Shown one piece after another: positions 1 through 64,000 of a stretch of 64,000 nucleotides of DNA. The position numbers and the translations under genes are program-made. The stretch covers positions 434,001 through 498,000 of the forward strand of contig JAQGDQ010000046.1 of assembly GCA_030141605.1 (NCBI GenBank). The letters are read 5' to 3'. Every line of letters starts with the position of its first letter. The first letter of the stretch is position 1. The stretch is from Tubiluchus corallicola (taxonomy: Eukaryota; Priapulida; Priapulimorpha; Priapulimorphida; Tubiluchidae). Under the pieces are notes generated by a model, which saw only the letters and a program-made list of their open reading frames with translations, was not told where the DNA came from and searched no databases.

Positions 1-463
1 CAAGGGAGAAAAACTTGTTTTTGCTCCAGATTTTATCCTGGACAGGCATCTGCTGAAGACTGGAGGCTTGCAGTCAATTGGGGATATTATGCTGGCACTA
101 AGTGCCAAATTTGATTTGATGGCATTGAGCTTGGAGGAAATAGTGTGCATGAAAGCACTGGCTTTGATCACAGCACAGTTGAAAAAACTCAGCAGTTCTG
201 AGAAGATTAAAAGCATAGAGAAACAACTTATGGGTGCTTTAAGTGACATTATTGCTACAACCGAGAGTACCGATCGTTTCAGAATGTCTCGACTGTTTCT
301 TATTATGCCACATGTTCGTTACATTTCTGGTCAAGGTGTGGCTCTGTTTTTTCAGATGAAGAGTGAGGCGGAAATGACAGTGTTGCTGCAGGAAATGGTT
401 ACAGCACAGTTTATAGCACAGCACTCTGTACAACAAAACCTGATACAGAGCAAAGCCAAGTGA
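1..463 (+). CDS. Nuclear receptor, C-terminal ligand-binding-domain exon (5' partial)
   Basis: The frame opens at base 2, runs off the left edge and ends at a TGA at 461-463, giving about 153 residues. It reads as helices ~6-12 of a nuclear-receptor ligand-binding domain. Landmarks are LVFAPDFILDRH, then SLEEIVCMKALALI (usual form: l.kEE.v.LKAi.L), then the conserved R-x5-LFLIMPHVRYIS (helix 10, usually L-x-LP-x-LR-x-IS), and finally VLLQEMV, which fits the AF-2 helix pattern (phi-phi-x-E-phi-phi). From memory the wording is nearest to ERR (NR3B) and RXR/HNF4-type receptors; I cannot decide which. The protein should be a ligand-regulated or constitutive transcription factor in the nucleus. 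Its DNA-binding domain must lie to the left, outside the window. It faces the DBD-only gene at 5388-9064 tail to tail. No key AF-2 residue is missing. Confidence 0.85.
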   Translation, partial: KGEKLVFAPDFILDRHLLKTGGLQSIGDIMLALSAKFDLMALSLEEIVCMKALALITAQLKKLSSSEKIKSIEKQLMGALSDIIATTESTDRFRMSRLFLIMPHVRYISGQGVALFFQMKSEAEMTVLLQEMVTAQFIAQHSVQQNLIQSKAK

Positions 464-3436
464 GACCTGACTGTGAAATGGTCTTTATTCATCACCATTT
501 ATTTTACTTGTTTTCTTTTCACTTATGAAAGCATGGAAAACAAATTTACATATTACGCATATTATAGCAAATTTTTTAAGCTGTATCAATTTCTTATTAA
601 GCAGCACATTATTTTTGCTTAAGAAGATCTAAAATTGTTTTGCCACATGTATAATAAGTTTTCAAAATGTTGATGACCGGTGAAGTACAAAAGCAAGTAT
701 TTTATTATTTTGTCGTTTTTCACTATAATTACTGTTAATAGTACATATACATTGTAACTACTAGTCAAACCATTGTGCTGTACCTTTCAGTTTGCTTTAA
801 AAATCGTAGTTTCTGTACAATTAACTGCGAAATTGTTAGACTAGTTTTACCACACAACAGAATTTTACTTTGTGGTGAATCAACGAGGCTGTGTTGTCCT
901 GCTATGAATTGAAAATTGAAAATGTCTTCATGAATGAATGGTGCTAACAACAGTTACAACTAATTATCTGTGGGTGTAGAGTATAATGATGCAGCAAGGA
1001 CTTGAGCAACATTACAAGGGATGTCTGTAATTAAAAATAACATTTCAATTCGAGGTTTGTTATGTCTATTTAGACGAAAGGTGGACAGAGAAGCCATTGC
1101 CCAAAATGTCTCACAGAAATAGTCCAGCGTGTGTTAAAAACGACTATTGTTTGTCGTTTGCCATCACAGCTCCTGCTAATTAATGTGGCAAAATAGTGCT
1201 AACTTTCGATATTTGTTTGGTGTTGCTGGTTCTTACCGCTTTTAATATCTGTTGATTTTTATCAGTTTTCCAGTTATGTATATTTATGTGTGGTTTCAAA
1301 GATCTTCATTGCTTTTTGTGTCTGGTGTAATTCAAGTTCATTTGCTCCTGAAAATGCCATAAATGGCAAGATTTGGATGTTGCACTCTTACCATTTTTTG
1401 TACAGATTGCTGCAAATGAAGCTGGTGGTCAAAGGTTTTGCTTGGAACATAAGAATGTAAACTTATACAGCTTCTGAAAATTTAATTCTTATTATTACTT
1501 TGCTTGTGATAGAAAGTATCTGTTGTTGTTCTTGAAACGAGTGAGGTTATAGTTATCAGGAAAAGAATTTTACAGTAGAGAATTACAGATAAGAAGCCTA
1601 GGGGGATCACGGTTTTATTAGCAGGCCTCCTACATCTAAGCATATCTGATTATCAGAGGTGGTAACAAAACTAATACAAATAACCTGGCAGAGATTTGGA
1701 ATGATGAAAGAGGGATCCTGCAGGCTGTAAGAGCTTGTGGCTGCCTCCATTTAACGTTCACAATACAAGAGTCCCAGCCACTTTCTAAGATATTTTTCCA
1801 TGATAGAACATAGGTCAAGTCCAAGTCAATAAAGTCATCATGAAATTGTAACTTGTTTCAGCACAAAATCATTCCACGAGAACCCTATAATTTAAACCTT
1901 AAGCATTTATATGAGTCATGTGCTGCATTTCAAGATTTACATGTGCCAGTTGACTAAGAACCTTATTACAATAGTTATACAGCAATTTTTGTAAGGAAAT
2001 CAGTAATACATTTATCTATTTTTTTGTTCATGCCAAAGATTAGCAATGATCACTAGTGGTTTGTAGCTAAGTATGAGTTTTTATTATTGTTATTATTATA
2101 ATGAAGGTAAATTTCAATTAATCTTACTACTGTATTATATTCTATACATCAATATTTTAATGTTGTGATTCTGTTTACCAGTGATTAAGTGAACTCACTA
2201 AATTCATTGTTAAATGTAAATCATTTCAAAGTAAAGTGATTGTTTGCAATGCATTGTTGCAAAATGAAGAATGAGTAGTTAAATTATGACTAATTTTCAA
2301 AAAATTAAAGCAATTTTGTGTAAATCAACAAAATATATACAGTTGTTGTACAGTGGATCAAAAAAGTTATTTAGATAGTCATTTTTGCATTTTTATTGGA
2401 TTTAATTGCAAAGAAAAACAACAATACTAATCACAACTTTAAATACATTTCTACAGTAATAAACAATGCAGTTAGGACAATATAGTAAAACAAGTACGTA
2501 CTATGATTATTCTCAAACCGTTATTTTTGGATGGCAATAATACTGCTTCCATTTTTTTGCACTGTGTACGTATACTACACTATACTAACGAACAACAAGA
2601 AACGATACTATTTTACATAGAAAATAACTATATATCTATAGTAACATAAGTATAGTATATTGCTAAACACAACAATTATATAATTATAGAAGTACATGCA
2701 TATTTACATTTGTGTCTGTACAAACTGGGAAATGCTGATAATAAAACTGAGATTAAAAATCAAATTAAAACTTTACTTGGTACATGAAAACTAATATACT
2801 AATATCTGTGATCTAAAGCCAGTAGACCTAAACTAAGTAAAATGTGAACTATAAATAAAAATCGTTTCAAAGGTTGAATTACAAATCGTGGAAATTTTTG
2901 TTTTTCCACCTGCTATAACTAAAACTTCAGAGTTGGGCGACGTCATTTTTTAAAACAACAAACAATACACCTACAAAAGAATTGCTAATACTGCAGTAAC
3001 TCATAATCACATTTACAATATAAAACAAAAGATCTAGCAGTATTAAAACGTTTTTGCAAGTTAAAAATATGGCTTTTGATAACTTACACACAAGGAAAAG
3101 CTAGAATTAAAGTCTCCAAAACTCTGGCAGTGTGAACAATCTATGTTTCAAAATTCACACTACACCGAATAGGGGACCAACATGGAGTAAAATCAATATG
3201 GTGAGACTGCTGACTTTGATTGGTTTAGACATTACAAAGCAAACTGGACAGCCTTTCAAAACATAACACCTGTTAGAGAATTTCTTTTGGGACAGGTTAA
3301 CCCAAATAATCATTATGAAGGAAGACATTACAAACTGGTTTAACTGTAAAACGTTATAGTGCACATGATTTTATAACAAATATTACTACACATTAACGCA
3401 TATATTGCAATACCTATTATAAATTATACAACAGTA
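464..3436. other. 3'UTR and intergenic DNA, no coding signal
   Basis: AT-rich sequence after the receptor stop codon. Its first part is presumably 3'UTR; AATAAA-like hexamers occur (for example near 1829 and 2450) but none can be chosen as the poly(A) signal. The small ORFs here (near 765-950, 1636-1824 and 3155-3364, all minus) are low-complexity and match nothing I recognise. Confidence 0.5.
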
Positions 3437-4660
3437 TAATCCACTTACAACAAGACCTGTTATAACGAACCCCTGGTTATCATGAGTAAATTTTAAAGTC
3501 CCTTTAAAAGACTTTATTTAACGTAAGTTAATTCTTACGTTTAATATATTTAAACCTTGCTTACAGAGAGCTCTGATATTATGAGATTTTGCTTATCACG
3601 AAGGAATTTTACTGTCCCATGCCTGCTCTTTCCCTGCATATAACAAGCACGAGTTCTAAAACAATGAGTACCATTCGCCAAGAGCGAAAAGGTCATCCTG
3701 CCCAGGGGGAATTAATTTACTGATCATGCATAAAACAATATGTATAAAGTGCAGCACGTGCAGATTTGGATTGCCAGTTTTTTCTGCCACTGTAATTGTA
3801 ACTTACAGTCAGAATGAAGTAAGCTCGATGATGATTCAGACACAAGAATAGAACAAGTTTGTTAATACATGAGCTTGACCGAACCCTTGTTAAACTTCAT
3901 GAAGCCTTTCAAAACTCGACCGCTCCTTATATAAAGCTGTTGTGAAATTTAATGTGAAGCAGCCAAAAATGAACTGTTCCTCTTTGCAAAATAAATAATT
4001 CTGTAATTTTTCAAAGTTTAATTTTAAACAAAAACACTGTTTTTAATAAATATAGTGATTTTATATTAAGTAACAGACAGGCTAGCTAAGCTGTAGATTT
4101 AGTTGTTAGCTCATGTAGGCCCATGCCCACACTCATAATCAGAAATCATATTGCACCTGCACAGTTATTTAAATAAAAACAGAGATTTTTGTATCTACGC
4201 TATGCTTAAACTGATAAAAATCAGCTGTGTTTTCCACCCACACAGGACATTTAGTGTCCTGCACAAGCAGTTAAATGCTTGTACTATAACACCCATGTAA
4301 AACACTCTCGGCTCTATTATCAGACGTCGCAATGAATCACAACAGTGGTAAAGCAACTTGCATGGTAGTTTTTTGCAGGAATTTATTGCATAAAATATTG
4401 CCTTAACCCAGAAATAACAGCGTTTGAATGGTGCGAACATTACAAGTTTACTCCATTGTGTTAAAATATTTGCTGATCAGTGGCATGAATTCATTAAGAA
4501 AGTTGTACCAGTCTCAAAAGAAAGTGCTGTTTGCATCATTACATCATCCACTTTATTGGTTTCTAGCTTGTACATACACTCGGTTGATTTCAACTATAAC
4601 GAGACTCGGTTATAGCGACCAAATTTTAATGGTGTTTTGAAACTCGTTATAAGAGGATTA
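3437..4660. mobile_element. pogo/mariner-like DNA transposon remnant, about 1.2 kb
   Basis: The two ends form an imperfect terminal inverted repeat. The left end reads GTATAATCCACTTACAACAA and the reverse complement of the right end reads GTATAATCCTCTTATAACGA, about 16 of 20 matching. A TA dinucleotide sits at both borders, as expected for Tc1/mariner/pogo insertion. Both arms also carry TTATAACGA / GTTATAGCGA words, which are typical of Tigger/pogo ends. No intact transposase is readable inside, so it is a decayed or non-autonomous copy. Confidence 0.6.
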
Positions 4661-5387
4661 TACGTACTTAAGGAAAAACAAATATAAATTGTAAATATTT
4701 ACATTATTGTGCTGACGTTTTTTGCAAGATTGAAAATCTTATACAGTACAAAATACAGGTGTATTGTATTGTAAAACAAATGACAAAATAAATACACATA
4801 TTAAATTTAAGCCAATAATCAAACCAGAAAAAAAACAGGGATTGCTTGTCTTTTACTCTTTTACCATTTCTTGACATTTTTCATAAATTTTGATCATTAA
4901 TGCAGCTACCGTAAAAGACGCATTTAAAAAAGCAAAATAAACAAACAACGCGTGTCACCCTTATCTAAAAACGTCACAATAAATCTGTAAAACTACCGTA
5001 CTTATTTTATTAAGGGCCTGTCCAAATAAGCGCCTAGCGAAACAGAATGAAAAATAAGTGCCCAAGATGCCACCCAGATGCAGCTCATACATACATACTA
5101 TCTACTACACACACTATATACATACTATCTAAGCTAGCCATGGGCGGAGCCATTAACAGGTGAAAATATGCATGGAAATATGGCTGTACTGCTAAAGAGT
5201 TAAGTGCCCGTGCCTGTAAGGCCCAGTAATTAGTTTAGTTGTAAGAAATAAAGGGCTGTCAGGATCTAAAGTGAACAGCTATTGTAACTACAAATTTCAA
5301 TAGGATTGCTAGCACTTGGTAACACACTTATGAACAGGTAATTTCTTAAACTGTTTAACTAATCGACTCACACCAACTCTATGCATC
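4661..5387. other. Intergenic spacer between the two convergent receptor genes
   Basis: AT-rich spacer that should hold the 3'UTR of the minus-strand DBD gene. A GC-richer patch near 5010-5230 starts with GGGCCTGTCCAAATAAGCGC and ends near a reverse complement of GGGCCT. It may be another small transposon, but the arms are too diverged to call. Confidence 0.35.
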
Positions 5388-8300
5388 CTATCTTTTCCGG
5401 CGGCGCTTGACCCTCGACTTGTTTGCTGTAGCAGGTTTCTTTGCTCTAGCACTGTCATCTGTTTCATCAATTTCTGAGTCGTCCTTATCCTGCACACGGC
5501 CAATCTTCAGCTTTGGTTGATAGGTGGCACTGAATTCAGTTTTGCCATCTAGCTGAAATTTTTTTGTCTGTTTTGTTACCTAAGCAAGATAAATCAAATA
5601 CAGTGTTTAATTAACATACCATCATCTATTTTTGAGCCTCTTTTATCCAGATGAAGTAGAGCTGGATTAAGCGGTACCAAAATTTTTGGTTTTGTGAGTT
5701 ATCATTATAAGAAAAGAATGAAATCAGAGAAAAAAGAAAGGCCAGATGACAACAAAAAAGGGAGGAAAGAAAAACAAGAGACAAAAAGAGAGAATGAGAG
5801 AGAGAGGAAGAGAAAAAGAAATGCAAACTAGAATAAATAAATCTGGTGGCAAAAAGTAGCACATCATTTAATAGTAACTGATAATGGCAATTTATCTATT
5901 TATAAAAAAGGAAAAAATTATCGTATTAAATGATTAAAATTATTAAATGCATACAATTTTCAGTTGAATTAATTAAGTTGCAAATCTTAACACTGTAATA
6001 TAATTATATGTTAAGAATATTATTAATATGGATTTCAACAAGCATAACGTAAGTTTTGTAGATTAAATGATAAAACCCATTAATTGAGCTCAATAGCGCT
6101 CACGGTTCACTAGCATCTTACTTACTCAAAGCAAGACTTTAAAGCACTGGAACGATCGTGGTGCAAAAACCGGCATACAATGCTAAAAAAATGCATCAAC
6201 ATTTTTTCACAAAACAAGTAAACCTCACTGAACTCCAAACAACAGAGATTAATTAAAAATTTTTGCATAATAACACACTTGATAAGTTTTACAAGTTTAC
6301 TATTAGTCTCCCGTTCATCACAACTAATTTGTTAATTAACTATGACTACCAAATTTATCGACATTAAGTCGGACACAAGGTTTTACTTTTGTTATCATTA
6401 CCATGCTTTTCTTGCTAGATTTAGCCTTTGCCTTTTGCAGCTCCACTTCTTCTTCCTGTTCACTTTCTTCCTCTGTTTCTTTTTTTTCTTGATCACTGCC
6501 ACTTTCTGAACCAGAACCAGAAAAATAGGACTTCACACTTTCTCGCGGTCTGTGCGACTTACGACGTCTGATTCTTTCCCACTCTTTTCCCAAGTCACCC
6601 CGGTATGCTGGATCTTTTTCATCATCCTAAAAAAATAAACAAAGAGCAATTGCGACAATAATAAAGAACGATAAAGAAACGGGACAAACTGAGGCATTTC
6701 TCATAACAGGTGCCAAATGGATTGCAGGGAAGTGTCCCAGTGCCATATTATTGTCCACACTGGCCCTGCTATAATTGAATTAATTTTCCAGAAAAGGTAT
6801 GCAAGCACTGATTTGTGCAAAGGCTCATGTTTAAACCCAACGACAAAGCAAATTTTTTTAAAAACATTATCTAAAATATTTTTTGCAATACTTCTTTAAG
6901 CATCAAGTAAGCGAGCTTTGCCTTCTAATGTAGGTTTACTATTTTGATGCACAACTTATACCAAAGGCACTTATTTGAATCAAGCATCAATAAATAATTA
7001 TACAATGTGCAAAAGTCATAAATACATTATATTTTCTTCTCAGTTGGTTACATTTTTTATTCGAGCAAGTATGAAAAGACTTAAATTTGTGAAATTCAAT
7101 GTTCAAAAATAATATTAATTGGAATAATGCCCTACGATCCGTTTTTCACTAGTTGAATCTTGTTTAACAAATACATCCAACGAAATCAAGAGAATTTAGG
7201 GATGACTAGAATCTGAAATTATTAAATCTGAAACTCTACCAAATCCCATTTTATAATAATTTTCAAAGCCAAACTGAATCCAATTCTCATTTTCAATAAT
7301 TCTTGAAACCGGATCGAATTCAAATCTAGATTTTTTATGCATTTCTTTAAACCAAAAACTTATTCGAATGGCTTAGGGGTGTCATTAGCTGCATTCAGTG
7401 CAAAAAAAATTCTGGTTGACAAAAAACCACATTTGTCTAAGCCATTTTGTTGGCAGCAGTGTGCTAAAATAACACAAGAAATCTTAGTACTTTGTTCTGG
7501 TTGACAAAAATCCACATTTGTCTAAGCCATTTTGTTGGCAGCAGTGTGCTAAAATAACACAAGAAAATGTGGTGCACGCTCTCGCAAAGGATTTCATGAG
7601 CTGGACTCACGCTGAAACTGCATATAGAGTCATTTGCAAACTCCTTTTATCACATAAGACATTTATCAAAATAGGCAGCGAATTAAGTGCCAAAAAATTT
7701 AAAGATAAACGAATGTATAGTTGCTTTTGTAATAAACTGCTTACCGAATCACAATACAGTCGAAGCTAAATGGAATAATTTTTTTAAAAAAGCTGTCGAA
7801 TTGGGTCGGATCTAAAGTAACATAGATCTTCGAAGAAGGGAATCGAATCAAAGCTCTGATTCATATTTGGTTTTTCGAAGGTCCCTCCCTAATAGAATTT
7901 TATGCGATTAATTACTAACCTCTTCTATTTCACTATAAGATTTTACTCTATTACGCCTTCTCATTCTGTATCCATGATTAACCTCAGGGATTTTTGCTTT
8001 CTCATGGTTACTAAATCGTTCTGGTTTCTCTATAAATGTAAATAAAACAAACAAATCTGCATTTTCTAGTAATATCAGTATGATACACCTGCATAATCAC
8101 AAAGTTCTATTTTACTATCTAAATAGAGCTGCAACCACCTGATCTTTGTACTGTCTCTTACAGAAGCTCTAACTACAATTTTTCAGCACTATCTTCTACA
8201 AAAAGAAGTGAACTTTACTATGTAAGGCTCCTACCTTCATATTTCATGGCAACAGAAAGGCATTTTTGATATCTGCAATACTTGCAGTCATTTCTCTGCT

Positions 8301-9064
8301 CTTTGTCTATCACACATTTTTTGTTCTTACTGCATGTGTACTTGTGACCATTCTTTGCACTGCGCTTAAAAAATAACTTGCAGCTTTCACAGCTACGAAA
8401 ATGAAAAATTATTAGATAATACACCTCATCAACTTGCAAATAATATAGATACAGTGTAGGTGACACCAATCTCTGCAGTAAACAAACTCCAAAGTTCATC
8501 TGGGAAAGATGGAGATGATGTAAATGTAAAGATTACCAGAAAAGTTCAATAAACGATCAAAATGGAAGCTTTCAACAATCATTTACATATGACATACAGT
8601 ACCTGTAAACTCCATAGTGTTTCCCTGTAGTTTTATCCCCACACACTGGACAGTGTCGTTTATTTGATGGGGAGTCTGAAAGATGTGTTGAACTTTCACA
8701 AATACTAAAGTTCATTATAATATACCTGTGCTCAATTACTACACATGTGCTATGTAATGGTACAATCAATATATCGAGACTGGTTGCTTTTATTTCTCAA
8801 ACGACAAAAAATACTAAATATACCAAATGGATTGCAAGTTTAACAGTTTGGCCAATCTCATATTTTTCTAATAAATGATGTATTATAAAACTAACATATA
8901 TGAAACGTTCAATTTTCTTACAGAAGACTGAGAAGAGCCTACTTTCCATCTAGTAGCCGTCAAATACCTACCAGGCATAGAATTTGTGTCAGTTGTCTGG
9001 TTCATTTCATCACTTGACATCTTGATATCTTTATCCCCTGACACTGTACAAAAACTTTGGATTT
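5388..9064 (-). CDS. DBD-only nuclear receptor-like protein with charged C-terminal tail
   Basis: Six exons join in frame: 9064-8972, 8675-8603, 8392-8235, 8029-7920, 6626-6402, 5579-5388 (stop TAG). From the ATG at 9020 the product is 268 aa; the first exon may extend upstream, because it is preceded by an acceptor-like site. Residues ~20-90 are a full zf-C4 DNA-binding domain. Finger 1 is CPVC-x13-CESC, split by a phase-2 intron after GVY. Finger 2 is C-x5-C-x9-C-x2-C, followed by [10 protein letters not shown]. The P-box is ESCKL instead of the common EGCKG/EGCKS. No ligand-binding domain follows. The tail is basic ([18 protein letters not shown]), contains VKSY twice, then a Ser/Gly and Glu-rich stretch, and ends VKRRRKR, a likely nuclear localisation signal. 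It is probably a nuclear DNA-binding protein; ligand control seems absent. Confidence 0.88.
7197..7891. mobile_element. hAT-like non-autonomous transposon in a DBD-gene intron
   Basis: The element begins TAGGGATGAC and ends in the inverted form GTCCCTCCCTA. Its flanks are AGAGAATT (left) and ATAGAATT (right), an 8-bp target duplication matching at 7 of 8, which is the hAT signature. The subterminal regions are rich in AATCTGAA / GAATCAAAG words. It lies in the intron between the exons at 7920-8029 and 6402-6626, with its right end about 20 bp from the donor of the 7920 exon. An 83-bp direct duplication sits inside it. No transposase is readable. Confidence 0.65.
7412..7567. repeat. Direct tandem duplication, two units of about 83 bp
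   Basis: The block starting TTCTGGTTGACAAAAAACCA at about 7412 recurs at about 7494 with very few differences over some 74 bp. Both copies include GCCATTTTGTTGGCAGCAGT and end in AATAACACAAGAAA. The near identity implies a recent duplication inside the hAT-like element. Confidence 0.85.
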
Positions 9065-9268
9065 CTAGAAAATAAAAAAATAAAGTTTAGGCTACCAGAA
9101 TACAAATAGAAACGTCCTTACAGACAGATTTTATAAGAAACGTAAAAAATTATACCTGCTACATGAAATTATCGTATGTAAACTAATAACACAAAAACAA
9201 AGGTAAATAAATTTCCACTTTTTAGCGTAACTTGCTGGCAAAGTCTAAGAGACCTAACCATAACATGG
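9065..9268. other. Upstream of the DBD gene: intron or 5' flank
   Basis: Short AT-rich stretch between the first recognised DBD-gene exon and the LINE fragment. An acceptor-like TTTTATTTTCTAG precedes the exon on the minus strand, so a further 5' exon may exist upstream; I could not identify it. Confidence 0.4.
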
Positions 9269-10025
9269 TTATTGATGGTCACTCCTCAACAATTTGCAAA
9301 ATTTAGGCAGATATGATGCATCAACTGTTTCACTATTAAGTGAATTCCAAGGGCCCACAACCCGAGAAGACAAGAAATGAGCTCTGATATTAGTGCGAGA
9401 GTATTGTACAAGTAATTTAGAATTGTGTCCGCGTAAATCACGTAATGGTCTAGAAAAAAATTTGTCACTATGCAAAATACAACCATCAAAAATGATTTTA
9501 TAACAGTTAATAAGATCTATAGTATCACAGCATTGTTCAAGATAAGATACAGAATCAGGTTAAATATCAGAGGCCAGACTAATACACTCCACTGAGTTTT
9601 TTTAAAGCATTTTTAAGAGTAACATACTGTGGTGACCACATTATGCATGCATATTCAAGTACTGGTCTACCTACAACTTTATAAACAGGTACAATAACTT
9701 TTGCATGACACGATAAAATGCAACGTTTTATCATTCCAATGTGTCTCTTGGCCTATGAGATAACATGCACAATATGTGAGTTCCACTTCTGGTTGTTTGA
9801 GAATACTCCCAAATCATGTAAAATTGATTTTTCTTCTAAAAAGCCATCTCCCAGATAATAAAGCATTGCAGAATTAGAACAAGTACGAAGTGTGCTGCAT
9901 TTAGTGTTGACGTACGTTAATCAGTTGTCACACTATAGCTCAATTTCAGACAGGTCTGCTTGTAAGATCTCTTTATCAGAGGAATTTTAAATTGGATGGT
10001 AAGGTTTTATATCATCAACAAACGG
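9269..10025 (-). mobile_element. Decayed non-LTR retrotransposon (CR1/jockey-like), RT C-terminal part
   Basis: On the minus strand the conceptual protein, interrupted by several stops and frameshifts, follows the order of a LINE reverse transcriptase C-terminus. First comes a degenerate FxDD box (FVDDIK near 10010), then LQADLSEIE, then LHDLGVFSNNQKWNSHI, then AKRHIGMIKRCILSCH, then RPVLEYACIMWSP. It ends with the terminal motif SRTNIRAHFLSSRVVGPWNSL at 9269-9475 and a stop. The 5' part, including the endonuclease, is missing, as expected for a 5'-truncated insertion. Confidence 0.8.
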
Positions 10026-11518
10026 CGGAATACGTGTCAGGGGCAGGGATAAGCAGGTCGACTAATTTTCCAATCCGCAAACTTGAAATCTGCAATCCAC
10101 TAAAAATCCAGATTTTGCTATAAACAGCGATCTACAATCGCTCTATTAAATTAATTCAAATCTGTAATCCCGTCCTGATCCGCAGCCTGCTTACATGGTT
10201 ATTTTTAATTCAAATCCGCATAAATATCTGCATTTTTTCTAACTTTGGTTTAAATGAACAAAAATATTTTAAGTCACTGGAAAATGTACCCTGTGTGCCA
10301 TCCCACCTAACCTATCTGTAAATCTGTGTTTTTAGCCTGCACCCACACCATGTTTGTTTTGCTTGGTTCACCTCTTTTCATAACCTTTAATACCATCACC
10401 AGTTAGCGAGTTGCTTTTCTCAGCGTGCATACTAACCATGCGCACCCAAACTTCCAGTATATCGTCAGAGTTTTAGAAGTATATTAATATTATTCAAGAC
10501 TTCAAGACTTCAAGGAATTAAAGTTTTAATGCTTTTCTTAAATCAATATATAGAATATCAATTGATGGGAGAGAAGTGCCATCAAGAAATTGGGACATGT
10601 CATTTAGGCATTCCAGAAGATTTGTTAAGGAAATATTGATTATTACTGAAATGGCTAGAAGATAGCAGGAATTTTAGTATATCGTCCCGTAAGAAGTTAT
10701 CTTTACTAATTTAAATGCTTAAAAATAAATTACAAAACAAGTCGGTTTTTATACTCACTTTATTTTTCGTTTTTCACATTTTTGTTTAAAAACATGTTAC
10801 TCAAATAATGAAAATTTTTTATTGTTAGTCCTGTTCTCATTTACTCTTTTTGTAACTTCTGTTGCTAGAATTGAGCGCTTGTCTTAGGGGAATTAGCATA
10901 TAATTCACTCCGCTCATTTGGTAAAATTTCGTTCACCTAAATTAATTTTAGGAATTTACCAAGACTCGGCTAAGATAACAATGGCTCTCTCTTGTTATTG
11001 GTAATTTACTTCTTGACTAAAATTCGTGTTCCATCTTGTTATCCATTACGGAATATGGACTATGTTATAATAAATTGACGAATACATTACTGCGGTATGC
11101 ATGAATCATTCATGTATTACTTTTATTAGTAATTACTTGCAATAGTATCTATTTACAGCAGTGAATTCTATCTGTGACTTTGCTTGTGAAGTCAAATGTC
11201 TGCTGTTAAAAAATATTCTATCATTTTCTATCTTGCTAGGATGTGGATGTAGATGTAATATCATTATGACCTTCAGCATTCAGAAAGCATTTGACAAGAT
11301 TCGATCCACACAAGAAACTTTTATCCCCAGCAACTGCAAGAACTCCACAAATATATCATTGGAAGAAAGATGTTTACACGGTAATTTAGTTAAGGTTGGT
11401 GTATTACAATATCATTCACAGCATTGTCATACTAACTTTTGATTCAGCTGGGGAGGGAGAGTTGGCACATTAAGCCAAAATAAGGAGTAACCTACAAACT
11501 TTTCAGTGAATGTGCTTA
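10026..11518. other. Intergenic, repeat-derived, no gene recognised
   Basis: Between 10040 and 10260 words such as AATCCGCAA, AATCTGCAATCC and AATCCGCATAAA recur, like the subterminal repeats of hAT-type elements, but no opposite arm was found. The rest is AT-rich with a 93-codon plus-strand ORF (11161-11442) that matches nothing I know and has no convincing codon bias. Confidence 0.4.
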
Positions 11519-12312
11519 AGCTTCGCCAAGTTAGCCTTTTCGACAGTCTACTTTTTTGCCAGTCTATTTTTTCGCCAGTTTACATGTTCGCCGGTTGACC
11601 TTTTAACCAGTGTAATCATGACTAACAATGAAGATTTAACTTACCTATACATATAGAAGACACCATTGACATGGTTTCATTTAAACGCTCTGTGAACGGA
11701 AAATATAAGTCCTACAGAGGCACATATCATTGGATAGCAGAATTTGACGTGCTCGTAGCTAGTGTAGAGGGTCACTTTCGCTTATAATTTTGGGATCATG
11801 AGCCTTTGACCCGCCTGAGTTATGACCCGGGAGATGTAATTATTCCTACAAGAAGCGCCATCTATCACTAACCAGCTCAGTTTAGTCGAGCTGTGAACCA
11901 TTGAGGTTTTACGGGGTCTCAAAAATGACATTGTTGGTACTATGCTTAATATACTTGGCGTATACAACAATACAGTAATTGCATGGTTTGCTTTAAACGT
12001 TCTATGAACAGAAGCCATAAGTTGTGCGATACATCATTTGTGCAAAAGAAATGTAGAATCAGATGTACTATGGCGCAATTGCAAGTCAAATTTCGTTTAA
12101 CCACAAAATGGCGATAAGTAAGATGCTAGATGCCGAGAGCGGCGAAAAAGTAGAGTGGCATAAAGGTAGACTGGCGAAAAGGTTGACTGACGAAAAAGTA
12201 AGCTGGCGAAACGGTAGACTGACGAAAAAGTAGACTGGCGAAAAGGTAGACTGGTGAAAGCGTAGACTGACGAAAAGTTAGACTGGCTAAAAAGTAAATT
12301 GGCGAAACGACA
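11519..12312. mobile_element. Element with long inverted arms made of ~15-bp tandem subrepeats
   Basis: The left arm (about 11519-11613) holds repeats of TTTTCGCCAGTCTAC. The right arm (about 12143-12312) holds about ten inverted copies, AGACTGGCGAAAAGGT and variants, every 15-16 bp. Arms plus a ~530-bp interior make a fold-back type of non-autonomous element. Inside is a degenerate direct repeat: CATGGTTTCATTTAAACGCT near 11672 resembles CATGGTTTGCTTTAAACGTT near 11981. There is no coding sequence. Confidence 0.65.
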
Positions 12313-13069
12313 TACAATCTTACCTACAAAAATGGATAACGAATCCTGACTACTGATACAGATGTAGATGCAGCTGTGTGATGTCTATATCGCCACAGCG
12401 CATGAAGATTTCAGGTTCTATACAGATAACTAACCACGTTGTGAGACACTACGTGCACAAGGCTTGTTAAAAGAACACATTTTTCTACAATTCAAGTTTA
12501 CTATCACCACTAAGGAAGTCACCATCATCATATTCCCCTTACTATAAACACTTGACAAACAGAACTCTAAAAAATGATGTCTGCCCTCAAGACGCGTAAA
12601 CATAGCAGTAAGCCTGCAAAAAACTAGACACTGCTATGCCAGTAGCTTGTCAGTACCACTTCCGAGTAACTAAGGAATTGTTGGATAATAACTCCGCAAG
12701 GCCTATGTACCACCCCGCTTAAGGAAGAATGCCTCGGTTCCTGGCCCAATTAGTTAATTATTGCAACTGCAAAAAAGGTTATTATGGTAAGCGCGAGCTG
12801 TGATCTGACAGGTCCTTTTTTTCATTACGTGTGACCATAAAATTATTATTTACAATCTTTGACAGGATAGCAGAATTGAAACATTTCAGAGTCCAAAATC
12901 TTCTACTTCTCAGAAAACAGAAACATTATACAAAGGTTAAAGAGTTCACAATAACAAACTGTCATTCAGTGTCAGTAAAAAAAAGATATGAAATGACTGA
13001 GCGGACCTTACAGAATTTTACAGAATTGTAACACTTCATTATGGTACTTGCAAAAAGTGATGTGTTTTC
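12313..13069. other. Intergenic, nothing recognised
   Basis: AT-rich sequence with no splice-supported exon. The 66-codon plus-strand ORF at 12831-13031 has no recognisable motif. Confidence 0.4.
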
Positions 13070-13390
13070 TTATTCATAAGCTTTTAAAATATTAAAACAA
13101 ATCTCAAATGCAAAATTACGATTCGTAATTGACTTTAAGGATGTAGGGTCTGCATTGCTGAGTCTTCTTCTAGTTTCAGCTGTTAAATGACAGTCCATTA
13201 AAACGTGCTTTTCAGTTTGGATTTCTCCACAATTACAAAGTCTGTGTCTTCTATCTACGTTACGCCGTCTATCAGTTTCTACTTTTAAATAACGCGCTTG
13301 GAGTCGCAATCGCGTATATGCAAGGCGGCACATCTCAAGTGTTGATGTCAAGACCCATCCATGCAAATACCAAACAGCGTTGGTACCAAT
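13070..13390 (-). mobile_element. LINE fragment: C-terminal end of a non-LTR reverse transcriptase
   Basis: The 98-residue minus-strand frame reads AYTRLRLQARYLKVET, then a Cys/His knuckle LCNCGEIQTEKHVLMDC, then RRRLSNADPTSL. This is the familiar C-terminal tail (R.RLR......C.CG..ETEEH.L..C) of a family of non-LTR retrotransposons. It is short but uninterrupted. It differs in sequence from the fragment at 9269-10025, so at least two LINE families occur here. Confidence 0.75.
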
Positions 13391-15194
13391 TTAACCCTTT
13401 TATGATAACTATTGTCGTGCCGGTCTTAGCTGCTTACTAACAATAGCTGTGTGACCTGGGTTGGGTATGGGTACTTCAGGAAATGCTTTACGGCGCGTTT
13501 TCTCGCGCCAACTTGACTCACCCGGAAATTCGCCAAGTAACTCGCAAGCGTGTTCACACTAAACAATAACTTGCAGGAAATCAATTCACAGGAAATGTCG
13601 GAGAGCGCAGTAACTTGCCGACAGTAACTCAGTCGCAAAGCAGTTCAAGATTACGCGCTCAGAGAGAAAACTCGCGACAGAAAACTCGCTAGTCAGAATG
13701 CACCGTTAATGACGCCATAGAGAATGAACACAGTTCTTCACCTCTGCGATAAACACCGGTTTTGCCACACAGTAAAAGGTAAGGCTGCTTGAGGCAGCAG
13801 CGTGGAAAGCAATAATATTTGTATAATCTGATTTGAACTTGCGGTAATCGTTCATTTCTGGACAAATTGTGAAAGTCCAGAAAGTCTAGCAAACTTCTCT
13901 GCGCCATTTCTGATGGGTATAGGTGGTGGATCCACTTCAGAACAGCAAGAGGCGATAGTCCGAAAAGGGAATCTGATGTTCTTTGACGGGTGTTTTCAGC
14001 TTAGGACGACAACTCTGTACAAACGGCACATGAAATAAAATGGCACATGTATAAATGACAAAGGAAAAAATAAGACAAATATAAAAGAAGAGAAAATGGC
14101 ACATATCTTATTTTGATGCAATTGATTTCTATAATGAAACTAGAACGCCCTTAGTAGGAAGCTGATCTCTGCAAAAGTCGAACAATCCTAAACTCATTCG
14201 TCTGATTCTTTTGATTAAAAAAATTAAACACACAGATAAACAAGCAAACATACACAAATGTACCTGTATTGGTATTGTATATACTAGCAAAAGACCCACA
14301 AAACATTTGTTCACTAAATAGATTTATAATCAACAATGCACGAATGTTCCACAAAGAGTTCATCCAACTTTTTGGTATAACTGCGACGGTAATAGACTGA
14401 CAAATATATAGGTGTTTACTTACCAAGTCACTTGAAGCTGTACACAGCATTACACAGTTTCTCAAAATGGAACTGGAACGAACTCATAGTTGCTTCTTCT
14501 GGTGGACATGATTGAAAAGAAGTACTAAGCACTCCCTTGAAACCTCCATGAAGTGCTTCACGAATGCTTTTTTGTACGCGGTGTTCGGTTAAGTTACACG
14601 AAAAAACAACCGGCAAAAAGATTCCCTTTTGGTAATTGAATTGGCACCCGCCTTTCTTCACAGTTTCTTGGAAATCTGTTGATAGTTTTTGCGTAACATG
14701 CTTAGTGCCATAACAGACAAAAAACAACCAAAGAAATAGACAAACAAACAAACAAACAAACAAACAAACTGTGTTGAAGCATAACTTCCATGGCAGAGGT
14801 AAAGATAAAGAAAGATACGCTAATCCTAAACACATTTTAGGGAGCCATTTTCCTGAACCATTTTTACCTGTTTTTCCAGTTGTGCAATATTTTCCTGTGC
14901 CATTTTTACCGTTCCACTTTTTTCTGTGCCAGTTTACCTGCACGATTTTTACTTACATTCCCCGTGTACACCTAAACTATAAGTTACGCACGTTAATATT
15001 ATTTTCTGTCAAAAGTCTGGAAACAAAAAAGTGCCTGTTTTTCGAGTGAGTTCTAAAAATTTAGATTTAAATTTAGATCTACGTTTAGAGCTGAAGATTG
15101 AGATCGCGTGACCAACCTAGGTATTAACTGATTTCTAATCCACATGTTAATCTTTTTTTAAGGTTAATTTCTCATTATTTATTGTTATAACAAC
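13391..15194. other. Intergenic, probably DNA-transposon derived
   Basis: GC-richer than its surroundings between 13430 and 14000, with repeated ACTCGC / AACTTG words at 13480-13700 resembling transposon subterminal repeats. A 72-codon minus-strand ORF (13689-13907, starting MAQRSLLDFLDFHNLSRNER) and a 171-codon minus-strand ORF (14428-14943) have no domain I recognise. The second is partly built on a (GTTT)n microsatellite at 14740-14768. They may be remnants of a transposon gene; I assign no function. Confidence 0.35.
14740..14769. repeat. (AAAC)n microsatellite
   Basis: Seven uninterrupted tandem copies of a CAAA/AAAC tetranucleotide. On the minus strand it encodes a Cys-Leu-Phe-Val run in the spurious ORF that crosses it. 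Confidence 0.9.
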
Positions 15195-15638
15195 CAGGCC
15201 CTATTTCAAGGGGGGGGGGAAGTGGGGATACTTCCCCAGGGCCTCACCCTCCAGGGGGGCCTCGCGTCGAGGTAACTTTTTTTGCCTTATGCGAACATAC
15301 TGCCTCTTCTCTCCCTCTCTCTTGCCGCACGAGCGCCGTTTGCCTTGTACGGCTCGGTGCCGATGTTCAGCTGTTTTCAATTTTGGAATTTCTAACACCG
15401 GCTTATACGGAAGTGAGAGTACGATATTACGTATTGCAAATATGTTGTTTTTGATTTGACTATTTGACAAGTATTAAGGACTTGTCTTGAGAATAAAGCA
15501 GTTTTTCTTTCAATTGTTCTTTCCTTTAACAACTGTATAACTCCATATTTTTTCTTAGAAAATGCTTCTTCGGCGCCCCCCCCCCCCACACACACACACG
15601 CACTTACCCGGGCCTCGCTTAGGCTGAAATAGGCCCTG
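15195..15638. mobile_element. hAT-like MITE, 444 bp, with 8-bp target duplication
   Basis: The left end is CAGGCCCTATTTCAAG and the reverse complement of the right end is CAGGGCCTATTTCAGC. CAGGG is a typical hAT terminus. The flanks ATAACAAC and ATAATAAC match at 7 of 8, giving a clear 8-bp target-site duplication. The subterminal regions carry a run of about 11 G on the left and the corresponding C run (with CACACACA) on the right. No transposase frame is present. Confidence 0.75.
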
Positions 15639-16246
15639 ATAATAACTATACTTGAGTAAAGTTGAATCAAAATCCGTATTTTGTTTTTGTGCGCTAGCGG
15701 CCTAGTGAATAATACAGATGCAAGAGTTGCTCTTGAATACCATCTGAGATTTAGAAGACTTCGTTTGAAAAGTGGAAAAGCGTCGTAGTATGAGTCCTTG
15801 TCTAAATGTCTAGTTTTTGGCTCTCGTGGGATTTGAATGCGTTTTTTAAAGTGACGGATTAAGACTAACTTGTGTGTTAATGTTTCTGGACATTTTTGGA
15901 CGACATACTGAAAACCTATACGAAAATCATAATGCTACATTCAAGTACAATACACCAATTTTTTACATTTTCTGGGTGCGTATTTGCAAAATCTATACCT
16001 TTACAATTCTATTTTCGCTTTATCTAGGTGATAATTATATTAATTTTACGTCAATCTATCCATGTGCACAACAGTATTGAACTGCTATATATAATACAGT
16101 CCACACATCATAAGCTCATGAAAAAAATTCTTGGCACTATGACACATGAATGCAATGAAATGCTCTATTTTTAAAAAGAATTTGAAAAGAAAATGATAGT
16201 AACAACAATAATGGCGGTAAAGGCGGTTATGTAGTGACAACAATTG

Positions 16247-16270
16247 CAAATGGTGGTGGTGGTGGTAATA
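16247..16270. repeat. (GGT)n short microsatellite
   Basis: About six GGT copies embedded in TGGTGG-rich sequence just downstream of the polycystin 3' end. It gives a spurious poly-His frame on the minus strand. Confidence 0.7.
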
Positions 16271-16348
16271 GCAATGAATGACTGGCGCAGTCACTGTAAA
16301 GTACAAAAAGGCAAATACACAAAATTATTTAGCCAAAAAGTTTAGTTC

Positions 16349-16354
16349 TTTAAT
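16349..16354 (-). promoter_or_regulatory. Possible poly(A) signal (ATTAAA) of the polycystin gene
   Basis: Minus-strand ATTAAA, a common variant of AATAAA, about 45 nt beyond the polycystin stop codon. Position and variant make it plausible, but there is no transcript evidence. Confidence 0.3.
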
Positions 16355-16397
16355 AAATAAATAAACTTAAATATGCTTCAACATTTGTTTTAGTATA

Positions 16398-19300
16398 TTA
16401 GGATATAGAATATCTATCATGTTCAGGAAATCCCGATGGACGAAAGATGCTTCGATTTGCCTGATAAGAGATTATTTTCTCCTCCTTTTTCTTAGTGAAA
16501 TAATTTCGAATGTGATCAACAATATCGTAGTCTGCTTTCTTATTTACCCACTCTTTCAATGCAGTCTGATGTGATTTTATTAAAATTACCCTAAAAGTGC
16601 AAAATAAAATTACCAAGGAAAGAAATATGAAAAAACACAAAAACAAGCGACCAAGTTCCACTTGAGACGCTTCAGTGGTATAGAATGTACCTGATCTGCG
16701 AATTAAGCACAATAGAGTGTACAGCGATTTAACATAGCTACTAAATTCTTCGCGTAAACTTACAAACAATAAAGAAAAGATTATTACAAAAGGTGCTATA
16801 ACTATTAATGACATGAAGCACAAATGTAATATAGGAGGTAAAGATAATGTTAAGGTAAACCAGCACACCGACATCAACTTGTTTAGCAATAACATATGCC
16901 ACAAGTTTATCATTACTACAAAAATGAGTATACCCAATATAACGGCAGCAGTCAGATCCCAAAATGCTGCCTCATAAAAGTTAACAAAACCAGACTGTTT
17001 TTCTTCAAAATTCTTTTCCAAAAGAGCACTAATAGTCCTTGTCCTCTTCACAAGAAGCACCACAAATGCAAAAGACAAAATTACTACACCCAAATGAGCA
17101 TAATTCCAAACATTATAAAAGTATGCAAAGCGTAATGCATTAAATTTCCTCACTTCTACACAAAGAAAGATAATTATAATAACAATGTAAACAACTTCAG
17201 TTGCTACAACTGATGCATCTAAAAATTTTTCGTATTTTGCTAAATCCATTGTGGAAATGCTGTAAAACGGCATCACTGTCCCTACACCAGTAAACTCCAC
17301 CATCAATACTACAATACTAAACAAATTTGTGTTGGAATTGAAAAGTGTAAATTCAATCATTAAAGCCCGAGTGCGATCATCTATCCATCGTGAGTTGATC
17401 AGAGATCCAATAATGGCTTTATTTTCAGCAGAATTGGAAGTCAGTTCCGTCACATAACCACCTCCACTGTACAAGGCAAATCTACCTAAATTGAAAATTA
17501 ATGATGTGATATTTTGTCTTTAGTATTTTTACATTTGTAGTTACGTCTGTTTACTGGCTAACTGACTTGTGTTCAGTCACTGAAAGAAAGACTCAAACCA
17601 CCAACTCAAGATCACTAACTTCGCTACTAAAATCTGTTTCCATCTGGTACTATAACTCACAAACTTATTACATTTTACAACTTTTGAATGGAAAACCTTT
17701 GACCTTAAAATGCCCTTTCAACACACCGACAACTCCACCTAAATCTGTCCACCATTTCGCACTTTATGTACCTCAGTTTTGGTTGCCCAATTTCTTTACT
17801 CTAGAGTTACAAATGACCTTGACACCAGCAAATTTAGGTCACCAACCAGGCGAGCCCCACCAAAATTTACACCAATTTGGTGCAATTCAAAGTGCTATTG
17901 CAAAACGTTTTGCACAGTGGCGTAGCTACAACTTGTGATGCCCGGGGCAGCACTTGAGTTTGGCGCCTCCCCCCCCCCAACAGAGGAGGAAAATTTTATT
18001 TTTGCAAAATTCAGCAGTGTTGCATTGTAGTAAGTTGTGGGGATAAATTGATAAAGCATTATAAAAAAATCGGTTTGTGAAGAAATAAATTCACCCTACA
18101 TGTTTCAAAACTGCTCAAAGGTTTTTCAAATGTTAACGCAGAAAAGAGTGCTATAATGATAGTTGAAGACCATTCAGGAGTGACTTCTAACACGGTGTTT
18201 AACGACGAATTTTGTGACAGTTGTTTGAAGTAAAGTAAAAGTTTAGTGTCAAAATTATTCCAAAGATAAAGTTGAGATTAGTGTTCGTAAATTAGTTTAA
18301 TAGATCCACAAGTAATTGCGCCAAACCAAGATACATTTTTAATTCACATTATGACGGAGATGTTCAAAAACGTTTAAACTACGTTGGTGAGCCAAAAAGC
18401 CACTGAATCATAATCGTTATTACGAAAATGACAATGTAATTGCAATGTCATCAGTGCTTTGGAAATCAAACGTGTTTTTAAGTACATCCTTAAGGTATTT
18501 AAGTACAACCCTAAAAAGCGCGCAAAATTTTACGTAAATTGCAGCTACAAACGTCATTATGTTGAATGTATTCTACTGTTAACTCAAAACGTGTACGGCG
18601 CAGACATTTTGAAAGCAGAGACAAAGTATGTTACAACTATACTAATTGTCATCTCCGCAAGCTCTGTTAACAGCATTTCCTTGAAAAATTAAATTGTCAG
18701 GTGTTTTGCATTTCTTTTGTTCTTGCATGATCAATATCTATAATTGCACTTGATCAAAATACTGCCCTCAAAAAAGTGCAGCCGGGGCGCTTCCGCCCCC
18801 CCCCCCAGCTACACCACCGGCAAAACAAGCTTTTTGTTTTCTGTTTGTTGCTTTTCTGTAGCACACACGGATGTCAATTCGTTGTTTTTTTGTTTCGTGC
18901 TTTTCGTCCACGTGCAAGGCTTCAAAGCATGAAGCCAACAAAATTTGACCCTGAATTTTATTATTATGTTAGTTGAAACTTTTTTGTTATGCATATTTGG
19001 ACAAAATTTTGAGAATGCATGATGCTAATATAACATGCAGTGAGTCTTGTGCTCAATGTAAGTTGTTTGCTTACTTGTTTATGTGGTATGTTACAGGGCT
19101 TCCCTTACGTTTTTTATGTGTATTCATTCATGATGCAGTAACAGCCAAAGTAAATTTTTGGGATTTATGCATCTATCTACTTACTTATCGATGCCAGACT
19201 TTTTTGTCCTCAGTTGATAGATATCGTTAATTATTCGTGTAGTGCAAAGTTTTTTGGTCTTTTTATTGACATATTACTGTGAAAGTGATAGTGCAAAGCT

Positions 19301-22300
19301 TGTTCCTCTTCATTTGATATATTTTATTACTACTTACTAGCAATTTGTTAGTGCAAAATGGTTTTTTCACTGTCATTTGTTACTATATAATTCTTATAAT
19401 GCTAGGAAATTAGTAGTACTAACTCTTGCTCTTTGTCACTTTATTTGTTATATACATTGCTAGAAACTTCGTAGTTTAGTTGTTTTTTATCTTTTGCCTT
19501 TTTTCACTATCTATATAGCTAAAATTCTAAAGCAAAGTTCTTTTATCGGCTTTTGCTTGATTGTCAGTAAATTACAGCGCAAAGATATTTTACTAAGTAA
19601 CTTTCAGTAACTTCTGCTGATCTATATCTTTAGGAAATTTTTCTCCAAAGTCTATCTCTGTTCATTGTTAGTAAATTAAAGTGCTAAGTTAGTTCTCTCG
19701 TGTATACGCAAAAACATCACGCTTATTTACACTAGGCCCTCATAACTTTGCTTTGGAGCATGCATAAGGCCTCTACAACATGTTCATATATGCGTGCACA
19801 TTAACTTTCCAATCAATTTCATTTGTGTATATACAATGTTGCTTCTCGTTGATTGTTTAGGTTAATATTTCTTGTGATTATTTTCACTATTTCATACTTG
19901 TTCTATAAATTTCTTAACTTTCGTGATTAAAGATACTTCAGTCAATACTATTACAATTTCGACGGGCAAATCTCATTTTAATTTAATTAGGGTAATGATC
20001 AATCTGTTATAATGCGTTATAATACGCTATAATGAATATACTTATCCCCTTCGCCCAACTATGTACTTTTCATGCACATTTGGATATGAAATAGTCCTTT
20101 TGTGGTTAGGTATTACATTTTATAATTACCTTCGCAACTGCGTATACTTTTCAGATTTCTGTGGTTAATCATGTTTTGTAAGCTAGGCGTTACTTTTAGT
20201 TGACCGACCAATTTGACTTCTCCCGAGTACTTTAGATTTTGCTTACTTTTGACAAAATAACAATTGTCCGCATCTTGTTCTGTTCAAACTACATAAATTA
20301 TCCTACTTGATATCCATTATAATTATTATGCTGTATTAGATGTACGCCTATATTAATCTAATTTATTGCTGACAGTTGTAAAATGTCGTTAACCTTGATG
20401 ATGCCTAAACGGATTCATATTGTCTGTACCCACTTATCGTGTTAATAGTAAACGTGTTCTGAATAATACGTCGTTTTCTGCAAATGATACTTCACTTGAC
20501 CTTACTGTTTTCGTTAATGTTAAGTTGTCATACCACATATACGGTATCTATCTGTAAAAGTCTTATGACTCTTGAATGCTCAGTATACAACTCATATGCC
20601 TCACATTTAACATATTTAGCTTCAGATCTTATTCTAGCTTTTACACATGTTTTCATTTTTTTCTACTCTTTTTTACCTTCACTTCGTTTCATCTTTCTCA
20701 TCATTCACCTTAATGGCTTCAAATTATGTTTAGTTTGTGACAGGACTGTGCGGGGTAATCAGCGTGGTGTGCTCTGTGATTGTTGCGGTCAATGGGTTCA
20801 CCTGAAATGTACGCCTTTGACATTGTCTGACTTCTTGAATCTGGGTAATGATCACAGTGACTGGTTTTGCGAATGCTGCCTTGAAACGATATTTCCTTTT
20901 AACTCTATTGTTGATGATGGCGAATTTAAATTTTATGCCCGTTTTTCAAATACTGGATCTATCATCGATAAAGACCTATTTAAACTGAATATATTAGACT
21001 TAATTGCTGACGACATTTATGATAATAACAGTGACAGTGATCTCGATAGACATATTTTCAATCATATGCATTCTAACCCTGACAGTAAATACTATGATGA
21101 AGATCAATTTCATTCGTTGCAGTCCAATTTAAAATATTCCAATCCATTTTCATTATAATTCATATTAATATTAGAAGTTTAAAATCTAATTTTGATCACT
21201 TTACTGACTGCATACTTACAAATTTTGCAATGTAACTCTCCAGTAATTCACTGAGACGTGGTTGATAGATGAGCTTAGGCAATCATTTTCTCTCCCAGGG
21301 TATAAACTTGTATGCGATAATACAAAAGTAAAAAGGGTGGTGGCGTGGCGTTGCTCATTCGGGAAGACTTGGTTTTTACAGTTATCACTGACTTATCACT
21401 CTGTGAGGATGAAATTGAAACTTTATTCGTTGAAATCCGAAGTAAAGCAAGTAAAAACATTGGGATTGGTGTTACCTACCGCCCAAGAGTAATAGTCCTA
21501 GTACTTTCCTTAATAAATTCATGTATCTGTTAAATACTAATAATCTTCAGTCTAAACACTTGTTTTTACTAGGTGACTATAATTTAAATCTTTTAAAATT
21601 TTTCAACCATTCTGATACAAAAATTTTCTTAGATAATATGTTAGCTAATTACTTGTTTCCGCTTATCACCGGACCTACCAGAATAACTGATACATCTGCA
21701 ACTCTGATTGATAATACATTTTATAATATTATTGATTTACCAATCTTTGCTTTGTTTAACCTTAATTTGCCGATTTTAAACAAATCTGCCTTTACAAAAT
21801 ATCCGTATAATCACAACATTAAACTGAATTTAATTACTGACTTGAATAGTAACAATTGGGATGATATCTTGGCGTGCAATGATGTTAATGACGCAACAAA
21901 TTTATTTTTAGACCAGTTTCTTGATGATTACTTTTCACATGTTAAACCAAAACATACTGATATTAATTTATCTAAAATAAAAAAGCTTGGTTACTCAGGA
22001 ACTATTAAGCTCTATTAAGCACAAAAATAAAATGTATAAAAAGTTTGTAACACAACATCCAAAAAATCACAAGTTTTCTAGTGAATATAAGAAGTGCCGC
22101 AATCGCCTAAGAGGTTTAATTAAGAAATCTAAATTTGATTACTACAAAAATAAACTTGAAGCTTATAAAAACAAAATAAAAAACAGGGTGTGCTGTGAAC
22201 GAATTTTAAATAGACATAAATCAAACTCCCACGTTAGAATTAAAATCAATAACAAATTAATCATTAATTAAAATATCAAAAAATGTTGGCATTATTTCCC

Positions 22301-25300
22301 ACATCAAGTACAGTCTTTCAATGGTTCATCTCATAACGTTATATAATTCTTTAATTCTACCCTATTTAAATTTTGCTTGTATTCTTTGGGGCTCCACTTA
22401 CCCCTCAAATTTAAATACACTTCAATCTTTACTGTCTTTTTAAATTTTGTACAATTTTTAAGCAACACTTTAAAGATAGTAATCTATTAACAATTGATGA
22501 CCTTGTTAAGTACAATATTGCGGTATTTATGCACAAGACACACTTTAATTTGTTTCCACATTTTTTCATAAATCTTATAAACAAAAATATCAAAGGGCAT
22601 AATACTAGGTATAATGAATATTATGTCAGATATTGCAGAACCAACGTTGCTAAACATTTTATTTCTTTTGTAGGTCCCAATGTTTGGAATTCTATTTCTT
22701 GTAATGTCAGAACAGTATCATGTCAACTTAGATTTAAGAAGGAGATGAAAACATGTCTCTTAAATACATATTAGGTGGACTTGGTCTTCACCTTTTCTTG
22801 CTATATTGTGTTTACCACGTTGGTTGCCATTCAAAGTCTGTCCCTGTATACATAAATGACTTATCATGCTACAGCCATTTCATTGCATTTTCATCATTAT
22901 CACCTCATCGTTTTCTTAAATTTGTTTAATAATTTTTAGCTTTTTTTCTTCTATTCTACTTACATTACTTACGCCCTAATTTTTCTAATTTTACCGTCAT
23001 GTCGTCCTTTTCATCTCTTTGCAGCTGAGCTTTACAAGTTCCAGCTTTTAGCTCAGCTGCAAGCAGTTACATCATTTGTTCACTTATAATTGACAAGTAA
23101 TCGTAGTAATTCTTGTTTTCAGTTTGTATAATTGTATGTAGTATCTTATTATGTAATTGTAATGGTGTTTTGTCTAATAAATATAATAAAGAATAAATAT
23201 AATGTCAGAGTTGACAGGTCTGCAATTAGGTTTTTAGAAAACATTAAAGCTAGCACTAGACAATAAGGATTTTTTAAACAAATGCATGTTTAGAATAAAT
23301 TATTTTATCAGTTGTATACATCGGCTGCACAATATTTAATAAGTGCTGAAATTAGTTTATTTTTTCAATTTGTCATGATACATTCCAAGACACTGAAAAA
23401 CGTTGCCATGTGCAGAGTGGAAAATAAACTATATCACACTTTGTAAACTTTCTTTAAGCTGCATTGGAATATAAATTTTGTGAACGTTAATAAGACAATA
23501 TAATCTCACCCGAAAGTACAGGGGTCCATAATTCCAGACTAGATTGGAATGTCCAATGGTCAGGAGGATGTCGTGGATATTGACGATACCGCCACCCAGA
23601 GTAGTAAGAATTAGTATCTTGTAAATGCCAGTAATAATCACCCACGCACTTTCGGCCATACGGTTGTAACATGGGGATTATAGAACATAGGTCTAGTTAA
23701 AAATAATAGTTTAGTTTCATCAATAAGACCCAACAAGTGCCAGTAATGTTACATAAGTGGCACACTTAAATTTCAACAAACAAATTTGACGATGAATGTA
23801 CTGTAACAGAATTTTATCAAACCAGAAATAATTTGTCTTATTTTTTTGTATTTCTATCAACAGTTATCCTACCATAAATATGTAGGATATTTTCTATTCT
23901 ACTTTCTATGCGTGTTTACGCATAAGATGCCCTTATGTCTATTAGTCTCATCTAAACTCACTTACTTGTTGTTGTTTAACAGTTCTGATAACCTACGTAA
24001 GAGAATCGGCAAGACGCACCTGGCTGCACTCGTAGTTGACGCAATCGGATAACTCCCACTAATCTTGTGACTAGATCTGCAGCAAATCCAAGTGGTGGTG
24101 GCCGGTTGTTATAAAGAGTTTCTGGTGACAAACTTGGTAGCAAAGAGTTTTGTATGTAATCCCACATACTTGAAACATTTCTTATCTGAACAGATGTAAA
24201 TGAACTTGTATATTTGTTTATATGCATAATAAATAGACTGATAAAGAATAAGAATTGATATAAGCAACAAGAATATAAAAATAACGACAGTGCACATACG
24301 TGGGTCATTGTGGATCAATAGACTATGGAAATAGATTTTTTGTACTTAAAATTAATATGTTTAGTTGATTACTTGTTCACATGTATCTGCTTAACCCACA
24401 AAAAAGCAAGAACCAATACCCAAATGCAGATGGACAATGTGCACAACATAATATGAAGCCTGCAAGAGTATTACACAAAATACAATAACTTTAAATAATA
24501 ATAATAATAATAATAATAACAACAATAATAAATAGTTTCTGTTTAACAGTAATCTGTATGAACAAGTTGACGATGTGGCAATGGGATCACTATTGGGCCC
24601 AACAGTAGCCAATGCCTGTTTTGCTACCAGGAAAAGTGTTGACTTAGAGATTGTCCTGGTGAGTGTAAGCCTACCTGTTTTCGTTTTTACACTATTTGAA
24701 TAACCAGTAACATACGGTTCACAATTAAGTGCGAAGAGAATCACACCTTGCTATTTTTGCATGTATCTGTTCTTGTGTCAGTGCACAGTTTGTTACCTCG
24801 GTATACCAGAAAAGTACTTTTTCAGGCCCCTACACTAAAGTGGACAGTTTCATCCTGATGTGGTACAAAATTGACTAAAAACTTACCCTCACAGGTAGAG
24901 TATCTGTTCATCATATGCTTCATTTGATAACGGCATAAAGGAATTGGGAATTATGCAGAATTATAGTGAAATATGGTTATAGTTGTAATTAGTTTCACAG
25001 AGCGGAAAGTTGCTAAGGCAAATTCTTGACAGCTGAATTTGGCCAGATACAGTCAGTACAGAATGCAGAAAAGAAAACTACGTACCTCTGCCAGCATGCA
25101 CTAATTACTATGAATACTAAACTAGAAATATGTTTGACAAGTTTTTGTTTCCCTATATAAGGGTCCGAAGAGTTTTTCGAAAAATTACATGGATTTCAAA
25201 TACTCTTATAATTGTAAATGTTGCCTCAAAATCTACACTGGCAAAATATCCCGCCACTTGGAGGTACTCGAGTTTGAGCAATGGAGACAATCTTTGGAAA

Positions 25301-28138
25301 CTGTAAACAGCTGCAAACAATGTAGCATCCTGCTTTTGCCTACATTGTTCTAAGTTTGTCTATATTTTCAAAATTTTAGACTCAGTAAATTCCTTATTCA
25401 ACTAACTGATTTAAGAAACATTACTTATTGAAAAAGTGCAGCCTACTATGAATCATTACACATGGTCCGCTCCACTGAAGCTGTTCTGAGCTGGTCCTGG
25501 GAAATATCACAAACTGCACAGTGATCTTGAGAAGATATCCCATCTTGTCATTTTCAACAAATTTGTTCACAATTGTCGAAATATATAATTGTGGCATTAT
25601 TTAATTAATTTTTCTCTTCTACATACACATCACCACAGGTTAACATCTTACTTTGTTTCATTTAATGGCAACTCTTACTAAAATACGATTCTTGTCACTG
25701 TTAATGTTGTTATTAAAGTTGCAATAATTTATGTAATATACTTCTAAATGCTGAATCATTAGGCAAATAAAGATGTGAACAATGTCTCTCACTATATTTG
25801 AGTGCTGGTTTTTTATTCAAGCTTCAATTCCCCAGCCACAAATTTGTTAGCCCATGTATACCTTCAAACACCAAAACTAGAGTACATATAACCAGAAAGG
25901 GAAGGCAGAAAATATATGTTTGTTATTTTAGATGAATTTAAAGGTCCACTGACACCTTGGTAGACACTTGCTGTCAAAATTCACTGCTGACTAGCGTGAC
26001 ACAAAAAAGCAGCTTGTTTGTTTATAAACTTCCATGCTTTGCTTTGGTTAGAATGAAAACACTTCAAATTTAGTACTGCAAAGGCATTTAGCGAAAAGCA
26101 AAAAAATTAGGAAGAACGCAGAAGTGATGTCCCACAAGTAACGACACTGCGCATGTGTGACTCTCACTGTATTTAAATGTGGGCAAGTCAAGCAGTAAAC
26201 AAGTAATGAAGAGAGACTGGGGTACTCACTGAAGGCATTTTAGACCAATCATAGTCCACACTTACTTGAATGCACTATATTTCATAGATGAAAAGACTAT
26301 TAGTAACAAGTTACAATGTGTCAAAGTTTTAGCATGACATCACAGGTATTTCATGCTGGGCTGCTTTCTTGTTCATTTTCTGTTTTCTGATCAGATCATT
26401 TCTACTTTATAAATGTTTCACTGCTAAGTTATTTTTTGCCCAAAGTGCCATTCAGAGAATGCTTCTGACAAAGAGTGATTGTTTTTACGTTTTTCGGCAT
26501 ACAAGATTGTAAAATAACAGTGGGTTCTTGGGTATGATTGACGAGAAAAAAACTAGACAGCAAGGAAGTAAAGATTTTGTTCTCTGGGCTTTACCAATGT
26601 TTTCAGCTTGTGCAGACCGGGTATCCTGTCTGGCTTAATGTGAGGTATAAAAGTAAAAGAAAACGGAAAACTAATAAGAAATACCTTTCAGACAACATTT
26701 CTAACTCAATAAATGAGGTTCTCCCTACATTTTCAGAGACCTAGGAAAACCTTTGTGGGATTTTTTTCTGAATATGCAAATGGGGTTTTAGAGAACAAAA
26801 GCTTTAAATCTTTAAGTCATGTGAAGAAAGGGAGGTTACTGTATTAAAATTGGGTATGGATGCGATGGTGTGTCTTACTGCTAACCTAGATTAAAAGTAG
26901 TTTTCATGAAATTTAGCTAGCAAGGTTAATTATTACCTTATTTACTGCGTCTTTAACCCAAAATAGTGGCTAGCAGCTTACTTGCTGCATGATTTATTTG
27001 CAGGAGTACTCGGCTCACCTATTTTTCATACAGCCTACACACAGTTTAAACAATAATAGTACAGTAATATCATAGTTCTCTGTATACTGTGTTTATTACT
27101 ATGAATTTGCTATTCCTTGCAGGTTTGTAAACTCAAAACAACCAATTCTTCTAAGTTTATTTGCTATAAACAAATAAATACTATTGTGAGAAATGTTATT
27201 ACTAATAGATAAGTCATTACTCAGCAATAACTGCTCTGTTCACTGTGCTCTGCTTGCTGGTTGTCTACAGTTCTGTGGCTGTCAAATGTCTTCCCTATGT
27301 GACATCACAGCACTGAGTGTCACGACGGGCTATAATATTTGTGACAGTACCAACGGCACTTAATTTAAGTTGCCAAATCACATAAAAGTATGCATCAGAA
27401 CTGTTTTAAACATTAGGAAATATGTAATTCCGCCTACACTATAAAAAATAACACAAAAATAGCGTCATAAGACCTCTAACTTGCCAGACCATTTAGTGAC
27501 AAAGAACAAATGAAACAGTTTTTGACAGAGTATGCCATGCCATTTGTTTCAAATTTATTAATTCTGGTACAGCAGCTACTGCTTCCTAATTAAAGTTTTG
27601 CATTACAAGTTTGATCTTTCTTCAGATACATTTTTCTCCTTTCTTTTCTGTGAGTCAGGAATGTAACCTACATTTTCAATTTCGAACAATTTGGTGTAAA
27701 AACATGGCACCAAATATTTCACAAACTTCCAAGCTTTCCACAAAATCGACTACTTGCATTTTTGCTGTTTGGAAATTTACTTGCATTGTCTAAATGCCCC
27801 AATCATAATCCCCCACTTCACAAAACATACATGACCTAATAGACAAGGTGCTACTTTAGGAGCAGAAATTCTGCTAGTTTTGAAAGTCATTGTAGAAGCT
27901 AGAAATGCAGGTTTTGGCATTTAGAGTTTGTTAGGTACATTTTTTATACAGAATTCACAATGGAGTGCAAAAAGTAATTCAACATCACCTTTTACAAAAC
28001 AATAATTTGGGAATATTTACACAGTTCACACAGATTGAAATTGGTTAAAATCGAAGTCTCACCTCAATAAATGATGTGTTCTGACAATAAGCACTGTCAA
28101 CTACAAGATCCTTTACAGTTTTGGTTACAAAATAGGAC
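16398..28138 (-). CDS. Polycystin exons 29-32: TOP domain and channel region
   Basis: Exons 28138-28063, 24185-24020 and 23692-23510 encode the start of the extracellular TOP/polycystin domain: FIEIRNVSSMWDYIQ, GVIRLRQLRVQP, CVGDYYWHLQDT. The last exon (17485-16398, 362 codons with stop) carries the rest: the family signature YSGGGYV, DDRTRALMIEFTLFN, then S2 (VVYIVIIIIFLCVEVRKF), S3, S4, S5 (LIVIAPFVIIFSLLFVS) and S6 (GRLFLCFFIFLSLVILFCTF), with a short tail ending HDRYSIS. The S5-S6 linker is short and lacks a clear polycystin-2 type selectivity filter (LGD), as usual for the polycystin-1 branch. I see no C-terminal coiled coil. The 6-kb intron before the last exon holds a LINE and a hAT-like MITE. 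Confidence 0.93.
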
Positions 28139-31100
28139 CTAAATATATACAAAAGATTTAAATTGCACCGCTACATAAAACTCGTAGGTTACAATAATAT
28201 TGCATATTGTATAAACCTTAAAGCTTGACTACATTAGTATCGTTTGACTCTAAAATGCTTAGTTCAAATTAAAGTATCTTTACGGCTTGTCGACAGAAAA
28301 TAACCAGGAAACACATTTGCTAAAAATACATGACCTACAATGATAGCTTTATTTTGTGGATAGCCCATAAACTCTGGTGGTTAAAATTTTTGAACTGCTT
28401 TTATTCACTATCAGAACCAGCCTGATATTACATGAGATGAAGTTTTTGATATGACTACCCCAATTTTTGGATAATGCCATTAATTTCTTCGTATTTTAAT
28501 GACTGACACCACAGACTGTGTAAAAGGTGGTTAAAAACAGTAGCTTATAAGATGCCTTCTGCTACTAGTTGGGGTTTTTAGTAATTTAAACAAATTCACC
28601 ATCAGGTTTATCAAGTGGTTTCACTATCTACAGTATAGGACTTTCAGAAAACATTGGCTTCAAACGGTGGTACCAATATTTGGTCTGGCTTATAGAATAG
28701 CCGATTAAAAGCATTTATAAGCTTATGAAACATTTGTAAAATGAGTTAACAATATGAAATGCTGCACAAACGTACCTGAAATCACGAAAACCAAAAACAA
28801 TATTCGATAAAAGTATAGTGAAAAATCCATACAAGACCAGTTTGGTCACTATTTTGTTCATTTTCCGTTCACGAAGACGTTTTTTCCTAATTTTAGCAAT
28901 TTCAGTTTCCATTGGTGGCTTATAGGCATATCTCTGCCGTGCTGTTCTAAATAAAAAAAATTATTTAGTCAAAAATTATATATCTGTTCAATTTCTTTAC
29001 TTCTCAAGTTATACTATAGAAAATTAGTATCGCAGCAAGTACCTGAAAGCTGATTTCTTACATTGCTCAGCCACATGAGTCACATTTTCACGTTTAACAA
29101 GTGAAATGAAGATAGAACAATTCAACTTTTGCTATCCATTAGCATAGTCCAGCACAGCAGAGGCTGGACTATGAATTTTGGGGCCCCTAGGATAACAAAA
29201 TTATGTGGACCCCTCAGATGGAGCCACCCTCTAACTAGCTCGCAATGGTCTTAAACATTGTACTCGGTAGTACTAAAAAATTACCTCATATTTTTTGCCT
29301 TATTTTTTTGCTAATTCGATGTTGAAACTCAAAAAAGCAAAAATTTCTGGGCATAATTTGCTCTCTGGTCACATGCTAAGGGTGAAATGACTCTTGAGCT
29401 TTCTACATTTCACAATCATTTTTACATCAAATAGTTGGCAAGCTTGGAGAAGTAATTATAAAAAAACAGCATTCGATGATTCAATACTTAGTAGCCATAT
29501 TAGATTAGTTCCTAAGAAGTAGAATATATTACCTCCTAAACTCTAGCATTAGACAAAGGAGCTTGCATGAATTGTGTCAAAAATACAAACCTTTCATGTT
29601 CATTCCAGCATTCCTCCAGAATGTCTAGCTCTTCTTCATTACCATCCTGTGGCAGAGCAACTACTATGTGCAGTTCCGGAGGCTGTTTGAATATCATTGT
29701 TAAGACTAGAGCCATAAATAAAACTTTCAATGGTTGACTAATGCAAATGCTCTGCACGATGGACGTCAGCATCGACAACAGCCATTGAACACTTTTTGCA
29801 TAGCCATACTTGAGACCATACAGCATAACTAAGTAAGTGCAGATTAGTGACAAACTGATGACTAACGACCATGCAAAGTACACACACCACCATGGTAAAT
29901 CTAATCCTGGAGTGCCATAGATATCCTTTCCACAGCATATTGAAAATGGAAATGGTATTGTTCTCAAGCTGACAGAGCTAGTATCACTGCTTTGATCACT
30001 TATCATACAAGTGGCTTCTGAATTCTCTTCAGTGCATTTATAAAAGACATCATAGTCAGAGTTGATACTACCTAAATTTAATTTAGTGTATAAGACAAGC
30101 TATTCTCCAGAAAAACGCCTTTTCCTGATAAAGTGTTTTCATGGAAAATTTTTGGTAGAAAAGTTCCCAGAAAAATCATTTCTTAGAAAAATTGTTCTTA
30201 GAAAAAAATTCCAAGAAACTCATTTGCCAGAGACCTTATATATTTTCAAACAAATATTTCTGCCTGAAAATTCTTTGTACAGAAAATTCACAACTTTCTT
30301 TTAAATGATCAAGCAGCAAGCAATACAGCAGTATATTTTTTAATAACCTACTTTAATATTTTTATGCCACCTGTAATATTTTGGCAATACTTTGAGATTT
30401 TTTTTGATAATGTTTACGATTCCTGACAGCATTCCAGTAAGTGGTAACGGCAACATGTTACATAATCCCCAACTACAAAGTTAAGTAGTTAGTGACATAT
30501 CCCAAATGAAATAACTTGGTGTTTCCTTTTTTGAAAACCTATCATTTGTTTGGCACCTCATGGCTTTCCTCTAAAATTAATCAATGGCCATCCCCTCACT
30601 CATTTTGACAGCACAAAAAAGCAAAATTCCGTCATTTTTATTTGATAAGAAGCACTACAATCATAAGTACATTTACAATAAAAAAACAATGGGCAATTAG
30701 TCAAAATCCGCATTTGACTAATTTTACACATTGTTTTATTATAATAAATGTACTTGTGAATGTAGTGCTTCTTATCAAATAAAAATATTGTTTAAACTAA
30801 CTGTCCGTCATTGGAATGGTAGAGTAGAGCTGCCACCGACATTAAATTCAATTATTATTGATAACAGTATTAAATACTGCCGATTTTACAGTATTTTTCA
30901 GACAAACAAATTCATATATTACAGATATATATTGAATGAAAACATGTGGTCCTACAGGTGTACACTGATACTCCTTGGCACTAACTGATGCATTCCAATC
31001 TTAAATGGGAAAGGTGTTTTAAAAAAATTTATCAGAAAAACCTGAGCCATGCACAAAGAAATGCATCTCCTGATTTCATACTCTATAAATTAGTTGTCCG

Positions 31101-34100
31101 ACTTAAGAGCACTAGACTGGTGCCTCAGCCTATTACGTTAACCCACTTGACAGATTTTAAGCCATATTTTTAATATGATAAGGTCTGATTAGTGATTAAC
31201 CTGTAATCTGTTTCTTATCAAAAGCATGTTGCTATACTAAGCCTCTGTTTTACTATTTTATGAGAGATGTTTAAGATCTTTCCCCACTGATTCCTAATTC
31301 CTGGTGGAATGCAAGCCCCTGCTTGCCATATTTCTATGCCAGTTGCCACTGTAACGGCTGCTAAAGTACCCAGTTTTCCTCTAGGCTTCCTATCTATGGA
31401 ATTTTTAATAAAAAAATTATTTCACTTTTAATTACAGTATCACTTGCTACAAGTAATTAAAGAATATCAGTCAGTACTTCCTACCGCAAGCACATTTACT
31501 GTAAGAATTACATCTTTCTAGGGCTGACCTAGCTGTGGCCTGTATGGACAGTCCTTACAAAAAATTTAACAATAATACTATAGCTGCCTGTGCCTTAATT
31601 TGCCACTTATATTTTATGTTGGAGAAGGTTCTTTGCAGAATGTTCTTTGAAATTAGTCGTTTGTTCTTTCTTTCTTTATTGTTTTTCCGCTAAGGCAATG
31701 AATAACTCCAAAACTGTAGTACTTAAAGTCACCAAACTTGCAGGGTGAATACCTGGGGTGGCGACTGAGGCAATAGTATAGTGACCTTTGATTTTGGGTC
31801 AAAGGGTTAAGTACCGTGGACACAGGTTAGTTTTTCTATTGTACCTCAATTCCTCCCAAGGCTTTGAATTAAATTCATTTTTTTCACAGAATTTTAAGCA
31901 AAACCAGGTAGATGTACACCTATGATGTTAGAAAGCTGGTATTCCATAAAGGCCCGAAATAGGAGCCAAAATTTGAAAATTAGGGCAAATGTCACCCAAC
32001 TCCTCTTACAGCATTGGACTAGGAGTCAATGCTTATGCACTTAAGAAGGTGCACTACATATTTTTTGAAAAGTGGGCGTGGCTTGGTCATGTGATATGGG
32101 CAAAAGTGTTAAAATGCAGTCTTGTTAATAAATTCATAAGTAAAAAAGATGGAATACGGATATTTGCAGGGTCATAGGTTACAACAGCAGGAGCCAAAGT
32201 GTTAAAATTAGAGCGAGCGAATGGCTTTGTCATTTAAGTCCACTTGCAGTATTTGACTAGAAGCCTATGTTTTTGCATGTTAGCTGGAAAAGAGCATATG
32301 TGCACTAAAGGAAAGGCCAAGGCTTCTGGAAAGTTAGGCTTATTCCAATGTTCACGAAAAATGTTAGAAGGATTTAGTAATAGTACTGCAATAAGTGCCT
32401 CGTATAATTAGTAAAGTCACGATAACTTCACGCTTGGGCACTCCCAGTTTTAATGCCCATTCTTCTTCCAAAGATGTCATTTGCCATGAAGAAAAGTTGC
32501 GCATTGTCAACTTCACCTAATTTTGTAATATTTTTGCATTAGGTAAACTGCAGAAGTCTGAATTAGTTTAGCCAGCATGTGCTTACGGAAAGTCACGAAG
32601 TCTCCCAGTTACGTCATAATTTTCAATTGAATGAATCTTAAATTTATGACTAGGTCATAAACAGCAGTCTAGTTAATTTTGTTTTTACTTTTAGCTTTTT
32701 TCTAGCACCCGGGTGTGTGTTTTCAATCAGTCACGAAAATAGCACAAGTACACACCGCTATCTTTTATAATTATGCTATACTTACTCTTGTTTCCGGTAC
32801 TTAAGCTAGTTGAAGATAATATGTAAGAGAATTCAGTATTTCTTCTTCGAATGTATCTGTGCTGAAAAGGAGCCACATCTAATGCCAAAAGTTTGACTGC
32901 CTTTTCAACAGTTTTTAGATCTTGGTGTATTTCGCGCAAAGTGTGACACTCTTCCGCCTCCACTTCATTTGCCCAACTGTACAACTCCTCTTCAGACAAA
33001 AATTTGGGAATCTTCAAAAACCAGTACAAAAAATAAAATTAAGATTTGCATAAATCATCAGTCAGATGTTATTGCTTAGACATTTTTTTAAATCTGTAAC
33101 ATTATTTAACACTACAAGCACTACTTACAGTCTTACACCCTCACTTGCTTAAGTGCAAGAGTGACACGCGTACAAGTTTTTTTGTGAATTAAAAAGCTTA
33201 ATGTATTACTACTTCCCCAAATAATTCAAACTATAATTGTCAAAAAACTAGAGATAGAGGTTTCATAAATGGGCTTGAAGAAAGTTAATCAGATTTAATT
33301 AAGAATCTGCTTATGACTTGTAAATGATATTATACGCCATGTATAAATGACACCAAATGTCGAAAAAGCAGAGTAACACGAAATTCAAAAAGATACAATG
33401 CAATGAAGAGCACCTTGTAAGGTACCACACGCAGCACCATGGTGAAACAAATGGTACCATAACAGACTAAAATTGCATGTTGGAACAGTTTAATCACACC
33501 AAAATATGTGATTACCTAAATGCTCATTGTAGCTACCATATTCCATATTAAGGCTAAACTCGACCTTGACTGTTGAAACATCACAAGGAAAGTTCAGATA
33601 AACTACAGAACCATTTCTTTTTTCGATCATCACCAAAATCATACTAAAGTTCCTTTAGAGGCAGACCCTTTTTTCTTGAAATTTTTGTTACAACATCATA
33701 TGGACAATTACCGGTACATCAACAAAATCTGGTAAATACACAACCTACTTGTTAATGGTTAAAATGTGAATGGCTATTATTAATAGATTTCACTTTTCTT
33801 GCATCGATAACTAATTGTTTATCTATTAGCTGGTGTTTCTGTGAACTAACTATAGCTGACTATGACAACCAACATACAATAACCTTGTAGTTTTGTCAGC
33901 CATTTAAAAAAATAAAGTACACAACGACTTTTTTAACAATAAACTGAAACAAACTCATTTTACTCAATCGCACAAAAACCTCAAGACTACTTTGCAAGGA
34001 TAATATACAGCCAATTAAAGAAGTTAAATAGATCACAGCTATTCTTCATATAGTTACACTTTAAAAAGCATAAAAAGGTAATTAGTTACCTACTCTGAAT

Positions 34101-37100
34101 GCTTATAATAAGCATAATAGAATAATTATATGTTTAGTAAAAAAGAATTCGGGCAATTACAATGGCTCTGTAAGCACTATGCTTCATACTCACTTCGGAG
34201 GAAAATTTGTCTTTTGGCTTAGTCTGTTCTTGCAAATGTGAATGTTTATTACTTTTATGCTTACTGAAAACAAAATACAAAGATATGGAAAAAGTGCACA
34301 TCAACAAATATCGTTAACAAGGTTTATCTACTATGAACCAGTAACAAAAAACTTTGTTGAAAATGAATTACTCTTGCCATGAAATACTAAACGTTTCTTC
34401 CTACTTTGACCAAATCTACTATGAAATGTACCATTATTCACAGTACTTGCAATTCAGAAGCTACATATTATATACGTACATGCGAAGTGCTGGCTCTATC
34501 ACTAGGCAAACTAGGCAGTAATTCCAATTCTGGAAGCAATTCTTTAATTTTTAAGTTTTGCTTTAGGAAAAATAGTAGTATAGTGTATGTGGAATTGCTT
34601 AAATCCATAACATTTTAATTTAATGAAATGGACTGCTTGTGTTATTTCCCGTCAAAACATAAGATTCATCAACGTTAACACGGCGGTTTCCTTCACCAGG
34701 GGTGCGCAAATTATCTGCCTAGGGGGGCAACATTAAACTGTCCGGCAATTCCTGCGGGCTGCATGTAGTTTGGTCAAGGAGCCAAAAACAGGTTGCATGT
34801 AGTTTGGTCAAGGAGCCAAGAGCAGTATGGCCTAACAACAATTTTTCTGCATCTGTCGTGTCATTGCTACTGCACTGAAGAAAACTATTCTATGAAAAGA
34901 TGAAACACCCTCTGATCAAGGCGTGTACTACAGAACCTAAACAGAAACTAAAATCAGGGACTCCTCTTAAATCAAGGGTGACCACACTTTTTCAGCTTGC
35001 GAGCTACTTATAAATTGATCGGCCCAGTCGTTTTGTTGGTCATAGTAGGTAGATTATTTTGACATGGTTATTTTATATTTATTATAAAATATATCGGCCC
35101 AATAATAAGCCTAGAGACTGGCTGGTTGGTGCTCCTACCAGCCAATCAGATTGCACATTTGGGTGTTTTAATGGCAGTTTCCATGATAGTTTGCTGTGAT
35201 CTGTGATTTTGCATTCCTTTTTTGTGTTTCAAGTGAGTATCGGGAAATTTAACATGTCAAAAGTGACATCAAGTGACAACCATCTCCATAAGGGTTAATG
35301 CCACATGATCTACCCACACTGTCTTTGCGATTGTGGCACGGTCTTTAGTTAGAGACATCTTCCTGTTACATGCGACTCAAATCACCACCCGGGCCGCACT
35401 CATTAGGTTGACAAACATCTTCCTAAGGTTGACAGACATGGCTTCCTGAGATTACGTTACTGTGTGCAGACACTACTGAGTACTGTAGTAAGGAATTTTA
35501 CTGACATGTTACCTTGCTTTTCCCAATTTATTTTTTGTGCACAGAACAGCAGAGAAAGAATCTAGAAACAACTCTATCTGTTGATGAAAAAAGTTTCTTG
35601 AAAGAGCATTTATCTAATTTATTCATTTATTTATTTAGGTTTATCTGCCATGAATATCGCAGATAAACCTGTAAGAACTGAAGTCTTCAGGAAACCATGA
35701 GGTACATGAAGCCAATGGTAAAAAAGCTAGTGGTAACCAAGTTACAGTTGTGAAGATGTTGAATTACGCAAACATCAAATTTTTGTAACTACTAGATAAT
35801 CTCGAGAATGTCACGAATACAAATTTGGATACAAGTCAGATATGTGGAGCAATATTAGCATGCATGGCGTGCATTTCAAAATCAAGAAGAGAAAAGCAGT
35901 CTGTTTCATGGCAAGAAATTTGGAAGTTCAGTCGTTTCTTACACCTTAATGAAGCAATACTCTCAATGTAAAGATATGCACTTTTCACTTTTACTGTAAG
36001 AGCATTAATTTAAACCTTACTTTACAAAATGTTTCCATTCCACTTTAAAATAAATGTATAGAGCAGGTTTAGCAGTTACCATGTTTCTCTCACATTGTCA
36101 GTTAACAAAATTATTACTTTAAGATTTGCATTCACTATAAGAATTGTAAATCATAAATAAAATTAAACTCACTCTTTAATTACAATTTCACCAGGAGAAA
36201 TGCTCAACAAAAATTTTTTTTCTGGATGAGGTTTAGACATCCGGAATAGGCTAACAATAAAAAGATTTACTGGGAAGATTATTAAGCTGCTTGCAATACC
36301 TAAGATTAACAAAACATTAAAAGCTTCATTAACAGAGATTAGAAAATATATTAAAAAATTAACAAACAGTCTATAAATGTCTGTTGCAATGAACAATTTT
36401 TTAAACACAGAACTGTAGTTTCAAACTAACTGTAGTGGGAAACTAAATTTCTGAAAATAAAAATAAAGACTACAAATGACTATTGTAAACTCGTATTATA
36501 ATCTGTTTTTAGATAGCAATTGAGATGGCTGATGAGAAACTATTATTATTAGCATACTAATTTTTTTTTGGATTTTCTTTAATAAGAACCATTAGGATAA
36601 GATAATTTGCTTTGCAGTGAGGGGTCAAATCTGCCTACATTCATGTGATGCAGTATGCAAATCATGAGAGCTTACTTAGTCATATAATTCAAGTAATAAG
36701 AATCTTTGGTTACTTGGCTTGCCAATCACGAATTCTAGAGTTAGAGAAAATCTACTGTTAGGCAATGAAGAGCAAAGACTTACAATGCATGTTTTATTAC
36801 ACAGCATTGGTTTAGGGGCAACAAAAATAATGTCATAAAGATGTAACAGAGAATTACAAATAATTATTTTGGTATGGTAATTCAAGGCTCTCTGTGTGGT
36901 ATTAGTCACATATCATTTTTGAATACAAGTCCTGTACATATATACAAACAAATACGTCAGCATGCTTAAGTAATGTGTTGGTGTGTGCACTAATAACTTT
37001 TTGTGATAACAGTGTAGTCACAAAGTTATTCTTGCACATACCAATGTTTTACATAAGCGCACATGCCCACTTGTGGGTATTCAAAAAAGATACATAAATA

Positions 37101-40100
37101 GTACCACTTAGGAGGTTCTGATGGCTTGTGTACTACTAAGATGACATTTCAGGTCTACTATGCTATGTCGGGCTCAAGTGACAGAGCGAGACTTGAAATC
37201 ACAAGGTTCTGGAGACAGACGCTTGTTGGCCTGTTCACAAGGAAAGGCTGCAATGCATGACCCATTAGCCCTCAAAAAATTAGGGTAATCTCATTACATT
37301 TATTTGCTTTTAAAGGAAACGAGGTGTACATTAAGTGTGTGATACGACTGCAATGTTTTAGATAAATCAAATATGATTTCCATATGATAAAATGTTGCAA
37401 TAATAATACCAATAAAGATTTGAGCCCAAGACACTTTGAGGTCGCCTATGAATATTTGGTCTTCAGGAAGATTTCTCGGTATACCATAGAACATAATGTT
37501 AGCAAGCATAGCTGTTAAAAGCAATGCCAAAGCACATGACAACCTCTGAAAAAAAAACAAATTATATATAGAGGTTCTATAAAAGTTTTTAAGTTATGAG
37601 AGATTAGATTATCAATATTAACAATAACACTACCAGAAAAATAGGGCTTTAAACACAAACCTGAACTCTAGTAAAATGATTTTCGGCTGGTCTCCAAAAC
37701 ACACTGGCCCATAAATGACTATCCCTAAAGCCACCCATAGCTTTGGTTGAAAACACATGAGTAAATGCCTATACACAATATGTAAAGTTGTTACAATGTT
37801 TCGCTTATTTGGTATAATAAAAAAAACAGCCAACTTCACTAAATAAATGTGTGAAGGAAAACAAATTATTCTCGTTCATTAGTTCTTTTGCTTCTCAAAG
37901 TTGGCATTTCTGAGTATGCAACAATGAACATGCTTCTTGTGATCATTTCTTGTCACAAAATGTTTTTCTCTCTGCAACTCCCAAGTAGTTGAAAGGTGTA
38001 AAATGTTGCAATAAGCTGGCAATTCTCTTTGGAAAAATAGGTCTAATCTCTGTGCAAGGTCCACGGCAAGCTGGACAAAACTCTGCTATATGTATATTAC
38101 ATGCTATGCCAAAAAGTCTTTTTAATGATGTATATACTCTCCTTAAAGTTTTTTCTACATCAGGAATTTACGATTGCTCCCAAATTTGCAGAAAATTCTC
38201 AAATTTCAGTTTTTGTTTTCGAAATATTCTGACAAAAATAGAAACCTAAAACAAGCTGTGAGATTGCTGGGAAACTGAGAGTGATGTTAAAAGGCTCCAG
38301 AAAACAGTAAAAAAATGACTAAATAGTGTCAGACATATTTTCATATACTTAGGCAACTTCTTACCATACAAATTGTATTACTGTAACTTACCATAAGTTC
38401 ATCTTTTGAAGTTGGAAATAACCGACATTTCACTGTTTGAGGACCGTGATCAACAGCCAGCCAATTACCATAAGGAAAACACCAGATTTGGTTTGTTTTT
38501 ACATCACTTACAATAACTTTTCTTAAATACCTAAAGCAAAAAAGGAGGATCTATTTGCCTGGCTATAGCTCAGTTAGCTGGCTGTAATTAATGAATTGCT
38601 AACAAAACAATAATAAAACTTATGTGAAAGATACCATTCTCAACAATAACCCTTTTCGTACAAAGAGTGACATCTAGACATTATTGTTGTAGTCAAGTCT
38701 TTCAGCTGCAGTCCATGTTGAGTCCCAAGTCCTTGGGGTTCAAGTCCGAGTCAAGTTACTGTAGCCCTAATATGAGTCAAATCTGGAGTCAGTATGCCCA
38801 AGTGTGAGCTGAGTCTCGAGTTATTATGTCTACGTGTGAGTTGAATCTCGAGTCGTGTTCACATGTTCAACTTCAAATCAAGTTTCAAGTCAAAGTAATC
38901 CCAGATTAAGCCAATTCTCAAGTTCCTGATTAATACTAATAAACTATTCTCGTTAGTTTTGTCCTTATTTTGCTTATTACTGCACTAAATTTATTGAGTA
39001 ATATTGAAGTCTTAAATTTAGCTATATACACTGTATCAGACTAACTGTGCAAGACACATTAATTTTACAAATGATTTTACATTTTATTGATAATGTTACA
39101 GTGGCTTTACTCGTACTAACATATTTATTTTCGAACACACATGAACAGTTAAGTTACATAGGTGGTTCAATTAAAAGAAATTAGTATGCTAGTAGTAAAA
39201 GTAAAATAAATACATATATTAAATACTAACAACAACAACAACAAAAAAGGTACTGAGATTATTTACATATAAGAAGATAAAGCAATTAATTTGAAATGAC
39301 ACCACATATTCTAATAGTTCTCTCAATTAGTACTTTGATAAAAAATTAAAATTTCCATATCCAAAACGTAAGTGTGAGCTCTATATGGCAGTTTCCATAA
39401 TTTACAGATAGCTATATTCTAAGCTGTATCTAAAAAATGTATTTTCGAATTATTCAACTTCCAACTCTGGCAACCATAATATCTTAGACAACACGTTTGA
39501 AGTAGTTGTTCACATTTAAAGTCAGAACAAGCAAATGAAAAGTTACTGGCATGGTAAGCATAATCACTCCGTTTACTAAGAATATCGGCATCATCCGTTA
39601 AATCACATGTAATTACGTGACCCAAATCACTGACTTTATCTGTCCACATTAAATTATACTAAATTATATCAATATAAAATAAGTTATATTATGTATCTAT
39701 GACACAAAAGTGACATTATAATCTGTAGTACTGATTACCATTTACAGGAAGTTATTAAATTTAGAAATACTATGTGAAATATAGATGACATATTTGTGTG
39801 GTCTTGGCTAACAAACCGCTTTAATTGAAGGCCAGCTCAATTAATAGGCACACTCATAGTTGGGCCACTAAATAATTGATTAGCCAGTTTAAAAAGCCTA
39901 CTGTTGAAGAGTTGTGCACTATGTATTTTTATCATGTATTGTCAAGCGTATGTTTAAAGTCGTAATAACACGTAAAAAATTTTAACCGAGCGTAGACGCA
40001 AACACTGCCGGTGAACCCAGAAACTTCAAGAACTACACTTTAGGCAAACATACTGGAATTGAAATGCTTTGCAAAAAAGAACGTTGCAATATCTTAGTTA

Positions 40101-41178
40101 TAACATGCACAATTATTGTTTGTTTTACCGTCAGTAAAGTTTGAGCCACTAGTCAAGTCAGTCTCCAGGCCGAGTCAAGTCGCGAGTCATTTATTACAAG
40201 TCTGATTCATGTCTCTTGAATCAGTGACATGAGTCCGAATCGAGTTCAAGTTGAAAGCAAATTACAGTGCGAGTCAGACTGGAGTCCAAGCCTGAGACTC
40301 GAGTAATACAACACTGCTATACAATATATATTACTGACTGTGAGTGTCAGTCTTTGAAATATTATACTGTTATAGTTTCAGGCGCAGCTATAACACAGCA
40401 AGTTTCTGTTCTTAAAATTTTTTTCTTTGATTACTGTGGAGATCTGGAATATTCTATAGTATAGTAGAACAATTTTCTTACCTTGATTCGAGAACTTTCT
40501 ATACGTGATGCGCGTAGTAGTTTCTAGATTGTTCATTTACACTGATATATAAGGCGGAGCTGGCTGTTCGAATTTATTCTCGTATTCTCAGACACGCTTT
40601 TACGTTTCCAGATTATCACATTGACTGTAAATATTTCGCGTTCCTTTATACTTTTGTGATGTAGAATTCTCGTATAATAAACTAGTTTAATTTGACCACG
40701 CGTTTTCTGGTTTTCTCGACGAGCCGTCCGAGAAAAACAAAACACAACAATTACCATTAAACAGGTGAAATGCTGAAATAATTGATAAGCAATGAAAGTT
40801 AAAAATGCCAATGCATTTTGCAATAATATTGTTGCCTAATCTGATAATGAAAATTTGCATTGCCGAGTATTTCCATAGGTTTCTATTATTGATCAAGCAG
40901 TTTGAAACCTAATGTCATACCTGATACGCTATCTTTGATATTAAAAGAAAATCAAACGAAGAAAAATTAAGTACATATCAGTGGCACATCACACAGAAAA
41001 TGATTTAAAATAATTAAAGAAAAATTAAAAAAGTTCGATCTTAAGACTTACATTAATATCAGTGGTTAAAATAGTTCAGCTAATTCAAGTTCAAAAAACT
41101 GCAACATCCTTGTACATGAAAAAATGTGAATTAAGTTACACAGACTTTCTTTAATCTGTTATTCGAATGTGTGTGTGT

Positions 41179-41261
<83 letters not shown>

Positions 41262-44200
41262 GAGACAATGCGGGAGAGGGATTGTAACAAACCATTTCGG
41301 ATCAAGCCCAGAATTATCGTGCCACACATCAATAGCAATAAGTTGACCAAGGCTACGGCATGTGGTCATTAGGAATCTATCCTGCGCTCCAGCATCAAAT
41401 GCAGATCTGTGTTTATGGTAAAGTCGAGTGGGTAAACTATGCCCATCATTACCTGAAATGTAACTTAATATACTCATCACTTAATATTTACTGCAACAAT
41501 CATAACCGTAATGCACAGCAGGCCTATTTGTGATATAAGAACTTAAGTTCGCAGCATGAAAAGACAAAGCAAACATAAACTGCTGCTTTAGTCACAAGTC
41601 ATTCATTTTCATTATTTCATGTGATCATAATTACAAGATTTTTTAAATATATTAAAGAACCCTTCATGAGTTAAAATTTATTTCTGTTGTGAAATTACTC
41701 AAATGTTTAGCGATTAACTTTAACGATGTAAAGTTTAATAAACATGAAAGTCCACTATAATGAATAGAAGCGTTTACAGAATGATTTAAGCAATCTAGCA
41801 GATCTTCAAAGACTGCTACAGCCTGTATGTACTGCCAGGCAGTAATTAGGTAATTACACCGTAGTTTCAATACAAAATATAAATTCATATGTAACATTAC
41901 ATTATTGGCATCTATGATCCCAGGAGGAAAACCATGCCCGTCAATATAAGACAAAAATTGACCTTATTTAAATATGGCAGTACAATAAGGCTGTGTTAGC
42001 AGGTTAGCCAAAGGAATAACAAATTTGAAAGATTGATATTTTTTCACAACAGAATCATAATAAGCAATACTGGACAATTTTACAAGCTACAACACGATGT
42101 AAGCCTAAAAAACTGCACAATTTCCTGAAAAACACTCCAATAAACACTCAATTTTTTTCTTATTTATTCACCTTCAATATAAATGATAACATTTGCTGTT
42201 GTCCCAGCACCTCGTCTCAGGCCCGTAAATGTAATGATCAGGTAAGCATATGTATCACTAGGATTATTGTCCTCCAGTATTGTTACTCCCAACTATTAAC
42301 ACAGGAATTTGTTAGCAATTCACACAAATAATAGTAAAAATAATTAGAACACTTTTAATGCTAACAATCAACAATAGCAACAAGTACAAGAAAAATTACT
42401 TCAATAGTATTATAATTTAGTTAGGCATTTAGCTTTGTGCTTTTAATCATCATATTTGTCTTTGCGTAATCTATCATACTTATAATTTAGTTGGTCAATA
42501 TTATAAACTCTGAATTTTACTTTTCTCTCAATAGCGTACAGAAAGTATATATGAATTACCGGTTTTCTTTCTTTAGTTATTTTGCATCCTTAGTCAATGA
42601 AAGCCATAACTTTCAGACTCTGTTCTTTCTGTCAATTAACTTTTTTCTTGGCATGGTTCCAACTGGCTTCCAATACTGACAGCCAATAGTCAATAGTCAA
42701 TAGCAGAGGCATTTTTATTAATACATAGACGGTAGATATTGATTAATTACCTACAGATAAAAAAGGTGATGTAGACTACCCTCAAATTTAATTTACCTTC
42801 AAAGCATCTTCCTGATCATGTCTTCTTGCATACACTAACAAAACCAGGTATAAAAACCACACCAGTGATACGAATATAATGACAACAGGATTGTCAAAAA
42901 AAGTTGCAAAAAGAATAACATCTTCAATGGGATTTAGCTCATTTGGCTCAACTACAAGTCGTCCAGCAAATGCTGTCATGTGATAACACTGACAATGAAT
43001 TTGCTTTGGTGTAGTTAATGGTCCTACCTATAACAGAAAACAGGTGATCTAGAAATAACAGTTAATCAGTTTCAAGAGTTACCTGAAAACAGAAACATTG
43101 ACCAGTCACTTTTAGTAATAGATAACTTTAGTCATTGCAATACCTAATTATTTTTACCACATTAATCCATTATGAATGACTAACTTTTGGCAGCAGCAGT
43201 ATTACAAGTTTCTTTGAAGGCAAAGAATGAATTTAGTCTCTGGGACAAAGTTTGTGCCTGCAATTAATCATCGGCCAAACCCTGTGGCTCTGCTGTAAAC
43301 TTCGTTCCTAAAACCTCAAAATGTTGAAGTGAATTTTCGAAGTTGCATCTAGGTTTGTAGTTTGTTTACCACTCATTTTATTTTTTTAGTAGAAATGATT
43401 TAATAAATGGTTAGGTGGGTCTGTGACACAGGACATTAGCCTCTTGGTTTTATAGTGCGTTTTTGTGTTATAGTTGGTGCTACAGCGCAGAGGACTGAAA
43501 AGTAGGCAAACTCCAGTCCATTGGAATCAGGGACAGAAACTAATCTTCACGAAAGGGAGTCTGAGACACACATACAGTGCACTGCTTTTGCAAGAAGTGA
43601 CATTCCTTAGAAATCCTAGGCACACTTTATACCTTAAACACTCTGCATACAAGCCCAGGGCTTGATTGTGCAGCCGAAGTGTACTGAACGAGAAGTGACA
43701 TACAGTCGCCTAATGTCGAAATTTCCTTTTTGTGATACACTGCAAAAATCAACTTAAGAAGTCCTCTGGTGTTAAAAGCCACTGTGAACATATAAGTGGA
43801 ACACAAATATAAAGGTACACAAAAACTTGCAAGTGTACATGGAGCTGTCTATAATTTAGGGTTAAAGAGGTCAATGTACTTATTCTTCTGTGTTTATACT
43901 TCTCTACCATAAGGGCATCACTAACTGCACAGAAATGTTCCCCGCAAAACTTCTGTCACTTCTCCTTCAATACATATTCATGCACATAGTCTATGAAGTA
44001 AACAAATTGTGTAAGAGATGGTAACTAGCACCTCAGAAATAAACTCAGAAAAAGTATGATATAACCTGTCTTGACACTAAACAACAACAAGGTCAGTTAA
44101 TACGTAGAGTGTTTTAAGCTCGATTTCCCACAAAGAAAATTTGCATGTTTCCTTAGGCTGTTCAAATTTTAAATATAAGCAGCTTTTATGTAAAATGCAT

Positions 44201-47200
44201 GCTACTTTCAGCAAAATGGCATCGCCAATATATTAATTTCTGGCATTACATTTACACAGACGATAGTGCAAAAATGGTAGAAGATATAAGCGTGCACCAG
44301 TGTACGAAACATTACAAAGAAAGTACACTAGAGGTAAGCACCTCGTACGAGACCTCTGTTTTCACCCAGACAAATTTCAATAGAATTTCTAAGAGGAAGA
44401 CTGTAATAACTTATGTCAGTTAAATGAGTGTGATATTTGTAATGAAAACACCCTTTGGTATGAAGCACTCAGCCCAAGAGAACAATAGAGCCTTTTCTAA
44501 TATTGTTATATATCACAAAGCTCACGCCTGGTTGGTTGCCTACTAAAGTTTGTAAAAAAATCAGTCAGAAACGAATCAGTACAAAAGACTTCATGGCCGG
44601 TAATTTTTTCATGCAGTTTGTCGCATTTTGTATAAACGGCGCAGTTAACAGAAAACTGCCATATCTATAAACGGATCACCAAGTACATCTAGAAAGTTGT
44701 GGCAGTCATGGTAGTCATAGAAAGAAAGGGACATGAAAGATGACAGCTCTGGTAACTGCTAGGTAAGTGCACTAAACAAATAACTATTTTTGCAATTGAA
44801 GAATTTTTGAGGATCTATGTATATCACATTATCAAATTATTCATTAAATTCTGGAAAAAATTGGTTATATTTTGCATGACAAATTTATCAAGTAGGCACT
44901 GCATAACAGACTCACTGTTAACAGACTCAATCGCTTACTTGACTGAAAAACGTCTGGCATGGGCCGTGTTTATTCAAATGTATATAAAAACTATTGGTAA
45001 TTGAATCAAATAACACCACATAATTGACTCAATATTTTTCCGTCGCATACTTAAAATAAGGAATTTGTATGTACCCAAGGAGCCTTTCCTACTTACGTCA
45101 TCTTTACTTCGCTTCTGTGCACTATAATATCAGTAGAAACAATCATCCGTTTTGTTTGTAAGCAGGCGCATTTATCATGCACTATTACGCTAGCGCAGCA
45201 ATTTTGCTTTGAATGTTATCCCCGAATTTCTGGAAGCTAAACATTTAGTCACTTGTCTTGCGGTTTATTTTTAAAACTCTTGTTTCACGCTTTCAGACTT
45301 AATCAGTTAACAGTTAAAGATGCAGGTACAGTAATCAGCCCGTATTCCGTGAAAAATGGAGCATAAGTGTAAAGATCTAACAGTTAAGGAGAAACTGAAA
45401 ACTTTAGAGCAGTACGATAAACTTCCAAAGATGGGGCAGCGCAGTTAAAAATTTGCTATGGTACTTTTTTTCTAAAAATTTTGAACTGCACAAAGTAATT
45501 TAGGCATTACGTCGTTTCTAAAATTCATTGAATCCCCTGGCAGCGCATGCTATGCTAAGCTGATGACTCATACTTCTATGCCAGTAATACTACACCCATC
45601 GGTTAATAGGTTTAGTCAATTAACTGGGTCAAAACACTTTGGTCCCAAAGTGAGTCTATTAAGCGGCACCTACTATATTGTATATACTGTCTTAATTAAA
45701 ATTTCTACTAATTTTAGTTTCTGCTATGTAGGAAAAGGCTAAGCTACCTGGCATCCATTATTAGACCAGTTCCTTAATGGCACGTCCCAGAATAAACATC
45801 TCGCAGAATAAGAGCTAATATTAAAGTTAATGCGCTTTGCAGGAGGCTGAACTGCAACATAAATGAAAAATCACTCTATATATATATATAAATATATAAA
45901 AACAAAATATATAAATTCATTTGCATTTTATTTTATATACGAATCTAAATGGGAAAAGACTTTAGAAATGAAAATATAAATTTGGTTTAATAGATTTTAT
46001 TTCTTTCAAAGTAAAAATAACTAAAGAAATGTAATTATAGTTAGATTTTAAAAAATGACTAAATTAAAAAAATTAAACAAATGATTGAATATTTTAGTAT
46101 TTTTAGACCGAGATATTATAGTAATAAAATACATCCAGACTTCAAAGTATAGCATTAAGTGGACTAATTTATGATGATGACAATTTTTTTGGAAGCACTA
46201 ACAGAGAGCTAGCGATCAAAAGTCACGATATAATTCAGCAATTTTTAACAGATGTACATGATACTTTGCATTCATATTACTTAGAGAGATGATAACTCTA
46301 GAAAACACAATAGGGTAAAAATAATATTTAAGCAGGTATTCCGAATGAGGTTCAATAGTTTAGTATGCTCTATAACATCAAAGAGAGTGAGGAGATGTAT
46401 TACTACATTAAGATTTAAAATACTAATAACTTCACTGTGAAATAATAGCACGTTAAATGACAGATTAACTCGTGGGCTCCAAATTTTTCCAAATGCCTTG
46501 CTGCAAGGATTTGTTTCAGCTAATGACGATATCATACAGAACTTGAGTGAATATCAGCAGGAGCATTGTGATTTTTATTAGGTCACTAATGAATTCTTCA
46601 TAAGCTGAACAATACCTCAGTACTTATATAATCATGACATAAACAGTGACATTTCTAATATCAAAAAACTTACTGTACCAATGCTCTTTTTGACCAGATA
46701 GCATGGAAAGGTTTGCTGATTTTCTGATTTGTCTCCCATTAGCCACGTCATACAAGGACATGTACATGTTGATTGTTCATCTTCTATAATTACCTATCAG
46801 AATATAGTTAGAAATGTTTTGAGCATGACAGTTGTATTGTACAGTTCAACTCCTTTAAAGTCATGCTAGACAGTACAGTGTGATGCAGCAGCTAAGATGG
46901 CAGGTATATACGGAATTCATTAACATAACGTTTAAAAAATTAATTACAATCTATATCCTACAGCGATTATTTACAACAAAAGTTGAACATTTTATCTACA
47001 GTGAATATAATTTTTTATACATTTAATCAGACAAGTATGACCTTACTATTTGATTTCAATGTTTGCTGCCTACTGATACAAGACATTTTGTAACAATCAA
47101 CCATAAATGCTCACCATATTTGCCTTTACCAAAAACAGACGCAATAGGTGACATTTGTTCAATTAGCCAACTGACTACCATGCATTGCAGGAACAGTTTT

Positions 47201-50200
47201 ACAGGAGTGTTTCATTCCAAAGATGGACTCATGGTCAGTGAGTAAACTATTGTCAGTTAAACAAGATACACATGGCATTTTAAAATTTTAGTAACCATTG
47301 GCAAGATAGAGACAGGGCAATAATTAAGCTATATGAGCACAGAAAATATTTGAAAACGTCTACTCTTTGAGGAATGTTGCACTACTAGTATCTGTGCTCA
47401 CCCTTAAAGATCCAAGCAAGAGGGGATACTAAAAATATCAACAGTTGCTTTTTCATAAAACCCACTAGTCTACAGGAAAGATTACTACAGTGATGTAGTT
47501 CTATTTGGATATTATCAACTGTTAGGTGTAGGGAAGTGACGTCTGCCATAATTCTTTCATTAACGTAATCAGTAATAGTATACTATATTTCCAACAATGG
47601 CAAGCGGATATGTCTTGGTTTTGGACAGTATAATTTGTTAGAAACTTTCAAAAAAGTGATGAAAATATTCCATTTTACTATTAGAAAACATAAAATTTAC
47701 AAAGAGAATGTGCTTGAATATCATTCGATTCCTCTCTTAAATGTCTACAAAATAATTAAAATCTAAATGGCTATTTAAAAGAAGCTACAAAACAGAGATT
47801 TTTCGAAAAAATCCCAAGATTCCTCACTTTCCAGTTCCAAGCTTTGGCAATACCCGAAAAACTTAAAGAGTATCTACTTTAGGCAAGTAATGACCAGCTG
47901 ATAATGTGCTTTCACTTTATGTAGTGAGCCAAGAATTGCCTTACATGGCTTATAAGCAATGCTTTAGAAAAAAACTGTGGTAGTTCCTTTTGGTAATAGT
48001 TTTTACATAAAGCAGATGCGTGAATTTGCACTACGCAAAATTTGAGGCATTTCAAGCATTTCAGCATAAACAGGAAAAACTTCCTACAAATGCAAAACTG
48101 TTATGTATCAGTACCTTTTCCAACAGCCATCCTGCTCCAATGCCTCGATTGTTATGCCAAATACTGATATTTTTTACAATTCCAACAGACTTTGTTTTCA
48201 ATATAAACTCGTCAACTCTAAAATACATTTGTGATAGAGTAGTAAAAATGTCAAGTAATTTTAATACAGTTATCACTTTACCAAAATTAATTTAATTAAA
48301 CAAAAGTATTTACAGTTATAAAAGTTGAAGACTGCAAACACGTACAACGTGTTTTTCTGCTAGTAATGTTTAACAGAGATAAAGATGAAATGCAGAATTC
48401 AAGCAATGTTACAACTTAGTATCAGTACCATTTAACGATAACAATTAAAACTGGTTGCAACATGGCTTAAAAGTAAAGATATTTTTTTCACCAAAAACCC
48501 TTTTCTCTACTGTTACAGTTTGTTTTATGTGCCAAACATAGAAAACTTTTTTTCAAAATGACAATAAATTGTAACATGCTAAGTTTTTTGAAGTAATTGA
48601 AAAGTTACAATTATTGAGTATGAACTTATTTTTCTGTATGTACAGATCTCGTTAAAAAAAGAGGACAAGTTCTCATCAGTTCTGTGCTCTTAAAAGAAAA
48701 GTCACCTTTCTGCTGTCTGTTCGGTATCCACAATTAGTCTTTCTCTAATAGTTCTAATAATTTTCACACATTAAAGCCAATTACCTTTCGTTTGTGTCAA
48801 AACCAGAAAAAGATCACTCAGACAAAAAATGAAAGATTGCTCAGTCAGTCAATAGGTGAATGTAAATCTTGTATACTAAATCAGAAACACTAGCTATGAA
48901 TAAATTCTGAGTTTTAGCCTTTTGAAATTAATTAACTAATAACTAAGATGGATGCTGTCCCGATAGACCATTTACACGAGTTTCCTGCCGAAACGTTGTA
49001 GAAATGTGAAAGAAAGACTAACTGTGGACGCCAGACGATAAATCCGGGAAATTACAGTCAACCTTAGATGTGGTGCTGTTCTTCAACAAAGTTAGACTTG
49101 ATTAAAATTTAAATAACGAATTCTTAAGAAACCAGCTAAAGAAATTTTATCAAATTCGGCAGTAACAACTTTACATACATGCTTTTTCAAGCAAAGTTCA
49201 ATTAAAGGGAAAAAGAGAATGTTAAGGTCCAGTACATCCCAAAAAACTTTATAAAGAAATTTATATTACTTAGCATTACACCTTCCTGTTTGAAAGACTT
49301 ACGTAACTGGAAAGGAATTCTTAATAATTTAAAATGTTAGTGCAACCTGGAAAAGCCGCACTGCATCGCCATCCCAGTGTGCAACACTAATTCACTAAAA
49401 ACATATTATTAATCTTATTAACAATGTAAAGTAATTTATATTCATTTACAGTCATTTATGTTCACTTAGTGAAGATTATGCTACAAATGCAGCGATCATT
49501 TTTTCACACTTTACGCAATGTTATTTAAACTTGATTCAAAAAACTTACAGTTAAAATGGCTGTACCTAATGGTCATTGCAGGAGTTTAAGTTTATAAATT
49601 TTATACAGCATTATTGCATAAACAAGCCCTACATGCAATAAGACAGCATGTTACGTTATATAAAATTTCAAGACGAATTTTTAAAGCTTTGTTTACAGAG
49701 AGTGTTTTCTTCTCCTTTAACAAACAACTTACGCAGCTCGTCCAAAACCTGTTAAGCTACCAATCAGTTTCCTATCTTCAGTAACTCCATGATCACCATA
49801 AAGTTTCACATATACACCAGCAAATGTACCACTGTATTTTATATTGGCTGTGTGCAGAGTGATAAAATATAACACATCTAGATAGGCAAAAACAAAATTT
49901 GCAAGTTCATAAAGGCTAAAAGTTATAAAGGCTAAATCTCTTACTTCGCAATAGAATAAAATCAACTTTGGCTAAAATTGGTGTTTAAAATTAATCAAAA
50001 ATTTATTTAATTTATGCAGAGAATTAAAAACCACATTTCCAAATACAGTGTACTGTGAGTCTTTGATTACAAAGACTAAAACAACTTTTTGTCATTAAAT
50101 TTATATAGATGACTTTCAATATAAGAAAAACACATAGTAAATTTCAGCACGAAATACGAGTGAACATATAAAAAAATTATATTTCGAATGCAAGTACAAA

Positions 50201-53200
50201 GTAAGTGCTTACTTAATAATGCCAAAGTAATGCAGCAAAAGGTGTCGTTAAGCGAAACGTTGCTAAACGAAACAATGCTTTCCATAAGAAATAACGTAAA
50301 AGCAATCAGTTGCATTCCAGCAGCAAAAATCAATAGTACTTGGTAAAATGTAAAAGCATTCAATTATGTTGCAAGAGAAAAATCAGTAATGTTTGACTCA
50401 TAAATTGAACACTTTTTAGGGTATTATGCTTGCAGTTTTTCATTACCTTTTCGTTTAATTAAAAAGTTAATGAGTAACTAAAGTATGAAAACTAAAATCT
50501 AAACTTGAAAATTTAGTCTTTCCGTCTCTGGTTGCTCTCATTCAGCCATTTCTCCCCCCCTTTTGTTTTCTCATGAAAAATCTGTGGCCGGTTTCGTAGA
50601 TTATAACCATGTTTGCTACATCTCATCTTACTTCTTCCCTACCATGGTCATTATCAGTGTTGTCCTTATGATAGCTAAATTGCAAATGAGACGAACCCCC
50701 GCAAATTAACACCTGGTTGAGAGAATTAATTGTGTAAAATGAGAGTTTTATCAACCAGAGGAATTTTATCTAAATGCGGGAAAGCAATAAATCTGCCTAG
50801 CTGTGTGTGACTGCCTGCTATCAGCTAAATTGGGCAAATTATTACAAGTATGATAACCAGCTGTTCTAGGTTAAGTAGCTAGTGAGCTTCATTTATATGG
50901 TACGACAGGTGCAAACAAGATTTAATGCCTAAGCCTAAAAAAAAGTGGTTAAAATGAAACTAGTGACGTTAAGTGAAAAAAGGTGTCAAAAGATTAACTA
51001 AACTGAAGATTAGCATCATTAATGAAACTTCACTTTGCGTGTTTAGCAATATATAAGATAACATTGAAAAATAGGTAACATATAAAAATAAAATCTAAAC
51101 CATTTCATTACTACCCACCTGCTGCCTCAGATGTAGCACGAGTGGATGTTTGTTGCTCTTCAGTTGGGTTTCTTGTAGGTAAATCTAGCCAAAAGATTTC
51201 AGTGCAACGGTAATTGTTCTTAATAGTAAATTGCTTGCACACCTCACTAGACACGGAATAGCAAGTGGTAAAGTGATTTTTGCAGGTTAAGGTACAGTCC
51301 AGTGTAATTGCTGCATCACACTGAGGGGAACATTGATGGCACGTTTCATTGCAAGAAAAGAAAATCCTGTCACACTCCTGAGTTGACCTTATTTCGCATT
51401 TATACATGATACCTCTACAAAATTCTCTCTCAGTTTCAACCAGTAGAGTGCCTTCACAAGCAAAGTCAGCATTTCTAATGCATGTGTCTATATTCTCGCA
51501 ATGATAATTAAAACTTTCAAGACAGTGTGTATATTTTAGTGTACAAGTTTCATGGCAATCATCATTCGTTACATTGCACTCAGATTGGCATTTTTTAAAG
51601 AGTGCTGTACATGTGCTTTCTAAAACGGATTGGCATTGTTGATACTGTGTACTACAGTACACAGATATGTTCTCACAGTTCTTCACCCAATCATCATAGC
51701 ATGCATATTTTTGCATGCAGTTGTCTATACTGCATAATTTATTTGCCTTTGTCTTGCATAGAGCTGCATCTGTATGATCACCACAATTCTTGAAAACAGT
51801 TTCTGTACATTCAGCACTTCTTGTCTTACAGTCAAGAGATGGTTTGTAACATGTAGGTTTGAAGTAAGAATCAAACATGATGCCGATGAAAAACTTAACA
51901 GACGTGTTTTGATCATTATAAAAATTCACAATATTATCTACAACCTTTTTACTGTATGGTCCACTAGTCGTAGCAGGAATGCGATAAACAGCTGAACTGT
52001 CACCAAAACTTTCAAATATAGGCCTTTTGCCTTTTTTGATAACAACCTAAATAGAATAGTTTACATATAAGCAAACAAAGTTGCAAAATGCAATCCATAG
52101 ATGCAAAAATTCTAAACAAGAGCTTACACAATTACTAGCTATTCACTTGGTTTTTATGCAATTATATAAAAATAAATGTGCCCGAAAGAATACAAGGAGC
52201 AAAAACACAATTTTTCTGCAATGAAAGTTGAAACTGTAAGTACACTGCTTTACTATGTAGTATCAACACACCAGCTTCTCTCCTACATCAGTTTGATAAA
52301 TTAGACAAAGTTACCTTTAATGCTATACCAGGAGGAACATCTTGAAACGATATTATACAGTGACTGTATGCATCGACAACAAGCGAGTGGACAGTGATAT
52401 GCTTGCTGGAGAAATTCGTTGCATGTTCCATAAAATATGAAGGTATCAATATGGTGTCATCTGTGAAACAATTATAATCTTATTAATGTTGAAATGCAAG
52501 CCACCCCTTGAACTTTAATAATGTTAAGAAAATAAGTGGAAATAAGTGATGGATGGTTAAAAGCCTTTGGTATATAATGTGATTGACTGAAATTGCCCCA
52601 TTCAAGTTACTGACTTCAACAATACAACATAATGATCTCAATTTAACCCCAGAAATACAAGCTGTAACAGTGATCCCTTTTTACCACTAAACATACTCAA
52701 AACAAACATTAATAAGCAGATCATTTAAATAAAGAACAATGACAAATTTGTTTTACCCTTAACATCCATAAAAAACTCTAGAGGCTCTGCAATCTCATAA
52801 AATTCAAGCCCAAGCAGACTTGGACCTTTGCCGAAAGATACACTTGTTATAGGAGTGCTGATAGGAAGTGCAGACTCAAAAGCTTTGAATATATTTTCTT
52901 TTATGCCAATTATCTAAAATTAATACACATTCACAAAATCTTTATTAGACATAAGACATTTTAAATAACTAAACATAACCAATCTGACAGACAGAAATTG
53001 TGACAAGCTATGCTAGCATCTTCAAGTATTCTGCTTTTCACAAGTTTGTCTGGCATTTTCTACAGTTTGTTTCACAGAGACTGACAATGAGGACATACAA
53101 TGCCATCATAAATAAGCTAACGGAAATTTCACGTAATTGTGATTTGTTCTTGCGCAGAAAATCACAGAAGATGGAAATAAAGAAGAATTGCAAGATAAAT

Positions 53201-56200
53201 ACAATGTTTAATCGCAAGATAAATACAATTGCAAGAAAAAAACAGCGAATTTTTGTTTGTGCCTTATAAAAAAGCCCATGTTCAATCATTTGTTGAAAAA
53301 TATCTTTTCAGTCACAGCTAGAATTCAGCCAGATAAAATGGAAAAAAATTGAAAAATCACAAAAATCATTAGAAATTATGTAATAAAATTTTAAGCTTTT
53401 GCAGTAAATACTAAAGGACAATATTAACAACGTCTTGAAAATAAAATTTCTAAATTTTAGCTGATGTAATCTCAAGACGTTGAATGCCACGTCGTGTTTT
53501 GCAATTCCAACTTTTTCGCATTCAGCTGTACACACTCCAAGATGAGTAGAGAGTTGGGACAAAAACACTGAATGGCAAATGTGCTAGACAAAAATTGTAA
53601 GCCATATACATAAAATAGGCAATACACCTCATCTTGTAGAAATTGCATCATATAAAGCTTGAAATCATTACAGTTCTTAGATCTGCTTCAATATAGAAAT
53701 GTAATAAAGTGTCCATTGAGGTGTACTCAAAATTAATATGCAAATTTACAATATTTTTACAATAAAGTTTGCGCTATTAATACTTTCTAGTGCCATAATT
53801 CAGTAAATGCAAAAACTAAGATAGGAGACAAAAATGTTATCAAAACAGCACAATTCTAAAAACAAGGCACACAACACAACTTTAATTAGTGCTTACTAAA
53901 CTTATTTGTTGAATAAAAACAATCTTTGCCATTTTTAATGGATTAAAAAACCTATGACTCACTTTTAAGTCTATTTCATTTTCGTGCGGTTGCCCTTGTG
54001 ATAGAACATCCGATGAAGGAAATTTAAAACGACTTCCACTATTTATTACCAATTCTGAACCTGTGAAAATCACAAAAATTAATTAAGATTTTGCCATAGC
54101 AAAATATGGCAAAATCCTTAAACTTCATTCTTAAAGTTTTGCTATACATGCAAATCTTCTTATTTACAAATGATTTATTATTGCTATTGTTATTATTAAG
54201 ACTCTGCAGTACATGCAGAAAATTACTTACTAACAAGAACAGACTACACATAAACTTATGCCTTAAAGTCTGCATAATTAACAGGTTAATAGCAAAACTC
54301 AGCAAAAAATGCTGTCATGTACCACAATGAATGACCACATATACAGTGGCAACTATTCAGCCTCTCTATTTTGAAGAGCAGGCTTACAAACCTCCTAAGC
54401 GGCTAGTTCTTTCTCGTCTTAGATAAAGTGACAACGTATCAGTGGTAAATATAGTTGGTTCCTCGCATATCACTTTGTGAGGTAGAACTGCAGCTGACAC
54501 ATTCTCAATTATTTCAATTGACCTGAGAGTGATCTCTTCAGCCTGTGAAATTAAAAACGTGTTAAAGGGACAATTTAAGCATGACCTCTAAGAGCACATG
54601 TATTACAAAAATATAATTTAATTATAAATTTGGTTGAAAATTAATTTAGCAGTGTGAGCAAACTATCAATTTAAACAATTTGATTTACTTTCAGTAGTAC
54701 CTGCGAGAATTTTTCATGTTTTTCTGCATCAGAGTCACTTAATGGATACAAAGTTTCTTTTCTTTCACGTATTTCATAATTTGTTTCTTTGCCTTTGTCG
54801 GTCTGTCTGGTCGTGTCACTAAGAATATTAGATACTCCAAGCAAAATAGACCTGAATAAATGAATTTAAACAAGTATTTGTAATGTTCCCAAAACCTTTT
54901 TTGTCAAGCCAATTGCATGAAGAGAAAATTACAATGTAGCTTTCACGTCACTTTTAATAAAACAAAGTTAATTATAATAAAAGTGAAAAGGCACTAACCT
55001 TGCTGTATCTTCTAAATCACCAGCATGCATAAGTTTTGTATTCATCTTCATAAATGATGAAATTTCCCCAAACTTTTTGGTGACAGCTGCCTATAATAAT
55101 TTTATATGACATTAGAATAACATATGTACATAGCAATTTAGGAGTGTAGAGAAGTTTAAAAATTAAACGAGTTTTTCGACAATCTTTTTGCCTTGCATTT
55201 TTCGTTAATCTTCGTTAATACAAATAATAAGAATGGTCATATATGAATAACACATAAACTCAACACAATAGATAGTATTAGATAATGCTAACTTACCATT
55301 GTTGTTATCATTGAAAAATACCAAATTTGCTAAAGATAGGTTTGATTACATAATCTACAGCAACTCATTAAAATTGTGTTTACTTATAGTTACAAATCTA
55401 GGATGTGGTTAATGTTTTTGCTGCACGAAACTTTTCCGACATAGCAATTAGACCTTAAAGCATTACTCATTAGCAAAGTGTTACTAGGAAATTATAGTGT
55501 ATCATTTGTGTTTATTACTACTATTATTGCTCTGAGCACATTATTGAACAGATGATATCTATTTCTGCATTATACTAGCAATCTGGCCACAAGTGATTTT
55601 ACATCGATGGCCACATGCTTACCAGAAACAAGTGAGCAGCTGAAACTTTTGTTCTAGAGCTAGTGAAATTTTTGGTACAATGCAACAAAATCATGGTTTG
55701 GCCAAATTATCATTTATTAAAGTCGATATATCCTTTCTTTTAGGAACTAATGTGTTTACAGAAAATCTTTTGTATATTCTTATTTGATGACTTGGAAATA
55801 AAAACAAACCAAACCTTAATTTTTGATCCATGTCTTGTATCGGAACAAATGACTTGACTTATCATTGATGACAAGAATTTCATCGTTTTGTTGTCATATA
55901 TAGAGGCTTCAGTAAGTTGATTTACTAAAATTGTTAACGCCTGGAGCAAAAAATATAACTAACAACATATTTTAATACAGTAGGTGCTGCTTAATAGACT
56001 CACTTTGGGGCTGAAATGCTTTGACCCAATTAATCAACTGAATCTATTAAGCAACTGATGTAGTATTACTGGTATAGAAGTATGAATCATCAACTTAGTA
56101 TGCACTGCAAAGGTTTTTAATGAATTTTAGAAACAAAGTAATACCTAAATTACTTTATGCAGTTAATTTTTTTTTAAAAATTCAATGGCACATATATTCA

Positions 56201-59200
56201 AGGGCAAAAGAGACTTTTGTAAATATATTTTGTTGACCAATTGTCCTAAAGCTAAGCTTAATTGGCTTAGTTTCTTTATAATAACGACACGACTAGGAGC
56301 TCATGTCTATGCATTTTGTCATTCTTTGAAGCTTTGATGCTACATTCTGCTTAAATTGTGAAGATATTTTTTTATTTAAAATTTTAATTTCTCGTAAATA
56401 ACTTCTACCAAATTTTGTACACGAAAAAGCACAATTATTTTATCTCCTGATTAAACATTATAGTTGTCATGTTGTTTGCTAAAGAGTTGTTATTCAGCAG
56501 GAGCTGGTGTCCTGAATGCTGCTCAACGTGCTTACATCACAACACAGGCGGGGAGCGATAGATCAATATGCTTGACGTCAATTACTAAGATGGCTGCAGA
56601 TGTATAACTCAGGTGACAACATACCAGTGGAAAATTAAGATGGCATGAAGCAGGCCGCTTTCACAGCAAAAATTAATGAATCTGACTTGCTTCTCCAGAG
56701 CTTTAGACTCTGCTAAATGGTAACTGACTTTCTATTATGCTGCAAGAGAATTAATTTAAAATCTACTTTAGAAAGTGCTTCCTTTCCTCTTTAAGTACTG
56801 TTATGAGTTGGAATTGGTTACACAAAACATGGTGAATAAACGGAGATGCATTTGCGACATTACTCCATTTTTATTGCCAGTAAACACAAATTAACAAAAA
56901 TAAAACATCAGGGCTGTCATCCTGAGCAGCCGACATTACTTCCACTTCAATAACAACTCTAGCTAACTAGGTCAAAAGCAAGTACAGAACACAGGTGAGA
57001 AGCCAACCTGGCGCTTAAATTAAAATCGGCAGGTGGGTCATAACAGAACTATACAAAGTAGTATCACCAACATTAATGGTAGATCATAAAGTAGTATCAA
57101 CATTAACTGTACATTATAATACGGTAGATCATCAACAAACAGTAGAAACAAAGTAAGGGGTGTTACGGAAACCTTGAGCAATACCACCTTTGACTTCAAA
57201 CAGAGAGGAAGACTAATTGCAATTGTTGAGGTATGATGATACTATACTGCCACCTACACAAAACGCAAAACTTTATGCAGTAAACTCCTTGTGCCCTTAG
57301 ATAACCCGAGCTCACTTGGGCATTCTAAAGCTCTACATTTGGTGATAACAAAAGCTCATCAGGAGTAGAGCAAGAAAAGTGGATACCACCCAGCATATCC
57401 ACCCAGACTGGCAGCAAGCTAATAGGGCTATCATTCAATTCTATTGCGTCCAGACGTTTCCTTTACATGTACAGTTAAGATGATATGAGCAACTGTTTAG
57501 TATGACACAAAGATCTAAGATGTGGAAATAAGAAAGCTAGTGCCCATCGTTTTTCATGGCTAAATTCTCACCAAAACTTTGGATACGTAGTTCAGCTTTG
57601 TTAAGCACAGAAGACAAAAATTTTGTCTCCACAAACAAACAATAGATTGCACATTTACTGCAAATGAGGATTAAGAGATAAGAGGCTATACCAATAAGAG
57701 AAACAGCAGCAAAATAAGTACTCCAAGCAAACTATTGGCCTCTGGAAACTGACAACAAATGGGAGCATCTTCCACTAAAGTAGCAATAAATGATGCTTAA
57801 TTTGGCCTTCAAAGAACCATTGACTGCAGGGACAATCCCAGACGAGTCCAGAGTCATCACACTAACTATACAGTTTTGCAGTCTTTCAAATGGTTTAACG
57901 TTAAACATAGGCACCAGCCAGATTTGCTTGCAGTATACATGTCATACATATTGATTACATCAGTAAACGTATGCCGATGCATGTAGAAAGATTTTTACTT
58001 ACTGACGTGAGATATTATTAATGGTTTACTTTTCTCTCGTACATTATACACATGTATCAGCTTTAAAGCTATTTATTTATTTTTCTAACATTAAAAAAAT
58101 AAAAGGAGCTCATCAAATAAAGACAGACAAAATATTACTGAATCTAATTGTCCTTTTAGCAAAACAATACAAACCGTATCTTTCAGCTCAATAGCTTTTT
58201 GCACAAAATCTGTGTGGTTTTGCTTTATGAGTTTTTTTACTTCATTTGTTACAACCTTAAACGTCTGAACAGAATCTAAAAAGTAAACACTCAATAATTA
58301 GAAGATTATTCTCAGTCTGTTTTCAGCATTCAACAAAATTCCAGAAAATTTCTTTAAAAATGAAAGTAAAAATAATGTATTTTTAAAAGTGCACTAAAAC
58401 TATAACATTCCTATGCTCTTGTGTGTAATGTTTAAAAATTATACAAAATACAAAAAACGAAAACCTTGATAATACTGTTATAACAAACATTACATAAAAT
58501 AAAAAATAATTATCAAGTGTAAAAAATAATAGTATTTACATACGTAAAAATAATCAAGGTATATCGAATTCAATAAGATAAGTATAGTAAAATGATAAGT
58601 TTTCTACTTTGCTTTTTCATGTTATGTTCAAGTAACAAAATCTAAAAAAAACTGGTAGTAATAACTGGTTAATGGTAAGTTAGCTTAAAATTCTGAACAA
58701 AAGGCTAGACAAATGAACTTGCTAACCTCCTTTTGAGTTCTGTTCACGTTTTCCTTTAAAGTACGCATATATACAAGCAAATGCCTTGAAAGAGACATTT
58801 AAAATATTATTTAGGCAAGACTTTAGTACAGCCAACGAATTCCTCGGTGATGAACTAAATTAAGTTTGTAAAACAATTTCTTCACCAATTTCTTTCCGTA
58901 TCAATTGTAGCTAGCAAAAAGCCTTACCAAGAACATCTCTCTCACTGGCTATAGCTGATGAAGCTGTTAGATTTTCAAGCGTGTTTAAAATATATTTTTC
59001 ATTATATTCAAGTGGTAAAACCTACAAAAAATTGAAGATTAGCAGGAACTGCCTAACAAATAATAAATTAATTTAAAAATTTGATTAAAGAAACATTGAT
59101 AAATGAATTGAATGTTATGTAGCACCCTCCTCCCTTTAAGTTCTCTTCACATTTTCAATATAATTTAGCCCATGGTACAACATGAAAAATGACAATGTTT

Positions 59201-62200
59201 TTTGCTGTTATTCACATATTAGACTCTTGAAACATAGTGATTTTTTCTAGCTTGTGCATACCTGTAAAAGGGGACCAAATGTTTAAAATGCCAAAAGTTT
59301 TTAATTAAAAAAATAGAAACAGAAAAGCACTTTCAAGCAAAAACCATGTCAATTCGTAACTGGTAAAACATTTAGTCCTAATTACTTACGTTTTCAGATG
59401 AGATGTAATAACAAGTCAATGAACGCATTACTCACTCTAACATCAAATTCAAAGACTGAAGATGAGTCGTAAGAATCTGTTACTTGAAGTACAAATTCAC
59501 CATCTCCCTGAGGAAGAGTTATTGGTGGAAGTACGGGATCTGTGCTGCTGTATAAAAAATTACCTGAAAATAAGTGTAGCTAAGTAGAGCAAAAAGTAGG
59601 TTGTTTAGATACACATGTACATAAAGAATAATAGATTATTACCATAGGTAGGGTACCAAACTAATGCTGGCATTGTTTGATTATATTACTTGCCTTATCG
59701 ATAGTGAGGACAGACATGGACCGAAAATTTAAGGCAGGAAACACTAGATGATTACTTGTTGCATCAAGCAAGTAAATTTTTACATACAATTTAATTAAAA
59801 AACCTTTTAACATGTAAAGTTGTGATTTTTTTCAAGAGCAATGAAAGCTTTAATGAATGCTAGCTCAGAAGTTTAAGTTGACTTCCAAGGGCAATCATCA
59901 TAAAATTCATTGACGGTGATGCATTTGTTTATGAATGAAGGGCTAGTTTTGTTAAAATTAGAGCATGAGGAACAATTGAGCATTTCAAAAAATTTTAATG
60001 CAACAAATAGTTTTTCATTTAAGTTATCCTTCTCAGTAATGTTACAATTATGGTGATAGAGCTGCCACTTTAAGGGATGACATTCCAGCTTTATAAAAGT
60101 GGAAATGTGAATTTAACTGGAAACACTGAAAAACATGCTACCACCATTGAAAGAAAACTGTTCTCTAAAAATCATAATGCATTTAGTTATTAAAACTTGA
60201 AATATATGCACCCTAAGTTTCACTTGTAAGAGTTTTTTAAATGGTTAACCCACAAATTAACTAATTAATAACCTCAAAACTTGAAAATATTATACTTAAA
60301 ATACATTCACAGTAATGCAATTGCAGTGCCATTTGAAAAAAATACAATGTTAGCTGTGCACAAGTGGAAAATTACCAAACAGTTTAAAATGTACAAAATT
60401 TCAAAATCATACTCTATACAGCATCAATTACATGACTAAGTTTGGTGGCTAATAACATAAGCCTTTAGTCTGAAAGACATTTGCACTTTCACACATAAGC
60501 CTTTAGTCTGATGAATATTTGCACTTTCATACCTTTAAACTCTTTTGAAGTGCTCCTCTCTCTGTTAGTTCTATAGTAAAATTCATAGATAACTGATTCA
60601 TTAGTAGAATGCTTGCCACATTTTAAAGAAAATTTTGTCATCAGGGCCATTCCTAAAAATACACAACATTACTTATGAAAGACATGCATCGTACAGTAGG
60701 TTGAGGTTTGAGGTTTTTCCTGGCAATTAAAGTATATTCCATTATTAAGGCTTCGAAGCTTCCCGTCTTTCATTATGTTTCAGTACTACTATCTTCTCAG
60801 CACCATAAGCAGCAAACGTCAAAGCCTAATGGCCAGGCCAGAAAGAATTTTGCAGGCTTATGTACAGCTTCTATACAGCTGTAATTGGTGATATATGTGA
60901 TATTCTAAAGATATTCAGAGACGTCTCATTTACATGCAAATTTCCTTCTTAATGCGCATTTTTGCCATTAACAAAATAACAGTTTCTTAATTACAGGTAT
61001 GCTGCCTACTGATTCTGAGACAATTTCCAGATGTGATAGTTAAACGATGTCTTCAAAGAAGTTCTGTAAATCGATTGTTTGGATAGTACCCCCTTTGAAA
61101 TTCTGCATGCTATGTTATGCTAAATAAGTTTATTAAAATCAAACACAATACAGATAAAAATATGTTTACACAAATAATAAAAAATACTTGAAATTAAAAG
61201 GCCACAATAATTTGCTAATCAATTTTAATTTTCCACGCATCTTATATAAAAATGCATCTTTAAAATAAACGCTCACATACCAAGAGCAAAACACGAGTTA
61301 TGCACGCCAAAAATTAAAAATCTAACTAAATCTTCTAAAACATTTCATTTGATTTTCCGTCATCTTTGCCATTCAATAATTTAATTAAATTTGTAAAGAC
61401 GACATACAACATTTATCATACATTTTCTTAAAAATATATTTTTCTTTATTTCTAGTCGAAGCTTTGGAAATCTATGGTAATGTTGAAAAATTGGAGTGCT
61501 ACTACTACTACTTGGCAGCACCTGGCTTCTTACTCAGATGTGAAACCCGTTTTTGGAGATTGGCTTACGTGACGTGCAGAAGTAAGATGCGGCCAGTTGT
61601 GTTCTTTTTAGACTCAGTTCCAGTTTAAACTTATTATGCTGTCTGATGGCAAATAATGACGATGTCCAGTTGCGAAGATGCCTACATCAGTTTACCTACA
61701 CACCTGAGCACAGGTACTTCAAACTTAATTTCCTCATTAAAAGGCTATTGACTATCTCTTAAATGCTGCCGTAATGCAAATAGTAGCCGTCACTAGTATA
61801 TCTTCTATTTGCAGATAGAGTCTATTACTGAAAGTTTATTCTAATAATGGCCATAACTCTGAACTTGTTAGAAGGACCCATGATGAGGTTTATAGTGGCT
61901 AGAATCATTACTGCGTTATCTGTTTATCTCTAAGCTGTGCTGAACTAGGCTATGCTCACATTGAGAGACTTGACTTATGAACTCTTTAATAGGCAGGATT
62001 GCCATGCCATTGTTTTCAAAAGAGTGATTGCCAACACTATCTACACTGAAAATTCCTTCATTTTTAGTGTTATTGTTCAATGTAACTCCTATTGTTCTTT
62101 TTTTTACAAAATGCATATATCAAAATTTCAATTATTGTATTCACTTTTGATCAATTCGTAGCATAATTGTTACCTGCCACAAATTCACAGATGAAAAACC

Positions 62201-63151
62201 ACAGCGCCTATAATCAAAGCTCTTGCCAGCTCAGGCCCGAGTTGACCTACAAATCTTGGTGATAAAACCAAATTAATCAATGCCCACTATCTATGGTTCC
62301 TCACACCCAGTAAAACAATATATATGAATATTCTTTTTTTTTAAATGCCATTTCTCTTGCTTCGTTCATACTTTTGTTAATTTGCCATTATTTGGAGCAC
62401 AAATATCAGGACTTTGGCTGGAATGTCAGCATGTGACTGTTCTACATCATAACAGGTTTTAAACAGCAGAACAGTAGATTAGGTATACAAACTATGCTTT
62501 TTGCTCTGGCAACAAACACTGTGGAATAGAAATCACAAAAAACACAAAGGAAACTATAAATTTGACAATGCACAACTTTTGCTTGTGAAATCAGACTGAT
62601 GAATTTCCATGTATATTTTCAGTTTTCAAAAGCTAGGCTCAATATGGAGGGACTTATGGCTTCTAAACTTAAGGCTCACCTTCGGATGGTGTGACAGAGC
62701 ATGCAGGTGCGATCAGCGGCATTGTAACTGTAAAATCGTAAATTGCAGTTCCCGGAATTCCAAATGCAGGACCACCTAAGACAAACAAACGTATCAGCAG
62801 AGCTTCATCTATTTTTCCAAAAAACAAATTTTCTTCAGTTGCGCATATTATATTATAAAAGTATTTGAAAAATATGACAATTATAAAAGTCATAATTACA
62901 CAACCATACCTTCTACTACAATTCTAAAGGTATGTCCTTCCACTAAGGCACTTTTTCTAACAAAAATTATGTCAGTGTCCTTATTGACAGTTGCTGATTC
63001 ATTAACACTAATAGGAGTGAAAGTGCCGTTAACCATGATTTTTATACTCCAAGAATAAACCGTAATTGATGAATTGTCACAGCTCACACACACACTTTGC
63101 AAGACAAGGCTGGCAGCACTGTTTACCTTTCTTCTGCAGTTTTCTAAGCAC
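16398..63151 (-). CDS. Polycystin-1 family receptor-channel with an extra PLAT domain (5' partial)
   Basis: I joined 32 exons by GT/AG sites and phase (high-low): 63151-62910, 62775-62680, 60652-60533, 59563-59436, 59021-58928, 58275-58175, 55940-55815, 55090-54999, 54851-54701, 54542-54392, 54060-53963, 52913-52757, 52460-52315, 52046-51119, 49877-49733, 48217-48115, 46793-46674, 43027-42797, 42292-42172, 41452-41293, 38530-38392, 37768-37661, 37545-37410, 36299-36173, 34263-34194, 33011-32786, 30071-29591, 28946-28776, 28138-28063, 24185-24020, 23692-23510, 17485-16398. Together they make ~6.48 kb of coding sequence with no internal stop and every phase matching. Order: REJ part, GAIN-like, Cys-rich, PLAT, GPS, TM1, PLAT, ten more membrane segments with the TOP domain, stop. 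Polycystin-1 proteins are plasma- or ciliary-membrane receptor-like subunits that pair with TRPP channels. The 5' end is outside the window. The exact subfamily (PKD1, PKD1L or PKDREJ) is not settled. Confidence 0.93.
17915..18820. mobile_element. hAT-like MITE, ~0.9 kb, in the last polycystin intron
   Basis: The left end CAGTGGCGTAGCTACAACTT (a common hAT terminus) plus GCCCGGGGCAGCAC is mirrored at the right end, whose reverse complement reads GGTGGTGTAGCTGGGG then GCGCCCCGGCTGCAC. A C run follows the left arm and another C run, just before AGCTACACC, precedes the right end. The flanks (left GCAAAACGTTTTGCA, right GCAAAACA) share GCAAAAC, but the site is palindromic, so the target duplication is ambiguous. 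The 77-codon ORF inside (18459-18692) has no recognisable domain. Confidence 0.6.
19230..19700 (+). repeat. Degenerate tandem repeat, unit ~60-70 bp, upstream of the LINE ORF
   Basis: The phrase AGTGCAAAG (variants AGCGCAAAG, AGTGCTAAG) recurs about seven times, each followed by a T-rich block, TTTGTCACTTTATTTG-like text and GCTAGAAATT. Divergence is high. Its position just 5' of the CR1-like LINE suggests repeated 5'UTR/promoter units of that element. Confidence 0.55.
20484..23205 (+). mobile_element. Internally deleted CR1-like LINE with PHD finger and endonuclease remnant
   Basis: A 224-codon frame (20484-21158) contains a C4HC3 PHD-type finger at 20727-20880 (CLVC..GVLCDCCGQWVHLKC..WFCECC), as found in some CR1-like LINE ORFs. 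After frame breaks, an APE-type endonuclease is readable to ~21760: HINIRSLKSN, ETWL, GYKLVCDN, GGGVALLIREDLVF, VTYRP, LLGDYNLNLL, LIDNTFYN. The linker (YKKFVTQHPKNHKF, KCRNRLRGLIKKSKFDYY) follows to ~22260. The text then jumps to KNVGIISHIKYSL, LILPYLNFACILWGST and VAKHFISFVGPNVWNSIS, the extreme RT C-terminus. The catalytic RT core (~300 residues) is missing. It ends near 23205 in AATAAATATAATAAAGAATA, a microsatellite-like tail typical of CR1/L2 3' ends. Confidence 0.82.
24496..24532. repeat. (AAT)n microsatellite
   Basis: About eleven AAT/AAC triplets in a row in the intron upstream (minus strand) of the exon at 24020-24185. Confidence 0.85.
24542..24630 (+). mobile_element. Penelope-like element RT scrap
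   Basis: The plus-strand text YEQVDDVAMGSLLGPTVANA matches the very characteristic reverse-transcriptase block Y.Q.dGvAMGSpLgPt.ANaf of Penelope-like elements. Only this block is clear; the downstream 500 bp are full of stops. It is a decayed fragment. Confidence 0.6.
24631..28062. other. Intron between polycystin exons 29 and 30, no exon seen
   Basis: Large intron. Apart from the Penelope-like scrap and the (AAT)n tract near its low-coordinate end, I see only AT-rich sequence with short ORFs (26538-26744, 27611-27793) lacking recognisable motifs. Confidence 0.5.
28776..37768 (-). CDS. Polycystin exons 22-28: TM2-TM6 region
   Basis: Exon 37768-37661 has RDSHLWASVFWRP..FTRVQ, the conserved polycystin HLW..v..RP..s.FTRvQR. 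The next two exons give RLSCALALLLTAMLANIMFY (TM2) and IFIGIASSLIIFPVNLFIVS (TM3). Two exons then encode a charged cytosolic loop. Exon 30071-29591 carries LPWWCVYFAWSLVISLSLIC (TM4), the YGLKYG and WLLSMLTSIVQS...QPLKV signatures and TM5. Exon 28946-28776 has YKPPMETEIAKIRKKRLRER then a hydrophobic segment (TM6, equivalent to S1). All phases match (0,1,2,0,1,2,2). This is the 11-TM polycystin-1 layout, distinct from 6-TM polycystin-2. Confidence 0.92.
30634..30786. mobile_element. 153-bp near-perfect hairpin (MITE-like inverted repeat)
   Basis: The left arm ATTTTTATTTGATAAGAAGC..GTACATTTA..AACAATG..TTAGTCAAA is repeated in inverse in the right arm, with only a few mismatches over about 70 bp and a loop of under 10 bp. 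It lies in the intron between the exons at 32786-33011 and 29591-30071. Confidence 0.8.
30787..32785. other. Intron between polycystin exons 26 and 27
   Basis: No exon recognised. The stretch 31670-32400 is less AT-rich (phrases such as CTCCAAAACTGTAGTACTTA, GTCACCAAACTTGCAGGGTG) and looks like an interspersed repeat of unknown type. The short plus ORFs (30731-31173, 31989-32177) are unconvincing. Confidence 0.4.
34697..35340. mobile_element. hAT-like transposon remnants in a polycystin intron
   Basis: The text CAGGGGTGCGCAAATTATCT at about 34698 and AAGGGTGACCACACTTTTTC at about 34975, with GCTTGCGAGCTACTTATAAA, resembles hAT terminal regions. GATCTACCCACACTGTCTTT near 35308 resembles subterminal text of such elements. 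No clean target duplication or matching opposite ends could be fixed, so borders are approximate. A 33-34 bp tandem duplication lies inside. Confidence 0.35.
34757..34826. repeat. Two tandem copies of a ~34-bp unit
   Basis: TGCATGTAGTTTGGTCAAGG followed by AGCCAA occurs twice head to tail with identical core sequence. Confidence 0.85.
35341..36172. other. Intronic sequence, nothing recognised
   Basis: Part of the intron between polycystin exons 24 and 25. AT-rich with an ATTTATTC-type simple tract near 35618-35640. No coding or RNA feature seen. Confidence 0.4.
38392..42292 (-). CDS. Polycystin exons 19-21: canonical cytoplasmic PLAT domain
   Basis: Exons 42292-42172, 41452-41293 and 38530-38392 join in phases 1, 2 and 0. 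They read ILEDNNPSDTYAYLIITFTG, RRGAGTTANVIIYIEG, NDGHSLPTRLYH, AGAQDRFLMTT, RSLGQLIAIDVWHDNSG, KWYLRKVIVSDV, WCFPYGNWLAV. This is the textbook polycystin PLAT just after TM1: DN.p.d.Y.Y.i.v.TG.r.GAGT.A.V, d.Fl.t...LG.l..i.vwHDNsG, W.l..v.v.D, F....WL. PLAT domains bind lipid and protein partners at the membrane. A (CT)n tract begins about 30 nt inside the intron after the middle exon, and a hAT-like transposon lies further down the same intron. Confidence 0.93.
38682..40316. mobile_element. hAT-like transposon with GAGTC-rich subterminal arrays
   Basis: Both ends carry dense degenerate copies of GAGTC/AAGTC words (38690-38910 and 40145-40305). The right terminus in reverse complement reads CAGTGTTGTATTACTCGAGT and the left terminus TATTGTTGTAGTCAAGTC, with 8 of the first 10 bases alike. 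The flanks CTAGACAT and CTATACAA match at 6 of 8, consistent with an old hAT 8-bp duplication. The interior holds a LINE fragment in minus orientation and no transposase. It sits in the intron splitting the cytoplasmic PLAT domain. Confidence 0.6.
39255..39660 (-). mobile_element. LINE RT C-terminal fragment nested in the hAT-like element
   Basis: The minus-strand frame reads VSDLGHVITCDLTDDADILS, then YAYHASNFSFACSDFKCEQL, then LQTCCLRYYGCQSWKLN. After a stop it continues IAICKLWKLPYRAHTYVL. This is the typical C-terminus of a non-LTR RT (YLGHvI..dL.DdaDI...r......N.....f..c...vk..Lf.tyC..fYgcqlW....., aw.k..R.iwkLPy.tH). It is truncated at both ends. Confidence 0.75.
41180..41264. repeat. 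(AG)n microsatellite next to a splice donor
   Basis: About 35 AG dinucleotides with few interruptions, preceded by GTGTGTGTG. On the transcribed minus strand it is a (CU)n tract starting about 30 nt after the 5' splice site of the exon ending at 41293. Confidence 0.95.
42797..43027 (-). CDS. Polycystin exon 18: GPS cleavage motif and TM1
   Basis: A 77-codon exon: VGPLTTPKQIHCQCYHMTAF, the C-terminal half of a GPS (C-x-C-x-H-L/M-T), followed by ELNPIEDVILFATFFD and a hydrophobic segment VVIIFVSLVWFLYLVLLVYA ending in RRHD (TM1, positive-inside). In this family autoproteolysis occurs between the Leu (here Met) and the Thr of the HLT triad; H and T are present, so cleavage is possible. The upstream half of a usual GPS (C..W....W...GC) is not seen intact: the preceding exon supplies only FPCYLV, after the PLAT domain. 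The GPS may therefore be atypical. Confidence 0.9.
44890..45674. mobile_element. Tigger/pogo-like DNA transposon remnant
   Basis: The left end AGTAGGCACTGCATAACAGA followed by CTCACT is mirrored by the right end, whose reverse complement is AGTAGGTGCCGCTTAATAGA followed by CTCACT. These ends resemble Tigger/pogo termini. A transposase start is readable inside on the plus strand. A related copy in opposite orientation lies at 55978-56190. Confidence 0.7.
45356..45448 (+). pseudogene. Transposase N-terminus remnant, CENP-B/Tigger type HTH
   Basis: A 30-codon frame reading KDLTVKEKLKTLEQYDKLPK then MGQRS and a stop. It matches the start of the CENP-B-like N-terminal helix-turn-helix of pogo/Tigger transposases (r.Lt..eKl.il...d..ps..q...a). 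The remainder of the gene is gone, so the element cannot mobilise itself. Confidence 0.6.
46674..49877 (-). CDS. Polycystin exons 15-17: extra PLAT/LH2 domain before the GPS
   Basis: The exons 49877-49733, 48217-48115 and 46793-46674 join in phases 1, 2 and 0. They read VLYFITLHTANIKYSGTFAG, VYVKLYGDHG, DRKLIGS, then AAVDEFILKTKSVGIVKNIS, IWHNNRGIGAGWLLEKVIIE, and PCMTWL. That is a complete PLAT/LH2 beta-sandwich text: Y.i.v.Ta....sGT.A.Vyv.L.G, r.L, d.Fil...vG....i.i.HnN.G...gWlLe.V.i.d, ending in C..WL. It is nearer to LOXHD1-type PLAT wording than to the polycystin cytoplasmic PLAT. Its exon ends differ in position from those of the second PLAT, so it is not a simple exon duplication. The last exon continues through FPCYLVKKSIGT into the GPS. 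Topologically it should be extracellular. Confidence 0.85.
51119..52046 (-). CDS. Polycystin exon 14: cysteine-repeat module in the ectodomain
   Basis: At 928 bp this is the largest ectodomain exon. It opens with VVIKKGKRPIFESFG, then SVKFFIGIMFD, which fits the last beta-strand part of a polycystin GAIN region (compare yyiGV). From about 51851 to 51204 follow ~215 residues with about 32 cysteines. At least five segments share exact spacing C-x6-C-x7-C: CKTRSAEC..C, CSTQYQQC..C, CTLKYTHC..C, CRGIMYKC..C and CKNHFTTC..C. NIS, NVT and NET are potential glycosylation sites, which suits an extracellular disulphide-rich fold. The module ends with a Thr/Ser/Glu-rich linker and a phase-1 donor. I do not recognise the family; it is not EGF, LDL-A or WSC by spacing. 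It lies where other polycystins go directly to the GPS. Confidence 0.88.
52315..55940 (-). CDS. Polycystin exons 7-13: GAIN-like juxtamembrane ectodomain
   Basis: Seven small exons continue the ectodomain: ALTILVNQLTEAS, then KKFGEISSFMKM, ILLGVSNILSD, SIEIIENVSAAVLP, FKFPSSDVLS, then VSFGKGPSLLGLEF, and ITVHSLVVDAYSHCIISFQD followed by VPPGIALK. The helical first half (repeated L..L..i pattern) and the beta-rich second half fit the REJ/GAIN stretch of polycystins, where v.V.f......vpP..aLkV leads toward the GPS. NVS in the tenth exon and NFS in the thirteenth are possible glycosylation sites. Exon 13 ends in phase 0, as does the exon just before the GPS exon (see findings). Confidence 0.8.
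55978..56190. mobile_element. Fragment of the same Tigger-like family
   Basis: Begins TA|CAGTAGGTGCTGCTTAATAG and is about 80% alike to the reverse complement of 45460-45674, sharing AGTATTACTGGTATAGAAGT-type text and a TTACTTTATGCAGTT end. TA precedes the terminus as in pogo insertions. The opposite end was not found nearby. Confidence 0.7.
56191..56798. other. Intron sequence between polycystin exons 6 and 7
   Basis: AT-rich intron sequence with no recognised feature between the Tigger-like fragment and the solo LTR. Confidence 0.4.
56799..57045 (-). mobile_element. Solo LTR, probably Ty3/gypsy type, 247 bp
   Basis: On the minus strand it starts TGTTATGACCCACCTGCC and ends CCAACTCATAACA, so it has TG..CA borders and a perfect 8-bp terminal inverted repeat (TGTTATGA/TCATAACA). 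An AATAAA lies about 70 bp before the end. The flanks GTTC and GTAC differ at one of four bases, a possible 4-bp target duplication. No internal retroelement or second LTR is adjacent. Confidence 0.6.
57055..57134. repeat. Short local duplication beside the solo LTR
   Basis: AAAGTAGTATCACCAACATT..GGTAGATCAT is followed about 34 bp later by AAAGTAGTATCAACATTAAC..GGTAGATCAT. Confidence 0.6.
58175..63151 (-). CDS. Polycystin exons 1-6 of the window: REJ module
   Basis: The first exon reads RCLENCRRKVN, then LQSVCVSC, then YSWSIKI, the N-terminal part of the REJ pattern (C..NC...vN....L...C..C....Y.Wsl). The second gives GIPGTAIYDF and CSVTPSEG, the third GMALMTKFSLKCG. These match REJ text such as G.G.A.Y.f, C.V.P..G and al.t.F.l.C. 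The fourth holds TLPQGDGEFVLQVTDSYDSS, the fifth VLPLEYNEKY, the sixth VQTFKVVTNEVKKLI. Phases run 1,1,1,0,1,0. REJ regions in polycystins are large extracellular modules implicated in ligand or partner binding and in the GAIN fold. The module begins before the first exon seen here, so the part is incomplete. Confidence 0.85.
60653..62679. other. Intron between polycystin exons 2 and 3
   Basis: Two kilobases with no exon or recognisable mobile element. The paired ORFs at 61916-62161 overlap on opposite strands and look fortuitous. Confidence 0.45.
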
Positions 63152-64000
63152 CTAAATACAGAAAGCAAACATACTGCACACAGCATGGCTGGCACAAAAA
63201 ATCAAGGCTTTTAAAAAGTTGGAAAGCACATTCTTAGATGGCCAATCGTAAGGGTTCCAACCTAACTTCTGTTAATCGAGTAAGTTTAACTTTAAGTATA
63301 AAAAAAACTATGAAACTTGACACATGTCACATAATAAGTATGTTTAAAAAACCTTTTGATAAATGCTGAAGAAACTCTTACACTTCATTACACTCCTTCA
63401 CAATAAACTATAATAAACTGAAATATCTGAATGCATAATGTATAATGTACGAAGCTATGTACATATTCTAAAAATCTGTTAAGTTAAATGACAAAGTATG
63501 CAGGAAACTGTAATTCAAAATTTCACAGACATGCTTGTAAAATTGAGTCAATAGGAATTTTATTGCTATGTCTACTATTTGATAATTAGTGAACGTGAAT
63601 GCCACGACTACATGTAGATATAGCCACACTGTGACAGAGATGCTAATATTTTTAAATTGGGAATATAAAGCAGGAAACACCAAGAGGACAAAAAGTCTAA
63701 CACTAAATTACTGCTGTCGGTATTTCAATCATATAAATGTGAAGTTTGAAATAGAGTCTGTCGATTAGCTAAGATGTGAAATAGTTAAACATCATGCAGC
63801 ATTCGGTAAGAGAAATCCTCACACAGTGTGGTAGGTGATTATATAGAAGCACTAAACATGCTGCATTATGAACGCTCCGTCCTGTTACGGTAAATAAACA
63901 GCTCAATGGTTCCACTTACGCGGGTTTACATTGTTACTGTTTTCGGTTAATCACCAACAAATTCAGTCCGCTAGTACATTCATGTAAACTGTAAAGCCTG
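63152..64000. other. Upstream intron of the polycystin gene, no exon identified
   Basis: The first recognised exon starts at 63151 in the middle of a REJ module with an acceptor (TGTATTTAG) before it, so at least one exon must lie upstream. None was identified before the window edge; the next exon is probably beyond base 64000. The 71-codon minus ORF at 63468-63683 has no REJ-like text. Confidence 0.5.

Follow-up and report, generated by a model that had tools for sequence, protein, structure and literature searches.

A predicted second PLAT domain, placed with a cysteine-rich domain before the GPS, in a polycystin-1-like gene family of the priapulid Tubiluchus corallicola

Members of the polycystin-1 family (PKD1, PKD1L1-3, PKDREJ and the sea urchin SpREJ) are characterized by a shared architecture of a REJ region, a GPS, TM1, a PLAT domain, a polycystin domain and a channel. 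The main gene for polycystic kidney disease is that of polycystin-1 itself, and the control of the GPS and the channel by its ectodomain is still debated. The described members of the family possess a PLAT domain after TM1 only, whereas the gene reported here has a second one, together with a Cys-rich domain, before the GPS. It lies in a 64,000-nucleotide stretch of the Tubiluchus corallicola genome, which we refer to as the window (contig JAQGDQ010000046.1, positions 434,001 to 498,000). As a single intracellular PLAT is counted as a usual feature of the polycystin-1 family and not as its founding one, we regard the gene and its relatives as a variant of that family.

A sequence-only reading of the window had proposed a full PLAT domain on three exons (A, B and C), spliced in phase with GT/AG at every border between a Cys-rich exon (phase 1) and the GPS exon (phase 0). 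When joined, exons A, B and C match the PLAT profile PF01477 with 52.5 bits (E 9.9e-14; positions 1-112 of the 117 in the profile); taken singly, exons A (19.4 bits) and B (13.6 bits) fall under the cut-off of 23 bits and exon C gives no match. The proposed splicing was likewise borne out in the DNA: the 11 exons between 52913 and 38392, once joined, show AG/GT at each border and form a single open frame, which is broken if exons A to C are omitted. The proposed neighbours of the PLAT domain also stand, with the addition that the GPS is spread over two exons, of which that at 45846-45748 joins the PLAT domain. These two exons together match PF01825 with 39.3 bits; the GPS lies before TM1, which is encoded by the second of them, and has H-M-T, an instance of the H-X-S/T motif of a predicted cleavage site. 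In the joined core of 783 residues Pfam recovers the GPS and two PLAT stretches, the second of which (PLAT2, residues 663-767) comes directly after TM1; the profile search thus returned the two PLATs flanking TM1 that had been suggested. The exon model further agrees that the intron positions of the first (PLAT1) are unlike those of the canonical PLAT. Hence, as read from the DNA, exons A to C are a predicted complete PLAT domain between the Cys-rich exon and the GPS of a polycystin-1-like gene. Upstream, a REJ match (PF02010, 36.3 bits, E 3.2e-9) covers part of that profile at 62896-63201. The polycystin-domain and channel parts found no confirmation in Pfam within the window and are assigned solely by their colinear similarity to an intronless relative.

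Features of the polycystin-1-like gene in the window
Feature	Position	Strand	Phase	Basis or content
REJ-region exons, same gene	63150-62678	minus		PF02010; colinear with intronless relative
GAIN-region exon 1	52913-52757	minus	0 to 1	AG/GT, open frame; corresponds to intronless relative residues 1012-1069
GAIN-region exon 2	52460-52315	minus	1 to 0	AG/GT, open frame; similarity to intronless relative
Cys-rich exon	52046-51119	minus	0 to 1	last GAIN-like strand (SVKFFIGIM) before insert; Cys part 51851-51119
PLAT1 exon A	49877-49733	minus	1 to 2	Pfam (joined), borders, leave-window-out profile
PLAT1 exon B	48217-48115	minus	2 to 0	Pfam (joined), borders, leave-window-out profile
PLAT1 exon C	46793-46674	minus	0 to 0	CPCM..W and third Cys (the invariant cysteines); Pfam (joined only), borders, leave-window-out profile
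GPS exon 1	45846-45748	minus	entry 0	CLFWD..W..GC; PF01825 when joined with GPS exon 2
GPS exon 2	43027-42797	minus		H-M-T of predicted cleavage site; TM1
PLAT2 exon a	42292-42172	minus		canonical PLAT after TM1; second PLAT stretch of joined core
PLAT2 exon b	41452-41293	minus		29.6 bits alone; second PLAT stretch of joined core
PLAT2 exon c	38530-38392	minus		borders; second PLAT stretch of joined core
Further exons, same gene	37765-16488	minus		assigned by similarity to membrane, polycystin-domain and channel parts; final large match at 17486-16488

This relative, of 2,739 codons, holds the Cys-rich domain, PLAT, GPS, TM1 and PLAT in a single frame and serves in effect as a natural cDNA of the architecture. 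The window matches it 25 times on one strand and in strict order, from 63150 to 16488, with the downstream exons being colinear with its residues 1792-2708. Its Pfam matches comprise REJ (PF02010, 153.5 bits), two PLATs, Polycystin_dom and PKD_channel; the GPS is absent from the whole-protein scan and is found with 24.6 bits when the pieces are scanned separately, as is PLAT1 with 58.4 bits. By hydropathy, the sole hydrophobic segment before TM1 (1621-1639) surrounds the first Met, at residues 23-41, and resembles a signal peptide. PLAT1, which starts at residue 1421, should therefore be extracellular by the same criterion of hydropathy, consistent with the earlier claim that PLAT domains lie on both sides of TM1.

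We examined 27 polycystin-like stretches, namely the window and 26 that were fetched, 7 of the 26 being outside the pattern. In all 20 intron-bearing loci having both flanks (the window included, some perhaps being allelic copies, and the exon A match being partial in two), exons A, B and C are situated between the Cys-rich and GPS exons. These genes make up a family, with some 20 loci or more in the genome, a point that the sequence-only reading had missed, as it had the apparent placement of the insert within the GAIN region in company with the Cys-rich domain. Nine of nine further PLAT1s scanned match PF01477 with 40-60 bits, and the aligned PLAT1s show 36-52% identity to that of the window. 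The dN/dS values are 0.11, 0.60, 0.23, 0.26, 0.50 and 0.00 for exons A+B in six pairs and 0.29 for PLAT1 of the window against the intronless relative; being below 1 in the pairs computed, they agree with selection on the PLAT1 codons, a point the earlier reading had raised. Three cysteines, invariant in 12 of 12 aligned PLAT1s, would fit an oxidising, extracellular setting. Against the ligand model put forward below, the window PLAT1 reads TAN, with N in place of the D (TAD) seen in most of the other aligned PLAT1s. The motif H-[LM]-[ST] is present in 15 of 15 other second GPS exons tallied, one of them from a locus (L019, on C2114) with a GPS and neither PLAT1 nor a Cys exon in the 6.9 kb upstream. 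Weak matches to the Cys profile, all on the opposite strand, are seen at that locus. A Cys exon at L046 (C2061), 99.6% like that of L014, is followed by 8.9 kb in which neither PLAT1 nor a GPS was found, and at L020, which contains 4,501 N, and L023, exons B and C and the GPS are present and exon A and the Cys exon were not found. At L024-L026 there are polycystins of other types; among these, L025 is without an insert before the GPS. Elsewhere in the genome, homeodomains up to 97% like Antennapedia indicate a bilaterian, and one homeodomain with a following peptide that resembles the protostome Ubd-A peptide suggests a protostome. A tunicate was also considered, since Ciona has PKD1-like receptors in self-sterility; GH6 gave no match, and neither did COX1 or innexin. 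As the control genomes likewise gave no GH6 or innexin match, these absences carry little weight.

In the Cys-rich domain, 30 alignment columns have Cys in 13 or more of 15 relatives. Its exon is without a match in Pfam or in PDB sequences, and in this respect the domain is new; a structure predicted from one sequence was unusable (mean pLDDT 48). At the place corresponding to the insert, L025, which we took as a control polycystin of the same genome, has 18 residues. We infer that PLAT1 and the Cys-rich domain, about 380 residues in all, occupy the loop that separates a GAIN strand from the GPS. Pfam gave no GAIN model for the joined core (E up to 1), so both the GAIN region and the site of insertion are placed by the sequence pattern and by this one control protein. 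Running from phase 1 to phase 0, the three PLAT1 exons make an asymmetric unit and hence no simple symmetric module; taken with the Cys-rich exon, they run from phase 0 to 0.

The three exons might be thought chance frames, pseudo-exons or a separate nested gene, given that each falls under the Pfam cut-off when alone and that they are known from genomic DNA. We consider this highly improbable: the intronless relative holds the region in frame, and the window gene loses its frame if they are skipped. Furthermore, profiles of A, B and C built from 15 other loci, with the window excluded, rank precisely these exons first among the 2,065 frames of the window, with 48.8, 59.3 and 55.6 bits; when the window was shuffled by two-base blocks, 20 such copies gave at most 10.4, 10.7 and 15.0 bits. 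Chance and pseudo-exons are rejected on the intronless relative, the dN/dS values and these profiles, and a separate gene on the strict colinearity with the relative. As to where PLAT1 came from, a LOXHD1-like source, as originally suggested, is favoured, not proven; the comparison drew on PLATs that we named LOXHD1-like from their gene layout. PLAT1 could instead be a duplicate of its own PLAT2 or of another polycystin PLAT, a question of origin only that is compatible with either of the functions discussed below. Such a duplication would accord with polycystin-1 PLAT being the best match of PLAT1, by sequence, among solved structures (36 bits; 5-lipoxygenase, 23.5 bits), and the AU test does not formally reject a PLAT1+PLAT2 clade (p 0.075; for PLAT1 grouped with every LOXHD1-like row, p 0.348). 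In the tree, however, the PLAT1s form one clade (100/99) and stand outside the grouping of the PLAT2s with polycystin PLATs (89/83), joining weakly with multi-PLAT/lipoxygenase-type PLATs (83/72); 5-lipoxygenase and L024 have long branches. PLAT1 and PLAT2 also differ in intron positions, and the phase 0 intron after W-L-L-E-K is, by eye, at an equal place in 3 of 3 PLATs of contig C44. Likewise, the alignment has a one-residue gap common to PLAT1 and 5 of 7 LOXHD1-like rows, at which PLAT2, the polycystin PLATs, 5-lipoxygenase and the other two LOXHD1-like rows have a residue. We regard the duplication as rather improbable.

Our overall explanation, to which we assign a probability of about 0.6, is that an arm of the GAIN fold, made up of PLAT1 and the Cys-rich domain, controls both N-terminal release and the channel. 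The protein would be inserted in the membrane with its N-terminal part outside and, judging from the motif, would cleave itself at H-L/M-S/T in the GPS, the cut N-terminal part, PLAT1 included, remaining attached to the part that forms the channel. If the arm, projecting from the GAIN fold, were to bind a ligand, whether a lipid, a lipoprotein or one on the matrix or cell surface, this would shift that fold and thereby control whether the N-terminal part is released, the segment behind the cut exposed and the channel opened. In human PC-1, the N-terminal part activates the channel, according to PMC7728438. The large and divergent family suggests that its members may differ in ligand, comparable to chemosensory or gamete-recognition receptors. 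More speculatively, and with little confidence, one might see here a class of receptors that nest a lipid-binding PLAT and a new domain with about 30 Cys within GAIN, so that an extracellular lipid or other ligand would directly gate both ectodomain release after the cut and a polycystin channel, with the two PLATs of one molecule reading both faces of the membrane. Alternatively, PLAT1 and the Cys-rich domain might serve passively, as a spacer or as an arm for general adhesion, in a receptor for gamete or cell recognition, binding partners with no effect on GPS cleavage or the channel. The divergence of the family, down to the PLAT1 identities given above, is in line with this, as are the REJ-type polycystins known as gamete proteins in the sea urchin (PMC1934368). 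Nevertheless, by the sequence pattern the insert is in a loop adjoining the GPS, and its retention in 20 of 20 loci with both flanking exons would be unneeded for a freely movable spacer; neither point in itself shows coupling. We view a passive arm as the less likely account, and retain control of release and channel by the arm as the preferred one.

In the portions of the open-licence PMC literature consulted we found no polycystin with an extracellular PLAT, and the word PLAT is absent from PMC12716839 and PMC13197933. The predicted architecture would break the stated rule that the PLATs of polycystins are intracellular. It also indicates, in a natural family, that the site just before the GPS tolerates, and may use, a large two-domain insert: this site could be a ready-made place for sensors or tags and offer a direct test of allosteric control by GAIN. 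Among the known systems, PLAT1 is nearest, weakly, to the LOXHD1-like multi-PLAT genes of the same genome, with which it has one intron position in common; LOXHD1 consists of PLATs in a row and is not known to have a REJ, a GPS or a channel. With the adhesion GPCRs that have a GAIN domain, the family shares a GPS with H-X-S/T and ectodomain modules. In adhesion GPCRs these modules usually stand before the GAIN domain, whereas here they appear, by the sequence pattern, to lie inside it, and the membrane part is that of a polycystin, not of a 7TM GPCR.

The window contains a polycystin-1-like gene on the minus strand, which extends from at least 63150 to about 16488 as judged by matches to an intronless relative on contig C1882; the 25 matches to the latter's protein (E up to 1e-3) are strictly colinear along the gene. 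All borders of the 11 core exons, from 52913 to 38392, carry AG and GT, the joined 783-aa frame is open throughout, and a Pfam scan recovers from it a GPS and two PLAT domains. PLAT2 is the canonical polycystin PLAT after TM1. PLAT1 is encoded by exons A, B and C, which, when joined, give a complete domain (52.5 bits, E 9.9e-14, positions 1-112 of the 117 of the Pfam profile); hence, the sequence-only reading that three in-phase exons encode a full PLAT between the Cys-rich and GPS exons is borne out. Because the Cys-rich exon exits in phase 1 whereas entry into the GPS exon is in phase 0, skipping A, B and C would break the frame. Elsewhere in the window, a minus-strand frame at 8218-8532 resembles by eye a nuclear receptor zinc finger.

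Coordinates of the principal features (window positions unless a contig is named; window at C859:434001-498000 of the 343.5 Mb assembly searched)
Feature	Position	Strand
Long Cys-rich exon, before exon A	52046-51119	-
Cys-rich domain (about 30 conserved Cys), undescribed	51851-51119	-
PLAT1 exon A	49877-49733	-
PLAT1 exon B	48217-48115	-
PLAT1 exon C	46793-46674	-
GPS exon 1, after exon C	45846-45748	-
GPS exon 2 with TM1	43027-42797	-
Intronless copy	C1882:375430-377763	
Unfetched exon-A-like match with Cys-rich exon	C306; C2275 near 5932; C1491; C1442 (twice); C1633 (twice); C270; C1125; C2160	

Exons A, B and C exceed chance expectation: with profiles made from 15 other loci, window excluded, they score 48.8, 59.3 and 55.6 bits, top among 2,065 window frames, against maxima of 10.4, 10.7 and 15.0 bits in 20 two-base-block shuffles of the window. 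The A and B profiles have their second-best matches at the PLAT2 exons (12.9 and 26.4 bits). Two further minus-strand matches inside the same gene, the exon C profile's second-best (57846-57787, 18.4 bits) and the exon B profile's third-best (25007-24957, 15.3 bits), are perhaps decayed exon copies.

A genome search with the core listed at least 60 matches (57 of 327 candidates scored). Besides the window, 26 polycystin-like stretches were fetched (L006-L026, L046-L050), 19 of which have both Cys-rich and GPS exons. Counting the window, A, B and C lie in order between these exons in 20/20 such loci, which are not certainly 20 genes because the nearly identical L017 and L018 may represent two haplotypes of a single gene. 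The Cys-rich exon of L013 lies outside the fetched cut and is known from the core search, that of L018 is cut off, and the exon A match is partial in L049 and L050. Splice-consistent borders were derived for exon A in 15 loci and exon B in 17; the counts cover these two exons, the exon C 3' end and the GPS exon 1 start being unsettled in some relatives. L020 and L023 yielded B, C and GPS and nothing else of the set, L019 (C2114) the GPS alone and L046 (C2061) the Cys-rich exon alone, and L024-L026 are polycystins of other types. The L046 exon is 99.6% like that of L014 and is followed by 8.9 kb without PLAT1 or GPS: a partial duplicate or an assembly fault. Comparing two genome searches gave ten unfetched places with an exon-A-like PLAT match close behind a Cys-rich exon. 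Upstream of the L019 GPS exon, a reverse-transcriptase-like frame and rhodopsin-type GPCR-like frames were seen by eye. The polycystin relative L048 (C1210) has at 8279-9755 an 87-bp minisatellite (17 copies, 96% match), each unit with part of the GPS exon and an apparent splice donor; a genome search indicates a similar row of GPS matches at C2040:276-2101.

By a simple Nei-Gojobori count of our own implementation, dN/dS for exons A+B is 0.11, 0.60, 0.23, 0.26, 0.50 and 0.00 in six non-independent pairs of relatives (83 codons each), and 0.29 (at dS 1.2) for the window PLAT1 against the intronless relative. The absence of codon-position selection, which had been put forward as counting against PLAT1, is not what is seen: dN/dS is below 1 in all PLAT1 pairs computed. 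Full-length intronless polycystins occur at five places (C1882, C2172, C198, C1930, C1923), with open frames of 2,437-2,748 codons. The C1882 copy (2,739 codons) has REJ, two PLATs, Polycystin_dom and PKD_channel in the whole-protein Pfam scan; its GPS is absent from that list, yet as separate pieces the GPS scores 24.6 bits (cut-off 22.5) and PLAT1 58.4 bits. Aligned to the window core, this copy matches in 418/787 columns; it has none of the core's ten introns, which points to a processed copy, and therefore PLAT1 was presumably present in its parent transcript. The other four were compared over 2.7-kb pieces, within which C198 and C1930 are identical; dN/dS of 0.14-0.37 in the differing pairs speaks against these copies being plain pseudogenes. 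A further piece, with stops, lies at C1882:394361-395188.

In L025, a polycystin of this genome without the insert, 18 residues separate the strand GPYYLGVV from YTLQL..CLYFD of the GPS. In the window, the Cys-rich domain and then PLAT1 come after a similar strand, SVKFFIGIM, and FNISS..CLFWD is reached about 380 residues on. By this pattern, the Cys-rich domain and PLAT1 would be one insert within the GAIN region. This retains the earlier placement of PLAT1 near the cleavage site and takes it further, into the GAIN region, though the Pfam matches of the joined core include no GAIN model. In the intronless protein, whose first Met is at 28, a signal-like segment spans 23-41; ahead of TM1 (1621-1639) no other segment exceeds the hydropathy threshold, so PLAT1, at 1421, should lie outside the cell; hydropathy thus agrees with the proposal of PLATs on both sides of TM1. 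The predicted GPS cleavage motif is H-M-T in the window, and H-[LM]-[ST] is kept in 15/15 other tallied sequences. Three Cys are invariant across 12/12 aligned PLAT1s. The Cys-rich domain has 30 alignment columns with Cys in at least 13/15 relatives; none of 10 members matched Pfam (E up to 0.01), no match was found among PDB sequences, and its single-sequence structure model was too poor for use.

The tree unites the PLAT1s (n=17) in a single clade (100/99) and groups the PLAT2s with polycystin PLATs (89/83); it covers neither L020 and L023 (no exon A), the later-fetched L047-L050, nor the short pieces of L030, L031, L033, L035, L036 and L038. Bearing on the earlier proposal of a LOXHD1-like source by exon shuffling, PLAT1 is nearest, weakly (83/72), to multi-PLAT/lipoxygenase-type PLATs, rows which we take from their layout to be LOXHD1-like or lipoxygenase-type, in a tree with long branches for 5-lipoxygenase and L024. 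Placing PLAT1 with all seven such rows is not rejected (p 0.348); against this source, neither is uniting PLAT1 with PLAT2 (p 0.075), and the top solved-structure match by sequence is the PLAT of polycystin-1. By eye, PLAT1 has a phase 0 intron after W-L-L-E-K in common with 3/3 PLATs read in C44, but not with the PLATs of C2184 and C2055 that are continuous there, and the first PLAT1 intron is one base off an intron in C2184. We consider a LOXHD1-like source likely (about 0.6). The window's own contig has a PLAT exon, presumably of lipoxygenase type, at C859:392500-393000.

We propose that the receptor would cut itself, its N-terminal part remaining on the channel part; the Cys-rich domain and PLAT1 would form an arm on the GAIN fold, and a lipid or surface ligand bound to this arm might set N-terminal release and channel opening. 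Given how many members the family has and how far these spread, its ligands may well be many. In the open-licence PMC literature, as far as its available text goes, we found no polycystin with an extracellular PLAT; annotated animal protein databases lay outside this search, and the PLAT-GPS-TM1-PLAT architecture may be present there unremarked. The available text of the respective reports describes activation of the human PC-1 channel by a soluble N-terminal fragment (PMC7728438), an intracellular PLAT in a Nematostella polycystin (PMC8846589) and an intracellular PLAT adjoining the first TM in a planarian one (PMC11448475). While the PLAT of these Nematostella and planarian polycystins is thus described as intracellular, the family reported here has an additional PLAT before TM1.
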